Source of the DNA: Tuwongella immobilis
Lineage (GTDB): Bacteria; Planctomycetota; Planctomycetia; Gemmatales; Gemmataceae
Direction of reading: 5' to 3'
DNA length: 64,000 nt
Assembly (NCBI RefSeq): GCF_901538355.1
Contig: NZ_LR593887.1
Location: 5,432,920-5,496,919 of the forward strand
This document shows, one piece after another, positions 1-64,000 of the stretch. A program made the position numbers and the translations under genes. The notes under the pieces are model-generated. The model worked only from the letters and a program-made list of their open reading frames with translations. It was not told the DNA's origin and did no database searches. Numbering within the stretch: position 1 is the first letter of the stretch; each line of letters opens with the position of its first letter.

Positions 1-285
1 CGTGGCCCAGCCACTCGATTCATCGCCCGCGATTGCTCCGGGTCCGTCGATTGGAACGGAGTCCGCGAGGGTCACTTCGACCGCCAAGGACGATTGGCTT
101 GGCAGCGTCCAGGGGAGTTCGATTCCCGGTAGCGGCGGCCAGATCAATCGCAGCAGCACCAATCCCCAGCCCAGATGCAGGAGCGCCGGGCGGAGACGCA
201 GCCACGAGCGCGCCGCCACCAACACACCGGCCATCAGCGTTGCTAAGAATGCATTGGTCAGAGCAATTTCGAGTAGATCACGCAT
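1..285 (-). CDS. BlaR1-type M56 family sensor/peptidase, N-terminal part (cut by window edge)
   Basis: Only the first 95 codons are visible; the gene continues past base 1. The start is an ATG at 285 preceded by GGAGG six bases upstream. The visible protein opens with a hydrophobic helix (about residues 6-24), a short Arg-rich loop, and a second hydrophobic stretch (about 36-52), the topology of M56/BlaR1 proteins, in which a membrane-embedded zinc protease senses a signal and triggers cleavage of a BlaI-type repressor. The catalytic HEXXH would lie beyond the window, so the call rests on topology and on the BlaI-type repressor gene 15 bp upstream in the same orientation. The pair is very likely cotranscribed from the promoter at 794-822. 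The inducing signal is unknown; a beta-lactam role should not be assumed. Confidence 0.7.
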   Translation of the reverse strand, partial: MRDLLEIALTNAFLATLMAGVLVAARSWLRLRPALLHLGWGLVLLRLIWPPLPGIELPWTLPSQSSLAVEVTLADSVPIDGPGAIAGDESSGWAT

Positions 286-300
286 GCGATGCCTCCGGAT

Positions 301-720
301 TTAGTGGGATCCGGCTGATGCGGGGGCATCATTCGGGCCATCGGAATCCAGTTGGTCGATGAGCTGCCGCAAAGCTTGGCGATCCTGCGGGGATAGCCGA
401 TCGGCTTGCACCAAGTGCGTCAGCAGCGGGGTCATCGACCCATCGCATAATTGCTCCACAATGTCTTGGACGCGACGACCGATGAGTTCTTCGCGCTGAA
501 TTGTGGCAAAAAATTGCTGAACCGGCCCCTGACGGTCCCGGCGGACAAATGCCTTCTTCTCCAATCGAGTCAGCAACGTCTGCACCGTGGCCACCTGCGC
601 GGCGGTTCCTTCGGGGTAGAGCGTTTCGACAATCGCCCGAACGGTGCATGGCCCCCGTTCCCAGAGTTCCTGCAACACGGCTAATTCGGCATCGGTGACA
701 TCTTCCGGGGAGCGCGCCAT
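301..720 (-). CDS. BlaI/MecI-family transcriptional repressor
   Basis: 139-residue protein starting MARSPEDVTDAE. It has the BlaI/MecI winged-helix signature: an ELAVLQELWERGPCTVR segment near the N-terminus, a recognition region with TVQTLLTRLEKK (about residues 50-62), and a C-terminal dimerisation helix pair. Length is close to the family's usual 120-135. Family members dimerise on short palindromes, block their own operon and are released when the partner M56 protease cleaves them. The partner gene starts 15 bp downstream. A longer reading frame extends upstream to 894, but it would run through the promoter and operators, so ATG 720 is preferred. Two palindromes at 776-788 and 800-812 fit autoregulation. 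Confidence 0.9.
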   Translation of the reverse strand: MARSPEDVTDAELAVLQELWERGPCTVRAIVETLYPEGTAAQVATVQTLLTRLEKKAFVRRDRQGPVQQFFATIQREELIGRRVQDIVEQLCDGSMTPLLTHLVQADRLSPQDRQALRQLIDQLDSDGPNDAPASAGSH

Positions 721-775
721 GCGTCGAGACTCTCCAACGAATGAGTGATGGAATGGTTCCCGAAGGAACCCCATC

Positions 776-788
776 AGACAACTTGTCT
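776..788. promoter_or_regulatory. Operator O2 for BlaI-type repressor (at transcription start)
   Basis: AGACAACTTGTCT is a perfect 13-bp palindrome placed over the predicted start site, nearly identical to O1. Two copies of an otherwise rare palindrome in one promoter support a real operator pair. Confidence 0.6.
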
Positions 789-793
789 CACGC

Positions 794-822
794 ATCGTAA
801 GACGACTTGTCTGAGGAATCAA
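794..822 (-). promoter_or_regulatory. Sigma70-type promoter of the blaI-blaR1-like operon
   Basis: On the minus strand, TTGATT (817-822) and TACGAT (794-799) are separated by exactly 17 bp, giving 4/6 matches to each consensus hexamer. The spacer holds one operator palindrome and the expected start site near 787 holds the other. Between the start site and the ATG there is also a GGTTCC-TTCG-GGAACC hairpin (755-770, minus-strand reading) in the leader. Confidence 0.6.
800..812. promoter_or_regulatory. Operator O1 for BlaI-type repressor (in promoter spacer)
   Basis: AGACGACTTGTCT, a 13-bp palindrome with one mismatch, lies between the -35 and -10 hexamers. Its centre is 24 bp from that of O2. 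Binding here would exclude RNA polymerase, as in the classical bla/mec operators, although the sequence differs from the staphylococcal TACA/TGTA core. Confidence 0.6.
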
Positions 823-947
823 GAACCAACTCGGATTTTTTTCAGAACGGCCAAAATCGGTCGAAAAATGACAGTCGCCAGGTGGCCACTCCATGATACG
901 AGCGGAACCTGGCGAGTGTGGAGCGGCAATCCCGAGCGAATCAGGGA

Positions 948-1526
948 TTATTTTTCAGCGGTAACGCGGCCGACGTATTCGCCGGTGGTGGTATCCACGC
1001 GAACGCCTTCGCCGATGTTAATGAACATCGGTACGGTGACTTTGATGCCGGTTTCCAGGGTAGCGGGCTTGTATTGAGCCGCGGCCGTCGCGCCTTTGAT
1101 GCCGGGATCGGTCTCAATGACTTTCAGTTCCACGATTTGCGGCAATTCCAGGCTGAGCGCTTTGCCTTCGTAGAAGGTGACCTTGCAGGGGTCGTTTTCC
1201 TTCAGGTAGCCAATTTGTTCGCCCACGAGTTCTTCGGGCAGCGTGTATTGCTCGAAGGTTTCGTTTTCGACGAAGATGAATTCGTTGCCGTCGCGGTAGG
1301 AATAGTTCATATCCTTGGTTTCCAGATATGCCAATTCCACCTTGTCGTCGGGCCGAACCCGTTGCATGGTAATCGATTCGGTCTTCAGATTCTTCAGCTT
1401 CAATTGCAGAATGGCCCGCCAGTTCCCTGGCGTGTTCAGGTCGCGGTCCAAGCACTGATACAGTTGCTTGTCTTCCAGAACCAAGACCATGCCTTTACGC
1501 ACATCAATAAATTTGATCGATGCCAT
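948..1526 (-). CDS. efp: Elongation factor P
   Basis: 192 residues with the EF-P layout: N-terminal KOW-like domain (about 1-65) and two OB domains ending in GEGVRVDTTTGEYVGRV. EF-P binds the ribosome between P and E sites and relieves stalling at consecutive prolines. The loop that normally reads PGKGxA or PGRGxA, with the modified Lys/Arg at its tip, reads PGNWRA here, so residue 35 is Asn and the nearest Arg is two residues later. No epmA/epmB-like or earP-like modification gene is visible nearby. The start ATG 1526 has GGGAG about eight bases upstream. The gene is transcribed divergently from the ThuA-domain gene. Confidence 0.96.
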   Translation of the reverse strand: MASIKFIDVRKGMVLVLEDKQLYQCLDRDLNTPGNWRAILQLKLKNLKTESITMQRVRPDDKVELAYLETKDMNYSYRDGNEFIFVENETFEQYTLPEELVGEQIGYLKENDPCKVTFYEGKALSLELPQIVELKVIETDPGIKGATAAAQYKPATLETGIKVTVPMFINIGEGVRVDTTTGEYVGRVTAEK

Positions 1527-1834
1527 GTGGATAGCTCCCGAGAGATCCGCCCGGATGCGATCTACCGGGCAATAGTCATATTGCGTGTATCATATCGGCT
1601 CCCACCCCGCGCGAGAAGGGCGCACACCGGGCGGAACTGCCTCGAATGAGGCAATTCTTGCCTGGGGGGTTCGGCGTCCCAGTTCTTGTTTGCCAGGAAT
1701 CCGACGAACTCCGACCTCGGCGGGGTTTTCCTGGTTGCTGGCGATTCCTGGGCTTGCTACGTTGGAGCCACTGGAACCGAGCAGGCAATCCCGTGTTCCG
1801 TGCCCCGAAACCTCTCTGCAATCGAGACCTGCGA
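1527..1834. other. Divergent intergenic region, efp / ThuA gene
   Basis: 308 bases between divergent starts. The efp leader holds its Shine-Dalgarno and a small CCCGG/CCGGG inverted repeat around 1550-1570. A TATGAT-like hexamer on the minus strand near 1590 could be an efp -10, but no good -35 accompanies it. No gene seen. Confidence 0.4.
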
Positions 1835-2629
1835 ATGACAACGAAATGGGTAGGCTGGCTGACCGTGTTGGCCCTGAGCGTGGGCCTGATGGGCACTGTG
1901 CGCGCGGACGATCCGAAGCCGCTGCGCGCGCTGCTGGTCATCGGCGGATGCTGCCATGATTACGCCAAGCAAAGCGAAATTCTCAAGCGGGGCATCGAAG
2001 CCCGAGCGCATGTGATTGTGGACATTGACTTTGTGAAAGATGGCAGCACTCGAGCCGCCTTTGAACGCTATCGCAAGGGCGAATGGTATCGCGGCTACGA
2101 TGTCATCATTCACGATGAATGTTCGGCCGATGTCACCGATCCGATCTATGTCGGCAACATTCTCAAGCCGCATGCCGAGGGACTGCCCGCGGTCAATCTG
2201 CACTGCGCCATGCACAGTTATCGCATCAAGGGGGATGATTGGTTCCGTTTCTGTGGGATTCAATCGAATCGCCACGGGCCGCAGCAACCCATCGAAATCA
2301 CCTTGGACGATCCCAAGCACCCGATTCTCGAAGGCAGCAGCAATTGGACAACCATCAACGAAGAACTGTACAACAACATCAAAGTGTTTGACACGGCCAA
2401 AATTCTCGCCACCGGATCGCAAGAAAAGACCGTGAAGGGGAGCAAGCCCGCCGCCGTCATTTGGACCAACACCTATGGCAAAGCTCGCGTGTTCAACAGC
2501 ACGTTGGGGCACTCCAACCCCACGGTGGACGATCCGCGATTTCTGCGCATCGTCACGCGGGGGCTGCTGTGGGCCTGCGATAAGCCGATGGATGTCTACC
2601 TGAAGCCGGAACCGAAGAAGTTGCCGTGA
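1835..2629 (+). CDS. Secreted ThuA-domain protein
   Basis: 264 residues from ATG 1835; the reading frame is open further upstream, but only this start gives a signal peptide (hydrophobic residues 5-22, then VRADDP). The mature part begins with a Rossmann-like strand RALLVIGGCCHDY and contains a YDVIIHDECSADV strand and a NLHCAMHSYR segment, features of ThuA-like class I glutamine-amidotransferase-fold proteins (PF06283). In planctomycetes such proteins are usually exported and linked to sugar or glycan use; the reaction is not established. The gene meets the minus-strand dehydrogenase gene stop to stop at 2629/2630. Confidence 0.82.
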   Translation: MTTKWVGWLTVLALSVGLMGTVRADDPKPLRALLVIGGCCHDYAKQSEILKRGIEARAHVIVDIDFVKDGSTRAAFERYRKGEWYRGYDVIIHDECSADVTDPIYVGNILKPHAEGLPAVNLHCAMHSYRIKGDDWFRFCGIQSNRHGPQQPIEITLDDPKHPILEGSSNWTTINEELYNNIKVFDTAKILATGSQEKTVKGSKPAAVIWTNTYGKARVFNSTLGHSNPTVDDPRFLRIVTRGLLWACDKPMDVYLKPEPKKLP

Positions 2630-3718
2630 TTACGCTTCCAACTGCGGCATGACCGCAATTCGCACTCCGGGGTGGGCATGGGCGTCGGAAAACGCCGCGT
2701 CCACCTCGGCCAACGCATACCGACGACTCACCAACGATTCAAACGGATACGCCCGCCCTGGCCCGGCCAGAAAATCCAACGCTGCCCGCAAATCGCGTGG
2801 GTGGTAATTATGCACCCCACTGATGCGAAGCATCCGCTTCACCACCTGCTCCGGATCGAACGTCACGCCTGGCGTCGGGGCCACCGTCCCGGCCAAAATC
2901 ACCTGCCCGCCAATGCGTGCCAGTTGCATCGCCGATTGCACCGATGATGCCACCCCGGCCAACTCCAACACCACATCCGCGCCGCGCCCCGCGGTAGCAT
3001 CGGCAATCATCGCCCGCTGATCGGATGGATCGACTCCCGAGGTATCCGTCGCACCAAATTCGCGGGCCCGCTGTTGCGATTCTGCCGATGGGTCGCAGAC
3101 CATCACCCGGCTGGCACCGAGCGATTGCGCCATCGCACACGCGGTCACGCCCAACACCCCGGCACCCAACACTAGCACGGAGCGATTCGCAATCGTCCCG
3201 GCGGTTCGCAGCAGACCCGCCACCGTCGCCGTTGCACAATTCGCCGGGGCGGCCATGGAATCGCTGACGGAATCTGGCACACAAAACCATTGCGTCAGCG
3301 GCGTGAGCATCACGGTATCGGCCAGCCCGCCCCCGAGCGGACGTTGCGGATCGACCTGCGTATGACCGAATTTGAAGGGCTTTTCGCACTTTTGCGGCAG
3401 ATCATCTTGGCAATAGAAGCAATCGCCACAACCGACCGCAATGGCCCACGTCACCCGCGTGCCGATTTCTGCGGGTTGCCCCGCCGCATCGACTCGCCGC
3501 GCATCCGGCCCAAAGGCATCGATTCGCCCCGTGATTTCGTGGCCCAGAATCGTCGGCGAAGGCTGCACACGACGCCCGGAATGCGTGTGCAAATCACTGC
3601 GACAAATCGTGCAGCAGCGAATCCGCACCCGAATTTCGCCGCCCATCGGTTCGGGATCGGGATAATCGACCACTCGAAACGGTTCTTGCGCCCGCGTAAA
3701 CAGCACCGCACGACTCAT
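2630..3718 (-). CDS. Zinc-dependent medium-chain alcohol dehydrogenase (phosphonate-associated type?)
   Basis: 362 residues, MSRAVLFTRAQEP start. The N-terminal GroES-like half has a catalytic-zinc Cys (CCTICRSDLH), a GHEITGRID motif and a structural-zinc cluster of four Cys around CGDCFYCQDDLPQKC. The C-terminal half has a Rossmann fold with SVLVLGAGVLGV. It therefore oxidises or reduces an alcohol/aldehyde with NAD(P). The overall pattern resembles the dehydrogenase family named for phosphonate catabolism clusters (TIGR03366); that detail is from memory and unverified. Its ATG overlaps the upstream DUF5690 gene's stop as ATGA (3715-3718), so the two are translationally coupled. Confidence 0.85.
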   Translation of the reverse strand: MSRAVLFTRAQEPFRVVDYPDPEPMGGEIRVRIRCCTICRSDLHTHSGRRVQPSPTILGHEITGRIDAFGPDARRVDAAGQPAEIGTRVTWAIAVGCGDCFYCQDDLPQKCEKPFKFGHTQVDPQRPLGGGLADTVMLTPLTQWFCVPDSVSDSMAAPANCATATVAGLLRTAGTIANRSVLVLGAGVLGVTACAMAQSLGASRVMVCDPSAESQQRAREFGATDTSGVDPSDQRAMIADATAGRGADVVLELAGVASSVQSAMQLARIGGQVILAGTVAPTPGVTFDPEQVVKRMLRISGVHNYHPRDLRAALDFLAGPGRAYPFESLVSRRYALAEVDAAFSDAHAHPGVRIAVMPQLEA

Positions 3719-5043
3719 GCCACGTCCTTGCTGGGGGTTCCTTGGGTGGAGGGATGCCGCACGAAGTACAGCCAACAGGGAATGAGCATCACCACGCAGA
3801 GAATCGCCACGCCCCAAGACAGCGGCACAAAGAAGTCCAGGAAGTTCCCCGTCACCTGCGTTCCTTGCGACTTCATCAGATTTTTCACCACCAGCACCGC
3901 AACGTAGCCCAGGTAGCCAAACGCATCCACAAAATACATCAAATAACCGATATTTCCACGATCGCGCGTCATGGCGATGAGCCGCTCGAAGATCGTCGTA
4001 TGCACGGCAATATACGGCAAATACGTGCCCAAGCCCAGCAGCGCCATAAACCAAAACGGCGACAACACACCCGACGATAATCCCACCAGCGCCAGCACGA
4101 TGAAGCCGCCGCCCAGAATCCCCAGCGCCATGGCGACATCGAACGCCCGCCGATTGTCTCGAATCAGAATCGTGGAGCCCAACAGCAGCAGAATGGCCAA
4201 TCCAACGAGCAATTCCGTCTGCGTGAAAATCGCGGCATTGTATGCGGGATCGAGTTGATTCCAGATTTCCTTGGAGAAATCCGCCCGCACACTCCGCAGC
4301 ACGGTGATGAGCAGATACGCCCCGGCCAGCAGCACCAACCCCACGGCATAGCGGCGGAAGAATTCGCCGCGGGTCGATTTGTTCATGGGCACGCGCTCAC
4401 TGCGAGCGGCCACATCTGCCGCCGAGGGGGCCGGAATTTTGCTCAGCATCCAGACAAAGCCAATCAACGGCAGCACAAACACTCCCCCCGCCGCCACTGG
4501 CATCCAATACAGCGAAACGCCCTGCTTTTGCAGCAGAAAATCGCCCACCGATTTCATCACACCATCGGCAACGATAAAGCTGACGCACAACCCGGCGGTG
4601 AGCAGTTCGGTATTCTTCCGCCCTTCCAGAAAGCCCAGCACCATGCCAAAGACCATCCCCAGACAGATCCCGTTGCCAAACAGCCACAGGCAATTCCAGG
4701 GTGCCGGTGTCAGCGCGAAGCCCAGCAGCGTGGCATGCGCCGCCAGAATCATCCCCAGCAACGCCAGCGCGCGCTTGCGGGGGGGCATCTCGGAAACCAC
4801 CTTGATTCCCATGAATTTCGACAGCATGTACCCCAACACTTGGGCCATCACCAGCACGTCTTTGAAGCCCAGCCCCCACAGAATCGGCTGCCCTGCGTAA
4901 TCCGATACCGTGAATGGTTTTCGGAAGCCGTACATGCAAAAGTACGTGCCAAATGCGGCCACCACCGACCACAATGCCAACGGAACGCCCCAGATCGATT
5001 GGCGATGGGTCGCGGCGACAGTCTCACGCTCACTCACGGGCAT
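3715..5043 (-). CDS. DUF5690 family MFS-like membrane transporter
   Basis: 442 residues if translation starts at ATG 5043 (MPVSERETVA); a start further up near 5127 is possible but adds a poorly conserved leader. About 12 hydrophobic segments are visible, with GFRKPFTVSDYAG early on, a typical UhpC/GlpT-like MFS feature, and a central hydrophilic linker near KIPAPSAADVAARSE. The family is DUF5690, MFS-fold proteins of unknown substrate. Coupling by a 4-bp overlap to the dehydrogenase suggests that the transporter brings in the substrate, or a precursor, of that enzyme. The Shine-Dalgarno AGGA sits unusually close to the chosen ATG. Confidence 0.78.
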   Translation of the reverse strand: MPVSERETVAATHRQSIWGVPLALWSVVAAFGTYFCMYGFRKPFTVSDYAGQPILWGLGFKDVLVMAQVLGYMLSKFMGIKVVSEMPPRKRALALLGMILAAHATLLGFALTPAPWNCLWLFGNGICLGMVFGMVLGFLEGRKNTELLTAGLCVSFIVADGVMKSVGDFLLQKQGVSLYWMPVAAGGVFVLPLIGFVWMLSKIPAPSAADVAARSERVPMNKSTRGEFFRRYAVGLVLLAGAYLLITVLRSVRADFSKEIWNQLDPAYNAAIFTQTELLVGLAILLLLGSTILIRDNRRAFDVAMALGILGGGFIVLALVGLSSGVLSPFWFMALLGLGTYLPYIAVHTTIFERLIAMTRDRGNIGYLMYFVDAFGYLGYVAVLVVKNLMKSQGTQVTGNFLDFFVPLSWGVAILCVVMLIPCWLYFVRHPSTQGTPSKDVA

Positions 5044-5285
5044 TCCTCGGCTCAGACGATCCGGCTCCGATTCGCTCCACATCCAGCCCAAATGTAGCAA
5101 TTTTCCCTGGAAATTCGAGACAATCACGGGGGATTCGCCAGAGCTTCATCATTTCCACACATCCGACTTTCCCTCGCATGCGCCTCGCAAAATCGCAACG
5201 GCCTTGGACCGCAGCCGGCGTCATCGAAGACGCATCGGCAGCAATCCAAGGCACGCTCTCATTCCGTCACACAACAACGACGAAC

Positions 5286-7973
5286 TTACCCGACGAACAC
5301 CCCACCGGTGAAATCCGCGAACGCATCGAAGGTATCGCTCGGCGTCACCGCATTGCCATCCAAACTGCTATCCAGGAAATGGTTGACCGTCGCCCCGCCC
5401 GGCCCGGAGCCGGTCACGAGATCCGCCAGATCATCGCCGTCGAGATCCTTCATCGTCAAGCGAACGCCATCGCGGCTATCCGCATTCCCGGCGAAGAAAT
5501 CAGCCGTGCGGGTCTGCTGATTGCGGAGCACCAGATCGGCCCCATCAAACACCGAAACCCGCGGCCCGCCACCCGGCCCACCCCCCACAACCAACTCCGC
5601 ATAGCCATCGCCGTTGACATCCGCCGACGTAACAAATGCGCCATTTCGCAGCGTTTCTTCAAAGACGAAGAAATCTTCCACCAACTTCGGCCCGCCGTTG
5701 GCTGCCAGCGAGATGCCGCTGTAAATCGCCACACGCGGCCCGCCACCAAATCCGGCCATCACAATCAGATCGCCATGGCCATCGCCGTCCAAATCCCCGA
5801 CCGCCGCTCGCACTCCGCCTCGGAAATTGGGATCGTCAATCCCCAGGAAATCGGCGATCTGCGTGAACGTGGTGCCATCGAACACCCGCACGCGCGGTCC
5901 ACCGCCCTCATCCGGCGTGATAATCAATTCCGGCGTGCCGTCCCCGGTAATGTCGCCCGCCGCCACATACACGCCGCCGGTGAACGAGGCTTCAAACGGA
6001 TTGATGGTAAACAGTTCCGTCTGCGTTTTGCCGTCAATCACCTTGACTTCCGTCGCCCGCCCCGGCCCGGTGCCAACGACCAGGTCCGGCACGCCATCGT
6101 TGTTGAAGTCCGCGGTTGCCGTCCGCACCCCACCCGTGAACGCTCCAAACGGTGTCACCGTAAGAGCTTCCGTCTGATCCGCGTTCAGCAGTCGCACCAG
6201 CCCGGAACCATCCCCGGCACCAACCGCATACTGCGAGGTGAGCGCAGTCGATTGCGTCCACGCCCCCAAGCGAATCGTGATCGCCGTGGGATTGTCAATC
6301 GCCATGGTCGATGAGAATCCCGCTTGATCGTCATACGGGAAGCCATACGCCTGGTTGCCGATACTCACACCGCCCTGGTGGAGGAATCCGGAATAGAAAT
6401 TGGATTTGCTTCCAGGCCGATAATAATTCGTGGGATCTTGCCATTGGGATGGATTTAAATCCGAGACACCCCGATTCAACGCCGACACCAACTGATTTTC
6501 CAAATTCGCTAAAATTTGACTGTATAACGAATTGGTATCCGGCGCGGCATCATTCGGTGCCCCGAATCGGGCGACGTTATCCGCAAACACCCCATCACAC
6601 GCAAACACCATCTGGCCCGACGATTCCAACTTATTGGCCACAAATGACGGTGCATTGGAAAAGGTATACGCGCCGTTGGTGATGGGGTTGGCCGATGCCC
6701 CCTGGAGCGTTAACGTGTTGCCATTAATGGCGAGAATTTGATTATCACCAATGATCCCCGGCCCGAACACAAACATTCCCACCGACAATTGCGAGGCATC
6801 CGCCACCGTTAAGGTTGTGCTCCCTTGGTCGATACTGCCGGTGATATTGCGGACAATGTTAAAGATCGGCTCATACACCGTGAAGGCCACATCCTTCAGA
6901 CTGCCGGCATTCGCATCGCCCACAAATCGCAACACATTATAGGTTTGCGCGCCGATGGTTTCCGTCGACGCAGTGCCGTTGAACACATACGTCTGCGGAT
7001 CGTTCGGATTCAACGACGGGTACGGATTGCCCACATTTAAGGTCAACGAGCCACCCGGCGGACTTCGGAATAACGCCTTAATGGCATCATCGAAATATGT
7101 GGTCAACGAGCTGGTAAATGCCTGCGGCGGATTCTCCGTCGTGCGGGCAATTTGCACCAAATCCTTGGGCGAAAGAATGCGGAACGTCGTGGGATTCCCG
7201 ATATTTCCCGCCCCGACCACCGTCGGGCTAATGCAATCTAAGAATCCCAACGCAGCGGGATCGACCGCCCCCATGCTGTTAATATAATTCGTGAAGTCAT
7301 TAAACAGATCTTGCCGCGAGACTTGAATGCCAACGCCATTGGGGACATTCGGATCGACCGGCGTGGAGGTCACTTCCAGCGGGAAGCCGACTTGGTCAAT
7401 CTGCGTGGTGTTAATGAATAACGTGCCATCGGAATCCCGTTCCGTGAATTCCACGAAATCATAATAGATCCCGGCATTGGGATCGTCCGGATTCCCGAGA
7501 TTCGGCGCACTCACCCCGGCATCTTTGTTAATAATCGTGAGTTTGCTTTGCCCGCCGACGCTAATCACAATCCGCGCGGAATCGAGCCGACTGCCCGGTG
7601 TATTGGGCAACGTGATCGTCGTGCTACTCGCCCCGTTGGGAAATAATTCATAATTCGTGAGCAGCGTGTTATTCAACGATGCATCAAATGGAGTAAACAC
7701 CATCGTCTGCCCGTTCAGCGGGGCGGCGGCATTACTCGGCGCAATCGCCCCCCAATTCGCACTCCCTTGAACGGGTTCCTTGGCGTACATCGCAACGAAA
7801 ATCGGCGTATTTTGCAGATTGGTTTCGTTAATGAAGGTGAAGGAAATCGGCGAATCGCTCATCACTTCGCGAGCTTCCAAATGCTCCAACGGTGACAATC
7901 GCCAGCGCAGGTGAGAGGAACTGCCAGTACGATTCCACGATCGACGAAACCAAGAGTTCGGACGGGACATCAT
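5286..7973 (-). CDS. GH64-like beta-1,3-glucanase fused to FG-GAP/VCBS beta-propeller, exported
   Basis: 895 residues from ATG 7973 (AAGGAAG eight bases upstream). Residues about 20-38 carry the planctomycete surface-protein motif LSPLEHLEAREVM. Residues 42-600 match GH64 (thaumatin-like laminaripentaose-producing glucanases): YDFVEFT with Glu175 and QIDQVGFPLE with Asp193 align with the catalytic Glu/Asp pair of the family, followed by MVFACDGVFADN and AYGFPYDDQAGFSS segments. A ~60-residue insert (TLTVADASQLSVGMFV...) interrupts the domain. Residues about 600-895 hold five to six FG-GAP blades with calcium-type DxDxDG loops such as DFNNDGVPD and DLDGDGHGD. Likely role: binding and cleaving beta-1,3-glucan outside the cell. 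Confidence 0.78.
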   Translation of the reverse strand: MMSRPNSWFRRSWNRTGSSSHLRWRLSPLEHLEAREVMSDSPISFTFINETNLQNTPIFVAMYAKEPVQGSANWGAIAPSNAAAPLNGQTMVFTPFDASLNNTLLTNYELFPNGASSTTITLPNTPGSRLDSARIVISVGGQSKLTIINKDAGVSAPNLGNPDDPNAGIYYDFVEFTERDSDGTLFINTTQIDQVGFPLEVTSTPVDPNVPNGVGIQVSRQDLFNDFTNYINSMGAVDPAALGFLDCISPTVVGAGNIGNPTTFRILSPKDLVQIARTTENPPQAFTSSLTTYFDDAIKALFRSPPGGSLTLNVGNPYPSLNPNDPQTYVFNGTASTETIGAQTYNVLRFVGDANAGSLKDVAFTVYEPIFNIVRNITGSIDQGSTTLTVADASQLSVGMFVFGPGIIGDNQILAINGNTLTLQGASANPITNGAYTFSNAPSFVANKLESSGQMVFACDGVFADNVARFGAPNDAAPDTNSLYSQILANLENQLVSALNRGVSDLNPSQWQDPTNYYRPGSKSNFYSGFLHQGGVSIGNQAYGFPYDDQAGFSSTMAIDNPTAITIRLGAWTQSTALTSQYAVGAGDGSGLVRLLNADQTEALTVTPFGAFTGGVRTATADFNNDGVPDLVVGTGPGRATEVKVIDGKTQTELFTINPFEASFTGGVYVAAGDITGDGTPELIITPDEGGGPRVRVFDGTTFTQIADFLGIDDPNFRGGVRAAVGDLDGDGHGDLIVMAGFGGGPRVAIYSGISLAANGGPKLVEDFFVFEETLRNGAFVTSADVNGDGYAELVVGGGPGGGPRVSVFDGADLVLRNQQTRTADFFAGNADSRDGVRLTMKDLDGDDLADLVTGSGPGGATVNHFLDSSLDGNAVTPSDTFDAFADFTGGVFVG

Positions 7974-8084
7974 CGCGACTTCCTTCAAATGAGGGGGTTT
8001 AGGTAAAATAGAGCATACATCCGCTTCCAGGAAATTGCCAGCAAAATCGGCATGGATGGGGACGTATGCCCGCGAAACGCCCGG

Positions 8085-8531
8085 TCACTTGGCCGGGGTA
8101 GCTCGTTCTTGCTTCGCTTTGGCGATGAGTTCGGCCCGCTTTTTGAGCGTCGCCGCGGGATCGGCTAACGCGGTTCGCTGACAGCCTTTGCAGCAAATGA
8201 ACACCGGCTCGCCGTTGACCATGACCTTCAGAGGTGGCCCCATGGAACCCAGTCGTTCCTCGTCGGAAATCACGCACCACTCCTGTGCCGCGACCAATTG
8301 TTGATCTTCCGGCGATAATTTGGCGCGTTCTTCGGCGATCTCTTTGGCGAGTTGGGCGGCTTCTTGTTCGGGGGTGAGTTCGGCGGGTTCTTGCGCGGCG
8401 GCAACGGGCTTGGATGCCGTTGCAGGTGGGCTTGCTGCGGTCGTCGGCTTTGCCGAATCGCAGCCCAGGTTCCAACTCAGGAAGGCGACGAGGCAACCCG
8501 TCGCCAGCCAACGCGAGGAAATCGAGGTCAT
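8085..8531 (-). CDS. Lipoprotein with Cys-rich heavy-metal-binding (YHS/TRASH-like) domain
   Basis: 148 residues from ATG 8531, with GGAG 8-11 bases upstream. An N-terminal hydrophobic helix ends in WNLGCDS, a plausible though imperfect lipobox. An Ala/Pro/Glu-rich linker (about 27-65) precedes a compact C-terminal domain with EWCVISDEERLGSMG and VFICCKGCQ, four Cys in a pattern like small YHS/TRASH metal-binding domains common in planctomycete envelope proteins. The usual CP start of the first motif is altered to WCV. A metal-sensing or copper/zinc chaperone role is an inference. The Asp at +2 of the lipid Cys would suggest inner-membrane retention if Gram-negative sorting rules apply. Confidence 0.7.
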   Translation of the reverse strand: MTSISSRWLATGCLVAFLSWNLGCDSAKPTTAASPPATASKPVAAAQEPAELTPEQEAAQLAKEIAEERAKLSPEDQQLVAAQEWCVISDEERLGSMGPPLKVMVNGEPVFICCKGCQRTALADPAATLKKRAELIAKAKQERATPAK

Positions 8532-8637
8532 TTTCTCACTCCGCAATTCCAGTCGAATGATCGGACCATGCCCCGGTTATACCAAAATCAACGGGGCAAT
8601 CCCAACGGTTCGGCGTGAGTTGCGGCGGATTTCGGGC

Positions 8638-9621
8638 TTATTTTCGCTGCCAGCGATCCTTCGTTTCCAGAACCGTTCGCACCTTGTCGCTATCCAGCCA
8701 TGCTCGGGCCTCGGGTGAACCCGTCAGATACGCATCCCAGAACGCCGTGCTCAACGCCAAAATCGCCCGGTGATGATTGGGATTACGCTTGGCTCGGTCG
8801 CCCAACAGCCCGCGATCCGAGAATGCGGAATGCTCAGCACCTTCCAAAACCAGTTCATATTTCGATCCTTTCGGGAGCGCCGGATAGACTGCCATTCGCG
8901 ATTCCACGGTCGTGTCATTGATCGGCGACGTATCATTGGTGCCGGTCATCAATAGCCACGGAATGGACACGCTGCCGAATGCCGTATTGGGATTTCCCGC
9001 TTTCGGGGTGCTGGGGCTCATTGCCAACGCCGCGGTAATGCGCGGATCGGTCAGTGACACACCCAACGGAAAGCGTTGTCCGCTCACGGCTTGGGTTGTC
9101 ACTGCGCCAAAGGAATGCCCCGACATCCCGATCTTCTTCAAATCCATCCGCTTTTCCAGTGGGTGCCCCGTTGTTTGATTCCATTGCGTGAGTTGGTCAA
9201 TCACGGCTGGCACATCTTGGACACGCAGCCGGAAATTCTCCGCACTGGCGGCTGTCTTCATAGCTGCGAGACGTTGGCCCAACCCGGTCGATTTCCAGAC
9301 CGATTCGTCGCTGCCAAGATGCTGCATCATGACCACCACATAGCCACGGCTGGACCAATGCTTGGCCACATATTGGCCATTGTCACGGCTACCACCCAAA
9401 CCATGCGAGAACAGCACCACCGGGGCGGCTTCCCGACTTGCGGGCAGATATACCTTGATCGGAATCTTCCGCGATCGCTTGGAATCGTTGATGTCCAGAT
9501 TTATCGGAGCTTGTGTCGGCTTCTCTCCGACTTTCAGCGGATCATATTCTGCTTTTGCCTGATTTGGAATCGCCAGAAGCAGCACGGCAACCCAACACAA
9601 CCAACGCATGTGCACCATCAT
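8638..9621 (-). CDS. Secreted alpha/beta hydrolase (dienelactone hydrolase / PAF-acetylhydrolase-like)
   Basis: 327 residues; ATGs at 9621, 9618 and 9609 are all in frame and the Shine-Dalgarno is weak, so the exact start is open. A signal peptide (LCWVAVLLLAIPNQAKA) is clear. The catalytic domain shows an oxyanion strand PVVLFSHGLGGSRDN, the nucleophile elbow GMSGHSFGA (GHSFG), an acid region around LLMTGTNDTSPI, and a late His in LEGAEHSAF. This is the fold of dienelactone-hydrolase and platelet-activating-factor-acetylhydrolase-type esterases. It probably hydrolyses an ester in the periplasm or outside the cell; the substrate is unknown. It stands alone between two unrelated genes. Confidence 0.85.
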   Translation of the reverse strand: MMVHMRWLCWVAVLLLAIPNQAKAEYDPLKVGEKPTQAPINLDINDSKRSRKIPIKVYLPASREAAPVVLFSHGLGGSRDNGQYVAKHWSSRGYVVVMMQHLGSDESVWKSTGLGQRLAAMKTAASAENFRLRVQDVPAVIDQLTQWNQTTGHPLEKRMDLKKIGMSGHSFGAVTTQAVSGQRFPLGVSLTDPRITAALAMSPSTPKAGNPNTAFGSVSIPWLLMTGTNDTSPINDTTVESRMAVYPALPKGSKYELVLEGAEHSAFSDRGLLGDRAKRNPNHHRAILALSTAFWDAYLTGSPEARAWLDSDKVRTVLETKDRWQRK

Positions 9622-9714
9622 TTGCCCATCCGGGGGGAACTCAGAAGTTTGGTCTGAGTCGTTAACCCCGGTGAGTGACGTTCATTACATTCCTGCACAC
9701 CGAATCAATTCGAT

Positions 9715-10950
9715 TCACGAAGGCTGTTCGGACAAGATTTGGGTGGCTCGCTTGGCAATTTCATCGACCAGTGGCGTGCGCTTGAATCGGTAGATCTCTG
9801 CAGGAAGCTCAGCGGTGTCGGTCTCGTCCATGCGTTGTTGCTCGCCCACGGCCAGTAAGAATGGCTCGGGGGCGGCGGCTTTGAGTTTGCGATAGTGCTT
9901 CTCGGCATCGACTCGACGCCAAAATCCCAGGATTTCCAGCAAAATCGAGCGGCCGCTGGGACGATGGACCAAGCGAAAATCGGGTACCCAAAAACTACGA
10001 TCGAGTGGCAAAACGGCCGTTTCCGCGCGTAACTCCCAGTCGGATTTCGATTTCTGGAATTGCTCGGCAAACAACCGCAACTCCAACGGGGTGTAGCTGC
10101 CATAATCCGGCAGATGCGATTTCAGCCCGTCGCGGCTGCTGAGGTGGAACAACTTTTCCTTGCGGGCGACGCCCCAGCGGACCACGGCTCGCAGCTCAAA
10201 TTCGTGGCAATTCAGCAGCGATGGCAGGAACATCGCCAGTTGCATGCCGTATTTTTGCGTCGCGGTGAACAGACTCAGCGGGCCATCCAACCGGATGGTG
10301 TACATGCTGGGTGCGGGGCAATCGAACTCGGCGATCAATCGATGGAATTTGATGCTTCGGATGAGTGCCCGCAATCGCGGCGGCGGCTCGTGTCGAATGG
10401 TGACTTCCACCCGAACCGCACGAAGCAACACGGCTTGCGCTAACGCCGTATTATACCGATGCAGCAGCATTTCCGCGGTAATGTTGTCGAAGTGAATCAG
10501 CCGTTGTTCGGATTTCAAATCTGCGAACATGCCCCGTTCGACTTGTTCGGCCAGATTCTCGCCGGTGAGTCCCAACCCGAGTGCCACCTCGCGCAGAATC
10601 GCATCGCGGTCAAAGGGTTCGCCCCGTTGGGCGGCTTCGGCGCGGGCGGTGGCGGCACGCTGAAACACCTGCGCCCGCACTTCTTCGGGGGAGAGTTCGC
10701 TATCGGCTTCAAATTCGCAGCGGTCGGCCAGCAACTTGGCCAAGCCTTCGTGGACGAGTTGCCCGGGTTGCTCGCCGAACAACTCGCGGATCTCGTCATC
10801 GATCTCTTCGCGGCTCATCCCGGTCGCGCGGTTGTAGATTTCCAGCAGACTTGTGGCGACTCTGAGCCACTGAATCTCCTTCGGATCGATATATTGCGGC
10901 ACAATCCGATTTTTCACCGCTTTTACGCGGACTTGTTTGCCCGAAAGCAT
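9715..10950 (-). CDS. DUF790 family nuclease, Bax1-like partner of XPB helicase
   Basis: 411 residues. The protein matches DUF790, the family of the archaeal XPB-associated endonuclease Bax1. The N-terminal half is helical and charged; the C-terminal part carries VPDFRLVHRPSG (Asp324) and SILLEILGFW (Glu339), the D...E pattern of a PD-(D/E)XK-type nuclease site. In archaea Bax1 binds XPB and cuts DNA 3' of a bubble in a nucleotide-excision-like reaction. Here the gene follows the XPB-type helicase by 21 bp in the same direction, with GGGGAGG 8-14 bases ahead of ATG 10950, so the two are almost certainly one transcript and one complex. Confidence 0.88.
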   Translation of the reverse strand: MLSGKQVRVKAVKNRIVPQYIDPKEIQWLRVATSLLEIYNRATGMSREEIDDEIRELFGEQPGQLVHEGLAKLLADRCEFEADSELSPEEVRAQVFQRAATARAEAAQRGEPFDRDAILREVALGLGLTGENLAEQVERGMFADLKSEQRLIHFDNITAEMLLHRYNTALAQAVLLRAVRVEVTIRHEPPPRLRALIRSIKFHRLIAEFDCPAPSMYTIRLDGPLSLFTATQKYGMQLAMFLPSLLNCHEFELRAVVRWGVARKEKLFHLSSRDGLKSHLPDYGSYTPLELRLFAEQFQKSKSDWELRAETAVLPLDRSFWVPDFRLVHRPSGRSILLEILGFWRRVDAEKHYRKLKAAAPEPFLLAVGEQQRMDETDTAELPAEIYRFKRTPLVDEIAKRATQILSEQPS

Positions 10951-10971
10951 CGCGCGGCCTCCCCTGCCCGA

Positions 10972-12348
10972 TTAGCGAAACGCGCCATGTTGCCGACGAC
11001 GATCGCTGGCGAATTCTTCCGTGGTGCCGCGGGAGACAATTTCGTACATGATCGCCTGCTTGTCCGGGAACTTTCGCAGCAATCGGCCCAATCGCTGCAC
11101 GTTTTCGCGGGTGCTGCTGGTGCCAGATAACACGATGCCGACGCTCGCCGCCGGGACATCCACCCCTTCGTTGAGCACGCGACTGGTGACCACCACGGGA
11201 TATTCCCCGGAGTGGAACGCGGCGAGAATTTTCTCGCGTTCCTTGGCTTTGGTTTGGTGGGTAATGGCGGGCACGAGAAATCGCCGAGAAATGGCGTAAA
11301 CCGTGGCATTGTCCGCAGTAAAGACAATCACGCGATCATTGGCATGCCGCATGAGCAACTCGCTGAGCGTCTCCAACTTGGCGGATGCGGCCCGCTCCAA
11401 GCGCTTGGTGAGTTGATAGGCTTGGAAGGCTTCCCAACCTTCTTTGTTGCGCATCGCCTCGAAGATGAACCGCTGCCAGCCGTTGCCACCGCCCAGAGAT
11501 AAATTTCGGGAGCTGATGTAGCCACGGAATTTCTCGCGGGCCAAGCGATATTGCTCCTGTTCCTCGGCGGATAAATCGACATAGATCCGTCGGGTTTGAT
11601 ATTCTGCCAGATATTCGCCCGCGAATTCCTGCAATTCCCGACGATAGACAATCGGCCCGATCAACTCGGGGAACCATTCCTCGCGGGCATCGGATCGCTC
11701 CGGCGTGGCGGTGATTCCAAGTCGGAATGGGGCAATGCACCCCAGGGCAATTTGGCTGTAACTGTCGCTGGGCAGATGGTGCGCTTCATCGAACACGAGC
11801 AGGCCAAAGCGATTGCCGATGCGATCGAAATGAATAAATGCGGAATCGTAGGTGGTGACGGTGATCTCGCGGATTTCGTGGGAACCGCCGCCCATGGCAC
11901 CGATTTCCACGCCGAAAACTCGGGATAAATCTTCGTGCCATTGATGCAGCAAATCGATGGTGGGCGTGACGATCAGGCTCGGTCTGCCGACGCGCTGAAT
12001 CGCCACCATGGCCGTGAAGGTTTTGCCCGATCCGGTGGGCAAAACCACCACCCCACAGCCGCCGTGATTCCACCACTCCTCGATCGCCTCGGCTTGATAA
12101 TCGCGCGGGGTTCGATCGCTGGTCAATTTCCAGGGGGTGGGTTGATATTGGCGGGCCTGATCGGTGTACGCGCGCTTTTGCGCACGCAGTTGCTCGACAA
12201 TCCGCCGATAAAATTTGGCCTCCGCCCGATGCGCGGAGGTTCGCGGATCGTAGCGAACTCCCGGCAGTGCGAGTAGTTCATCGGCATGCGGGCCGGTGAG
12301 AAGCAATGTCCCGCCATCGAACGCAAGCGTAATCGGGAGGGCATCCAT
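10972..12348 (-). CDS. XPB/Rad25-type SF2 DNA helicase
   Basis: 458 residues with an N-terminal damage-recognition-like domain (1-75), then two RecA-like domains. Visible motifs: Walker A LPTGSGKT (103-110), motif Ia VTPTIDLLHQW, motif II DEAH (187-190), motif III TATP (213-216), and motif VI QRLGRLLRK. It lacks bacterial UvrB/PriA features and matches XPB (ERCC3) of archaea and some bacteria. XPB unwinds or opens DNA in nucleotide excision repair; with Bax1 it forms a helicase-nuclease pair. The start ATG 12348 has GAGG about six bases upstream. It lies 23 bp after the ADP-ribosylglycohydrolase gene. Confidence 0.92.
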   Translation of the reverse strand: MDALPITLAFDGGTLLLTGPHADELLALPGVRYDPRTSAHRAEAKFYRRIVEQLRAQKRAYTDQARQYQPTPWKLTSDRTPRDYQAEAIEEWWNHGGCGVVVLPTGSGKTFTAMVAIQRVGRPSLIVTPTIDLLHQWHEDLSRVFGVEIGAMGGGSHEIREITVTTYDSAFIHFDRIGNRFGLLVFDEAHHLPSDSYSQIALGCIAPFRLGITATPERSDAREEWFPELIGPIVYRRELQEFAGEYLAEYQTRRIYVDLSAEEQEQYRLAREKFRGYISSRNLSLGGGNGWQRFIFEAMRNKEGWEAFQAYQLTKRLERAASAKLETLSELLMRHANDRVIVFTADNATVYAISRRFLVPAITHQTKAKEREKILAAFHSGEYPVVVTSRVLNEGVDVPAASVGIVLSGTSSTRENVQRLGRLLRKFPDKQAIMYEIVSRGTTEEFASDRRRQHGAFR

Positions 12349-12371
12349 GGCTCACCTCATTCGCGTTTCGG

Positions 12372-13472
12372 TTAGCGATACGGGGGCAACATCCGCCGCA
12401 GGATATGCAGCAACACGATGCCCAAAAATCCCAGATTTCGCAGCAGCACCGCCGCCAGGGCGACTTCGGGCACGGGTGGGGCGCTGGTGCGGCCCAGGCG
12501 TTGCATCCATTGTACCGATCGCGGCCATTCCATCAGCCCCGAACGCCAGGATTCTGGAATTCCGTCCACCCCGACGCCGGCCCCGATGATGCCGCCCAGA
12601 ATCGCGGCAGTGGTATCGGCATCGCCCCCACAGCGGATGATTTCGGGGATCGCCTGGGCAAAATCGCGTGGGAATCGCAGCCAGACTTGAATGACGACGG
12701 GGACCGTATGCAGGACGTAGCCGCTGACGCCGCGAGCGCAGCCCAACGATTCAGCGAATGTCGGCGCGGATTCGCCAGCGGCGGCGCTTTGCACGGCGTG
12801 TTCGATTGTTGGGAGGAATTTCCAAGCGGCGGGATCGACGGCCATTCGTCGCAATTCTGCCAGAAACGCTTCGCCCGATGGCAGTTGTGGCGAATCGCCA
12901 TTGGGGGAAACGGTCCCGGCGGCGGACATGGCGGCCGCGAGTGCGACAGCTTGCGCGGCGATCTCGGCGAGTGGATCGGTGTGGGTCAGCCGGGAGGAGC
13001 GGGCTACCACCGCCTGCCGCTGGATCGGGTCGGGGATCATCGCCCCGATGACGGCCGCCCGCATCGCGGGGCCATTGCCCGCCGAGAAGACGCCATTTCG
13101 GCCCGGCTTCCAGCCCAGCCACAACTTGAGGATGGCCTGCAACGTGGCTTTGCCAATTCCCGCCGGGAGCGCCAGCAGCCAGAAGCGTAATCGGCGAGCG
13201 AAGTTGCGTTCGAAGGCATCGAGATTGCCCCCGGATTGCAAATAGGCTTGCACCACCATGCAGGTGTGTTCGGTATCGTCGGAGGTCATGCCGCGACCGA
13301 ACCAGAATCGGTGGCGGTCGGGTGGTCCGAGCAGTTTGGCGGCGCGCTGCCAAGAGATTCCTTCGTAGGGGAGTCCCAGGGCATCGCCAACGGCGGTGCC
13401 GAGAATGGCCCCCGTCACCGCAACGGAAGCGGTGGGTGGAATGGGAGATGCGTGTGAATCCGGGACAGACAT
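12372..13472 (-). CDS. ADP-ribosylglycohydrolase family protein (ARH/DraG type)
   Basis: 366 residues from ATG 13472 (GGAG upstream); an upstream in-frame GTG at 13550 would cross a hairpin and abut sucD, so it is less likely. Family landmarks are GAILGTAVGDALGLPYE (residues 21-37), the di-metal motif SDDTEHT (64-70), a second region with THTDPLAEI and the C-terminal CGGDADTTAAILGG. These are the Mg-binding aspartates that hydrolyse ADP-ribose linkages on protein, nucleic acid or small molecules. The C-terminus ends in a hydrophobic, Arg-rich helix that might touch the membrane. Placement directly before XPB and the Bax1-like gene suggests a DNA-repair context, which is inference only. Confidence 0.88.
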   Translation of the reverse strand: MSVPDSHASPIPPTASVAVTGAILGTAVGDALGLPYEGISWQRAAKLLGPPDRHRFWFGRGMTSDDTEHTCMVVQAYLQSGGNLDAFERNFARRLRFWLLALPAGIGKATLQAILKLWLGWKPGRNGVFSAGNGPAMRAAVIGAMIPDPIQRQAVVARSSRLTHTDPLAEIAAQAVALAAAMSAAGTVSPNGDSPQLPSGEAFLAELRRMAVDPAAWKFLPTIEHAVQSAAAGESAPTFAESLGCARGVSGYVLHTVPVVIQVWLRFPRDFAQAIPEIIRCGGDADTTAAILGGIIGAGVGVDGIPESWRSGLMEWPRSVQWMQRLGRTSAPPVPEVALAAVLLRNLGFLGIVLLHILRRMLPPYR

Positions 13473-13504
13473 CGCACAATGCTCCGCCTTCCAGGTCGCA
13501 AGAG

Positions 13505-13540
13505 CCGATCCGCCCTCGGGATGGGGCGAAGACGGATCGG
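13505..13540 (-). terminator. Hairpin between sucD and ADP-ribosylglycohydrolase gene
   Basis: CCGATCCG (13505-13512) pairs with CGGATCGG (13533-13540), with an inner CCC/GGG. There is no T-tract after it, so it may be an attenuating or mRNA-stabilising hairpin that separates sucD from the downstream genes rather than a full terminator. Confidence 0.4.
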
Positions 13541-13552
13541 GATTCGTCACGA

Positions 13553-14431
13553 TTATTTTCGCTTGGCGATGGCGCGTTGGACGGCCACACCCAAGTCCGC
13601 AGGCGTTTCGGCGACTTCGATTCCGGCCTTCTTGAGTGCCTCGATCTTGTCTTTGGCCGATCCGCTGCTCCCTTCGACGATGGCACCGGCGTGTCCCATG
13701 CGGCGTCCCGGCGGAGCGGTCACCCCGGCGATGAAGGCGGCGACGGGCTTGGTCACATGTTGGGCAACGTATTCCGCGGCGCGTTCTTCCGCCGACCCGC
13801 CGATTTCACCGATCATCAGAATGGCTTCGGTGTTGGGATCGTCTTGGAACATCTTCAGGCAGTCGATTTGGTTGGTGCCGTTGATGGGGTCACCACCGAT
13901 GCCAACGCAGGTCGATTGCCCCAGGCCGAGGCTGGACAGTTGGAACACGGCCTCGTAGGTCAGCGTGCCGGAACGGCTGATCAGACCAATGGGGCCGGGC
14001 TTGTGGATGTAGCCGGGCATAATGCCGATTTTGCATTGTCCGGGGGTGATGACGCCGGGGCAGTTAGGGCCGACCAGGCGCACGCCGGGCTTGGTTTGCA
14101 GGTAGCGCTTGACCTTGGCCATGTCGAGGACGGGGATGCCTTCGGTAATGGCGATAATCAGCGAAATACCCGCATCGGCGGCTTCGATGATGGCGGCAGC
14201 GGCGGCTGGCGGCGGAACGAAGACCATGCTGGCGTTCGCGCCGGTTTCGCGGACTGCGTCGGCGACGCTGTTGAACAGGTGGAACCCGTCCTTCATGGTG
14301 CCGCCCTTACCGGGGGTGACACCGCCGACGATTTGCGTGCCGTAATCGCGGCATTGGATGCTGTGGAAAGTGCCTGCTTTGCCCATGCCCTGGCAGATCA
14401 CTTTGGTATTTTTATCGACCAGAATGCTCAT
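13553..14431 (-). CDS. sucD: Succinyl-CoA synthetase (ADP/GDP-forming) alpha subunit
   Basis: 292 residues, near the usual 290. N-terminal CoA-binding domain with [15 protein letters not shown] and GGVTPGKGG; the ligase domain includes [12 protein letters not shown] and the active-site His in [13 protein letters not shown], which is phosphorylated during catalysis. With the beta subunit it interconverts succinyl-CoA and succinate with NTP formation in the TCA cycle. GAGG lies six bases before ATG 14431. An unusual lipoprotein gene separates it from sucC. Confidence 0.97.
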
Positions 14432-14451
14432 GATTGCCTCGTGATGCGTCG

Positions 14452-15345
14452 TCAGTTACTTGTGAACCCGTCGATCTGCCAGCGGGTTCCGGATTCGTCG
14501 AGAACCACCTTCAGACTGAATTTTTGCTTGCGGTCGCCATCGAACAACTCGCCTTCAATGAGGGCGGTTTTGCCTTCGACGGCATGGGTCAGCACGGAGT
14601 AGCCTTTGAAGCTCTTGTACGCACTGAGTTTGGTTTGAAGGAATGTGGCATCGTAGGGCATGCCGCGCGCTTTATCCGCCGGGGTGGGATCGCCGCCCAT
14701 GGCTTGACAGAGTCGCGGGGTCATGAGCATCGGTGCCAGATTCGGGGCTGTTCCGGCCAGAACCACTTCCAAAAAGGCTTGTCCCACGAGGATGGGCTGC
14801 ATCTGATCCAACGGAATCGGCTTGCCTTCCGGCATGCGGACTTCCACCGGCGAGCGATGGAACCAACGCACCTGATACGTCCCCGTCCCTTCTCGGCCAA
14901 TCCAGAGCGTGAAAAACTCGGTGGTGGGGGCTTTATCGACCAGTCCGCGATACCACAGCGAGGGACTATCGGGCAGACCGACCTCGCTGATGATTCGGAA
15001 CTCGACATCTTTGCCCTGCTTGGCGAGCCATTCTTGGACTTTCTCGGTGACGTAGCCCAATTTCTTTTCGCTCTCCAGAACCGGAGGCGCGATTTGGGCG
15101 AGAAAATCGGTGCGAATGGACTCCAAAGCCACTTTGTTTTCCGTGAGCTGTTTGACCAATTCGTCGGCGAAATCCTTGGCAGATTTCGGTTTTGCCGGTG
15201 CCGGGAGAGACGGCGTTTCGGGCTTGCTGACCGTGGTTGCGGGGGCAGTTGTGGCGGTGCTGGGCACGCTCGTGGAGCAGCCCGACGCCGTCAGCAACAA
15301 TCCCACCATGCCACCCAGAATCGACCAGTTGCGTGCTTGCATCAT
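14452..15345 (-). CDS. Uncharacterised lipoprotein encoded between sucC and sucD
   Basis: 297 residues from ATG 15345 with GGAGG eight bases upstream. A signal peptide ending [11 protein letters not shown] gives a good lipobox (Cys23). A Thr/Ala/Pro-rich linker runs to about residue 55, followed by a mixed alpha/beta domain with no motif I recognise. Gaps are 32 bp to sucC and 20 bp to sucD, so it is probably cotranscribed with the TCA enzyme genes. Nothing suggests it is part of the cytoplasmic synthetase. It may simply be a planctomycete envelope protein inserted into the operon. Confidence 0.75.
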
Positions 15346-15377
15346 GGGTCAGACCTCCGTGCGGATTCTCGGGGAAC

Positions 15378-16574
<1,197 letters not shown>

Positions 16575-16710
16575 GACAATCTCGGCTCCGCGAACCGGCA
16601 AGAAACGCAACGAACGGTGTGCAGGATTTATATACCGCTGCCTCGTTCTGACCACCACCGGCCGCTGACAATCTGAAACCAATTCTCCCGCTACCGCAAC
16701 GGTTTACCGA

Positions 16711-16757
16711 AAAAAACCAATCCCGAGCCGGAGAAATTGTCTCCGAGTCGGGATTGG
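16711..16757 (-). terminator. Rho-independent terminator of the exported ThDP enzyme gene
   Basis: On the minus strand CCAATCCCGA (16757-16748) pairs with TCGGGATTGG (16726-16717), with an inner CGGAG/CTCCG stem, and is followed by six T residues (16716-16711). It lies about 100 bp after the stop at 16859 and before the sucC promoter region. Confidence 0.85.
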
Positions 16758-16858
16758 GTGGGGTCGGTTTTCGGTCACGATTCGGGCATCTCCCGGATGG
16801 AGCATCGGGATTCTCCGAATTGAGAATCCGCAATCCGTGATCCGGTGACAGGTTGCGA

Positions 16859-18748
16859 TCAGTCGCTGCGATCGCGCAAATGCAGCGAGCGTGCCCCGAT
16901 TCGGGCGAGGAATCGGGCTTTTTGCCGGGTGCTCAGTTCATCGGTAAATCGTCCCCGCACCGATTCCAGCCAGCGAACCGGGCGCGTGGTGTATTGCGTT
17001 CGCACACGAATCAGAATTGGCCCCGGGCACGCCAGCGCATGCCGCACCTGGGCATCCAAATTCCCCGGCTGATGGATCTCCAGATAGCCAATGCCCAACC
17101 CGCGAGCCAAGCTGCAATAATCCATTTTCGCCAACACCGTCGCGGTCGTGCGACCATACGCCGGTTGTTGCAGCAACTGCATGTAGTGATAGGTGTGATC
17201 GTCCAGCACGAAGAATTTCACTGGGATCTGTTCGCGGGCCGCTGTCGATAACTCCAACGCAGACATCAGGAAACAGCCATCCCCGGTCAGCGTCGCCACC
17301 ACTCGCCCCGGACAGGCCACCGCCCCGCCAATCGCCGCAGGAATGCTCCACCCCATCGCTTGATTATCGGTCGGATTGAAGTACGTTCGCGGCAGACAAG
17401 TGGTGTACGCCTCCGCTGCGGTATGTTCGGAAACGGTGACATCCACGTAGAATAATCCATTCGCCGGAATCGCCCGCCGCAGCGCCAGAATCAGCGCCGT
17501 CGGCTCCACTCCGGAATCGGTCCGCAGATCGCGCGCATGCTCGGCGGCATCGTCGGCCTTCAGCGTGGCAATCCGATTGAGCAGCCGTTCATCGGTCGGC
17601 CGACGGATCATCTCGCCACAACCCAGCAGTCGTTGCAAGAAGACATTCGCATCCGCATGCACCTTGACATCCGTTTGCAACACCTGCCCCAAATTGCAGG
17701 CATTGGCATCGACATGGATCACCGTTTTCGGCTGCGGATTGGAATAAAAGCCCGTCGAAACTTCGGAGAATTTCACACCGATGGCCAAAAGCGTGTCCAC
17801 CCCGCTCCGAAACGGATGCAGCGGCTCGCCGGCAAAAATCTTCTCAGCGGTGCGCGTCGCATGCGCACCATAACCCCAGCCGACGGCAAGCCGATGCGTC
17901 TCGGGAATGCACCCCTTGCCGGAAACACTCGTTGCTACGGGCGCTTGCAACAGCTCCGCCACACAAGCGAGCGTCGGCCCACTATCCATGCAGCCCAGCC
18001 CCGCGTAGATTCCCACCCGACGGCGCGGATCGCGCAGAATCGCCAGCGCGGCCTGAAAATTCGCCTCATCCCACGGAACCGGCTGCGGGCCTCGTGGCGG
18101 CGAATGCACCCCGGCTTTCTCGATGAACAGCGTCCAGGGGATCACCACCGCCACCGGCCCCGGCTCACCGCATTTCGCCTGAGCGAATGCCGTGCGGATG
18201 GCATCGGGAATCTGCTCCACACTTTCGACCAGATAGACGGCCTTGGTCACCGGCTTGAGCAGCGCAACCTGATCCAGCGCATGCACTTGGAACGGCCGAT
18301 ATTTCTCGCCACGGGCAATATCGCCGACAATCGCCACCAGCGGAATGCTATCTAGCAGCGCCTCGCCCAGGCCGGTCATCGCGTTGGTGACTCCGGGGCC
18401 GGGCACCACGCACAGCACGCCGGGCTGCCCCGAAGCGCGAGCATATCCATCGGCCATGCACGAGGCGGAAAATTCATGGGTGACCAGAAGATAGTCCAAC
18501 CCACGCTGTTTGAAGGTATCCCAGAGTTCGTTTTCTTGGGCACCGGGGATGCCGAACACGCAGCGTACCCCTTCGGATCGCAACGTATCGACCACCGCCA
18601 TGGCTCCGGTGAGTGAGCCGGTGACGGTGCCATCGGCACGCAAGCCGTGGATTTCTGCGGAGGCCGATTGCGTGGTGCTGACAGCGGCCGCGCCGGTCAG
18701 CAGGGCCGTGGATTGGATCCAATCGCGTCGATTCAAGCGGAATTCCAT
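16859..18748 (-). CDS. Tat-exported thiamine-diphosphate enzyme (acetolactate synthase-like)
   Basis: 629 residues from ATG 18748, GAGGG seven bases upstream. Residues 1-31 are a twin-arginine signal: NRRDWIQS, then a hydrophobic Ala-rich stretch ending TQSASA. The rest is a three-domain ThDP enzyme: PYR domain with catalytic Glu92 in VTHEFSASCMADGYAR, a central nucleotide-binding-like domain, and a PP domain with the GDG motif (LTGDGCFLMSALEL). The closing NN of the ThDP motif is DD here (FVLDDHTYHY). Relatives are acetolactate synthase, phosphonopyruvate decarboxylase and sulfopyruvate-type enzymes. A cofactor-loaded, folded enzyme exported by Tat is unusual; the substrate is unknown. A strong terminator follows. 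Confidence 0.85.
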   Translation of the reverse strand: MEFRLNRRDWIQSTALLTGAAAVSTTQSASAEIHGLRADGTVTGSLTGAMAVVDTLRSEGVRCVFGIPGAQENELWDTFKQRGLDYLLVTHEFSASCMADGYARASGQPGVLCVVPGPGVTNAMTGLGEALLDSIPLVAIVGDIARGEKYRPFQVHALDQVALLKPVTKAVYLVESVEQIPDAIRTAFAQAKCGEPGPVAVVIPWTLFIEKAGVHSPPRGPQPVPWDEANFQAALAILRDPRRRVGIYAGLGCMDSGPTLACVAELLQAPVATSVSGKGCIPETHRLAVGWGYGAHATRTAEKIFAGEPLHPFRSGVDTLLAIGVKFSEVSTGFYSNPQPKTVIHVDANACNLGQVLQTDVKVHADANVFLQRLLGCGEMIRRPTDERLLNRIATLKADDAAEHARDLRTDSGVEPTALILALRRAIPANGLFYVDVTVSEHTAAEAYTTCLPRTYFNPTDNQAMGWSIPAAIGGAVACPGRVVATLTGDGCFLMSALELSTAAREQIPVKFFVLDDHTYHYMQLLQQPAYGRTTATVLAKMDYCSLARGLGIGYLEIHQPGNLDAQVRHALACPGPILIRVRTQYTTRPVRWLESVRGRFTDELSTRQKARFLARIGARSLHLRDRSD

Positions 18749-18817
18749 GGCGATCCCTCGCAACTAGCCGACAATCCTGGTCTGTCGGGTTGCATCGACT
18801 GGGACCGTTGCTGGAAA

Positions 18818-19408
18818 TCACACTGTCGGCGGCGAAGCGGGGGGATTGCTCGGCAGCGCACCGGCAGGGTCGGCGGTATCCGCGCAGTTTCTCGAATCCG
18901 GCGACTTCGGCGACGATTCCCGGCCATTGGCACGCATGCCCAATTCCACCCGCGGCGGAAACGCACAGGGAATCTCCGCATCCGGGCTGGAATCGACCAA
19001 CGGAATGCTGGTCGTCGGTTCGGCCAACACTTCCGCAAGAGTTGTCTTTGCGAACGAATCTTCGACCATCGCCAACGCATTGTCCAACCGCGCATGCAAC
19101 GGGCACAATTTCACGCCATGCGATTTCAGCCCCAGCGGGCAGGTGCGGATTCGGCGGATGGGATCGACCGCTTGCACCACTTCCAGAATCGATAATTCTG
19201 CCGGATCGCGATGCAGACAGACGCCGCCCCCCACGCCCCGCTGCGATTTCAGAACCCCCGCCCGAGTCAGGCTTTGCAGCACTTTCGCCAAATATGCGGG
19301 GGGCACCTTCGTGGCGGTGGCCACATCTTCGGTGGTCGCCGGCTTCCCCGGTTGGCCCGCCAAGTACGCCACCGCACGCAATGCATATTCGACGGTCTGC
19401 GAGAACAT
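18818..19408 (-). CDS. Rrf2-family transcriptional regulator
   Basis: 196 residues from ATG 19408 (MFSQTVEYALRAVAYLA). Winged-helix region with KVPPAYLAKVLQSLTRAGVLKSQRG and GGVCLHRDPAELSILEVV, the hallmark of Rrf2/NsrR/IscR proteins. Cys residues lie in RTCPLGLKSHGVKLCPLHARL, but the spacing is not the canonical three-Cys iron-sulfur cluster of NsrR or IscR. Residues beyond about 140 form a Ser/Pro-rich tail that is longer than usual. It is divergent from a protoglobin gene; Rrf2 proteins such as NsrR often control NO- or redox-response haem proteins, so it likely regulates that neighbour. Confidence 0.88.
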   Translation of the reverse strand: MFSQTVEYALRAVAYLAGQPGKPATTEDVATATKVPPAYLAKVLQSLTRAGVLKSQRGVGGGVCLHRDPAELSILEVVQAVDPIRRIRTCPLGLKSHGVKLCPLHARLDNALAMVEDSFAKTTLAEVLAEPTTSIPLVDSSPDAEIPCAFPPRVELGMRANGRESSPKSPDSRNCADTADPAGALPSNPPASPPTV

Positions 19409-19426
19409 TCGGACCCTTTCCAAAAA

Positions 19427-19508
19427 TTGTCGAGATTTCCTTGACAGTCATTGTAGTCGAGATAGGATACAGAAGCAAATCGGACAAACAGATCCGATTA
19501 TCGACAAT
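19427..19508 (+). promoter_or_regulatory. Protoglobin promoter with repeated TCGA-core sites
   Basis: TTGACA (19441-19446) and TAGGAT (19463-19468) lie 16 bp apart on the plus strand. TTGTCGAGAT (19427-19436) and TAGTCGAGAT (19454-19463) are near-direct repeats 27 bp apart that flank the -35, and an inverted copy, TTATCGACAA, starts at 19498. These look like binding sites for the divergent Rrf2 regulator; the repeats are seen, the binding is inferred. Confidence 0.55.
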
Positions 19509-19529
19509 CACTCTCCGGGGGCACCCGCC

Positions 19530-20126
19530 ATGCAACACATTGATGAAGCACGTCTGGAAACGGATCTGGCGTATCGCTTTGAGTATCTGGCGACGTTCAT
19601 GAATTTCACGGCGGCCGATATCGCCGTCATTCACGCCTCGGCTCCGCTGTTGGCCCCGCTGGTGCCCTCGCTGGTGGATGCGGTGTATGCCAAGTTGCAG
19701 CAACAAGATGCGACCTGGCGGCACTTTGTGCCTCGGCAGTTTGGCTATGATGGTGCCTTGCCGCAGAGCGTGGATACGCTGTCGATGGATGATCCGCAAA
19801 TTCAATTCCGCAAGGAACATTTGGGCCGCTATCTCGCCGCCCTGGTCACACGCCCGTATGACGGCAAGATGGTGCAGTATCTCGACATGGTCGGCAAGAT
19901 TCACACGAACAAGGCCGGCTCCAAGGAACTGCAAATTCCGCTGGTGCAAATGAATGCGCTCATGGGATTTGTGGCCGATGCCTTCATTGCCACCATCATC
20001 GGATTGAAGCTCGACCGCACCACCGAAGTGGCCGCCCTCCGAGCGTTCAGCAAACTGCTGTGGCTGCAAAACGATCTGATCGTCCGCCACTATGCCGCCG
20101 CGGCGGAAGAATTGGCGGCTGTCTAA
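19530..20126 (+). CDS. Protoglobin-family haem protein (globin-coupled sensor fold, single domain)
   Basis: 198 residues, whole length globin-like. Segments resembling protoglobin include FRKEHLGRYLAALVTRPYDGKMVQYLDMVGKIHTNKAG in pieces: the KIHTNKAG stretch holds the His expected as proximal haem ligand, and LQIPLVQMNALMGFVADAF forms a later helix. Protoglobins bind O2, CO and NO. No output domain follows, so it is more likely a gas-binding or detoxifying protein than a sensor kinase. It faces an Rrf2-type regulator with repeated operator-like sites between them. Confidence 0.85.
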   Translation: MQHIDEARLETDLAYRFEYLATFMNFTAADIAVIHASAPLLAPLVPSLVDAVYAKLQQQDATWRHFVPRQFGYDGALPQSVDTLSMDDPQIQFRKEHLGRYLAALVTRPYDGKMVQYLDMVGKIHTNKAGSKELQIPLVQMNALMGFVADAFIATIIGLKLDRTTEVAALRAFSKLLWLQNDLIVRHYAAAAEELAAV

Positions 20127-20165
20127 GTCGGCATCCCGACTTCCATGCCGATTTCAATGACACAG

Positions 20166-20214
20166 CCCCGATTTGGCACCAACTTCATCAGCCGAAGTCA
20201 GCGCAGAATCGGGG
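20166..20214. terminator. Possible bidirectional terminator, protoglobin / HTTM gene
   Basis: CCCCGATT (20166-20173) pairs with AATCGGGG (20207-20214), with an inner ACTTC/GAAGT stem. It sits between two convergent genes. No T-tract follows, so confidence is modest. Confidence 0.4.
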
Positions 20215-20257
20215 CAGCGATCATAAGCATTGGCCGTTCGGGAACGTTCGTCTGCCG

Positions 20258-21844
20258 CTAACTGGTCGCTGGGGCAGTTCCCGGCTGCCGAGGTGGATTG
20301 GTCCAGCCCAACGTCTCACGCACCACTTCCGGCTGCAAGTATGAGAGCAGCAACGTCATCATCAGCATGCAAAACACGGTCAGCCCCATGAAGATGGCAA
20401 TGCTGAAGTGCAGCAGCAACCCGCCAATGACGACATACGGCCGCGCTTTGGTCCACACCAAGCAGACCAACGCCAATTCCAGCGCGAAGGTGAACACAAT
20501 CCCCGACGCCGAGAAGAGTTCCGTCGCAAAGCGACTGCTGGCGAGTGCATCAACCGCCGTGCGATACCCCAACACGGGGAACGGCGAGAATTCCGGATTC
20601 ACCAGCGTTCGCCACAATGCCGTGTGATTCCACCAGGCATCCCCCTTCAGCTTCGACATCCCCGAGGCGGTGTAGATGAAGCAGAAGTGGATCTGGAACA
20701 ACCGCGTGACGAAGCCGGCAAGCATCGATTTCGCCGGTGCGTGCAACAGAGCGACGGTCTCCGGGTCGGTCGCACTGCGTTTGCCAGCGGCGATCTCCGC
20801 ACGAATCTTCCGCACTTCCCGCAGTCGATCCAACGACAACGCCGCCCCGCTTGGCCCAATGGTCAGATACACCATCAGAATGTTCAACATGGTATCCATG
20901 CCGAACAGCAGTTGTTGCGAGCGGTGGATCATGTTCAGCAGCACCAACCATGCCAGCACGCTGGTGATGCGGGTGTAATAGCCCACCGTGAACAGAGCAA
21001 CCACCACGAACGAGAACACATGCACGGCGATCATCGCTGGCAGCGACTGCAAATGGAACCACGTCGACCAGACAGGCCGCCCCTGCACATAGGTTTGCGC
21101 CGGATCGAGATTCCAATAGTTGATGTAATCGATGATGCGATTTCGCTCGGCGGAATCCGCTGGCAATCGCAACAGGAGTTCGAGCGTTCGCGTGCGGAAA
21201 TCCGGGGCCATTTCCACGAAGTACTGCACGATGTAGCTTCGGGCTTGCTTGTCGGCGGGGAGCAAGTCGAGGATCCGCTCGACGGCCTTCCGCATTTCCA
21301 CCCGCTTTTCTTTGGGCAGAATCGTGATGAACGGCGGCACCTCGGTCGAGGGATTTTCCGGGGTATGCGGCACGGTCAGAATCAGATCCAAACGAGCCGC
21401 CCGATCCTCATCATCCACCGGCATCAGATCCAAAAAGCTCAGCCCGGCTCGCATGGCATCGGAATCATTGGGAACCAGCCGGGCCAGATACTCCAACGCC
21501 TGTTCGCGTTGGGTTTGCTCACTCGGCAATTTCCGCAAGAACTCCACCACCGCATCCCGGCGATGCTGGGCATCCGGCAAGCGGATATTCGGGAGCGTCG
21601 GCTCCCAACTCCAACGATTGTAAATGTAACCAATTTCCTTGCGTTCCTTATTGATCGCCTCATGCGACCACCACGCATTCGGGCCGTAGCCTTCCGTGAG
21701 GTCAAACGACATGGCGAACAACAGATACAGGAATAATGCGCCGCTGCACAGACGCATCAATCCGAGCATGGTCGGATCTTTGGGGGTAAACCAAAACCGC
21801 AGCCACGCATTGGGCAATGGCGTTGGTTGCGAAGCGCTGGCCAT
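20258..21844 (-). CDS. HTTM-domain membrane protein (vitamin K-dependent carboxylase-like)
   Basis: 528 residues. About six to eight hydrophobic segments: one near residues 28-48, then a long soluble helical insert (about 55-245) absent from minimal HTTM proteins, then clusters around AVHVFSFVVVALFTVGYYTRI, a middle GMDTMLNILMVYLTIGPSG motif, and QIHFCFIYTASGMSKLKGDAWW, the signature of HTTM (PF05090-related). Such proteins resemble gamma-carboxylase membrane domains, but activity is unproven in bacteria. Its ATG overlaps the stop of the upstream gene by one base (TAATG at 21842-21846), indicating coupled translation. Confidence 0.82.
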   Translation of the reverse strand: MASASQPTPLPNAWLRFWFTPKDPTMLGLMRLCSGALFLYLLFAMSFDLTEGYGPNAWWSHEAINKERKEIGYIYNRWSWEPTLPNIRLPDAQHRRDAVVEFLRKLPSEQTQREQALEYLARLVPNDSDAMRAGLSFLDLMPVDDEDRAARLDLILTVPHTPENPSTEVPPFITILPKEKRVEMRKAVERILDLLPADKQARSYIVQYFVEMAPDFRTRTLELLLRLPADSAERNRIIDYINYWNLDPAQTYVQGRPVWSTWFHLQSLPAMIAVHVFSFVVVALFTVGYYTRITSVLAWLVLLNMIHRSQQLLFGMDTMLNILMVYLTIGPSGAALSLDRLREVRKIRAEIAAGKRSATDPETVALLHAPAKSMLAGFVTRLFQIHFCFIYTASGMSKLKGDAWWNHTALWRTLVNPEFSPFPVLGYRTAVDALASSRFATELFSASGIVFTFALELALVCLVWTKARPYVVIGGLLLHFSIAIFMGLTVFCMLMMTLLLSYLQPEVVRETLGWTNPPRQPGTAPATS

Positions 21845-23052
21845 TATTTGTACCCTCCATGGTCCGAACCGGCATGCTTGGTCACATAGTCTTCCACCAC
21901 GATTTCCGTCCCCGGCGGAACGATTCCATCCGGCGGCACCGAGCCGAGTTTGGGCCGCGCCAGAATGGGCACCGTCCAGAACAGCATCGGATCGCGCGAA
22001 TCCACCAGCCGCCCCGTGGCATCGTATTCGCCCTGGAAGTACGGCAGATAGGTCATGGGATCATACGGCCCGGCACCCTTGGCATATTCCGAAGGATCGG
22101 GGATGCGGTGCAACACGCGGTAGATTTTCACCGAGATTGGCTTCAGACCATCCGGATGCGGCAAGCTCATCAAATGCTTGGCATACGATGGGAGCAATTG
22201 ACGCTGAATTTCCGGCGTGGGTGGCCGATATTGCAGCGCAGTCGGAAGAATCGGGTGGAACGGGATATCCGCTCGCAATTGCCGACGCCGCTGCACGTCA
22301 TTATCTTCAAACGTCAATACCGTTGGCACTTCTTGCATCAGGTTGGGCGCCTCGGTCAGCGCCAAGCGGCGGTAGTACCCCACCCCCAGCGGATCGCGGA
22401 AATCTTCCGGTCGACGCGGAATTTTCACCCACCGAAACCGTTTGGATTCATCCGGGGTGTCGTATTTGATGCACGACCAAAGTTGATTCGCAGGCCCGGG
22501 TTCCGGCGAATAGAAGTGATAGGCGTTGTTCAGATACATCGATTGCAAATACGGGCGATAGAACTTCACCCAAATCTGTTGCGAGAGAAACGGTTGCGGC
22601 GGCGGCGAGGTGACCGCGACGAGAATTCCGCCAAAGTGAACGACCGCCAGCAGGCTGACCACCACCAGCCGAGTCATCGGCGGCAACACCGCAATGAACG
22701 CGCCCACCGCATACGCGATTGCCACGATCGACGCCAGAATCCGCAGGCTATCCCAGGAATCCGAGACGGCACCGCGTGCCAAAAGTGCAGCCACCACGCC
22801 CGACGCCCAGGCCAAGGGGTTGCGATATTCCGTGGTCAGGCCAACGCCGTGGATTACCACACCGATTGTCGCCAAGAGCAGCAGTCCGCTGTCGGCAACG
22901 CTTGTTCCGGTTGGCAGGATCCAGGCCAACCCGCTCGCCACCGCAGACACGATCAATCCCACCATCAACCAACCATTGCGGGGGATTTCCAACAGGCGGG
23001 GCGAGTGGTGCCCTGTTGGAGTGATCCGTTGAGGTTGCGAATCCGTCGCCAT
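21844..23052 (-). CDS. Membrane protein partner of the HTTM protein
   Basis: 402 residues from ATG 23052, with a strong GGAGGAG five to eleven bases upstream. About four or five membrane segments in residues 25-145 (for example WLMVGLIVSAVASGLAWILP), then a large extracytoplasmic domain beginning QIWVKFYRPYLQSMYLNNAYHFYSPEPGPANQLW. I know this as the recurrent companion of planctomycete HTTM proteins but not its function. One-base overlap with the HTTM gene suggests a stoichiometric complex. Confidence 0.75.
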   Translation of the reverse strand: MATDSQPQRITPTGHHSPRLLEIPRNGWLMVGLIVSAVASGLAWILPTGTSVADSGLLLLATIGVVIHGVGLTTEYRNPLAWASGVVAALLARGAVSDSWDSLRILASIVAIAYAVGAFIAVLPPMTRLVVVSLLAVVHFGGILVAVTSPPPQPFLSQQIWVKFYRPYLQSMYLNNAYHFYSPEPGPANQLWSCIKYDTPDESKRFRWVKIPRRPEDFRDPLGVGYYRRLALTEAPNLMQEVPTVLTFEDNDVQRRRQLRADIPFHPILPTALQYRPPTPEIQRQLLPSYAKHLMSLPHPDGLKPISVKIYRVLHRIPDPSEYAKGAGPYDPMTYLPYFQGEYDATGRLVDSRDPMLFWTVPILARPKLGSVPPDGIVPPGTEIVVEDYVTKHAGSDHGGYK

Positions 23053-23503
23053 GTCTCCTCCTTCCCCATCGGCGGGCGAATCGAATGCCAACGCGCCGCG
23101 CTGGGAGTCTGTTTCTACATACTCGATCGACCGACAAGCGTTGGCGGCTTCCTTTCTTTTCTGGGAAGCGGCCTCCCAGCCACAAGAATTCTCGCGTCTG
23201 GACGGTAAACCCGGACAATTCTCTCCGATTTCAGATGATTCCAGATGTGGACTATCACAAACTAACCCCGACGCACATTTTTCGCAGATCGCCCGGTTTA
23301 CTCTTGACGAAGAAATTGCCTATCTTTACTATTGTCCTCACTCAGCGAGAATTACCCTAACCATCCCGCATCCGGAACAGAGGTTTTCGTTCCCTATTGA
23401 CTGGTATGGAACACCTTTGATGGCGGGGTGGTCGGCATTTCGCCGAACCAACGCATCGAGCGTTGTTAGACTGTGCTGAGTAGGTACCTAAGAGGTTGCA
23501 AGC
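23053..23503. other. 451-bp intergenic region upstream of the Cys-rich repeat gene
   Basis: More AT-rich than its surroundings. A 142-codon frame runs through it but shows no family features and starts on the divergent promoter. A TTGACG (23304) and TACTAT (23327) pair with 17-bp spacing is a candidate promoter for the plus-strand gene at 23504, leaving a leader of about 165 nt. No gene seen. Confidence 0.45.
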
Positions 23504-24022
23504 ATGTACAGTATGGTTCTTGTGATGGCTATGTCGACCGCCCCCGAAGCCCCGGCTTTCCTCTTCAAGAAGAAGAAGGCTGAAGCCGCCACCGCCTGCT
23601 GCGGGTACGTCGAAACCGGTTGCTGCGGCTACGTCCCGACCACCAGCTGCACCGGCTGCACCGGCTCGAGCTGCTGCGGCTACGTCCCCGTGACCAGCTG
23701 CACCGGCTGCACCGGCACCAGCTGCACCGGCTATGTCGTTCCCGCTACCAGCTGCACCGGCTGCACCGGCTATAGCTGCACGGGTTGCACGGGTTGCACC
23801 GGCGAAGCCAAGGCCGAAAAGAAGACCGGCCCGATCCGCCGCCTGTTCGCCAAGCTGAAGGGCAAGAAGTCGGAAGAAGCCGCTCCCGCTTGCGAAACCT
23901 GCGAAGTGGTGACCCCGGTTTGCGAATGCGCCCCGGCCGTTGTTGTCGAAGCCGCCCCCGCCGCCGCTCCCGCCAAGGAAGCGATGCCGAAGGCTGAACC
24001 CAAGGCCGAACCGAAGAAGTAA
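23504..24022 (+). CDS. Small Cys-rich tandem-repeat protein (CTGCTG/CCGY repeats)
   Basis: 172 residues; AGAGG nine bases before ATG 23504. A short hydrophobic start (MYSMVLVMAMSTAPEAPAF) is followed by KKKK and then about 75 residues built from repeated units CCGYV, SCTGCTG and CTGYV. At the DNA level this is a tandem array of ACCAGCTGCACCGGC-like blocks. A Lys-rich segment (TGPIRRLFAKLKGKK) and an Ala/Pro/Glu/Lys tail follow. The repeats recall the Cys-Gly-rich stretches of planctomycete TIGR03000 proteins, but that domain itself is not present. Disulfide cross-linking or metal binding at the cell surface is possible; function unknown. A strong terminator follows. Confidence 0.78.
   Translation: MYSMVLVMAMSTAPEAPAFLFKKKKAEAATACCGYVETGCCGYVPTTSCTGCTGSSCCGYVPVTSCTGCTGTSCTGYVVPATSCTGCTGYSCTGCTGCTGEAKAEKKTGPIRRLFAKLKGKKSEEAAPACETCEVVTPVCECAPAVVVEAAPAAAPAKEAMPKAEPKAEPKK
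23640..23810 (+). repeat. In-frame tandem repeat encoding SCTGCTG units
   Basis: Blocks of ACCAGCTGCACCGGCTGC recur about every 24-60 bases in frame, with slight variants, inside the Cys-rich gene. The pattern suggests expansion by slippage or unequal recombination. Confidence 0.75.
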
Positions 24023-24060
24023 TTTCTTCTGAGCCGACCGATTCCCATCGAATCTCGCCG

Positions 24061-24103
24061 CGCCGGATGAATCCTTCTCGATTCATTCGGCGTTGGCGTT
24101 TTT
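24061..24103 (+). terminator. Rho-independent terminator after the Cys-rich gene
   Basis: CGCCGGATGAATC (24061-24073) pairs with GATTCATTCGGCG (24080-24092) over 13 bp with one G-U, a 6-base loop, and a TTTTT run shortly after. Confidence 0.85.
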
Positions 24104-24210
24104 CGCTCCTCGAATCACTTCTCCCCACTTGACCTTCCTGCCCAATCCCCTACCACTATCCCAGACCTCGTATCCGAACCATTCGTATCCCGGGTTGGCG
24201 AGACTGGCCC

Positions 24211-27200
24211 ATGACACCCTCCAGCCCCGACCCCGCGCCATCCGTTTCGTCCACCGCTTCCGCCATCCGCGACGCCCGTGATTCCGTCTCCGTCCACACC
24301 ATTGTCACGCTCATTCGTGGCGACATCCTCCGCCGCTTCCAAAACGATCCTACGCTTCGCATCGAACGCTATTTGGCGGAATTCCCCGAATTGCAACCCG
24401 ACAATACTTCGATTGTCGATTTATTGATCACCGAATTCCAACTCCGGCTCCCGCAAGAACCAACACTTTCACTCCGCGACTACCAGAGGCGCTTTCCGCA
24501 ATTGTCTGCCGCTCTCGCCCATCGCTGGCAACGCCTCGGCGAAGCCAGCGCCGCAGGGAACGCCGCCGCAGCAGCCGAATCCCCGCTGGCCACCAATCTC
24601 CTGCCGCCCTCCTCGGCCCAGGAGCACCTCCCGGTCGCATCGCCGCCCACGCAAGCCGAATCCTGGGGCGGGTTTCTGTCGATCACCGAATCCGGCTCGT
24701 GCGAACTTCCGAATATCCCCGGATACCGCGTGCAACGGATCATCCAACAAGGCGGCATGGGGATTGTCTACGAAGCTTGGCAGCAACGCCTCAATCGTCG
24801 CGTGGCCATCAAAATGGTACTGAACCCCGGCCAGGCCCGACCGGAGCGGATGGTGCGATTCCTGGTGGAAGCGGAACTGGTCGCCGGGCTTCAGCATCCC
24901 AACATCGTGCAAGTGTACGATTTCGGCAACTACCAAGATGCCCCGTATTTCGTCATGGAATTCGTCTCGGGGGGGAGTCTCGCCGATCGACTCCGTCGGG
25001 CCGACCAGAGTTTCACCCCCACCGAGGCCGCTCAACTCGTGCTGGCCGTCGCAGATGCGATGGCATTCGCACACCATCGTCAGATTATCCACCGGGATCT
25101 CAAGCCCGGCAATATTCTGCTGACCGAAACGGGCGTCCCGAAAGTCACCGACTTCGGACTCGCCCGTCGGGGAGAATCGGTGCTGACGCAATTTGGCACC
25201 GTCGTCGGCACCCCCGCCTACATGGCCCCCGAACAGGCGCTGGGACAAAGCGACAGCATCGGCCCAGCCAGCGATATTTGGTCGATTGGGATTATTTTGT
25301 ATGAATGCCTCACGGGTCGCCCGCCGTTTCGCGGGAGCGATCGCGAATCCATGCTGGCACAAGTCGTGGAATCCGCCGTCGTTCCGGTCACCGAAATCGC
25401 CCCACGGGTGCCCGCCAGCCTGGAAGCGATTTGCCTCTGCTGCTTGGCCAAAGCCCCGCAAGATCGCTATGCCAGCGCTATCGAGTTGGCCGCCGATCTC
25501 CGCCGATTTCTCGCCGGTCAACCACCTCGTGCCGAACCACTGAGCCGATTTCGACGATTGGGTCGCTGGATCAAAGCCAATCCGATGGTGGTTGGCCTGC
25601 TCGGAACGATTGTACTGTTGGTGGTGATGATGGTCACGCTCACCGCCGGGCTTGCGATTCGTGCCCGTGAAGAGTCGCAACGCACACAACAAGCGTTAAT
25701 CGCGGCACAATCCGCACAAGAAGAATCCCGGAATAACCAGCGCGAAGCCGCACGACAACTACTCCGAGTCGAATGGCTCAATCACGGTCGAATCCTTCGA
25801 GATGTGCAGTATCATCTGCTCGAAGACCACGTTCAAACCGCCGAGACAATCTGGGCCACCACCCGCCCCGAACTGCGCGGCTGGGAATGCGAATGGCTGC
25901 ATCACCGCTCCCGATCCGATCGCCGCATTCTCCATCCCGAATCGATCGAACCCGGATCGATCTGTTTATCTCCAGATGGTCATTGGCTTGCCGCCGGCTA
26001 CCCGGATGGTGGCGTGCGGTTGATGCCGACGTTGGACTTGGCGTTACCGATTGTCGTGGAGTGCGCATCGCAACCACTGATTCAGCTTCAATTTGCGCCG
26101 AATGAGCCAGTCTTATGGATGGTCGATCGCACGGGCACGGTGCGCTGCTTGGATCTGCAAACGCATCAACTCGCCGAGGTGCTGCAACTGCCCGAAGCCG
26201 GTTGTACCCAACTCGCGATTGCCCCCGATGGCCGTCGGGTGGCGATTGCTCAGGGCGAATCTCGCTCGCGCGTCTGGATTTGGGACATCGCCCAACGCGA
26301 AATCGTGCTGCGCTTGGAAGGCATTGCTGGCGAAATCGAGCAGTTGACGTGGAACTCCACCGCCGACCGACTCGCCCTGTTCGCGCTGCCCGGCATGCTG
26401 CATCTGCACGAAATTCCGAGCGGCCAACCGATTCCGCACCGCATTCCAAGCGAATCGCCGATCATCGGAATGCATTGGCCGCCAAATGCGAATACCATTC
26501 ACGTGATGATGGCCAGCGGATTGTTGGAAACTTGGAGTTTGGGCAGCGACTCCACCCGCCAAACCAGCCAGCGGCTTCGCTCCGGGCGTCGCGCGTGGAG
26601 TTCCCCCGATGGCCGACGGTGGCTGATTTGGCATCAAGAGCCGGGGCAACCGCCGCTCCTGCGCGTGGAATCGCTGGCTGCCGGGGAATGGAAGCGCACC
26701 ATCGGCTTGCCCGAGGATCTCCCACTTCGACTGGCCACCAATCGGGCCGGATCGCTGCTGGCGTTCGCGCAGCCCGATGGCCGCATCGGCATTGTCAACC
26801 CGCTGCAACCCAATGATACGGAACTGGTTCCGTCGCTGGGGATTGCCACGGAATCGGTTGCGCTCGGCCCCACTGGACGCACGCTGCTGCAAGGCGATGT
26901 CGGCGGCTCGCTCCGCTGCTGGGATTTGCTCCAGGGTTGCGAGCGATTTCGCGCTCCCGGCCATCGCGGTGCCATTGAGCGCATCTGGATTTCCCCCAAT
27001 GGAATGCTCGCCGTCACCATCGGGGGTGACAAGCAGGCACTCGTCTGGAATTTGCGCCAGGGGAGCATCCTGCAAACGCTCACCAGCGACACGACCACCA
27101 TCGTCCATGGTTGCTTCGATGATGTCGGCACGACACTGCTGCTCGCCCGAAGCGATGGCACCATCGAAACGTGGACCACACCCGAATCGGCTGCCCCGTT

Positions 27201-28536
27201 GACCCGACAATCGGTCTTTCGCTGGGAAAGTACGCACAACCTGACCGGAATGGTGATGCATCCGCGGCGGCAATGGCTGATCGTCACCGATGCCGGCGGA
27301 CGCATGGAAATGCTCACCGTCACCGGCCAATTGCTTCGGGAATATGAACGCCACCCCCAGGGAATTGAGCGCATCGCCCTTCAGCCCGGTTCATCGCGCG
27401 TCATGACCTGGTGCCGCGATGGATTCGCCCGGTTTTGCATGGTGGATCTCCGGGGTCGCGAAACACTGGTGCATCACATGCCGACTCGACCGGAGCACTG
27501 GCAGTTCACCCCGACCGGAAATCGGCTGGTGCAGGTGACGCCCGATCGCACGGTGCGGATTTTCCACCCGGAAGCCGGCGAGGATATTCTCACCATCCCC
27601 AATGTCGGCGATGCGTCGCAACCCGTTGCGCTAAGCGGGGATGAGCGCTGGATGGCCATCGTTCGGCCCAATGGAATGCTGCGGGTGTTGGATGCGGGGG
27701 ATCACGGTGCCGGACCAGATGCGACGGAACTCCGAGATCGCTGGAGAATCGATCGCATTCACCTGGCGGAAGTCGCACTGCCCGCGCGTGAGCCGAAACG
27801 GGCGTTTGAGTGGCTGGAACAAGCCGATTGGATTAGCGAAACCGAACCGCGCATCGCCTGGATTCGCGGCCAAGCCTGGCTGCAACTGCAACGCCCCGAA
27901 CCCGCATTGGCTCAATTCGCGGCCCCCATTTTGGGCAAAAGTCCGCGATTGGAGGAACGGCTGTGCCACCTGTTGGCCCGCGCCCAACTCGGCGATGGTG
28001 CCAGAGCCGCCGAAGAACTCCAACAATTATTCGATGAGTATCAACAACTCCTGCATACCCGCATGGGGTGGCAGTTGATTCGTGTCGCGGTGCTGCTCCC
28101 GCAGCGGCCTGCGAATGATCGTTGGCCCTGGGCGCGACTGCTGCAAGTGACCGAAACGGCACTCCAACAATCGCCGCAAGATCAAGCCTGGCTGCGACTT
28201 CGGGATGCCGTCCGATTTCGCGCCAATCCCCACGGGGTTGATTTTCCCGCTCAGGCGAATGATTCCTGGGCAGATCAACTGCTCGCGGCCCTTGCAGCGC
28301 GGGCAAACGGCAAACCGGAACTGGCCAATCAACGGGCCGCACGGTTGCAACCGCAAACGACTCAATTGGCGACAATGGCTCAATCCCTGCGACGACTCGG
28401 ATTCGCCGCCTCGGGATGGAGCATGGGGCTGGCCTGCGAATGGGGGACCGCCATTCAGCCAGCCACGATGGGATTCACTCCGCTGGGATGGCTGGAGTGG
28501 ACGACTTTAGGCAAGGAGTGGGGATGGAACCAGTGA
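24211..28536 (+). CDS. Transmembrane Ser/Thr protein kinase with WD40 C-terminus
   Basis: 1441 residues. An N-terminal helical region (about 25-112, VHTIVTLIRGDILRRFQN...) is typical of planctomycete kinases. Kinase domain about 171-435: GGMGIVYEA loop (first Gly of the P-loop replaced by Gln), Lys201 in VAIKMV, HRDLKPGN with Asp296, DFG Asp314, and APEQALG. One transmembrane helix at about 457-484 is followed by a coiled coil (about 485-525). From about 560 to 1170 runs a WD40-like series of repeats with LSPDGHWLAAGYPDGGVRL-type units, and the last ~250 residues look TPR-like. The kinase is cytoplasmic; which side the WD40 part occupies is inferred to be extracytoplasmic. Its end overlaps the next gene by 13 bp. 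Confidence 0.93.
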   Translation: MTPSSPDPAPSVSSTASAIRDARDSVSVHTIVTLIRGDILRRFQNDPTLRIERYLAEFPELQPDNTSIVDLLITEFQLRLPQEPTLSLRDYQRRFPQLSAALAHRWQRLGEASAAGNAAAAAESPLATNLLPPSSAQEHLPVASPPTQAESWGGFLSITESGSCELPNIPGYRVQRIIQQGGMGIVYEAWQQRLNRRVAIKMVLNPGQARPERMVRFLVEAELVAGLQHPNIVQVYDFGNYQDAPYFVMEFVSGGSLADRLRRADQSFTPTEAAQLVLAVADAMAFAHHRQIIHRDLKPGNILLTETGVPKVTDFGLARRGESVLTQFGTVVGTPAYMAPEQALGQSDSIGPASDIWSIGIILYECLTGRPPFRGSDRESMLAQVVESAVVPVTEIAPRVPASLEAICLCCLAKAPQDRYASAIELAADLRRFLAGQPPRAEPLSRFRRLGRWIKANPMVVGLLGTIVLLVVMMVTLTAGLAIRAREESQRTQQALIAAQSAQEESRNNQREAARQLLRVEWLNHGRILRDVQYHLLEDHVQTAETIWATTRPELRGWECEWLHHRSRSDRRILHPESIEPGSICLSPDGHWLAAGYPDGGVRLMPTLDLALPIVVECASQPLIQLQFAPNEPVLWMVDRTGTVRCLDLQTHQLAEVLQLPEAGCTQLAIAPDGRRVAIAQGESRSRVWIWDIAQREIVLRLEGIAGEIEQLTWNSTADRLALFALPGMLHLHEIPSGQPIPHRIPSESPIIGMHWPPNANTIHVMMASGLLETWSLGSDSTRQTSQRLRSGRRAWSSPDGRRWLIWHQEPGQPPLLRVESLAAGEWKRTIGLPEDLPLRLATNRAGSLLAFAQPDGRIGIVNPLQPNDTELVPSLGIATESVALGPTGRTLLQGDVGGSLRCWDLLQGCERFRAPGHRGAIERIWISPNGMLAVTIGGDKQALVWNLRQGSILQTLTSDTTTIVHGCFDDVGTTLLLARSDGTIETWTTPESAAPLTRQSVFRWESTHNLTGMVMHPRRQWLIVTDAGGRMEMLTVTGQLLREYERHPQGIERIALQPGSSRVMTWCRDGFARFCMVDLRGRETLVHHMPTRPEHWQFTPTGNRLVQVTPDRTVRIFHPEAGEDILTIPNVGDASQPVALSGDERWMAIVRPNGMLRVLDAGDHGAGPDATELRDRWRIDRIHLAEVALPAREPKRAFEWLEQADWISETEPRIAWIRGQAWLQLQRPEPALAQFAAPILGKSPRLEERLCHLLARAQLGDGARAAEELQQLFDEYQQLLHTRMGWQLIRVAVLLPQRPANDRWPWARLLQVTETALQQSPQDQAWLRLRDAVRFRANPHGVDFPAQANDSWADQLLAALAARANGKPELANQRAARLQPQTTQLATMAQSLRRLGFAASGWSMGLACEWGTAIQPATMGFTPLGWLEWTTLGKEWGWNQ

Positions 28537-30185
28537 CGCAACCACCGACCATGAGCAACCTTACGCCGATCGCATCGCCCCGCAACGGATGGCGGGATGC
28601 CTGCATCTGGTTGGTCCAGGCGTTTCTGTTTGGCCTGGTGCTGACGCAGCCATGGTTCTATTTCTCGAATCAGCATCAATACTATTTGCACGGTCTGGCG
28701 CTGGCCAACGTCGGGCAGTTGTCCGAAGATTGGCTTGCGAACACCGCCGACCCGACGCCGATTTTCTCGCGGCTGCTGGCCGGAATCGTCACCGTCTTCG
28801 GCACCACCGCCTTGCAACTTCCGTTTATTCTGCTGGCGGGGCTGTACCTCAGTCGGCTGCAAGCGCTATTCACGCGGATGACGGGCTGGAGCCGCTATAG
28901 TCAGGGCGGGATTGTGTTCACCTCGCTGATTGTCATCACCCATTCCGGGGCGATTCGGCGACTATCGGCCACCCTGTTCGGCATCGATTTTCCCTGGTAT
29001 TTGCAATCCGGCGTGGCGGGGCAATACATCCTCGGCGCGGGCTGGCAGCCGTCCACCTTCGGCACATTCCTGCTGGCGGCGGTGGTGTCGGCCATGGAAG
29101 GGCGGCGACGAATTGCCGCGCTGTGGATCGGTCTGGGCTGTACCCTGCACGCGACCTATCTGCTGCCGGGGGCAATGCTGGTGTTGGGCATGCTCGTCGT
29201 CGATTGGCGGGAGCGCGGCCTGCGCTCCGCAGCAATCTTGGGCTGTCTGTCGCTGGCATCGGTGCTGCCGGTCATCGGCATCGCCTGGAGTACCATCGCC
29301 CCAAGTTCGCCGGAGACATTCGCCGAGGCGCAAGACATTATCGCCCGCACACGGATTCCGCATCATGCTCAGATGACCGTCTGGCTGAATAAAATCGCCT
29401 GGGGCCAGATTGTGTGGATGGGCTTGGGCATCGCCGCGCTGTGGGGGACGCGATGGTTCCCGCTGCTGGCCGTGCCGGGAGCGATTGGCTTTGGCCTGTC
29501 GGTCTGGCAGGGCATCACCGATAGCAATGGCTTGGCACTGCTGTTCCCGTGGCGCATTTCGATTCTGCTGATGCCGTTGGCGACGGCGATTCTGCTGACG
29601 AAGATGCTGCAACTGATTCTCGCGCATCCGTGGGCGCGCCACATCAGCCGACCGGGAATCATCACTGGCACGATGATCATGGTAATCTTTGCCGGCCTGG
29701 GCATTTGGCTAGTCGCCACGGGTCGCAGCTACCGCGAAGTGCCAGAAGAAAAGCCGTTATTGCGCTGGATTCTCGAGCATCGCCAACCGGGACAAATCTA
29801 CTTGGTGCCGCTGGCGATTCCGCAGCCATCGATGGAGCGTCGCGGCGTCGTCTCCACCAGCTTCACCCCCGCCCCGCGAGCCAAGCCGGGGCAACCGCTG
29901 ATTCCGGTGGATCTGCAAGCCTTCCGGCTGGAATGCGAAGTGCCGATCTACATTGACTATAAGTCGATTCCGTACCGCGATGTCGAGGTGCTGGAATGGT
30001 ATTCGCGGCTGATGTGGGTGGATGCCGCGTACAAGGAACCGGATTGGGTGGCGACCGGGATTGCCGAGGAAGTGAAGCGACGAGGCATCACCCATGTGGT
30101 GGCCCCGTCGAATTTGGTGCCGCAGGTTCCGAATTGGGAGACGGCCTATTCGGATCTCTACTACACCATTCTGTTGGTGAAGTGA
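28524..30185 (+). CDS. Polytopic membrane protein, DUF6798-like
   Basis: 553 residues from ATG 28524, with AAGGAG five bases upstream, overlapping the kinase gene's last 13 bp in another frame. About ten transmembrane helices; a conserved-looking loop DFPWYLQSGVAGQYILGAGWQPS and a cytosolic or periplasmic C-terminal domain with ITHVVAPSNL. This resembles DUF6798 proteins and, in topology, glycosyltransferase C-type membrane enzymes; activity not known. The overlap with the kinase suggests coordinated expression, and perhaps a signalling partner. It ends directly against the minus-strand export lipoprotein (stop to stop). Confidence 0.75.
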   Translation: MEPVTQPPTMSNLTPIASPRNGWRDACIWLVQAFLFGLVLTQPWFYFSNQHQYYLHGLALANVGQLSEDWLANTADPTPIFSRLLAGIVTVFGTTALQLPFILLAGLYLSRLQALFTRMTGWSRYSQGGIVFTSLIVITHSGAIRRLSATLFGIDFPWYLQSGVAGQYILGAGWQPSTFGTFLLAAVVSAMEGRRRIAALWIGLGCTLHATYLLPGAMLVLGMLVVDWRERGLRSAAILGCLSLASVLPVIGIAWSTIAPSSPETFAEAQDIIARTRIPHHAQMTVWLNKIAWGQIVWMGLGIAALWGTRWFPLLAVPGAIGFGLSVWQGITDSNGLALLFPWRISILLMPLATAILLTKMLQLILAHPWARHISRPGIITGTMIMVIFAGLGIWLVATGRSYREVPEEKPLLRWILEHRQPGQIYLVPLAIPQPSMERRGVVSTSFTPAPRAKPGQPLIPVDLQAFRLECEVPIYIDYKSIPYRDVEVLEWYSRLMWVDAAYKEPDWVATGIAEEVKRRGITHVVAPSNLVPQVPNWETAYSDLYYTILLVK

Positions 30186-31235
30186 TTACTTGATGTCCGG
30201 CAGCACGAGCGGTTGCACGCCGCTGGGAGCGGGATCGCTGCTGGTCGGCGTCGCCGGAATCGCTGGTGCTGCGGCCTTCGTGGTCGTGGTCGTGGTGCTG
30301 ACCGGCGTCGTCGTGACGGGGTCGCTGCTGGCGGGTTGGCTGGTCAGCGTGGCGGATGGGACCACCACCGCCGTGCTACCGGCGGAGCCATTGGCGGCGA
30401 TCGTCGTGGTCGGAGCGCAGGTCGTGCACGGCTCGGCGGCGGTGGCGCACGGTTCGCAATTCACGCCGCATCGCAACCGACTCAGGAAGCTCTTGCGATG
30501 CGTGCCGCAGAATTTCCCGTGATCGTGAATGAAGTCGAGCATTCCGGCGCTGGCGACGAAGATTCGGTCACCGGGTTGCAGTTGGTAGTTGGTGCTAGTG
30601 TCGCCCAGTTGCACGATTTCACGATAGCATACCCGCAGAATGGTGCGAGGCGAGCAGGGATCGCTGGGCCGGGTGAGAATGATCTTGCGCTGCGAGGCTT
30701 TGTCCGTCAGGCCGCCCGCTGCCAGAATCGCGTCCAGCACCGTCTCCCGCCCGGTGTATTGAAACACGCCCGGCGTATTCACTTCGCCCAGCACATAATA
30801 CACCTTGCTCACCCGATTAATCAGGCGAACATCAATAAACCCGGCATTCGGTGTCTTGGCTTTGACGATGGTGGCGACCATGGCTTCGATTTCGGCCACG
30901 GTTTTGCCAATGACGATGTGGCGGCCGTATTCGCCCAGATCGATGCTTCCATCCGGCAGAACGGTTTGTTCGCTGGGAATATGCACCGGAGATTCGAGAT
31001 CGACTGGCACCACCAGCAGACCATCGCCCGGTTCGACCCGGTATTCGGCGAGTGCAACTTTGGCGAGTTCCCGCGGCGCTTCCACGGCTTCATCGTGACG
31101 TAGTTGTTCGGCGGGCTTCAGCAGCGGATTGCGACCGCCGCTTAACGTCGAAGGATCCAAACTGGTGCAGCCAGTCGTCGCCAGCACCAACAGCATCCCG
31201 GCCCAACTCCCCCACTTCCGATAAGTCTGTCCCAT
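30186..31235 (-). CDS. Polysaccharide biosynthesis/export lipoprotein (Wza-like)
   Basis: 349 residues. Lipoprotein signal ending LVLATTGCTSLD (Cys23). Residues about 60-150 match the polysaccharide export domain: YRVEPGDGLLVVPVDLESPV and DGSIDLGEYGRHIVIGKTVAEIE. An SLBB-type domain follows (VYYVLGEVNTPGVFQYTGRETVLDAILAAGGL). The last ~100 residues form a Cys-containing segment and a low-complexity Thr/Ala/Pro/Ser tail, much longer than usual. Wza-type proteins form the outer-membrane exit for exopolysaccharide; no Wzc or glycosyltransferase gene is adjacent. Confidence 0.88.
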   Translation of the reverse strand: MGQTYRKWGSWAGMLLVLATTGCTSLDPSTLSGGRNPLLKPAEQLRHDEAVEAPRELAKVALAEYRVEPGDGLLVVPVDLESPVHIPSEQTVLPDGSIDLGEYGRHIVIGKTVAEIEAMVATIVKAKTPNAGFIDVRLINRVSKVYYVLGEVNTPGVFQYTGRETVLDAILAAGGLTDKASQRKIILTRPSDPCSPRTILRVCYREIVQLGDTSTNYQLQPGDRIFVASAGMLDFIHDHGKFCGTHRKSFLSRLRCGVNCEPCATAAEPCTTCAPTTTIAANGSAGSTAVVVPSATLTSQPASSDPVTTTPVSTTTTTTKAAAPAIPATPTSSDPAPSGVQPLVLPDIK

Positions 31236-31355
31236 CGCGATTGTTCCCCCTCTCGCGCTGTGATCGAAAACGATTCTGCGAGAAGGATCGGCAATCGGAT
31301 TGTGTCAAATCGAGCGATTCTACCCAAAAGGGCGAATTGATCGGATTGTCGGGTT

Positions 31356-34300
31356 TTACGGCTTCGGGGTAAGGCTGGGAACCGGGGCAAATTCATCCAA
31401 GAAAAAGCGCGTCGCTTCCGAGGAAAGCGTCTTCAACGGCAGCAGCCGAACCTGCGGCGATTGCACGGTGCCGCCAACTACCAAATGCAACGAACGATCG
31501 GACAAATATCGCGTCACCCGCAGCGCCACCACCACCGGCACCGCCCCAGTCGGCGTGGCGATCAACTCGCCCAGGCGGAGAATTTCGGGTGGAATCACAT
31601 TTTGCCCCACCACGGCCAGCACTTCCAGATCCAGCTTGCCCGTGAGTGCAATCGTGCCTTCCATGAACATGCGAATGTTGTTTCCCACCAGGGCAAGCCG
31701 TTGCACATTCCACAACCCGTTGCGCAGCACCGCGCGGACTTCCGAACGGTTCGACGTGGTAAACTGGGAGCTTCCGGTCGATTCGAGGAACGGCTTGACG
31801 AGATTGATGATGGGAAGTTGGAACGGCTCGACCTGGCTGAGGTTGGCCCGCAGGCTACCCGACAGATCATTGATCGAACGAATGCTATTCCCCGCGAGCG
31901 TCAGTTCCCCGGTGGCACGGCCGACACCGACCCAGCCGAGATCGGCGTTGCCGGTGCCGGTCAATCGCGGCAGATTCACGTTGTTGAAGCGAATTTCCCC
32001 CTTGGCCACCGATCCCGTGCCGGGGAAGACGCTGTACTCGCCGAATCCGCTGATGCGGCCACTGGCCAGGGTGCCCGTCAGTTCGCGCAAGCTGACCTGC
32101 CCCCGACCGGTGGAGAAGACGTATTCCCAGGTCAACGGCATGCGGAAATCGGTCAGTGGCACGCCGTAAATGTTGGCGCGGGTGGTGCTGAGCGTCCCCC
32201 GCCCGGTGATGTGGTTGCCCAGCGAGGTCACCAGGTGGAAGTCCGCGTGTCCCCCCAAGGGGGCCTTGGTCGGCTCGGCGACCAAGGCATTCAGTCGATT
32301 CAACGGAAAGTGCAACAGCGTCAGAATCACCCGACTGCGCTCCAGCGCAGTCAGGTTGACAATCGCCGTGCCGCGCAGCAGCCCTTCGCCCAGCGCGGCT
32401 TGTAGATTCGACACGCGCACTTCTTTGGTCGTCAACCGCACGGTCGCAACCGTTTGCTGGGAAATGGGATAGGTTCCCCAGCGCACGTCGCGAAGCCGAA
32501 TGCTGCCGATCCCCACCGGGGAACCATCCGCGGTGAAGGCATACGGCAGCGTGGCAGACAACGACCCAGCCAGCCGCTGGCCGGCCCGACCACCCGCGAA
32601 GGTGGCCAGTTCGGTCAGCGACAATCCATCCAGCGAAATTTTGCCCATCGGCTGCGGATCGCTGTCATCCTTCGGTGGCGGGGGTGCCGGGTAGGTGCCA
32701 TCGACGGCGACTTTGCCGCCAAAGGCTTTCCCTTGCACTTGGAACGTCGCCTTACCTTGCGAATATTCGCCCTTGGCATCGACTTCCCGCACCGGCACCT
32801 TGCGAACCCGAATCGCCCCTTCGGTCAGCTTCATGGAAGCCACCAACGGCCGATCGGTCCCGCTCTCGTTCACCGGAGCAATCGTCAGACCCAGCGTCCC
32901 ATCCGCTTGCCCATCGATGCCCACGACCTCCACTTGCGGCACCAATTTCTTCAGATAGCTGAAATCGAACTGCTTGAAGTTCAACATCAGCGCACCGGCC
33001 TGCTTGGGATCAAACGGGAAATCAAACGTCCCCGCGAGGTCACCATTCAGGAATTTGGTGGCAAATTGGGTAATTTTCAGCCGAGCGGAATTCACATCCC
33101 AGCTAAAGCGGGCATCGTCGAGCGTGAAGCGATCAATCTTCGGCCCGGCCAACGTCGCCATCCCTTGGCTTTGCACATTCAACGGATTGAGCGTGCCATT
33201 GAGGCTAATCGTCGAGGACAATTGCCCCGCAACCGCAACCGGCAGCTTGGCTTGCGGCACGACATCGCCGAGCTTCGCCAGATCCACCGGCCCCACATTC
33301 GCCGTCGCGGAGATGGGGAAGCCGCCATCGAGCGTGACTTCGGCTTTGCCGGTAATCGGCGAGCCTTCGACTTTGCCGGCAAACTTCTCGAACGTGACTT
33401 TTCCGCCGCCCAGATTGGCGACAATCGCCAAGCCTTCGCCGTTGTAGCCTGCCGCTCGCAGCTTGGGAGCAGTCACTTCCGCACGAGCGGTCCAGCGCGT
33501 GGGATCCGACAGCAGATCCGACGGTGCCGTCAGCGACAGCTTGCCGTTCAGCGTGCCACCCGCATCGCGGCCCAGATTCGGCACCAGCCCCACCAGTTGA
33601 GCGGCGGGCAGATTCTCGATATCCAGCTTCGCTTGCAGCGGCCCGGCAGGGAGCAGGCTCATCGACGCCGTCCCGCGAATCTTCCCGGCTGGCCCACCAT
33701 CGGCCACCGGAACTTCCGCGCTCAACGGCTCCAGCGTCACCGCACCATCGCGGTAAACCACCCGCGCCTGCAGGTTTTTCACCCGCATATTTTCCAGAAT
33801 CAGATCCGGCACCGAGACACGCCCCACCAGACGATACGTCTTCAGGTCGTCGCTGGTTTCGGTCGGAATATCCGCACGAACCGTGACCGTCAGCTTGCCA
33901 TTGATGGCAAACGGCACCTTCAACTGCAATTCCTTGAGCAGTTCGGGAATCAGCACATCTTCCAACGCCAAATTCAGCGTCAGATACGATGGCGCATTCG
34001 GCTTCGCCCCCGGAGCCGGCGGCGCGACTTGCGGGCGCGGCGGTGGCGGACCTTGCAGCATCGTCACGGCCAAGCTCAACAGCGCCGGGTCGAGCGGCGA
34101 GGTCGATGTGGGCGACGCATTCGAGGAATCCGCCGCTGGTGCCCCGCTATCAAAGCGGAAGCCCCGCCCCGAGGAACGCAACCGCATTTCCGCGCGCTTG
34201 ACGGGAATTTTGCCAAGCATCGCATTTTCGATGATGCCCACCCCGCTACCCGAGGTTTCCATCGGTTTGCCGGGAGCGAGCTTCAACGTCAATTCGTCGG

Positions 34301-35348
34301 TTGAACCTTTGAGTTGACCGGAGAGATTCTTCGGCAACCCCCAGGCTTCGGGCAGTTGTCTGACTTCCAGACCGTTGGCCGAGACACGCAGTTTCAGCAC
34401 GTTCGGCTCATCGCGGAAGTTGAGCACGCCGTCCGCACGAATCTCGCCGGATGCGGTTTTGCCGGTCATTCCCTTGAGCGAAACGACCGCATCGTCAATC
34501 ACCACATCGCCTTGCGTATCCGCGAGCTTTAGTTCAATGGCCGGAATGCTCACGGCGGTGCCTTGCGGCTTCACGTCCACATGGTACGACAACTTTTTGG
34601 GTGTGCCGCCGATGCGGAATTCGATCTTGGCTTCGGCATTGCCATCGATTTGCACTTCCTTCCAAACTTCGTTCGGAATGAATGGCACCGATTGCAGCAT
34701 CGCCAGATCGATATGCGTCGATTTTTCGGTATTCAGCCAAACATTGCCATCACCGTTGTCGGCGAACTCCGCTTTCGCGGCCCAGGCTCCCCAGGTGGCA
34801 TCGGCAATGGCGGCTTGCCCCACCCAGCGACCATCCGCCGAGGTGACATCGCCCGAAACATGATCGACGCTGAAGGTCGGTTTGCCCGCTTGCTCGATGG
34901 TAATGCGGCTATCCACCAGACGAATCGCTGGCAGCGGCCCGGCTGCAGCCCCATCGGATTCCGGCTTCAATTCCGGCAACGGCGATACCAGATCGCCATC
35001 GGCATTCAAACGCAGATGCACTTGTGCATTGGCCAGCGTAACGACCGTGGGTTGGGCACCGCTCAGCAGGTCGAACAGGCCCAGGTTGGCGCTGAGGGTG
35101 CCAATTTGCACCAGCGACGCCGATTCATTTGCGGGCTGCGGTAATCGAACATTGTGCAACGACACTGACCCCAAGCCCAGACCGACTCGGTCCAGCTCGA
35201 CGGGCGTTCCCAGCACTTTTTGCAGGGTCGCCGAGGCCATTTGTCGGGCACCGTCCGATCGCAGATAGAGTTGAAGCCCCGCCCAGCCGATGGCCAACAG
35301 GCCAACGCAACTGAGCAGTCCCCAGCGAACCCATCGCGATTTGATCAT
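31356..35348 (-). CDS. Large AsmA/TamB-like envelope protein
   Basis: 1330 residues from ATG 35348 (MIKSRWVRWG; AGGGA nine bases upstream). A single N-terminal membrane helix (VRWGLLSCVGLLAIGWAGLQLYL) is followed by ~1300 residues of beta-strand-rich sequence with repeats typical of the AsmA/TamB/YhdP bridge proteins: GTPVELDRVGLGLGSVSLHNVRL near the start, and AsmA-like VTGKAEVTLDGG and LSGSLRANLSQ segments later. These proteins span the periplasm and move lipids to the outer membrane. There is no TamA or BamA-like gene near. Long plus-strand frames inside it are shadows. Confidence 0.82.
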   Translation of the reverse strand: MIKSRWVRWGLLSCVGLLAIGWAGLQLYLRSDGARQMASATLQKVLGTPVELDRVGLGLGSVSLHNVRLPQPANESASLVQIGTLSANLGLFDLLSGAQPTVVTLANAQVHLRLNADGDLVSPLPELKPESDGAAAGPLPAIRLVDSRITIEQAGKPTFSVDHVSGDVTSADGRWVGQAAIADATWGAWAAKAEFADNGDGNVWLNTEKSTHIDLAMLQSVPFIPNEVWKEVQIDGNAEAKIEFRIGGTPKKLSYHVDVKPQGTAVSIPAIELKLADTQGDVVIDDAVVSLKGMTGKTASGEIRADGVLNFRDEPNVLKLRVSANGLEVRQLPEAWGLPKNLSGQLKGSTDELTLKLAPGKPMETSGSGVGIIENAMLGKIPVKRAEMRLRSSGRGFRFDSGAPAADSSNASPTSTSPLDPALLSLAVTMLQGPPPPRPQVAPPAPGAKPNAPSYLTLNLALEDVLIPELLKELQLKVPFAINGKLTVTVRADIPTETSDDLKTYRLVGRVSVPDLILENMRVKNLQARVVYRDGAVTLEPLSAEVPVADGGPAGKIRGTASMSLLPAGPLQAKLDIENLPAAQLVGLVPNLGRDAGGTLNGKLSLTAPSDLLSDPTRWTARAEVTAPKLRAAGYNGEGLAIVANLGGGKVTFEKFAGKVEGSPITGKAEVTLDGGFPISATANVGPVDLAKLGDVVPQAKLPVAVAGQLSSTISLNGTLNPLNVQSQGMATLAGPKIDRFTLDDARFSWDVNSARLKITQFATKFLNGDLAGTFDFPFDPKQAGALMLNFKQFDFSYLKKLVPQVEVVGIDGQADGTLGLTIAPVNESGTDRPLVASMKLTEGAIRVRKVPVREVDAKGEYSQGKATFQVQGKAFGGKVAVDGTYPAPPPPKDDSDPQPMGKISLDGLSLTELATFAGGRAGQRLAGSLSATLPYAFTADGSPVGIGSIRLRDVRWGTYPISQQTVATVRLTTKEVRVSNLQAALGEGLLRGTAIVNLTALERSRVILTLLHFPLNRLNALVAEPTKAPLGGHADFHLVTSLGNHITGRGTLSTTRANIYGVPLTDFRMPLTWEYVFSTGRGQVSLRELTGTLASGRISGFGEYSVFPGTGSVAKGEIRFNNVNLPRLTGTGNADLGWVGVGRATGELTLAGNSIRSINDLSGSLRANLSQVEPFQLPIINLVKPFLESTGSSQFTTSNRSEVRAVLRNGLWNVQRLALVGNNIRMFMEGTIALTGKLDLEVLAVVGQNVIPPEILRLGELIATPTGAVPVVVALRVTRYLSDRSLHLVVGGTVQSPQVRLLPLKTLSSEATRFFLDEFAPVPSLTPKP

Positions 35349-35641
35349 GAGTATGTCCCTCGATTCCAGACGCGTGCCGCCATTGTAGGCAAATTCCCAA
35401 ACCGCCGCCGCGCCAACTGGCAACGACCGTCTCGGGGCAATGGCGCAGCTATTGGAGCAATCGGAAGTTACGTCCCAATCGAGACTTAGGCATGCCGACG
35501 AGGGACACTTAGGACGCCACGCCCCCGAATGGAGGCGCGACGCGGTGCGAAAATTTCGATGGGCGGCAAAATCAGACGAACATCGATTCGCCGATCCACC
35601 CCGCTTCGCAGTCGGTGTCCGGCGAGTCGAATCGGACCAAA

Positions 35642-36250
<609 letters not shown>

Positions 36251-36267
36251 CGGGTCGCTCGTAAAAA

Positions 36268-36552
36268 TTATCCCTGGCGGCTGGGAAGCGGCTGGGCACT
36301 ATTGACGGATGGATCATACGGAGTGGCCGCCTGGTCATCGGCCGGAAGCAGTGCATCCAACGGCAGATCGTACCAGGCACCGTCAGAAAAATCGACAATC
36401 GCTTTACCATTGCAATTCAGCGTGACCACCCGGCCAGTCCGCCCCGCGAAACGGGCATATTCCGCCCGACCCGGACGAACTTGCACGGCCTTGTCGGTCC
36501 ATTCCTGCTTCAGTTGGGCCACCGCACTCGCATCATAAGGGAGGGGCATCAT
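36268..36552 (-). CDS. Small conserved-looking hypothetical protein
   Basis: 94 residues; ATGs at 36552 and 36549. The middle, RFAGRTGRVVTLNCNGKAIVDFSDG, looks like a small SH3-like beta barrel, followed by a proline-rich tail. It lies 17 bp before the amidotransferase gene in the same orientation and 24 bp after the TIM-barrel gene, so probably in one operon with both. Function not known to me. Confidence 0.65.
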   Translation of the reverse strand: MMPLPYDASAVAQLKQEWTDKAVQVRPGRAEYARFAGRTGRVVTLNCNGKAIVDFSDGAWYDLPLDALLPADDQAATPYDPSVNSAQPLPSRQG

Positions 36553-36576
36553 CCACCGTTGAGGTTCGAGGTTGGC

Positions 36577-37578
36577 TTACACGGGCCGAAACGCCCCTGG
36601 CTCGGGCCGAGGCTTGGTCGGAAAATCCAACCGTTTCACAAACTGACACGCATCCGCGGCACCAAAATCGCGGTCCATCTCCGGATCGCTCCAATCGACC
36701 GCCAGCGCTCCAGCATAATCGATTTGATGCAATGCGCGAATGAATCCCTGCCAATCAATCCCACCGTGACCGGGCGAGCGATATTGCCATCCCCGACGCG
36801 CATCTCCCTGCGGCCAGAAACTCCCCAATAGCCCAGACTTCCCATCCAACGTCAGCATCGCATCTTTGATATGCACATGCCAGATGCGTTCCGGGAATTG
36901 TCGAATGAACGCTACCGGGTCAATCCCCTGCCAATGCAGATGAGCCGGATCGAGCAAGAAGCCAAATTCGCTATGGTGATCCACGGCTTCCAGCAAGCGT
37001 TGCGCGGTGTATAAATCGTAGGCCAACTGACCGGGATGGACTTCAAGTGCGAATTTGATTCCCGTTTCGCGGCAGACATCCAGAATGGGATACCACAATT
37101 CCGCGAATTGTTCGAAGGCCGATTCGACGGTATCGCGGCTGGGGGGTGGCCAACCGCCGACGTAGCTGGCCAGCGGCGAGCCGATGAATCCCGCGACCAA
37201 TCCCACGCCCAAGCGCTCCGCCACGCGGATTGTGGCGATCATCTCTTCGATTGCCCGTTGACGCACGCCCAGCGGTTCGCCGTTGCCCCAGACATAATCC
37301 GGCACCAGCGCCTGATGGCGGGCATCGATCACGGCATCGCCAATCGCTTGCCCCACCCGATGGTTGCTGATGAGGTTCAGCGTGAGTTCGTGGCGAGCGA
37401 GCAGGTCCAACTTGTTCTGACAATAATCGGATTCGGAGAGTGCCCGTTGAATCTCCAAATGATCGCCCCAGCAGCAGAGTTCCACCCCGGTGTAGCCCCA
37501 CTCCGCGAGCGAGCCAACCAGTTCTTCCAAGGGACGATCGGCCCAAGGTCCGGTGAATAACAACGTGGGACGCGGCAC
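36577..37578 (-). CDS. Sugar phosphate isomerase/epimerase family TIM-barrel protein
   Basis: 333 residues from GTG 37578, chosen because GGAGG lies six bases upstream; the frame extends to 37671 without conserved sequence. AP-endonuclease-2-like TIM barrel (PF01261): EELVGSLAEWGYTGVELCCWGDH, GIKFALEVHPGQLAYD, FGFLLDPAHLHWQGID and IWHVHIKDAML carry the metal-binding Glu, Asp and His residues. Members isomerise or epimerise sugars; a secondary-metabolite or inositol role is possible. No transporter is adjacent. Confidence 0.85.
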   Translation of the reverse strand: MPRPTLLFTGPWADRPLEELVGSLAEWGYTGVELCCWGDHLEIQRALSESDYCQNKLDLLARHELTLNLISNHRVGQAIGDAVIDARHQALVPDYVWGNGEPLGVRQRAIEEMIATIRVAERLGVGLVAGFIGSPLASYVGGWPPPSRDTVESAFEQFAELWYPILDVCRETGIKFALEVHPGQLAYDLYTAQRLLEAVDHHSEFGFLLDPAHLHWQGIDPVAFIRQFPERIWHVHIKDAMLTLDGKSGLLGSFWPQGDARRGWQYRSPGHGGIDWQGFIRALHQIDYAGALAVDWSDPEMDRDFGAADACQFVKRLDFPTKPRPEPGAFRPV

Positions 37579-37622
37579 CAAGCACCTCCATGCAGCGAAG
37601 CAAACCACCATCCAGGAACATT

Positions 37623-37659
37623 CCACGCCGGATGCCATGAAAATCATGGTCCGGCGTGG
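37623..37659 (-). terminator. Hairpin terminator after the Pro/Ala-tailed membrane protein gene
   Basis: CCACGCCGG pairs with CCGGCGTGG and CCATGA with TCATGG (about 15 bp with a small bulge, 3-base loop). It lies after the stop at 37721 in the minus direction and before the isomerase start. No T-tract. Confidence 0.55.
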
Positions 37660-37720
37660 CGGGGTTGTCAATCACGTTTCCGAGCGAAGCACGGGGCATC
37701 GCCCGGTGAGTGAGCGGCGA

Positions 37721-39538
37721 TCACGCTTTCGGCGTGGTCGAATCGCCATCGGCATCGGTCTTCGGTTCCTCAACCTTGGCCGGTTCCACTGCTGGAGTCG
37801 GTGCCGGAGCGGGTGTCGGCTCAGGAGTCGGTGCCGGGGTTGGAGTCGGTGCCGGAGCCGGCGTTGGCTCAGGCGTTGGTGCCGGAGCGGGTGCCGGTTC
37901 AGCGGCCACTGGTGCGGGTGGCACCACCGGCGGAGTTGCTGGCGGTGTCACGGGCGGGGTGACGGGAGCGGCTGGCACCACGGTCGGCGGCGCAGGCGGG
38001 GTTCGCAGCGTGGGCGGCGAGACCATCACCGGAGCGGGCGGCGACGGCGGGCTGGCCGGTCGAGCGGGAGCGGTCGGAATCTCTAACTGCTCATCTTCGA
38101 CATAGATTTCGTCCAGTTCCGTCTCGTCAATCTTCTTACGCAGCAACAAATAGATCATCGACGACGCGGTCCAGAAGAAGCTGTAGCCAAAGCCCAGCAT
38201 CATCAGGAACAGCAACGTCGTGTAGAAATTCACAATCCCGGCCCCGAGATAATTCGTGAACAGGAAGCTATCCAGGTACGCCTTGGCATCAGCCGGACGG
38301 CTGTACAAATATCCCGGCGCGGCGGGAATGGGCAGATCCTTCGTGGCGGCAGCGGCCTTGATGGCATCTGCAGACGCTCGTTCGATTTCAATCGGGCTAT
38401 TGCGGAGCAGCAGTTCCTGCCAGCCGAACGACGACGGCGAATAGACAAACAGATATTCGGTTTCCATGTTGGCGGATGCGATGCCCGGTGTGTTGTTGAC
38501 GGCGGCTTTGCCGAGATACACCAGGAACGAACTCACAAACACCACAAAGAAGATCAGCACGGCACCGTACAGCACCGACAGGAATCCGTACCACAGGAAA
38601 GTCCAGGGGGCGGAGACGAGCAGGTTATACGGCCGCATCATGCCATCCAGGGTGTCGGCCCCTTCGGCGCTGATGGTGGCATACATGAGCGGATACACGA
38701 CTAAGCCGAGCAACATGATCGTCATGACGAAACCGCCGACGAAAATGAACGGCCAAAACAGGGTGAAGAGATCGCCCAGGTACGGAATCATATGGACGAC
38801 GCCATAGGCCATACAGCCCAGTGCGACGGCGAAGATGATGCCGATGGGAATCAGCGGCGAGCACAAGTACGACAGATACCGCGACCCGACAAAGGCGAAT
38901 GCATCTTTGATGGTGAGTTGGTCATAGCCCGCGATCTCGGCAATCGCCAGCCGGGTGATGACCCCGCCGAAGAATGCCCAGGTGGCTAAGGTCCAGAGAA
39001 TCACCAAGAACAGATAGAATCGAGTATCGGTCCAGAGTCCTGGCGCAATCAGCCCAGTCACGGGAGTAATGAACTTGACCAGCGGTTCGATCAACACAGG
39101 AACCTGATTGGTCAAGAATCGGCTGATCATGTCGCGTCGTTCTTCCGACGAGGCGGTGACCAGCGAGGTGCTCAGCAAGTACGGGTTGGGTCCGCGATCT
39201 TCGTACCAGGGCATGGTCCGGAGTTTGCCACCGGGGCCAGCGTAGTAGAAGAGTTTCTGATAGGCTTCGGACTGTTGTGCGAATTCCGTATCGATCAACG
39301 CGCTGCGGCTGGCTTCTTCAACGTCTTTGTACTTCTCGGTGATGGCCGTTTTGTTCGGTTCACTGCGAAGATTGAAGAAAATGACCGAAAGCAACCACCA
39401 GCCAAACGACATCACCAAGATGCCAGCGGCGGCGAGCAGCAGTTTCCGGTAGTCGATCGCAGTCCAGAAAAGGTTCAGCAGTTTCATCGATTGCCATTGC
39501 GAGCGAATCGTCGCATTTTCGGCCCGTTCCTCGGCCAT
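37721..39538 (-). CDS. Polytopic membrane protein with long Pro/Ala repeat tail
   Basis: 605 residues from ATG 39538, with AAGGAG six to eleven bases upstream; the upstream open frame is not used. About five or six membrane helices between residues 30 and 480 (for example KLLLAAAGILVMSFGWWLLSV in two parts, and later LSVLYGAVLIFFVVFV), with a soluble loop after the first helix. The last ~130 residues are a low-complexity Pro/Ala/Thr/Glu tail of repeated PTPAPAPTPEP units, preceded by a conserved acidic patch DETELDEIYVEDEQ. The tail probably extends from the membrane as a spacer. I do not recognise the family. Confidence 0.78.
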   Translation of the reverse strand: MAEERAENATIRSQWQSMKLLNLFWTAIDYRKLLLAAAGILVMSFGWWLLSVIFFNLRSEPNKTAITEKYKDVEEASRSALIDTEFAQQSEAYQKLFYYAGPGGKLRTMPWYEDRGPNPYLLSTSLVTASSEERRDMISRFLTNQVPVLIEPLVKFITPVTGLIAPGLWTDTRFYLFLVILWTLATWAFFGGVITRLAIAEIAGYDQLTIKDAFAFVGSRYLSYLCSPLIPIGIIFAVALGCMAYGVVHMIPYLGDLFTLFWPFIFVGGFVMTIMLLGLVVYPLMYATISAEGADTLDGMMRPYNLLVSAPWTFLWYGFLSVLYGAVLIFFVVFVSSFLVYLGKAAVNNTPGIASANMETEYLFVYSPSSFGWQELLLRNSPIEIERASADAIKAAAATKDLPIPAAPGYLYSRPADAKAYLDSFLFTNYLGAGIVNFYTTLLFLMMLGFGYSFFWTASSMIYLLLRKKIDETELDEIYVEDEQLEIPTAPARPASPPSPPAPVMVSPPTLRTPPAPPTVVPAAPVTPPVTPPATPPVVPPAPVAAEPAPAPAPTPEPTPAPAPTPTPAPTPEPTPAPAPTPAVEPAKVEEPKTDADGDSTTPKA

Positions 39539-39733
39539 GCTTGCTCCTTGAGATTGCCCGGTTTGTGCGGTCCAGCGCGTGGCAACATCGAGTGGCGAGC
39601 CCGCGCGAAGCGAGAGCAATTATAGAGGAGTGACCGGGAGTGGCAATCGGCGGATCGGAAAGGGTGAATTCTCCGCTCCGCCCGGAACCCGTTGGGTGTG
39701 TGAGATTTGGACGAGAACCCCCTGGTATCCCGA

Positions 39734-39763
39734 GCCGGATTCGATGAACGGATCGAATCCGGC
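39734..39763 (-). terminator. Hairpin after outer-membrane barrel gene
   Basis: GCCGGATTCGAT (39734-39745) pairs perfectly with ATCGAATCCGGC (39752-39763), 6-base loop, 50 bp past the stop at 39813 on the minus strand. No T-run, but the 12-bp stem is strong. Confidence 0.6.
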
Positions 39764-39812
39764 AGGGATGGGTAATCCGGGGGATGTGGCCGATGAACCG
39801 GCCTGATCCGCA

Positions 39813-41060
39813 TCAGAAGGCGATGCCGATCCCCACGTTGAACCCGTGCAACAGGCGGAAGTAACCGTTTTCGTACACCGGATCGATTCGACCGAAGTCG
39901 AAGCCGATCGGTTGATCCATGCGGTTGGTGTTGAAGTACCCCATCGCGGTGTACCCGACACGCATTTGCACGCCCTGGATGGGATACCACCACAGATTCA
40001 ACCCGGCGTTCAGGTTCGGCACCAGGGTGAACTCGTTGTGCGATCGCTTGGCTTGCGTGGTGCTATCCGAGCGTTCGTACTTGACGCGTTGCTTCACCAC
40101 GTTCAACAGGGCGGCCGCCGTCAGGTCCATCGAGATGGCGAAGCGGTTGCCCATGTAGAACTCGTGCCCCATACCGACCAACGGACCGTACATCCGTTGC
40201 GACACCGTGTTGGTGTAATCCACCGCCCAGGCGGGATCCGAATCCCCGTCGCGGCCCAAGTCGAGCGTCCGCCAGGTGAATCGCTCGAAGAACCAAGCGA
40301 ACTTACCCCCCGCGAGGGTGTAGCTACGGGAGTAATCCGTATCGTACACCGGAACGCGGGCGATGATTTCCATTTGGGTATACCGTTGCGACAACGAGAT
40401 ATCCATTTGGTCGGCCGCATTCCAGATCCCGGGCGTAGTCGGAGCAAACTGGGACACCACCGGAATTTCATCCCCGGTGATCGGCGAGATGAACGAATCT
40501 TCCGAGTCGAGCAGCGTGTCAATCGTCGGCCCGACATAATTGCTCGGGAAGTTGATGACATTGGACGACAAGAACGAATCGTACCCACCTTCTCCACCGT
40601 TTTGATTGGGCGGAGCAAAGGTTGCACCCGCCGAATACTTGACGTTCATCAATTGCATGAAGCTCAACGACACGGCAGTACCGTTCTCGAACTTGTAACC
40701 CACGATCAGGTTATAGCCCGGTTGAAAACTTCCGCGTCCCAGGTCGTCGGTGTTGAGTGCCTCGGCCCCGCTGCCGATGAATCGGCCCGGCGTACCGGAA
40801 ATGGTGCCCAACGTGTCGTACACCCCGCGAACCGCCACGGTCTGATTGTTCAACGACCGCGATTGCCGCAGATAGACAAACTCCAACGCCGTGTAGAATC
40901 CACCGCGTTCGGTCTGAGTTGCCAACGGCAACGGCAATTCCGAATCGGTCTCGGGTGCTGAATACAACTGCGGCTGACTCCGTGCGGGACTTGCCCACAA
41001 CAGAAGGACCGCCAGACACCCCAAGCCACAGGCTTTCCACGAATGGTTCATAAACCGCAT
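39813..41060 (-). CDS. Outer-membrane beta-barrel protein (planctomycete porin-like)
   Basis: 415 residues from ATG 41060; ATG 41051 (MNHSWKACG) has a better-spaced GGGGG and may be the real start. Signal peptide LGCLAVLLLWASPARSQ. The mature chain alternates aromatic and polar residues in strands (FYTALEFVYLRQS, YNLIVGYKFENG, VRVGYTAMGYFNTN-type strands) and ends in Phe (NVGIGIAF), the barrel-assembly signal. It resembles the BBP7/porin-like barrels of planctomycetes. Cargo unknown. Confidence 0.75.
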   Translation of the reverse strand: MRFMNHSWKACGLGCLAVLLLWASPARSQPQLYSAPETDSELPLPLATQTERGGFYTALEFVYLRQSRSLNNQTVAVRGVYDTLGTISGTPGRFIGSGAEALNTDDLGRGSFQPGYNLIVGYKFENGTAVSLSFMQLMNVKYSAGATFAPPNQNGGEGGYDSFLSSNVINFPSNYVGPTIDTLLDSEDSFISPITGDEIPVVSQFAPTTPGIWNAADQMDISLSQRYTQMEIIARVPVYDTDYSRSYTLAGGKFAWFFERFTWRTLDLGRDGDSDPAWAVDYTNTVSQRMYGPLVGMGHEFYMGNRFAISMDLTAAALLNVVKQRVKYERSDSTTQAKRSHNEFTLVPNLNAGLNLWWYPIQGVQMRVGYTAMGYFNTNRMDQPIGFDFGRIDPVYENGYFRLLHGFNVGIGIAF

Positions 41061-41488
41061 CCCCCAATGCTGACGATCCCGACACGACCGTAGACGATTT
41101 CCCCTCTCGTCTGGATCGGTCTCTCACTCGCTCCCGAGCGGGACTTGGTTTCCCCCACTCCTCACTCGTGATTGCGAGTTGGTGCATTCAGAATCGCGGC
41201 GGACCATAACTTGGTCATTTTTCCCGTCAATACCAGATCCACGGAATTTCTGCCCGATCATCGGTAATTTCTGCCAACTACAACCCCTTCTCTCCCTGCA
41301 ATCCGTGCGAATTCGAGTGGAGATAGCCAAACTGGCGAATTTCAAGTTGCTTTTTCAGTCCGAAAAGTAACAATTCAAGGGATATGTATTGGTGGTGGAA
41401 ATTTTTTCCCATTTTTCTCCAACACCCCGCCAGCTTGCCTCGTTCTACAAGAAGTGCAACTGCGCTCGTGTTCCAGGAGGTTCCGGCT
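41061..41488. other. 428-bp divergent intergenic region with 10-bp direct repeats
   Basis: AT-rich. AATTTCTGCC occurs at 41245-41254 and again at 41266-41275, 21 bp apart (two helical turns), each preceded by G plus one base. No clear -35/-10 pair and no gene. The repeats could be a regulator site shared by the barrel gene and the secreted-protein gene at 41489. Confidence 0.45.
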
Positions 41489-42202
41489 GTGAAGATCCGA
41501 TTGATCGTTCCAGCAATTGCCCTTGCCTCAGCAATCCTGATTCTGAGTGACTCGGCAACCCATGCCCAAGATGATGTGGGCCAAATCGTCGACTATCGCG
41601 ACTTCAAACGCCACAACGACTATTACCCAATCGCCCAGATCGAAGTCGAAAAAATCAATCAGCGGCGCATCGACTTCTACGATCGCCTCGCCAAGGGTGG
41701 CAACGGGAATAATCAAGAAACGATCATTCGCGAACTGTTAGCTCGCTATCGTCAAATCAGCCCGGACTATCGCCCCTATCGCGCGGACCCCAACTATGGA
41801 TTCCGCCCGCGAATCGTGACCATCGACTTCCCCCGGCCCCCGGCTGTCGGACCTATCCCGACACCGACCCGACGCTACGAACTGCGCACCAAAGCGGAAT
41901 TCGATGCCGTCATCGAAGAACGGCGCAAGATCCTCGACACCATCGCCAAGATCAATCGCTTCGGTGGCGACGATAATCGTCCCGCCGATATTGCCTGGGC
42001 ACTTGCCATTCCCACGCTGCAAATCCGATTTGACCATCTGAACGATGTGCTCGATGACGCCGTCGCCTTCCCACCGCTGGTGACGCTGATCGAAAGCCGT
42101 CGCGACAACGTCTTCGAAGCTTCGTCGTTGCGGCTCGAAGCCGGTCGAATCTCTCGAACGCTGGAATCGCTCCGCAGCGCCACGCCCGTTGATATCGACT
42201 GA
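41489..42202 (+). CDS. Secreted hypothetical protein (GTG start)
   Basis: 237 residues from GTG 41489, chosen because a perfect AGGAGG lies eight bases upstream; ATG-based alternatives upstream lack a ribosome site. Signal peptide with LIVPAIALASAILILSDSATHA. The mature protein is charged and mostly helical (VEKINQRRIDFYDRLAKGG, RRKILDTIAKINRFGGDD, SLRLEAGRISRTLESL) with a Pro-rich stretch in the middle. I recognise no domain. Function unknown; a hairpin terminator follows. Confidence 0.75.
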   Translation: MKIRLIVPAIALASAILILSDSATHAQDDVGQIVDYRDFKRHNDYYPIAQIEVEKINQRRIDFYDRLAKGGNGNNQETIIRELLARYRQISPDYRPYRADPNYGFRPRIVTIDFPRPPAVGPIPTPTRRYELRTKAEFDAVIEERRKILDTIAKINRFGGDDNRPADIAWALAIPTLQIRFDHLNDVLDDAVAFPPLVTLIESRRDNVFEASSLRLEAGRISRTLESLRSATPVDID

Positions 42203-42558
42203 GCCACCAATTGCGTCATGATCGCCGATTAGCCTGGCGGTCATGACGATTGTTGCGCCTCTAGCAATCTTCCCAACCGATCCCGGTGATACTTTTCTCT
42301 CGGTTGGCTTGATTCGACCTTCGCCGGGATTGGGGCGCGGCTACATTGCACTAGCGGATGAATGGCAGGATGCATCGAACTGTCCCATCCTGATTTTGCC
42401 CAGTCCAAAAACTTCGATGCAATCGCTCCTTTTTCGCGCAAGCTCGTGGATCAGGCGCATCTCCCGACAGGGGGCGATCACGGTGTGAATGACCGGGGAT
42501 CGCGTTTGAGGCAACGGATCAACCGATTCTCGTAATCTTCCATACACGGGGTATCACC
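42203..42558. other. 356-bp intergenic region
   Basis: Holds the terminator of the preceding gene (42214-42248) and the leader of the Gly-rich gene. No other structure or coding frame worth calling. Confidence 0.5.
42214..42248 (+). terminator. Hairpin terminator after the secreted GTG-start gene
   Basis: CGTCATGATCGCC pairs with GGCGGTCATGACG over 13 bp with one G-T wobble and a 9-base loop, 12 bp after the stop codon. Confidence 0.65.
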
Positions 42559-43368
42559 ATGTTTCGCTGGATTTCCTTCTCACTCGCATTGTTCGCCGCT
42601 ACGATGGGGATTCTCACTGTTATCCCCGTGTCGCTGCCCAAGGTGATCGCTCAAACCACCGTTGACCCCGCGCGTCGCTACCTCCCGCGATCGCTCCCGG
42701 TCCCCCCGCTTCGTCCTCCAGTCAACAACCAGAACAACAACGGCAACAACCAAAATAACCAAGGCGGCTTCCAAGGTGGCGGTGGCTTCCAAGGCGGCGG
42801 CGGCTTTGGTGGCGGCGGCATCCAAGGCGGATTCGGCGGCGGTGGGATCCAAGGTGGATTCGGCGGTGGTGGCTTCGGTGGTGGTGGCTTTGGCGGCGGC
42901 GGCTTTGGCGGCGGTGGCATCCAAGGTGGATTCGGCGGTGGCGGCTTTGGTGGTGGCGGGGTCGGCGGCGGCGGCTTTGGTGGCGGTGGGATCGGCGGCA
43001 TCGGCGGGAACATCTCCGTTGCTCCTGGTATCCCGACGAACCAACAGTGGGCCTCGCTGGTTCCCTCGTTGACCGCTCCTGGTTTCGGCCTCCAAGGTCT
43101 CGGTGGTGGATTCGGTGGTGGTGGGTTCGGTGGCGGCGGATTCCAAGGCGGCGGATTCGGCGGCGGCATCCAAGGTGGATTCGGCGGCGGCATCCAAGGT
43201 GGATTCGGTGGCGGCGGGTTCCAAGGTGGATTCGGCGGCGGTATCCAAGGCGGATTCGGTGGCGGCGGATTCCAAGGTGGATTCGGTGGCGGCGGGTTCC
43301 AAGGTGGATTCGGCGGCGGTGGGTTCGGTGGCGGCAAAGCCGGCTTCTCGGGCCACAACGGTCTGTAA
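42559..43368 (+). CDS. Secreted Gly-rich tandem-repeat protein
   Basis: 269 residues. Signal peptide (FSLALFAATMGILTVIP), a basic/Pro segment (RRYLPRSLPVPPLRPP), an Asn-rich linker, then about 180 residues of FGGGG / FQGG / IQGG repeats, interrupted in the middle by a 50-residue non-repetitive block (NISVAPGIPTNQQWASLVPSL). Repeat units differ mainly in wobble positions. Glycine-loop proteins of this type can form flexible or adhesive surface material, but no function is shown. ATG 42559 has only a GGGG site. The next gene is separated by a perfect hairpin. Confidence 0.72.
   Translation: MFRWISFSLALFAATMGILTVIPVSLPKVIAQTTVDPARRYLPRSLPVPPLRPPVNNQNNNGNNQNNQGGFQGGGGFQGGGGFGGGGIQGGFGGGGIQGGFGGGGFGGGGFGGGGFGGGGIQGGFGGGGFGGGGVGGGGFGGGGIGGIGGNISVAPGIPTNQQWASLVPSLTAPGFGLQGLGGGFGGGGFGGGGFQGGGFGGGIQGGFGGGIQGGFGGGGFQGGFGGGIQGGFGGGGFQGGFGGGGFQGGFGGGGFGGGKAGFSGHNGL
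42760..43340 (+). repeat. In-frame tandem repeats encoding FGGGG and FQGG units
   Basis: Many near-identical 12-24 base units (GGCGGCGGATTCGGTGG-like) in two blocks separated by a unique stretch around 43000-43095. Likely to vary in copy number and to collapse in assemblies. Confidence 0.85.
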
Positions 43369-43401
43369 TCCCTCGCCTCTCGCGATGCGATCTTGACATT
43401 C

Positions 43402-43433
43402 CATCGGCTCACGGGTCATCCTGTGAGCCGATG
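43402..43433 (+). terminator. Hairpin between Gly-rich gene and beta-lactamase-family gene
   Basis: CATCGGCTCAC (43402-43412) pairs perfectly with GTGAGCCGATG (43423-43433), 10-base loop. The T-tract is weak (TTT several bases on). It ends 25 bp before the next start codon, so it may also mask or shape that leader. Confidence 0.65.
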
Positions 43434-43458
43434 TGCATTTCGGGAAGGAGTCTGCCCC

Positions 43459-44979
43459 ATGCGACGATTCGCAATGATCGCCCTCATTCTGTCACTCGGA
43501 ATCCCTCACCTCTCCCGTGGCGAAACCCCTCCCGCCCCGCCATCCTCGCAAACACTGGCAACCATCATTGAGACCACTCGCAACGCCTGGAAGGTCCCTG
43601 GGGTGGCGGTGGTGATCGTGCGCGACAATACCGTGATTTATTGTGATGCCCACGGTGTCCGCGATGCCAGTCGGCCCGATCCGTTGACGACCGATCACGT
43701 CTTCCCGATGGCATCGTGCAGCAAAGCCTTTACGACCATGCTGTTAGCCATGCTCTCGGAGGAAGACAAACTCCGCTGGGATGATTCCGTGCGACGCCAT
43801 CTGCCCGATTTTCGCCTGCAAGATCCGCAAGCCAATCTTCTGGTGAACGTCCGAGATTTGGTCACACACCGAGCCGGATTGGGCACGTTCGATCTGCTGT
43901 GGTATCGCGCCCCGTGGTCGACGCGCGAGATGATCGCACGATTGGGCGAACTCCCGCCCGCGTATCCCTTCCGCCAGGGATTCGCCTACCAAAGTGTGAT
44001 GGTGACCGCTGCGGGTGAAGTCGCCGCGGCTGCGGGTGGGAAACCGTGGGCCGAATTGGTGCGGGAGCGCATTTTTCAGCCGCTGGAAATGACCGACGCC
44101 TGGACCGACACGCGATCGATCCCGGTCAGCCGCCGCGCCGTGGGGCACATCCGCACGCCAATGGGCGAGATTGTCGCCGTTCCATGGTACGATCAGCCCG
44201 AAGCCAACGCCGCCGGCAGCGTCCACCTCTCGGCCAACGCCTGCATTCCCTGGCTGAAGTTGCTGGCCAATCGCGGCACCTTCGCCCAGAAACGCCTGAT
44301 TTCCGAATCCACCTTCAACCAACTCCGTCAGCCGATTACCCGCATGCCGTTTTCCGGGCTGGAACGGGCATTGGCCCCCGATTGCGAACGCATGGATTAC
44401 GGCTTGGGCTGGGTGCTGCAATCGTATCGCGGCCACGCCATGATGCTCCACGGCGGCACCATTGATGGCTTCCGCACGCAAATCACCATCCTGCCCGACC
44501 AACGCCTGGGAATCGCCCTGCTGAACAATCTGCATTCCAATCGAATGAATCAAATGTTGAGCAATTCGCTGGTGGATGCCGTGCTGGGATTACCGGCCAA
44601 AGATTGGAATACGATTGGTCTGACCGCGGTTTCCGCCGAGGAACGGGCCGAGCAGAAACGACTGTCCAAACAAGCCGCCGAGCGGAATCCGGATGCGATT
44701 CCGAATGCCCCCTTGGCCGCGTATACGGGAATCTATCGCAATGCCCTGTTCGGGACGGCCCGGATTGAGCTGCACAATGGCCGTTTGCAGTGGCAGCATC
44801 ACGGGTTTCGTCAGCCGTTGTCGCACGATGCCTTCGATACGTTCACGTTCGTCGATCCATTTTTAGGACGCGAGCAATTTCGATTTGGATTGCGTCCCGA
44901 TCGGGTCGTGCTGGGGGTGATGGCGTTCGACATTCCGTTCGAGCGAATCTCGAATCTGCCACAACCCATGATGCCATAA
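43459..44979 (+). CDS. Secreted serine hydrolase, beta-lactamase family (class C / D-alanyl-carboxypeptidase fold)
   Basis: 506 residues from ATG 43459 with GAAGGAG nine bases upstream. Signal peptide MIALILSLGIPHLSRG. SxxK at Ser86-Lys89 (SCSK), Tyr177 in a YQS motif where YxN or YxS is usual, and a third HGG-type triad (MLHGGTIDG). A C-terminal ~100-residue beta domain (PLAAYTGIYRNALFGTARIEL) resembles the DUF3471 extension of esterase-type members. Such enzymes act as penicillin-binding esterases, D-amino-acid peptidases or lipases; true beta-lactamase activity is not implied. Confidence 0.9.
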   Translation: MRRFAMIALILSLGIPHLSRGETPPAPPSSQTLATIIETTRNAWKVPGVAVVIVRDNTVIYCDAHGVRDASRPDPLTTDHVFPMASCSKAFTTMLLAMLSEEDKLRWDDSVRRHLPDFRLQDPQANLLVNVRDLVTHRAGLGTFDLLWYRAPWSTREMIARLGELPPAYPFRQGFAYQSVMVTAAGEVAAAAGGKPWAELVRERIFQPLEMTDAWTDTRSIPVSRRAVGHIRTPMGEIVAVPWYDQPEANAAGSVHLSANACIPWLKLLANRGTFAQKRLISESTFNQLRQPITRMPFSGLERALAPDCERMDYGLGWVLQSYRGHAMMLHGGTIDGFRTQITILPDQRLGIALLNNLHSNRMNQMLSNSLVDAVLGLPAKDWNTIGLTAVSAEERAEQKRLSKQAAERNPDAIPNAPLAAYTGIYRNALFGTARIELHNGRLQWQHHGFRQPLSHDAFDTFTFVDPFLGREQFRFGLRPDRVVLGVMAFDIPFERISNLPQPMMP

Positions 44980-45011
44980 GCACTTGCAGCGTAGCAAAGG
45001 GGAGAAAGTGA

Positions 45012-45450
45012 CGAGGGCGATGGACCGACCGTAAGCCGGGTTCTGTCGGTGGAGACCACCGTAACGATCATTTATCTACCCAGACGATTGCTCGCCTGAT
45101 CTAGCAACCTACCCGAGAGTCGTAACGGACCGGACCAGTCCTGCTCCCATATTTGGTCTTGCTTCCGGTGGGGTTTGCCGAGCCGATTGGTCACCCAATC
45201 GCTGGTGGGCTCTTACATTAAGGAGCAAGCTCCCCCACCATTTCACCCTTACCTTGGGGTTGCCCCCAGGGCGGTATTCTTTCTGTTGCACTTTCCCTAA
45301 TTCCAACCGAGGCTCGTCATTACCCGAAGGCGTTTTCCTCGGCGAAACCGGTGGGCGTTACCCACCACCGCGTCCTAAGAAGCCCGGACTTTCCTCGTCG
45401 TGCTCGGGTTGCCCCGTCACTCCGCGATCGTCTGATCGATCCATCGCCCG
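45012..45450 (-). ncRNA. rnpB: RNase P RNA, bacterial type A
   Basis: Catalytic RNA that matures tRNA 5' ends. The minus strand carries the conserved GAGGAAAGTCCGGGCTTC (45379-45396) and, near the 3' end, ACAGAACCCGGCTTAC (45031-45046). The ends pair as P1: 45015-45024 with 45440-45449, ten perfect base pairs. The P12 region (45203-45239) contains an extra hairpin GGAG-CTTG-CTCC (45222-45233 as read on the minus strand), a longer arm than in E. coli, which agrees with reports of enlarged arms in Gemmata-type RNase P RNA. Exact ends are uncertain by a few bases. Confidence 0.96.
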
Positions 45451-45454
45451 AGGT

Positions 45455-45460
45455 ATTGTA
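45455..45460 (-). promoter_or_regulatory. -10 element of rnpB promoter
   Basis: TACAAT on the minus strand, ending about six bases before the G-rich 5' end predicted from helix P1. A matching -35 is not clear (TTGTCC lies 20 bp up). Confidence 0.5.
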
Positions 45461-45617
45461 TCCGAATTCGAGGGAAATTCGGACAACTTCTGGAAAAATC
45501 CAAGGAAAATCCATTGTCATCGGTCACATCCCAAGGATAGGATACTGGGACAGATCAAGCAGTGTGCAAAAATTCCGATTAGCGGAGTCTTGCATCTTCG
45601 GGGCGAATCTGCAAACG

Positions 45618-45989
45618 ATGTTCTTCGGATCCAACCGCATGAATTCCCAACAGTTCACCAACGCCCGCGTTCACGACCTGCTGGTTGAGGATTTGAATCG
45701 TGTGGTGCAATCCATGCATACCACCCGCATCATGCTCAACTCGGCGGCCCTGTGGTGGTTCTGCACCAAAGTCGATCCGCAACAACGGGCGGACATTCTC
45801 GGCGAATACGTCAAAGTGCTCTCGATGAACGCCTCTGGCGATGCTTTGGGCGACGATTCGGATGCGGCCGATGAGTCCGAATCGGTCCCCGCTGTGTCCG
45901 CCAAAGCATCGGCGAATTCCGCCAAGGGGAAAGCTGCCCCCGCAAAGTCGGCGAAAAAATCGGGGCGAAAGTCGAAAGCCGAGAGCTGA
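45618..45989 (+). CDS. Small protein with Lys/Ala-rich tail
   Basis: 123 residues from ATG 45618, or 116 from ATG 45639 (MNSQQFTNARVHDLL). The first half is a helical domain (NRVVQSMHTTRIMLNSAALWW, split by a WWF), the second half is acidic then strongly Lys/Ala/Ser-rich (SAKASANSAKGKAAPAKSAKK), like histone-H1-type or DNA-binding tails. No family recognised. Ribosome sites are weak for both starts. It is isolated between rnpB and ribF. Confidence 0.6.
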   Translation: MFFGSNRMNSQQFTNARVHDLLVEDLNRVVQSMHTTRIMLNSAALWWFCTKVDPQQRADILGEYVKVLSMNASGDALGDDSDAADESESVPAVSAKASANSAKGKAAPAKSAKKSGRKSKAES

Positions 45990-46090
45990 ACTGGCCAATC
46001 GCTTGCGCAACTCGCAAGATAATTGCAGCGATGGGTTGCGCGGCAATCCCCATGATTTGCCCAACGCCATCCGCAAATGAGATTGGCCGA

Positions 46091-47032
46091 ATGGCTGGTA
46101 TTTCTCTTTCTTGGCATGATCGTCCCCCCGACTCGTTTCGGCAGGGGGCGGTCTCCATCGGCAATTTCGACGGCGTTCATCTTGGCCATCGTGCCCTTAT
46201 TGCGCAGTTGCAACAACTCACCCAACTTCGCGGCGGCCCGGTGGTGATGGTCACCTTCCATCCGCACCCGCTGGCATTGCTCGCCCCCGATTCGCTCCCC
46301 ATTCCGCTCATGACGCTTCGACAACGCACCGAGACACTGCGCCAAGCCGGTGCGGATGCCGTCTGGGTGTTGCCCACGGAACGCGACTTACTCGCACTCG
46401 ATGCCCCGGCGTTTTTCCACGCCATTCTTCGCGATCGACTCCACGCGCACAGCGTCGTCGAGGGGTTCAACTTCCGATTCGGCAACCGGCGTGCCGGCGA
46501 CATGAACACACTCCGTCAACTCTGCGAACAATCCGAGATGGACTGTCGAGAAGTCGCCCCAATCTTAGACGATGGCGAGGCGATCTCCAGCAGCCGCATC
46601 CGACAAGCCTTATTGCGTGGCGAAATCGAGCCAGCCAACCGCTGGTTGGGCCAGCCATATCGACTGAGCGGCAAGGTGGTATCCGGGGCGCAACGGGGCC
46701 GAAACTTGGGCTTCCCCACCGCGAACCTGGCCGAGGTGGAGACGCTCATTCCGGCGGTGGGCGTGTATGCCGTGCGGGCGTGGGTGGACAATCGCCCCTA
46801 TGCCGCCGCCGCAAACATTGGCCCCAACCCGACTTTCGGCGAATCCGAACGGAAACTCGAAGTCCACCTGCTCGACTTCCAAGGAAATTTATACGATCGC
46901 ACCTTGGAAATCGAATTCATCGCGTACCTTCGAGCGACCCGACCGTTTGCGGGAATCGAAGCCTTGTTGGAACAACTTCGCTTGGACATTGCCCAAGCGC
47001 GGCACCTCGTCCCCTTGGAGTCGCGTTCATGA
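46091..47032 (+). CDS. ribF: Bifunctional riboflavin kinase / FMN adenylyltransferase
   Basis: 313 residues from ATG 46091. N-terminal nucleotidyl-transferase with GNFDGVHLGHRALI, then a region with RLHAHSVVEGFNFRFGN and ISSSRIRQAL; C-terminal riboflavin kinase barrel with GRNLGFPTANL and the late PNPTFGESERKLEVHLLDF. Converts riboflavin to FMN and FAD. Its stop overlaps the NifU-domain gene's start (ATGA, 47029-47032). Confidence 0.95.
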   Translation: MAGISLSWHDRPPDSFRQGAVSIGNFDGVHLGHRALIAQLQQLTQLRGGPVVMVTFHPHPLALLAPDSLPIPLMTLRQRTETLRQAGADAVWVLPTERDLLALDAPAFFHAILRDRLHAHSVVEGFNFRFGNRRAGDMNTLRQLCEQSEMDCREVAPILDDGEAISSSRIRQALLRGEIEPANRWLGQPYRLSGKVVSGAQRGRNLGFPTANLAEVETLIPAVGVYAVRAWVDNRPYAAAANIGPNPTFGESERKLEVHLLDFQGNLYDRTLEIEFIAYLRATRPFAGIEALLEQLRLDIAQARHLVPLESRS

Positions 47033-47265
47033 GTGAATCGCTCAAAGAGCAAGTCGCCCGCATTCTGACGGAAGAAGTCGCGCCGGCGTTTGAGCTGGAT
47101 GGCAGCCGAATCGAAGTCGTCGATGTTTCTGATGGCGTCGCGCAGCTTCGCTTTGACGGCGTCTGCAGCAGTTGCCCGGCGACACTCATGACCATTATCA
47201 TGGGACTGGAACAGGAATTGCAGAAGCGAATCCCCCAGATTGCCTATATTGAAGCAGTCATTTAA
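47029..47265 (+). CDS. NifU C-terminal-domain protein (iron-sulfur scaffold type)
   Basis: 78 residues, a stand-alone NifU-like domain. The cluster motif is GVCSSCPATLMTII with the CxxC pair (CSSC). Such proteins carry or transfer [Fe-S] clusters. Coupled to ribF by a 4-base overlap, linking flavin and Fe-S cofactor supply. Length and motif are typical of the short Nfu family. Confidence 0.9.
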   Translation: MSESLKEQVARILTEEVAPAFELDGSRIEVVDVSDGVAQLRFDGVCSSCPATLMTIIMGLEQELQKRIPQIAYIEAVI

Positions 47266-47289
47266 TTCCTCTCTCGACTCGGTGCCGCC

Positions 47290-48153
47290 ATGTGGCTGGG
47301 TTACAACACCAATGGGTTTGCCCATCATCGGTTGCATGATGCACTGACCATTTTGGCCGATCTCGGCTATCAGGGTGTGGCACTCACGTTGGATGTCCAC
47401 CACCTGGATCCCACGAGTCCGAATCGCCTGGCGGAAATCGCTGCGGTTCGCAAACGCTTGCAGCAATTAAATTTGCGGTGTGTCATTGAAACCGGTGCCC
47501 GCTTCTTGCTGGATGCGAAACGCAAGCATCAGCCGACGCTGCTCAGTGCGGATTCCGCGGGTCGAAATCGGCGACGGGAGTTTCTCGCCGATGCGATTGC
47601 CATTGCCGCCGATCTCGGTGCGGAAGCGATGAGTTTTTGGTCGGGCACTCCCGACGACAACGCCGGGGAAGCGATTTGGCTCAAGCGATTGTTGGATGGT
47701 TGCCGGTGGCTCGTCGATGTCGCCGATCGCCATGCCGTGAATCTCGCCTTTGAACCCGAACCCGGAATGTTCATTGATCGCATGGCTCGCTATGCGACGC
47801 TTCGGGAGCAGGTTCCGCACCCGCGTTGGGGATTAACGCTCGACGTGGGCCATTTGCATTGTCTGGGCGAGACGCCGATTCCGGAACAGATCCTCCGCTG
47901 GGGCATGGACTTACGGAATGTCCACATTGAGGATATGAAGGCCGGGATCCACGATCATCTTCGCTTTGGCGAGGGTGAAATGGATTTCCCCCCGATTTTG
48001 CGTGCCCTGCAAACGGTGGCCTATTCGGGGGGCGTCTGCGTGGAGTTGTCGCGGCATTCGCATGATGCGGTTCGCACCGCGGAACATGCGATCCAATCGC
48101 TGCACCGCTGGCTCCCCCCCCGAGTCTCTCCGACTCCGACCCGATTGGCCTAG
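47290..48153 (+). CDS. Sugar phosphate isomerase/epimerase family protein
   Basis: 287 residues, PF01261-type TIM barrel. MWLGYNTNGFAHHRLHDAL start; metal or substrate ligands in LRCVIETGARFLLD, VNLAFEPEPGMF, WGLTLDVGHLHCLGE and VHIEDMKAGIHDHLRFGEGEMDF. Different from the barrel at 36577. It follows the NifU gene by 24 bp and precedes the GNAT by 9 bp, so all four genes from ribF may be one transcript. Substrate unknown; similar barrels occur in Ebo-type clusters, but other Ebo genes are not seen. Confidence 0.85.
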   Translation: MWLGYNTNGFAHHRLHDALTILADLGYQGVALTLDVHHLDPTSPNRLAEIAAVRKRLQQLNLRCVIETGARFLLDAKRKHQPTLLSADSAGRNRRREFLADAIAIAADLGAEAMSFWSGTPDDNAGEAIWLKRLLDGCRWLVDVADRHAVNLAFEPEPGMFIDRMARYATLREQVPHPRWGLTLDVGHLHCLGETPIPEQILRWGMDLRNVHIEDMKAGIHDHLRFGEGEMDFPPILRALQTVAYSGGVCVELSRHSHDAVRTAEHAIQSLHRWLPPRVSPTPTRLA

Positions 48154-48162
48154 GATTCGTCT

Positions 48163-48660
48163 ATGATTCGCGCAGCCACGCCCGATGATGTCCCCACGAT
48201 TGTGCAATTGATTGGCGAATTGGCGGAATACGAAAAACTCGCCCACGAAGTCGTCATCGAGCCGCAAGCCCTGCATGAGCATCTGTTTGGGGCAAAACCG
48301 GTCGCCGAAGTGCTGATTGCCGAACAAGCCGGGCAGCCTGTGGGCTTTGCACTGTTCTTCACGAACTATTCGACATTTGTCGGCAAGCCCGGCTTATGGC
48401 TCGAAGATCTGTTCGTTCGTCCCAACGCTCGTGGCCATGGGCATGGCAAAGCGCTATTCCTGGCCGTCTCACAATTGGCAGTTGATCGGAACTACGGCCG
48501 CATGGAATGGTCCGTCTTGGATTGGAACGAGCCATCCATTCGCTTCTACCAGTCGATGGGCGCGATTGCAATGGACGAATGGACAAACTACCGTCTTACT
48601 CCAACGGCACTCCGGTCGCTCGTCGCTCAGCAGCAACCCGGCCCTTCGCCGCAATCTTAA
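48163..48660 (+). CDS. GNAT family N-acetyltransferase
   Basis: 165 residues. MIRAATPDDVPTIVQLIGELA start, acetyl-CoA loop RPNARGHGHGKALF (R/QxxGxG/A variant) and the C-terminal WNEPSIRFYQSMGA motif. It resembles diamine/thialysine acetyltransferases (SSAT-like), including LWLEDLFVRP. Acetylates a small amine with acetyl-CoA in the cytoplasm. Confidence 0.9.
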   Translation: MIRAATPDDVPTIVQLIGELAEYEKLAHEVVIEPQALHEHLFGAKPVAEVLIAEQAGQPVGFALFFTNYSTFVGKPGLWLEDLFVRPNARGHGHGKALFLAVSQLAVDRNYGRMEWSVLDWNEPSIRFYQSMGAIAMDEWTNYRLTPTALRSLVAQQQPGPSPQS

Positions 48661-48852
48661 TCCAATTACATCACCAAACCGGATTCCACCAGGAACGCGG
48701 ATTCCACCTATCCCGCCACGGACGGCGATTATTCCAGCCACAACAGCTGCCCAGACTGCTCATTCTCCGCAAACGATTTATTTTACCTCAACTTCGTGCG
48801 TGCTCCTGTCTACTGTGTTAGAAGAGACAGTAGGAAACCTGGAGTTGCACCG

Positions 48853-49629
48853 ATGTTACCGCTCCTCTTGGGGCTGACACTCACGGTATCTCAGCCCTCC
48901 CCCACCGCCGTGGCCCAGTTCGGCTATACGTGGCCGGTGGACCGCGATCGGCACCCCGAACACATCATCGCGGGTGCCTCTCAAGCGTATGTCCCCCAGG
49001 AAGGGGACCTGCTGTTCTATTCTGCGAAACGACCGCTGTTTCGCATGCTTTACGCCATGGCTGGCACGTTCAAACCGTACCATTCAGCGATTGTGGTCCG
49101 TCGTGCGAATGGCTCATTCGCGCTGCTCGAAGCCGGGCCACGCGGCTATGAGGAAGTCGTCTTACTGACATTTGAAGAACGATTCCGCACCCACTTTGAG
49201 ACATCCGAAGAGGGGGTCATCTGGGTGCGACGGCTCAAATGTCCGTTGTCGCCCATGGAATCGGCCCGCTTGACCCAGTTTGCCGAAACGCAAGTTGGGA
49301 AAGACTTTGCATTCGGTCGCCTGGCCATGCAAGTGACTCCGCTGCGCTCGCGCGGCGTGTTGGGACGATTTACCAAGAAATCGACGCCGGCGAACAAGAC
49401 GTGGTTCTGCTCGGAGTTGGTGGCCACCGCGCTCCTGGACATGGGCCGCGCTCGCGGAAGCTACGATGTTCGACAAATCTTCCCGCGCGATCAATTCTAT
49501 GATCGCATCATGGACCTCAGCCCCGGTTGGGAGTTGCCCCGGCGTTGGACCTGGCGGCCCTGCCCATCCGATCCCAGTCAGTCCATGCAAGACATTCGCA
49601 CCATGCCACGCGGCGGGGTGGTTCCGTAG
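48853..49629 (+). CDS. YiiX-like permuted papain-fold amidase/peptidase, secreted
   Basis: 258 residues from ATG 48853, GGAG eight bases upstream; the longer frame from 48796 has no signal peptide. Signal peptide LLLGLTLTVSQPSPTAVA. The domain shows the circularly permuted NlpC/P60 (YiiX/YaeF, C92) order: GDLLFYSAKR, then His77 in YHSAIVV, then a late Cys186 in WFCSELV. Members cleave amide bonds of peptidoglycan or lipoproteins. A KKSTP segment lies just before the Cys. Confidence 0.8.
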   Translation: MLPLLLGLTLTVSQPSPTAVAQFGYTWPVDRDRHPEHIIAGASQAYVPQEGDLLFYSAKRPLFRMLYAMAGTFKPYHSAIVVRRANGSFALLEAGPRGYEEVVLLTFEERFRTHFETSEEGVIWVRRLKCPLSPMESARLTQFAETQVGKDFAFGRLAMQVTPLRSRGVLGRFTKKSTPANKTWFCSELVATALLDMGRARGSYDVRQIFPRDQFYDRIMDLSPGWELPRRWTWRPCPSDPSQSMQDIRTMPRGGVVP

Positions 49630-49794
49630 GCCGGATGCTTCCCCGAATCAATCGATCCGAGCCATTGCGATCCGTCCCACGGAATGGGGCGGATCGTGTG
49701 ATTTTCGGGAATTTCCTGCGAGAAATGGTCCGCTCGTTCTTTTCGCATCGCGGGTTGGTATACTGTCGGGCAAGCCGCCTTGGGAGGGCCAACG

Positions 49795-51966
49795 ATGACC
49801 GCCACGCCACCGGCACTGATCAACCTGGATGATCCGAGCCTGTACATCAACCGCGAACTATCTTGGTTGGAATTCAATCGCCGCGTTCTGGCCGAAGGGC
49901 AAGATCCGAACGTGCCACTGATGGAACGGGTGAAGTTCCTGGCCATTTTCGGCTCAAATTTAGACGAATTTTTCATGGTTCGCGTGGGGGGCTTGCAGCA
50001 AAAAGTGCAAGCCGGGGTGACGCGCTCGTTCGGTGCGGATCGAATGCCGCCGCGCATGCAATTGGAGCAAATTCACGCCACCGTTCGCCAGCTTGTCGAC
50101 GATCAATATCGCTGCCTGCGCGAAGAGATTATCCCCGCATTGGAGCAGGAAGGGATTGTCTTTCGCGACGATAAGCAGCTCAGCGACTCCGACCGGATGC
50201 ACATGCGCGAGGTGTTTCGTCGGGAGATTTTCCCGGTGCTGACCCCGTTGGCGATTGATCCGGGACACCCCTTCCCGCATTTGTTGAACAAATCGCTGAA
50301 TTTGGGGGTGCTGCTGGAGCGGCCGGGAAATCCCGAGAAGCTGTTTGCCGTGGTGCAGGTGCCGGGGGTGCTGCCCCGATTTGTGCAGCTTCCCGCCGAG
50401 CGCGGCTACGCCTTCACCAGCCTGGAAACGGTCATCCGATTGCACCTGGAAGATTTATTCCCAGGCATGAAAATTGATGACGCCGTCGCATTTCGCGCCA
50501 CCCGAGACAGCGAATACGAAATCGACGACGAAGAAGTCGAAGACTTGCTGAAGGCCATTGAGGAAGAAGTTCGCAAGAGTCGCCGTGGGGACGCCGTTCG
50601 GCTGGAAATCGAATCCGATTCCCCCAGCGAAATTGAGCATTCGCTCATGGCCGCGCTCGATCTCAACCCCACCGATGTCTATCGGGTGCCGGGGGTGCTG
50701 GATCTCACGGGATTGTTCCAAATCAATGGCCTGCCAGGGTTTGCGCATCTTCGCGATCCGCAATTCGCGCCGCAGGCAGTTCCGGAATTCTCGCAAGCGG
50801 CCAACATTTGGGCGGCGATTCGCGCCCGCGATATTCTCGTGCATCACCCGTATGAATCGTTCAACCATGTGGTTGACTTCATCGAAGCCGCCGCTGCGGA
50901 CGACAAAGTTCTGGCCATCAAGCAAACGCTCTACCGCACCAGCAGCGATTCGCCGATTGTGCGAGCGTTGCAACGTGCGGCCGACGCTGGCAAGCAAGTC
51001 ACCGCCGTGATTGAACTGAAGGCCCGACTCGATGAAGAACGCAACATCTTGTGGGCACGCGAGTTGGAGAAATCCGGCGTGCATGTCGTCTTCGGTTTCA
51101 TCGGCCTGAAGACGCACTGCAAAGTCGCGCTGGTGGTTCGCCGCGAGGATGATGGGATTCGCCGCTATGTGCATCTGGGCACCGGCAACTACAACCCGCA
51201 GACCGCCCGCATCTACACCGATATTGGCTTCTTCACGGACAAGCCGGATTTCGCCGACGATGTCTCGGCATTGTTCAACTATTTGACCGGTTATAGCGAA
51301 CTGCCCCAATGGCGGAAGTTGGTCGTCGCCCCGTCTCGACTACAAGCGTTTCTGTTGGAAAAGATCGATCAAGAAATTCAGAACCAGCAGAAGAACGGCA
51401 ACGGGCGGATCATCGTCAAGATCAACGGACTATTGGAACCCGCCGTGGTGCAGGGTCTGTATCGGGCCAGCCAAGCGGGGGTGCAAGTGGACATGATTTG
51501 CCGCGGCATCTGCGCGTTGCGGCCCGGCATTCCTGGTGTCTCGGACAATATCCGCGTCATCTCCATCATCGACCGATTCTTGGAGCATAGCCGGATTCTC
51601 TATTACGGCAACAACGGCAACCCCGAAGTCTATGTCGGGTCGGCCGACTGGATGGACCGCAACCTGAGTCGGCGGGTAGAAGTGATGTTCCCCATCGAGC
51701 AAGCCGACCTCAAACATCGGCTCATTCATGAGATTCTGACGATTTCGTTGGCGGACAACACCAAGGCCCGCGAATTGATGCCGGATGGCACCTATCGTCG
51801 GCCACCGTTGCCGGCGGAATCCGAACGGGTCCGCAGTCAGGTGAAATTCTTGGAATTGGCAGCAGCCAACGCCACCCGCAAACTCGAAAGCACGGTCATG
51901 CCGGTGAGCGTGTTCATCGAACCGCGCGAACGGCGCAAGCCACGCCGCCGCCGTTCCGCCAACTAA
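49795..51966 (+). CDS. ppk1: Polyphosphate kinase 1
   Basis: 723 residues, usual PPK1 length, from ATG 49795 (GGGAGGG nine bases upstream). Domains in order: N (LINRELSWLEFN-like YINRELSWLEFNRRV), H, C1 and C2. Visible catalytic features: GLKTHCKVALVVRRE and YVHLGTGNYNPQTARIYTD, where the two conserved His of the C1/C2 domains sit. Makes inorganic polyphosphate from ATP. The C-terminus ends in a basic RERRKPRRRRSAN tail. Confidence 0.97.
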   Translation: MTATPPALINLDDPSLYINRELSWLEFNRRVLAEGQDPNVPLMERVKFLAIFGSNLDEFFMVRVGGLQQKVQAGVTRSFGADRMPPRMQLEQIHATVRQLVDDQYRCLREEIIPALEQEGIVFRDDKQLSDSDRMHMREVFRREIFPVLTPLAIDPGHPFPHLLNKSLNLGVLLERPGNPEKLFAVVQVPGVLPRFVQLPAERGYAFTSLETVIRLHLEDLFPGMKIDDAVAFRATRDSEYEIDDEEVEDLLKAIEEEVRKSRRGDAVRLEIESDSPSEIEHSLMAALDLNPTDVYRVPGVLDLTGLFQINGLPGFAHLRDPQFAPQAVPEFSQAANIWAAIRARDILVHHPYESFNHVVDFIEAAAADDKVLAIKQTLYRTSSDSPIVRALQRAADAGKQVTAVIELKARLDEERNILWARELEKSGVHVVFGFIGLKTHCKVALVVRREDDGIRRYVHLGTGNYNPQTARIYTDIGFFTDKPDFADDVSALFNYLTGYSELPQWRKLVVAPSRLQAFLLEKIDQEIQNQQKNGNGRIIVKINGLLEPAVVQGLYRASQAGVQVDMICRGICALRPGIPGVSDNIRVISIIDRFLEHSRILYYGNNGNPEVYVGSADWMDRNLSRRVEVMFPIEQADLKHRLIHEILTISLADNTKARELMPDGTYRRPPLPAESERVRSQVKFLELAAANATRKLESTVMPVSVFIEPRERRKPRRRRSAN

Positions 51967-52095
51967 ATCGCACTCGCCGATTCTGCCAGATGAAACGACA
52001 GCCGCCGGGTGATGGCTCCACGATTGGGAGTTCCATCACACCGGCGGGACGAATTTCAGGGCGAGATCATCGTCAGGCGATGATCAGCTTGCGAA

Positions 52096-52335
52096 TCAAT
52101 AGCCTTGGGGCAATTGAGCCGGGGCAGCGGCGGGCAACGGCGAAGGGGCCACATGCACCGGGGCAGCCATGCTGCTGGACGACGAAATCGCGGACGATTT
52201 GCCGATCACTTGGACCGACTCGCCAGGGAATTCGCCGCAATCGCACTTGCCACCGACCATCTTCGACGAACGGCAACCCAGCGAAGCGAATTGAGCCACG
52301 GCCACCAGCAACAGCAGAGCGGTCATACGACGCAT
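52096..52335 (-). CDS. Small lipoprotein
   Basis: 79 residues from ATG 52335. Signal peptide MTALLLLVAVAQFASLGCRSSK with a good lipobox (LGC). The mature part is a CDC motif then Ser/Ala/Pro-rich low complexity (SSSSSMAAPVHVAPSPLP). Planctomycete genomes hold many such short lipoproteins; function unknown. It is alone and convergent to ppk1. Confidence 0.7.
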   Translation of the reverse strand: MRRMTALLLLVAVAQFASLGCRSSKMVGGKCDCGEFPGESVQVIGKSSAISSSSSMAAPVHVAPSPLPAAAPAQLPQGY

Positions 52336-52617
52336 GATCGGAATTCCTTTTCCGGAGGCAAATCCCACAGAGGCCCTCGCCGGGGGGTGTCATCCGCAGT
52401 CCCGCGGAAGGGCGATTGGGCCAGCACACAAGCATGTTCCAGGCAGGCCGCTTGGTGGTAGGAGTCAGCTTGCGAAGGTTTCCTGCCTTCCGCAGTTGAC
52501 ACCCTTCTTATCGTCGCTACGGTCAGCCGGGCTTGATCTGTTTTCCCAATTGGGGTTATCTTTCGCTTCTCGCTCGAATTGCCAATATTGCCAGCATCGC
52601 GGAAAGGATCGGGGGGC

Positions 52618-53337
52618 ATGGATGTTGTTCTACTTGCGGCGGGCTTAGGAACCCGATTGCGGCCATTGACGGAAACCATTCCCAAGCCGTTGGTTGCGGT
52701 TCAGGGCCGCCCGCTGTTGGATTGGACCATTGCCGCCCTCCCCCCGGTGAATCGGCTGATTGTCGTGGTGCATTATCTGGCCGAGCAAGTCGAAGCCTAT
52801 CTGCGCCAGCAGCCGTACATTCCCCGCGACAAGTGGACCACAATCCGCCAAGAGACACCGCGCGGCACTGGCGATGCCTTCCAATCATGCCGCGATGCGC
52901 TCACCAGTAATCGGGTGATGGTTCTCAATGGCGATGATTTGTACGGCGCAGCGGATATTCGCACGCTCGCCCAACAGCCTGCGGGTGTGCTGGCCCATCC
53001 GGTCGATCAGCCGCGTAAATTCGGCATCGTCTTTCCGCGTGCCGACGGCACCCTGGAACGAATGGTCGAGAAGCCGGACCTGGACGGTCGCCAACTCGCC
53101 AACATTGGTGCATATGTCTTTCCGAGATCGGCGGCGAGTCTCCCCCTGCCGCTCTCCCCACGAGGCGAATACGAAATCACCGACGCCGTGAGTATGGTCG
53201 CCGCCGCGCAGCCGTTCTACGTCGTGCCCGCCACTTTTTGGCTGCCGATTGGCACACTCGACGCCCTGGAAGCGGCCCAATCGCTCGACTTGTCCCCGGT
53301 CCGCCCGGTCTCCTACTCTCCTGGAGCATCCACATGA
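52618..53337 (+). CDS. Sugar nucleotidyltransferase
   Basis: 239 residues from ATG 52618. Nucleotide-binding start LLAAGLGTRLRPLTETIPKP (G-rich loop and KP), metal site in VMVLNGDDLYG, and FGIVFPRADGTLERMVEKP. Typical of NTP transferases that make NDP-sugars (mannose-1-P guanylyltransferase or glucose-1-P thymidylyltransferase-like). It is short and lacks the left-handed beta-helix. Its stop overlaps the sulfatase ATG (53334-53337). Confidence 0.88.
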   Translation: MDVVLLAAGLGTRLRPLTETIPKPLVAVQGRPLLDWTIAALPPVNRLIVVVHYLAEQVEAYLRQQPYIPRDKWTTIRQETPRGTGDAFQSCRDALTSNRVMVLNGDDLYGAADIRTLAQQPAGVLAHPVDQPRKFGIVFPRADGTLERMVEKPDLDGRQLANIGAYVFPRSAASLPLPLSPRGEYEITDAVSMVAAAQPFYVVPATFWLPIGTLDALEAAQSLDLSPVRPVSYSPGAST

Positions 53338-54668
53338 TTGCCCGCCTTTCGCTTTGGCTTGCGCTGCTAGTCGTCGGAATCACTCCCACCTCGATTCACG
53401 CCGCCAAGCCCAACTTTGTGATTGTGCTGTGCGATGACCTGGGTGCGGGCGATTTGGGCTGCTACGGCCACCCGCGCATTCGCACGCCGAACCTCGATGC
53501 CATGGCCAAAGCGGGCATGAAGCTGGAGCAATGCTACGCCGCCGCTCCCGTCTGTTCGCCGTCGCGCGCGGGGATGCTCACCGGACGCGATCCGAACCGC
53601 TACGGCATCCGCGATTGGATTCCGGCCAATTCGGGCATCCGCCTTCCGCCCACCGAAACGACCATTGCCACGCTGCTGAAAAACGCCGGTTATCGCACAG
53701 GATTGTTCGGCAAATGGCACCTCAACAGCAAAATGGATGGCAGCGAGCCGATGCCGGTCGATCACGGCTTCCAGCAGTATTTCGCCACACAGAATAACGC
53801 CGCTCCCAGTCATGAAAATCCGACGAATTTCATCCGCGATGGCAAACCCGTCGGGCCGCTCACCGGCAATTCGACATCGATCCTTGTCGATGAATCGATT
53901 CGTTGGCTGGATACCGTGGGCAACGATCCGTTTCTGCTGGTAATCACGCTCCACGCGCCGCATGAACCGGTGGCCACCCCCGCGAAATTCACCGAACCCT
54001 ATGCCGATATTGAGGATGCGACGAAACGTACTTATTTCGGCAGCGTTAGCCTGGTGGATGCGGAAGTGGGCCGACTGTTGGCCGAACTCGATCGCCGCAA
54101 GTTGGGCGAATCGACGCTGGTGTGGTTTACCAGCGATAACGGGCCAGAGACGCTGAACCGTTACAAGGCCGCCAACCACTCGCACGGCACCCCCGGCAAG
54201 CTCACCGGCATGAAGTTGCACCTGACCGAAGGCGGGATTCGCGTCCCCGGCATCCTGCGCTGGACCGGCACCATTCCGGCAGGCAAAATCAGCCAGGAAC
54301 CCATCAGCGGAATCGACCTGCTCCCGACGTTGTTGGAACTCGCCGGTCGGCCCCCGATGCGGGATCGCTTCTTGGACGGTGTTAGCGTTGCGCCGGTGAT
54401 TCTCGGCAAGCCGTTCAAACGATCGCAACCGCTGTACTGGCAATATGATCGGGCGCTTGGCGGGTGGAATGTCGCGCTGCGTTCGGGCGACTACAAGCTG
54501 ATGGCCGATCGCACGCTCAGCCAGTTTCGCTTGGTCAATCTGGCGACTGATCCGCTGGAACAGACCGATCTCGCCGCCACGGAGCCGAAAGTCTTTGCCG
54601 ACTTGAAAGCGACCTTGCAAACGAAGCACTATCAGATCAATCTCGGGGCGATTCGTCGGAAGCCGTGA
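53334..54668 (+). CDS. Secreted sulfatase (type I, formylglycine-dependent)
   Basis: 444 residues. Signal peptide SLWLALLVVGITPTSIHA. Metal Asp34-Asp35 in VLCDDLGAGDLG, and the sulfatase signature VCSPSRAGMLTG with Cys74 expected to become formylglycine. GLFGKWHL and DNGPETLNR sections follow. It removes sulfate from a polysaccharide or sulfated sugar. Coupled by ATGA to the nucleotidyltransferase and by GTGA to the next gene. No dedicated sulfatase-modifying enzyme is seen nearby. Confidence 0.93.
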   Translation: MIARLSLWLALLVVGITPTSIHAAKPNFVIVLCDDLGAGDLGCYGHPRIRTPNLDAMAKAGMKLEQCYAAAPVCSPSRAGMLTGRDPNRYGIRDWIPANSGIRLPPTETTIATLLKNAGYRTGLFGKWHLNSKMDGSEPMPVDHGFQQYFATQNNAAPSHENPTNFIRDGKPVGPLTGNSTSILVDESIRWLDTVGNDPFLLVITLHAPHEPVATPAKFTEPYADIEDATKRTYFGSVSLVDAEVGRLLAELDRRKLGESTLVWFTSDNGPETLNRYKAANHSHGTPGKLTGMKLHLTEGGIRVPGILRWTGTIPAGKISQEPISGIDLLPTLLELAGRPPMRDRFLDGVSVAPVILGKPFKRSQPLYWQYDRALGGWNVALRSGDYKLMADRTLSQFRLVNLATDPLEQTDLAATEPKVFADLKATLQTKHYQINLGAIRRKP

Positions 54669-54694
54669 ATTCTCACCAGCATCGGAGCGTCAGG

Positions 54695-55141
54695 ATGCGT
54701 CAATTGCTGATTCGGGTCGGGGTGATTCTGGCCGGGTGCATCGCGGGTGTGGTGGTGATCGCGCTGGTGGAAATGGCCGGCATGGCCCTGTTCCCCCTGC
54801 CGGAAGGGCTGAAACTCGATTCCAACGAGGCGATTGCCGAAGCGATGCCGCTGATTCCGCTGGGCGGAAAAATCATGGTCGTCGTCGCCTGGGGATTGGG
54901 GAGTTTGGTGGGCGGGTGGTTGGCCGCCCGAATCAGCCCGCGCCGAGCCGTCACCCACGCTCTGATTGTCGGCGGACTCTTACTCGCCATGGGCATCGCG
55001 CAACTGGCGAGTTTGCCGCATCCGCAATGGATGGTCTTCTTCGGGGCGGGTTGCTTTCTGCCCATGGCGGCCATCGGCGGCGTCCTGGGATCGCCTCGGC
55101 GAGCGGTCGCACTCGAATCGACGCAAATCCATGTGGGATAA
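54695..55141 (+). CDS. Small integral membrane protein
   Basis: 148 residues from ATG 54695 (GGAG eight to eleven bases upstream); a GTG at 54665 overlapping the sulfatase stop is an alternative. Four membrane helices (VGVILAGCIAGVVVIALV, MVVVAWGLGSLVGGWLAA, ALIVGGLLLAMGIAQLA, VFFGAGCFLPMAAIGGVLG). No family recognised. Convergent with the TIGR02996/LRR gene, three bases apart. Confidence 0.72.
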   Translation: MRQLLIRVGVILAGCIAGVVVIALVEMAGMALFPLPEGLKLDSNEAIAEAMPLIPLGGKIMVVVAWGLGSLVGGWLAARISPRRAVTHALIVGGLLLAMGIAQLASLPHPQWMVFFGAGCFLPMAAIGGVLGSPRRAVALESTQIHVG

Positions 55142-55144
55142 CGC

Positions 55145-56449
55145 TTAACGATCGGTCGAATCGGTAGCCAAGCGTGGATCGGGTTCAAAATCGGTGGCCA
55201 AATGGGCGGCACTGACACGGCATTCGGGGCGACGATCGCGGAAGATCCGCACGCGCTCCGGGGTCGTGCCGCTGCATCGCGCAACGTCCAACAGCCGGAG
55301 TGCTGGTGCGGCCAATAATCGGTCGAACCCTCGTGCGGTCACGCCGGTCACGCCGTGCAGATTCAATTCTTCCAAATTCGGGGCTTCCACAATCGCGGCA
55401 AGTCCGGCATCGTCCAAGACACAGCCGGTCAGATCGAGCAATCGCAATCGCGGCAATTGGGCAATCTGCTGCAACCAACTCGCGGGAATCGGTCGGGTGA
55501 TTCCGCTCAGCGAAACTGATTCCACCTGATGGAACCCCGCCATGCGACAACCGACGAGATGGTTCCCGCCGCGCAAGTTCAATTCCTGCAACGAACAATG
55601 CTGCAATCGCTCGAATAATTCCGGCGCGATCGGCCCCAGCGATTCCCATTCCAAGGTTTGCAGATTCCGCATCACGCTCCAGCCGCGCAGCACCTCGGCA
55701 TCCAATGGCGACGGTGTCTGAATTTGCAGCGATCGCAACGCTCGGGATTCCGCCAGCGGCCACCACGGCGCGGCGGTGAGTGGGGTGGTCACATGCAGCG
55801 ATAAAGATTCGAGTTTCGGCTGCTGCGCCAGCCAGCGAATCTGCTCTGGACGCAGTGAAATCGGTGCGGGGATGTGAATGCCGCGCACACCAGGCAGCTC
55901 GGTCGATCCCGAAAATGGGAAGCCGTGCGGCAGCTCGCCTCGAATCAGCACTTGCACATGCGTTAGCTGTGTAATCCCCGATAGTTCCGCCGGAAACGAG
56001 CGATGCGCGGTGCCAATCACCACCCGCAAACCAAGTCGAACGCCGGGCCAGGGTTGCGTTTGCAGCCAGCGTCGCGCTTCCGCAACGGCTTCCGTCCCAT
56101 CGACTTTCAGCAAAATTTCCGTTGGCCAAATCAGCGGCTCACCACGCTCCAGCAATCGTCGAAACGATTCCAAGCGCAGTTCCACTCGCAGCCAACCACG
56201 ACGGGTCACTTGATAGCAGGGCCAACTGCCAATGGCGTCTCGGATCAGCCGAACCGATTCCATTCCCCAGGCCCGCATCCATTCCAAATCCAACATTCCG
56301 GGCACACGAATGGCACAGAGCCGACGCAGCAGCGCATGATCGGGATTGCCCGCTTCTTCGAGCCAATCCGCCAGCGCCAGCCATGGCGTGTCATCCCAGG
56401 CGTCCGCAGTCGCAATGGCATTCAGCAAGCCATCCCGCGCCAGACTCAT
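55145..56449 (-). CDS. TIGR02996-domain protein with leucine-rich-repeat-like C-terminus
   Basis: 434 residues from ATG 56449; the longer frame to 56608 is Arg/Gly-rich and unlikely. The N-terminal LLNAIATADAWDDTPWLALADWLEEAG is the TIGR02996 repeat-companion domain, abundant in Gemmata-type genomes. From about residue 190 LRR-like units follow (LQTLEWESLGPIAPELF, LRLLDLTGCVLDDAGLAAIVEAPNLEELNLHG in parts). Such proteins are common, often numerous, and of unknown role; protein binding is likely. Confidence 0.88.
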   Translation of the reverse strand: MSLARDGLLNAIATADAWDDTPWLALADWLEEAGNPDHALLRRLCAIRVPGMLDLEWMRAWGMESVRLIRDAIGSWPCYQVTRRGWLRVELRLESFRRLLERGEPLIWPTEILLKVDGTEAVAEARRWLQTQPWPGVRLGLRVVIGTAHRSFPAELSGITQLTHVQVLIRGELPHGFPFSGSTELPGVRGIHIPAPISLRPEQIRWLAQQPKLESLSLHVTTPLTAAPWWPLAESRALRSLQIQTPSPLDAEVLRGWSVMRNLQTLEWESLGPIAPELFERLQHCSLQELNLRGGNHLVGCRMAGFHQVESVSLSGITRPIPASWLQQIAQLPRLRLLDLTGCVLDDAGLAAIVEAPNLEELNLHGVTGVTARGFDRLLAAPALRLLDVARCSGTTPERVRIFRDRRPECRVSAAHLATDFEPDPRLATDSTDR

Positions 56450-56866
56450 GCTCGGTCTCCTATCCGTCGCCGCCACCCCAGAACGCCATCCGATTGTCGA
56501 TTGCCTCACCGCTTCCGTCGCACGCGCCGACCAACCCCCTCGCCTGGACGCTCCGCGATCCGCTTCTCCATCATCCCCACAGCGCCCAAGTTGCTCCCGG
56601 AGTTCCACTCCACGCTCGCGGTGTGGCGTCGCATGGGATTGCTGACGATTCTAATCGAATATCGATTTATTCGATTTGCAATCTTTTTCGATCCTCCCAC
56701 CTGAATTTTTTGCTGAGACGATGCCACTGCGGATTCGCACGGTCATCTACCGGAACCGGCAATGGCATGGAGAACGCCGCAGATCGGTCACTGGTACTTC
56801 GATGAATGCAATCGAGATGCCAAATTGAAACATGTGGTTACGATTTTCGACAAATTCGGTCTCCAA
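56450..56866. other. 417-bp intergenic region with an AT-rich palindrome
   Basis: An inverted repeat ATCGAAT (56654-56660) / ATTCGAT (56669-56675) with 8-base loop lies in the middle of an AT-rich patch about 200 bp above the LRR gene start. It could be an operator. No gene seen. Confidence 0.35.
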
Positions 56867-58144
56867 TCAGCGGATACCATTGGGAGAGTGCCCAAGTTCA
56901 ACCCCGAATTCGCCGATCGGCTTCGGGAATTCTGTCAATTCGATGCCACCAACAATCGTGCGAATGACCGCCAAGTCGGCATTCATCACCGCAAAATCGG
57001 CGCGTTTGCCCACGGCGATGCTGCCAATGTCGGAATCCATGCCGACGATTCGCGCTGGGGTCAAACTGGCCATCCGCACCACCACTGGCAACAGCACCCC
57101 GGTGAGCCGGTGGAAGGTCCGCACCGAATCGTCCATGCCCACGACGCTAGACGCCAGCGCGGTGCCGTCCAACGTGACGCCCACGCCATCTTGTTTGCGG
57201 AACCACTCCGCGCAACTGGGCGAGCCGAACAGCATTTCGCCATCCGGCATATCCAACCCGCGGCTCGAATCGGTGACAATCGCCAGCCGATCGGCCCCCT
57301 TCAACTTGAACGCCAGCCGCAACAGATCCGCGGAGAGATGCTTGCCATCGGCAATCACCTCGGTCGTCAGTTCGTCGAAATAAAGCGTCGCCTCCAGCAC
57401 GCCCCCTCGCATGGGATACGCCTGCGACAATCGCAATCGGGCACGATCCGACATGGCACAGAACAAATGATCCACATGCGATGTTCCCCAGCCAATCGCC
57501 GCTTCCATCTGCGCAAACGTCGCATGGGAATGCCCGGCATTGACCCCAATTCCCGCCGCAACACACGCCCGCGCAAAGGCTTCCGCATTGGGCAGTTCCG
57601 GGGCAACCGTCGCTCGCACAATCGTCGGTGTGCCGAACGCCAGATATTCCGCGAACTCCGATTCCAGCGGCGGTCGCAGCCCCAAACTCGGATGGCACCC
57701 CTTGGCCGGCGCATGAAAATACGGCCCGTAGAAATGCCCGCCGATCACCCGTGCCCCGCCGGTCGATTCGCCCAGGAACTGCTGACATAGTCGCAGGAAC
57801 TGCACACATTCGTCATGCGGTGCGACACAACTGGTCGGGCAAATCGCGGTCGTGCCATGGCGGGCATGGGCGCGGCACACCGTGCGAAACGCCGCCGCCG
57901 TCAGATCCATGAAATCCGCGCCGTCGCCCCCATGCACATGCAAATCGACGAAACCGGGAGCCAAATACGCCCCAGCCAGATCCACAATCGTCGAATCATC
58001 GGACTTCGGCCAGGCGTCCCCAGCCTGCCCCATCGCGACGATTCGATCCTGATGAATCGCCACCCAGCCGCCGTCGCAGATGGAATCCGGCAGAATAATG
58101 CGTCCGTTCGTGAAAACCGTTGTGCAGGACATGCGGTTGCTCAT
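56867..58144 (-). CDS. nagA: NagA-like N-acetylglucosamine-6-phosphate deacetylase, atypical
   Basis: 425 residues from ATG 58144 (ATG 58132 is possible). Amidohydrolase with APGFVDLHVHGGDG, NAGHSHATF (His205), HVDHLFCAM (His226) and VTDSSRG (catalytic Asp). NagA hydrolyses GlcNAc-6-P to GlcN-6-P. The usual HLEGP, whose Glu is a metal ligand, reads HFYGP (Tyr139), and NAM after His226 reads CAM. So the metal site is changed; the substrate may not be GlcNAc-6-P. Divergent from an SDR gene. Confidence 0.8.
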   Translation of the reverse strand: MSNRMSCTTVFTNGRIILPDSICDGGWVAIHQDRIVAMGQAGDAWPKSDDSTIVDLAGAYLAPGFVDLHVHGGDGADFMDLTAAAFRTVCRAHARHGTTAICPTSCVAPHDECVQFLRLCQQFLGESTGGARVIGGHFYGPYFHAPAKGCHPSLGLRPPLESEFAEYLAFGTPTIVRATVAPELPNAEAFARACVAAGIGVNAGHSHATFAQMEAAIGWGTSHVDHLFCAMSDRARLRLSQAYPMRGGVLEATLYFDELTTEVIADGKHLSADLLRLAFKLKGADRLAIVTDSSRGLDMPDGEMLFGSPSCAEWFRKQDGVGVTLDGTALASSVVGMDDSVRTFHRLTGVLLPVVVRMASLTPARIVGMDSDIGSIAVGKRADFAVMNADLAVIRTIVGGIELTEFPKPIGEFGVELGHSPNGIR

Positions 58145-58248
58145 TTTGGCAAGATCGTTGGGTTGGAGAAATCGTGCGGATTGCGATAATCAAGAAGAAG
58201 CGAATTCACTGTAGCGTGCATTCCAGGCGGAGCAAGGAGAATCAGATC

Positions 58249-59127
58249 ATGGGCCGACGGCGTGAACTGAACGGACTACGGGTGCTGATTACCGGCGCAT
58301 CGCAGGGGATTGGCCGCGCCTTGGCGATTGCCGCCTGGCAGCGCGGCATGCGCGTTATGGCCGCCGCCCGATCGCAACAATTGCTCGACGAATTGCAAGC
58401 CGAGGTCATGGCCAAAAGCTCGCACACCGATGCCGTTCTGGAAATCGTCGTCGCCGATGTCAGCACCGCCGAAGGCCGTCAGCGCATGGTGGATGCCGCC
58501 CAGCAGAAATTCGGCGGCCTGGATGTGCTGGTCAACAACGCCGGCATCGGGGCCACCGGCCACTTCGTGGACACCGATCCGCAAGTGCTGCGGCAAATCA
58601 TGGAAACCAATTTCTTTGGCACCACAGAAACCACCCGATTGTTCCTGCCGATGCTCCGCGCAGGCAACTCCCCGGCAATTGTGATGATTTCCTCGGTGGC
58701 CGGCCGGCAAGCCGTTCCTGCCCGAAGTCTTTATTCCGCAAGTAAATACGCCGTGCAAGGCTTCAGCGAAGCCCTGCGTGCGGAATTGGACAAAGACGGA
58801 ATCGATGTAGTGATTGTCAATCCCGGATTAACGCAAACGAATTTCTCGAAGAATATGCTGGAGCAAAAAGCCCGCATGAAAGTCGACCACATGCGCGGCA
58901 TGACCAGCGAAGAAGTCGCCCTGCGCACGCTGGACGCACTGGCCAAAGGCAAGCACGAAATCACGCTCACCGGCCAAGCCAAGCTGATGATCGCCATCGG
59001 CAAATTCCTGCCCGGCTTGTTCCACAAATTGGCCAAGAAAAAAGTCCGCGAACTTTTCGCCGAGGAAATCGCCGATCGCGAAAAACGCCTCGCCGCCGAG
59101 CGCGCCAACGCCTCCCGCACCAGCTAA
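58249..59127 (+). CDS. Short-chain dehydrogenase/reductase
   Basis: 292 residues from ATG 58249, AAGGAG nine bases upstream. Classical SDR: TGASQGIGRAL (NAD(P) loop), NNAGIGATG, SSVAGRQA, YSASKYAVQGF (Tyr-x3-Lys) and NPGLTQTNFS. A basic C-terminal extension (KLAKKKVRELFAEEIADREKRL) suggests a membrane-associated or fatty-acid-linked relative. Substrate unknown. Confidence 0.93.
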   Translation: MGRRRELNGLRVLITGASQGIGRALAIAAWQRGMRVMAAARSQQLLDELQAEVMAKSSHTDAVLEIVVADVSTAEGRQRMVDAAQQKFGGLDVLVNNAGIGATGHFVDTDPQVLRQIMETNFFGTTETTRLFLPMLRAGNSPAIVMISSVAGRQAVPARSLYSASKYAVQGFSEALRAELDKDGIDVVIVNPGLTQTNFSKNMLEQKARMKVDHMRGMTSEEVALRTLDALAKGKHEITLTGQAKLMIAIGKFLPGLFHKLAKKKVRELFAEEIADREKRLAAERANASRTS

Positions 59128-59159
59128 CCCCCACCCCCAGCATCCGCCAAACTCCCCGC

Positions 59160-59204
59160 CCCAATCCCACGAGTTCCACTCCCGGAGCGGGGCGGATTGG
59201 GTTT
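59160..59204 (+). terminator. Hairpin terminator after the SDR gene
   Basis: CCCAATCC (59160-59167) pairs with GGATTGGG (59194-59201), with an inner GAGT/ACTC, followed by TTT. It lies between convergent genes. Confidence 0.5.
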
Positions 59205-59216
59205 CCCCAACCTATT

Positions 59217-60626
59217 TCAGTTGAAGAGGTTGCGGATGACTTGGCCTTTGCTGACGGCGAGTGGGCGGCCTTGGGAGTCGTGGATTTCGGTGTGGGCGGG
59301 GTAGCCCAGGGCGTGTAGCATGGATGCGGTGATGTCCTGTGGGGCGACGCGGCCCTGGCTGGGATAGGCTCCTTGCTTGTCCGATGCCCCGATCACCTGA
59401 CCACCTCGCACCCCACCACCGGCCATCGCCACCGAGAAGACGTGCCCCCAGTGATCGCGGCCACCTCGACCGTTGAATCGCGGAGTGCGGCCAAATTCCG
59501 TCAGGCAGACCACCAGCGTTTCGTCCAGCAATCCACGTTGGTGCAAATCGTCCAGCAGTGCCGACATGCCTTGATCCAACGGCGGGGCCAATGCGGATTT
59601 CAATCGCGCGGTTTCGTTGGCGTGCGAATCCCAACAGGGGGCATCGCTCGGCTCATCCGGGCCGCGGAACCAGTTAACATGCACCAACGAGACGCCCGCC
59701 TCGATGAGTCGCCGCGCAAGCAAGCAGCTTTGCCCGAATTGACTGCGGCCGTAACGATCGCGGAGGGCCACTGGTTCGCGGTTGAGATCGAACGCAGCGC
59801 GGGCTTGGGGCGAACTCAATAAGTCGAACGCCTGCGCCATCAACGGCGAAAATTGGCCGGCGGTCGATTCGGATTGCCCGGCAATCTGGCGATCCAGGCG
59901 TTGCAGCAACTCGCGTCGCTGGGTCAAGCGATGGAGCGGGACATCGGTTTGCAGCGTGAATTCTGGGATGCGAAATTCGGGAGCGGCGGGTTCGCAACGG
60001 AAGAGCCACGGATCGCTATTGCGACCTAGGAAACCGGCATCCTGGCCGGGCCAAACGGAACTATCGGTGTTGAAAATGTGCATCGGCAGTCGCACGGATG
60101 CGGGTAATCCGCCGGAATCGCCCCGCAAACGCCGCACGACCGCGCCCATGGTCGGCCAATCATTCGGCGGGCCGGGATTGGCATTCTCGACATTCATGGG
60201 AGCATGCGGCACCCCGGTCAGCATGTAGTAGCCGCTGGAAGAGTGCGCGTTATCATTTGTGGCCACCGCACGCAGGACGGCGAGTTTGTCCATCTGCTTG
60301 GCCAATTGCGGCAGTAGCTCGGCGAAATGCACGCCGGGCACCGCAGTGGCGATGGGGCCGTACGCGCCGCGCACCTCGGCAGGGGCATCGGGTTTGGGAT
60401 CAAACGTCGATTGCTGCGGGGCACCGCCCAGCAGAAACAGCACGATGCAGTGCTTCGCTTTGCCATTGGTGCGATCGCCAGAATTGGCCGCCGCCCGCTG
60501 CTGCAAGAGCATTGGCAGCGACAGCCCCAGCGACGAAAGCCCACCCCAGCGCAGCCATTCCCGACGATTCGGGCCGACTGCGGGACGCCCGCCCGGTGGC
60601 GGAGTCAATCGGTTGAAATCTTGCAT
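59217..60626 (-). CDS. DUF1501 family protein, Tat-exported (downstream copy)
   Basis: 469 residues from ATG 60626 (MQDFNRLTPPPGG); the frame to 60662 is not needed. Twin-arginine signal PNRREWLRWGGLSSLGLSLPMLL. The rest is DUF1501, an alkaline-phosphatase-superfamily relative: LLGGAPQQSTFDPKPDAPAEVRG, EFGRTPRFNGRGGRDHWG and the final TASMLHALGYP. DUF1501 genes usually sit beside a DUF1549/DUF1553 (PSD1-type) gene in planctomycetes; none is in this window. It follows a second DUF1501 gene by 52 bp. Confidence 0.93.
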   Translation of the reverse strand: MQDFNRLTPPPGGRPAVGPNRREWLRWGGLSSLGLSLPMLLQQRAAANSGDRTNGKAKHCIVLFLLGGAPQQSTFDPKPDAPAEVRGAYGPIATAVPGVHFAELLPQLAKQMDKLAVLRAVATNDNAHSSSGYYMLTGVPHAPMNVENANPGPPNDWPTMGAVVRRLRGDSGGLPASVRLPMHIFNTDSSVWPGQDAGFLGRNSDPWLFRCEPAAPEFRIPEFTLQTDVPLHRLTQRRELLQRLDRQIAGQSESTAGQFSPLMAQAFDLLSSPQARAAFDLNREPVALRDRYGRSQFGQSCLLARRLIEAGVSLVHVNWFRGPDEPSDAPCWDSHANETARLKSALAPPLDQGMSALLDDLHQRGLLDETLVVCLTEFGRTPRFNGRGGRDHWGHVFSVAMAGGGVRGGQVIGASDKQGAYPSQGRVAPQDITASMLHALGYPAHTEIHDSQGRPLAVSKGQVIRNLFN

Positions 60627-60678
60627 GTCTATCTCGATGTCGAATTGGGAGAGAACCGACACCCATCACCCGGCCTGC

Positions 60679-62049
60679 TCAGCCAAACAGATTCACCAAC
60701 GGTCGCCCTTCGGTCAGTGCCAATTCGCGGCCCAACCGATCGAGCACGGGCATATCTGGGGCAATGCCCAACGCCTCGTAGATTGTCGCCGTAATGTCTG
60801 CCGGGGAAACAGGATGCTCCACCGGCTCGCCGCCCATGGCATCGCTGGCCCCATAGACCGCCCCGCCGCGAATGCCTCCGCCGGCCATCACCGCCGAGTA
60901 GCACCGCGGCCAATGCTGCCGACCGCCATTCTCCGCTCGCGGGGTTCGGCCAAACTCGCCGATCCAGACCACCAGCGTTTCATCCAACATTCCTCGTGCG
61001 GTCAGATCGTCCAGCAGCGCGGCAAAGCCACGATCCGCTGGCGGCATCAGCCGATCTTTCAAACTCGGGAAATTATTCCCGTGCGTATCCCAAAATGCCT
61101 GACCATCATCCGGCCAATTCACCGTCACCAAGCGCGTCCCCGCTTCGATCATTCGACGCGCCAGCAGACAGCTTTGCCCGTGGGGATGCCGACCGTATTT
61201 GTCCCGCATGCTGGCCGGTTCGCGGTTCAGATCAAACGCGGCGGCCACCTTCGGCGAGGTGAGCAAATCGAACGCCTTGGAGCGCAAATTGACGTAATCG
61301 CGCTGGGTGGATTTGGCCGCATCCAACTGCTGGGCCAGTGCTGCCCGCGATGCCATGCGATCGGTCGACATATCCGGCTGCGGAGTCAACCCGTTGACCG
61401 CAAACGTCGGCAGATTCGGATTGCCCGTGATCAAAAACGGATCCATTCCCGGCCCCATCCAACCGGCATTCTGCCCCGGCGCGGTCCCGCCAGGCGCGGC
61501 CGGATGCGACACTGCCCACGGCAGCGTCACCGAGCGCGGCATCGGATCGTCCGACGCCATCAGCTTTTGCACCATCGCCCCCATGCACGGGGCATCCGAT
61601 CGACTCGGGCCATCGGCATCGGAATTCGGCTTCGCAGCAACCCGTCCAGTCATCAAATGATGCACCGGCGACAAATGCGCGGGGTCGGTATGCGCCATCG
61701 AACGAATCACGGTATATTGATGTGCCCGTTGGGCCAACAGCGGAAAATGCTCGCTGATGCGCAATCCCGGAACAGTCGTCGGAATGCTTTGAAATTCGCC
61801 ACGAACTTCGACCGGCGCGTTGGGTTTGGGATCCCACGTATCCAGATGCGACGGGCCGCCCCACATAAACAGCAGAATCACCGATTTGGCCCGCGATTTC
61901 GGGCGAGATGCTGCCGGTGCGGCTGACGCGGTTGGTCGCATCAGATCGGTCAGCGCCAAACTGACGGGGGCCAAACTGCCGATTCGCAACATTTCTCGAC
62001 GCGACAGATGCCGACGCAACGATTCGCAGGCGTGAGAGCGGCGTGACAT
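60679..62049 (-). CDS. DUF1501 family protein, Tat-exported (upstream copy)
   Basis: 456 residues from ATG 62049 (GGGGGAA upstream). Tat signal LSRREMLRIGSLAPVSLALTD. Same DUF1501 landmarks as the next gene: MWGGPSHLDTWDPKPNAPVEVRG, GEFGRTPRAENGGRQHWP and ITATIYEALGI. The two proteins share layout but differ in many positions, so they are paralogues by old duplication, not a recent copy. Function not established; possibly export or sulfated-substrate turnover. Confidence 0.93.
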   Translation of the reverse strand: MSRRSHACESLRRHLSRREMLRIGSLAPVSLALTDLMRPTASAAPAASRPKSRAKSVILLFMWGGPSHLDTWDPKPNAPVEVRGEFQSIPTTVPGLRISEHFPLLAQRAHQYTVIRSMAHTDPAHLSPVHHLMTGRVAAKPNSDADGPSRSDAPCMGAMVQKLMASDDPMPRSVTLPWAVSHPAAPGGTAPGQNAGWMGPGMDPFLITGNPNLPTFAVNGLTPQPDMSTDRMASRAALAQQLDAAKSTQRDYVNLRSKAFDLLTSPKVAAAFDLNREPASMRDKYGRHPHGQSCLLARRMIEAGTRLVTVNWPDDGQAFWDTHGNNFPSLKDRLMPPADRGFAALLDDLTARGMLDETLVVWIGEFGRTPRAENGGRQHWPRCYSAVMAGGGIRGGAVYGASDAMGGEPVEHPVSPADITATIYEALGIAPDMPVLDRLGRELALTEGRPLVNLFG

Positions 62050-62307
62050 GGAATTTCCCCCAAAGGCAGGCGGGTATCGGTAGGCATCCAATCGGCAGGT
62101 ACCCGCACTATCCCACGCCCACTCCCCCATGTCAACTTGTTTATCCCCGTTTATCGCCCACCCCGAATGATCCAACGCGCGCCCCCAAGTCGGGCCGCGA
62201 TTCCCGATTGGCTGCACGGTTCCATCTCCGCTCGATTGACGTGGTTCCTGGCTCACGATAGAATGGGCCGCGTTCCAATCGAACTTTCAGGGAACCGAAT
62301 TGTGGGA

Positions 62308-62766
62308 ATGGGGTATCGAATTCTGCTGCTGCTGGCGATTTTGCCCACGTTGGTGCCGAAGCCGTTTTGCTTCTGTGCCGAAATGGTGCATTCCGCCGAC
62401 TCGCACGCATTCGCCGCTGCCCACATCGATGCGGCATGCCACCATGGGCACGAACCGCATTCGGAACCCACTTCGGACTCGACGAATTCCGCCTCATTGC
62501 GGGTCGTCGATTGCGACGATTCGCATCCCCCGACACGGCCACACCATTCGCCCGAACATCCGAATTGTCCCCACAATCTCGATGATGCCACGCCACAACG
62601 CCAAGCGGAATCGGTGGTTGCGGCAGATTCCGCATCGCTAGCGGCAAATGGGTGCCATGATCCCATTCTCGGAAAAATCCAATCAGATTCGCAGCAACGC
62701 TTGCCTGAGTTTCCGCGACATGGCCAGTGGCCCCGCGCGCTGAGTCACTCCGTCCTTCGCATTTAA
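62308..62766 (+). CDS. Secreted His/Cys-rich protein upstream of an RND adaptor
   Basis: 152 residues from ATG 62308 (GTG 62302 is an alternative, AGGGA upstream). Signal peptide GYRILLLLAILPTLVPKPFCFCAEM. The mature chain is rich in His, Cys, Asp and Glu: CHHGHEPHSEP, CDDSHPPTRPHHSPEHPNCPHN. No domain known. The composition fits a metal-binding periplasmic protein, and the next gene encodes an efflux adaptor, so a metal-efflux role is inferred. Confidence 0.65.
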   Translation: MGYRILLLLAILPTLVPKPFCFCAEMVHSADSHAFAAAHIDAACHHGHEPHSEPTSDSTNSASLRVVDCDDSHPPTRPHHSPEHPNCPHNLDDATPQRQAESVVAADSASLAANGCHDPILGKIQSDSQQRLPEFPRHGQWPRALSHSVLRI

Positions 62767-62937
62767 TCGCACGTCCATCTGCATTTTCGATCAATCTCGA
62801 TCGTCACGAACTGCCCTCAATTGTGCCCGCACAACCCAGCGGCAATCCGGCACCGCGCGTTGATTTCGCCCGCATTCGGCGAGTCCGATCGGTCCGCATT
62901 GGCCCGGGATTCCAAGCCTCATTCGCGGAGAATGCCC

Positions 62938-64000
62938 ATGAATTCGCACCCGATTTCACCGGAAAATCCCCCGGCCATGGCGATTCGCACCCCGGCAGCG
63001 AGTCCCAGCGACGCCCCGATTCATCGCCGACCGCCGTGGATGCGTCGGCTCGTCGCAATGATCGCAGTCATCGCCATCGGCGGCGCGGCGTTCGCACTCT
63101 GGCAGACACGCGAACAATGGCAACCGCTCGTCTTTCCAGGAATCGGAACCGCATCTGCAGAATCCGATGCCGAGTCGCCGCCCGCATCTGCGGGGGAGGC
63201 TCCGTCGGAAAAAATCCTCTTATCCGAAGCTGCGCAGAAGAATCTTCGCCTGATCGCCAAGCCGCTCACCCCGCAAACCTACTGGAAAACCATCACCGTG
63301 CCGGGAATGGTCATCGATTTGCCCGGTCAAAGTGACCGAATCGTGATTTCGCCTGTGACGGGGATTGTCACCGCGATTCGGCGGCGGGCGGGCGACGTCG
63401 TGCGGCCCGGCGAGGAGCTTTTTTCCGTGCATCTACTCAGCGAGGCAATGCATCAGACGCAAACCGATCTCTTTCGGGCCACTCAAGATAGCGGCCTGGC
63501 GATTGTGCAAAAGCAGCGGCTGCAATCCTCCGGCGGAGCAATTCCCGAAGCGCGAATTATCGAGGTGGATAATCAAATCTCCCGACTCGCGGTGGCGACC
63601 AAGGCATATCGGCAAGAATTGCAAAGTCGGGGGCTGACGCCCGAGCAAATCACCGGCATCACCCAGGGGAAATTCGTCCATGAGATTCCGATTCGGGTAA
63701 CGGATCGGCACTTGGAAATTGAGGAATCCCCCCTGCCCGACGGCGTGAAGCCGAAATTGCCGACGATTGCCGAAAGCCAAAAACCAACGGCAAATCTGCT
63801 GGAAATTCAGGAGGTGGCCGTGGAATTGGGCCAGCAAGTCGTTGCCGGGCAGACGCTGTGCTTCTTGGCCAATCATCAGTCGCTGGCGATCGAAGGGCGC
63901 GCATTCCGAGACGAATTACCCCAGATTGAACGGTCGTTTCGCAACGGTTGGCCGGTGGAAGTCGATTTCGGAGAGAGCGATTCGCAATCGTGGCCGCCGA
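62938..64000 (+). CDS. RND efflux periplasmic adaptor (CusB/CzcB-type, partial)
   Basis: 354 codons visible; cut by the window end. ATG 62938 has GGAG eight bases upstream. A short cytoplasmic N-terminus precedes one membrane helix (RRLVAMIAVIAIGGAAFALWQ). Then comes an adaptor barrel: VTGIVTAIRRRAGDVVRPGEELFSV is the lipoyl-like half, AMHQTQTDLFRATQ begins a helical hairpin, and VELGQQVVAGQTLCFLANHQ is the second lipoyl half. These are HlyD/CusB-type linkers between an RND pump and an outer-membrane channel. The His/Cys-rich gene upstream hints at metals. No pump gene is seen before the edge. Confidence 0.88.
   Translation, partial: MNSHPISPENPPAMAIRTPAASPSDAPIHRRPPWMRRLVAMIAVIAIGGAAFALWQTREQWQPLVFPGIGTASAESDAESPPASAGEAPSEKILLSEAAQKNLRLIAKPLTPQTYWKTITVPGMVIDLPGQSDRIVISPVTGIVTAIRRRAGDVVRPGEELFSVHLLSEAMHQTQTDLFRATQDSGLAIVQKQRLQSSGGAIPEARIIEVDNQISRLAVATKAYRQELQSRGLTPEQITGITQGKFVHEIPIRVTDRHLEIEESPLPDGVKPKLPTIAESQKPTANLLEIQEVAVELGQQVVAGQTLCFLANHQSLAIEGRAFRDELPQIERSFRNGWPVEVDFGESDSQSWPP

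Follow-up and report, generated by a model that had tools for sequence, protein, structure and literature searches.

Positions 16859–18748 of the window (the whole 64 000-nucleotide stretch of Tuwongella immobilis DNA that was analysed) encode a protein of the acetolactate-synthase type that begins with a twin-arginine (Tat) leader. From its sequence we infer that it is probably a stand-alone 2-oxo-acid decarboxylase or carboligase that is loaded with its cofactors in the cytoplasm and then exported by the Tat pathway. The fold of the thiamine diphosphate (ThDP) enzymes, the catalytic glutamate, the metal/ThDP motif, a conserved Tat leader and the clade to which the protein belongs are apparent from the sequence or from the structure model.

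Gene and domain organization

The gene lies on the minus strand, with an ATG at 18748..18746 and a stop ending at 16859, and frame 1 of the plus strand across the same interval is interrupted by stops. An earlier note on this DNA had given the correct coordinates and left the strand unstated. The domains TPP_enzyme_N, TPP_enzyme_M and TPP_enzyme_C all score above their Pfam cut-offs (Table 1), which places the protein in the ThDP enzyme superfamily. Together with Glu92 they confirm what that note had described as an acetolactate-synthase-like ThDP protein with its catalytic glutamate intact. The leading NCBIfam matches are TIGR00118 (304.8 bits, cut-off 538.35) and an unnamed subfamily (301.5 bits, cut-off 571); since none of the best 25 of the 56 matches reaches its cut-off, a reaction is not assignable from NCBIfam.

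The AlphaFold2 model, which was run on a 30-row alignment, has a pLDDT of 84.1 and a pTM of 0.85, with pLDDT values under 50 at residues 1–5, 16–33 and 620–629. The conserved C-terminal arm contains Trp593, Arg616 and Arg620, each present in 81/81 aligned rows, and might be an active-site clamp or a surface-binding element.

Residue counts refer to an alignment of 88 rows consisting of the window, 67 related loci from a scan of named genomes and 20 stretches from two other families. Rows L131 and L132 are apparent duplicates of L055 and L063, and some rows are contig-edge fragments.

Table 1. Features of the enzyme gene and its upstream neighbour (positions in the window; residue numbers refer to the 629-residue protein)
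Feature	Coordinates	Strand	Evidence
Tat-leader ThDP enzyme gene, 629 aa	16859..18748	−	translation; Pfam; AlphaFold2 model
Twin-arginine leader, residues 1–31, A-S-A end	18656..18748	−	translation; RR 86/86; low pLDDT 16–33
Arg7-Arg8	18725..18730	−	R in 86/86 rows with letters
GAGGG, possible ribosome-binding site, 6 nt 5′ of ATG	18755..18759	−	sequence by eye
TPP_enzyme_N domain, residues 47–162	18263..18610	−	PF02776, 117.5 bits vs cut-off 26.8
Catalytic Glu92	18473..18475	−	E in 86/86 rows with letters
TPP_enzyme_M domain, residues 234–374	17627..18049	−	PF00205, 74.3 bits vs cut-off 30.4
Val330, at AHAS conserved Arg position (Arabidopsis R377)	17759..17761	−	alignment; V 81, T 3 of 84
TPP_enzyme_C domain, residues 439–582	17003..17434	−	PF02775, 112 bits vs cut-off 21.9
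GDG of metal/ThDP motif, residues 489–491	17276..17284	−	D490 in 84/84 rows
Asp516-Asp517 (DD)	17198..17203	−	D516 81/83 (1 E, 1 V), D517 82/83 (1 N)
Leu526, at AHAS Trp position (Arabidopsis W574)	17171..17173	−	alignment with W574L structure 7u25; L 82, F 1 of 83
Conserved C-terminal arm, residues 590–629	16862..16981	−	two predicted helices, 592–603 and 607–621
Rrf2-type regulator gene, 69 nt upstream of enzyme gene	18818..19423	−	PF02082, 104.4 bits

Twin-arginine leader and start codon

The leader MEFRLNRRDWIQSTALLTGAAAVSTTQSASAE consists of the two arginines, an uncharged stretch and a terminal A-S-A. Because the starts of the alignment rows had been placed near the RR pair by a script, 24 leaders at fixed coordinates were also taken, namely that of the window and those of 23 related loci that match from residue 1 onwards. 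Methionine is the first residue in all 24, the RR pair falls in one column, the remaining leader sequence drifts, and many end in an A-x-A-like stretch as judged by eye. At E ≤ 1 the Tat models PF10518 (TAT_signal) and TIGR01409 match 18 and 14 of the 24, respectively. The 45-residue leader of the window itself matches no Pfam or NCBIfam Tat model at this threshold; it has Asn directly before the RR pair and Trp as the second residue after it, positions at which Ser or Thr and Leu, respectively, are commonest. The Tat signal (NRRDWIQS) proposed in the earlier note is thus strengthened by an RR pair that is invariant throughout the family and weakened by the failure of this particular leader to match a Tat model.

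A rule that demands RR within 35 residues, and after it an uncharged run of 12 or more residues with positive hydropathy, is passed by 84/86 family rows, compared with 32/532 neighbour genes called in the same loci and none of 13 ThDP paralogues, even when the sequence ahead of their likely starts is taken into account. Some of the 32 neighbours resemble genuine Tat proteins, and one belongs to the family. These numbers, together with the invariant RR pair, make the leader more than a product of chance. The genome of the window also encodes TatC (PF00902, 191.2 bits).

The earlier note had pointed to a methionine further in as a possible true start, which would give a cytosolic protein. An internal start at Met50 was rejected: this residue, which lies inside the first domain, is methionine in 5/86 rows with letters, one of them the window, and a GAGGG precedes the upstream ATG (Table 1). 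Given the conservation of the RR pair and the leader and the scarcity of Met50, a start further in is very unlikely. Export of the enzyme from the cytoplasm is, on the strength of its leader, very probable.

Active site

Glu92 is found in the sequence context HEFSASCMADGYAR. The GDG triplet is followed by Cys492 (82/83 rows), and the end of the motif reads LDD at residues 515–517. Glu92, Asp490 and Asp517 together provide the catalytic Glu and the GDG...N/D motif that mark the ThDP superfamily. Gln154-Val155-His156 (85/85 rows) and Tyr522 and Met523 (83/83) are also invariant. It is very likely that the enzyme uses ThDP in catalysis. Glyoxylate carboligase does without the catalytic Glu, and membership of the present protein in that group was rejected, Glu92 being found in all 86 rows.

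The second residue of the motif, Asp517, occupies what we take to be a Mg2+-ligand position. In solved structures it is Asp in 9zgl and 4rjj, both of them catabolic acetolactate synthases, and Asn in acetohydroxyacid synthase (AHAS). The aligned catabolic acetolactate synthases have ND as their motif, as do ten of 13 fetched paralogues, these ten coming from the order of the window; the other three, from the genome of the window, have NN, and DD occurs in none of the 13. The earlier note had stated that the motif ends in DD where NN is expected. The DD ending at 516–517 is confirmed and is kept family-wide. The expected NN holds for AHAS but not for the catabolic acetolactate synthases or most of the paralogues, and the phrase overstates the oddity because the second Asp also occurs in the catabolic enzymes. 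The second Asp therefore has precedent, and it is the first alone that is unusual among the sequences compared. The observation made in that note is hence borne out and its interpretation in part: the ThDP type and the conserved leader stand, the expectation of NN does not.

Family distribution and phylogeny

Named loci with 52–65% identity to the enzyme include Limnoglobus roseus and Zavarzinella formosa (both Gemmataceae) and a Gemmata; Z. formosa DSM 19928 and L. roseus PX52 are named strains that carry the gene. A search of the order of the window gave a match in 87/102 genomes, the best match being a paralogue of 34–36% identity in five of these. The gene is present in 82/95 genomes of the Gemmataceae, the window's own family, and in the seven genomes of the sister family the search found nothing better than the 34% paralogue. 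Across the class, a search at E ≤ 1e-130 found the family in at least 126 of 397 genomes, of which at least 81 belong to the Gemmataceae, at least 42 to a second family and at least three to a third; these counts are lower bounds because three candidates per genome were scored. At least 45 genomes of two other planctomycete families therefore carry it, the second family being, at a guess, the Isosphaeraceae. The search for homologues with the DD variant that the earlier note had called for was successful, since both aspartates are kept across all three families (Table 1). In a phylum-wide sample, apparently one without other genomes of the window's family, two of 392 genomes (the window's own and G377) gave a match at E ≤ 1e-110. 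A plasmid search for outside relatives returned none above 33% identity among the matches listed (15 of 1399 records).

A tree was built from 12 paralogues and 42 family rows, of which 22 were selected among the Gemmataceae and 20 are all the rows of the two other planctomycete families. The family forms one clade with support of 100/99, apart from the 12 paralogues, and on this tree the enzyme defines a planctomycete clade of the acetolactate-synthase superfamily. The outgroup contains the long branches L148 and L149, which make the root unsure. The simplest reading of the tree would be that the leader-bearing form arose once.

Genomic surroundings

In the window, the enzyme gene is followed by sucC. 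The sucC and sucD genes (succinyl-CoA synthetase; 13553–16574, minus strand) are separated by a lipoprotein-like frame of 297 amino acids (14452–15345), for which no Pfam match was obtained at E ≤ 0.001. On the other side, the Rrf2-type regulator gene is divergent to a protoglobin gene (19533–20126, plus strand; Pfam-confirmed), and regulator and protoglobin are possibly a gas- or iron–sulphur-sensing pair. The 69-nt gap between the regulator and enzyme genes (18749–18817) contains a CCGACA...TGTCGG dyad, and the stretch 18735–18825 has a folding z of −3.67 relative to shuffles. The dyad could be a site for the regulator or a terminator of its gene. Two adjoining genes at 20258–23091 (minus strand) encode proteins of 528 and 415 amino acids that have the look of membrane proteins, the first of them resembling an HTTM-type protein by eye; neither has a Pfam match at E ≤ 0.001.

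Pathway context in relatives was a check that the earlier note had suggested. At E ≤ 1e-5, the 11 window neighbours searched for have no match in 88 related loci, compared with 88/88 for the family protein itself. In the loci searched first there was a single weak neighbour match, ADP-ribosylglycohydrolase-like, in L042 (E = 9e-5). The operon logic of the window (Rrf2, protoglobin and sucCD) was consequently rejected as a family-wide context. Neighbour genes were called by codon usage; clustering of all open reading frames gave mostly shadow reading frames. In the second family (L113–L129), an ABC-2 permease gene lies downstream on the same strand in 12/17 loci and is the next gene in nine of these. 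In the first family, a methionine-synthase gene lies on the opposite strand 1.0–1.7 kb upstream in ten loci, and neighbours there recur within subgroups only. We read the recurrence of both genes as synteny and not as function. Among 19 neighbours scanned for domains, no redox partner or second subunit was found to travel with the enzyme gene, which argues for a non-oxidative enzyme encoded by a single gene.

Comparison with characterized ThDP enzymes

The best match to the model in both Foldseek and VIA is BbmA (8x3x chain B; Z = 40.3, r.m.s.d. of 2.2 over 520, 28% identity). It is tied with AHAS I (6lpi chain A; Z = 39.6, r.m.s.d. of 2.5 over 519, 28% identity) when VIA rows within 1 Z are counted as ties. 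Benzaldehyde lyase (8y7s; Z = 39.3, r.m.s.d. of 2.4 over 538), an ancestor of the catabolic acetolactate synthases (9zgl; Z = 39.2, r.m.s.d. of 2.6 over 530), cyclohexanedione hydrolase (4d5g; Z = 38.9, r.m.s.d. of 2.5 over 542) and cyclohexane-1,2-dione hydrolase (2pgn; Z = 38.3, 21% identity) are also among the VIA rows. As the top rows are tied in Z, a reaction cannot be picked from the fold. BbmA, a ThDP-dependent HKA synthase, differs from the enzyme in its LNN motif and in an aligned chain that has no room for a leader.

The AHAS large subunit (TIGR00118; 6lpi and 7u25) shares with the enzyme the three-domain fold, the catalytic Glu, the FQ motif, the GDG triplet and the layout of the middle domain. 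The enzyme differs from it in the presence of the Tat leader, in having DD for NN, and in Leu and Val at the positions of Trp574 and Arg377, respectively. Arg377 is the second arginine of GVRFDDR in the 7u25 chain. In the AHAS I chain this Arg and the Gln that replaces the Trp are residues 289 and 480, each six below the numbering in the relevant passages of PMC5727371, with which they agree. According to those passages, the Trp of AHAS (Gln in AHAS I) sets the preference for 2-ketobutyrate and the conserved Arg is required for accepting the second substrate (PMC5727371, citing Engel 2004 and others). Both determinants for the second keto acid, Trp or Gln and Arg, are absent from every row with letters.

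Alternative functions and locations

It is therefore very hard to see the enzyme as a biosynthetic AHAS with a mis-called or accidental leader. E. coli AHAS I is its best profile match in the PDB and TIGR00118 its best NCBIfam match, but the latter falls short of its cut-off, both second-substrate residues are gone, Met50 is unconserved, and a separate IlvB gene in the same genome scores 708.7 bits, above the TIGR00118 cut-off. With Trp and Arg lost and IlvB present, the sequence speaks against a branched-chain role as decisively as a sequence can, and by the same determinants, cut-off and separate gene the biosynthetic identity is refuted to that extent. A different doubt concerns location. 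The leader might be an uncleaved membrane anchor, or go unused by the Tat system, so that the enzyme would sit at or near the cytoplasmic face. The mismatch of the window's own leader to all Tat models would fit this, and E. coli pyruvate oxidase offers an example of a ThDP enzyme that is a peripheral membrane protein (title of 3eya). The RR pair, however, is kept in 86/86 rows while the adjacent leader positions vary, many leaders have A-x-A-like ends by eye, and the low pLDDT at residues 16–33 also speaks against an anchor, to which we give little credence.

A further alternative is an exported acetolactate synthase of catabolic type, which could convert two pyruvates into acetolactate in the periplasm, with acetoin or diacetyl as later products. 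Structures 9zgl and 4rjj head the phmmer matches of the C domain and resemble the enzyme in the second Asp of the motif and in a Y-x-R-T stretch that follows it, and Glu329 of the enzyme aligns with a Glu of 9zgl. The score for the AlsS model TIGR02418 is nevertheless 203.7 bits, where 551.1 are required, and is weaker than that for TIGR00118, the position of Leu526 is occupied by Gln in 9zgl and 4rjj, and the Tat leader and the first Asp of DD further set the enzyme apart from AlsS. The AHAS-like middle domain and the catabolic-like C domain pull in different directions. No acetolactate decarboxylase was detected among 19 Pfam-scanned neighbours, a small part of those called, and on balance we regard a catabolic-type enzyme as unlikely. 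We also consider improbable a C–C hydrolase or lyase that resembles the cyclohexanedione/inositol-dione hydrolases or benzaldehyde lyase and has an extracytoplasmic cyclic dione or acyloin as its substrate. It would agree with the scores of 2pgn, 4d5g and 8y7s, which trail the top structure by no more than 2.0 Z, and with a xylose-isomerase-like TIM-barrel gene (PF01261) that is found upstream of the enzyme gene, in the same orientation, in 7/17 second-family loci (directly upstream in six). Yet the identity to 2pgn is lower than that to AHAS I (21% versus 28%), and none of nine scanned window neighbours is a TIM-barrel gene or, for that matter, an AHAS regulatory subunit. The TIM-barrel protein has no leader in the three starts L120, L121 and L125 and would thus be cytoplasmic.

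Proposed role

We favour a Tat-exported, stand-alone enzyme, for which activity as a 2-oxo-acid decarboxylase or carboligase is likely from its sequence features. The protein would fold in the cytoplasm and take up ThDP, a divalent metal and perhaps FAD, after which the Tat pathway would carry it in folded form to the periplasmic side and its leader would be cleaved after A-S-A. There it may use a small 2-oxo acid as substrate without a redox partner. ThDP activated by Glu92 would decarboxylate this acid, and the resulting carbanion would be either protonated or joined to an acceptor, probably one other than the second keto acid used by biosynthetic AHAS. The proposal is cheap to test, because the gene travels alone and occurs in named strains.

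ThDP enzymes are treated as enzymes of the cytosol or the organelle matrix, and the enlarged periplasm of planctomycetes is a long-standing puzzle. Tat substrates such as glucose–fructose oxidoreductase bind a soluble cofactor before export; the logic is the same as that proposed here, but the fold and the cofactor are different.

The suggestion of the earlier note that a periplasmic ThDP enzyme in a planctomycete would be new agrees with searches of open-access papers, in which no report of an exported ThDP enzyme was found. Passages of PMC3403918, PMC4103569, PMC6050957 and PMC11267869 are unrelated to such an enzyme, and those of PMC4103569 have acetolactate synthase in a reference only.

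A more ambitious reading, which we put forward tentatively and with some doubt, is that the Gemmataceae and a second planctomycete family have a near-core enzyme that may perform ThDP-dependent C–C chemistry outside the cytoplasm, with an Asp-Asp metal/ThDP site and a substrate outside the characterized ThDP families. If this reading is true, the enzyme would be the first of the ThDP enzymes for which export through Tat together with the cofactor has been demonstrated, and it would imply periplasmic 2-oxo-acid metabolism in the compartment-rich planctomycetes. The family is also a naturally occurring example of DD in place of the textbook GDG...NN motif and is as such useful for probing the role of the first residue. 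Through a member with a clade-wide Tat leader, ThDP would join the cofactors that are exported pre-bound by Tat, and such a member would point to carbon–carbon bond chemistry in the planctomycete periplasm.
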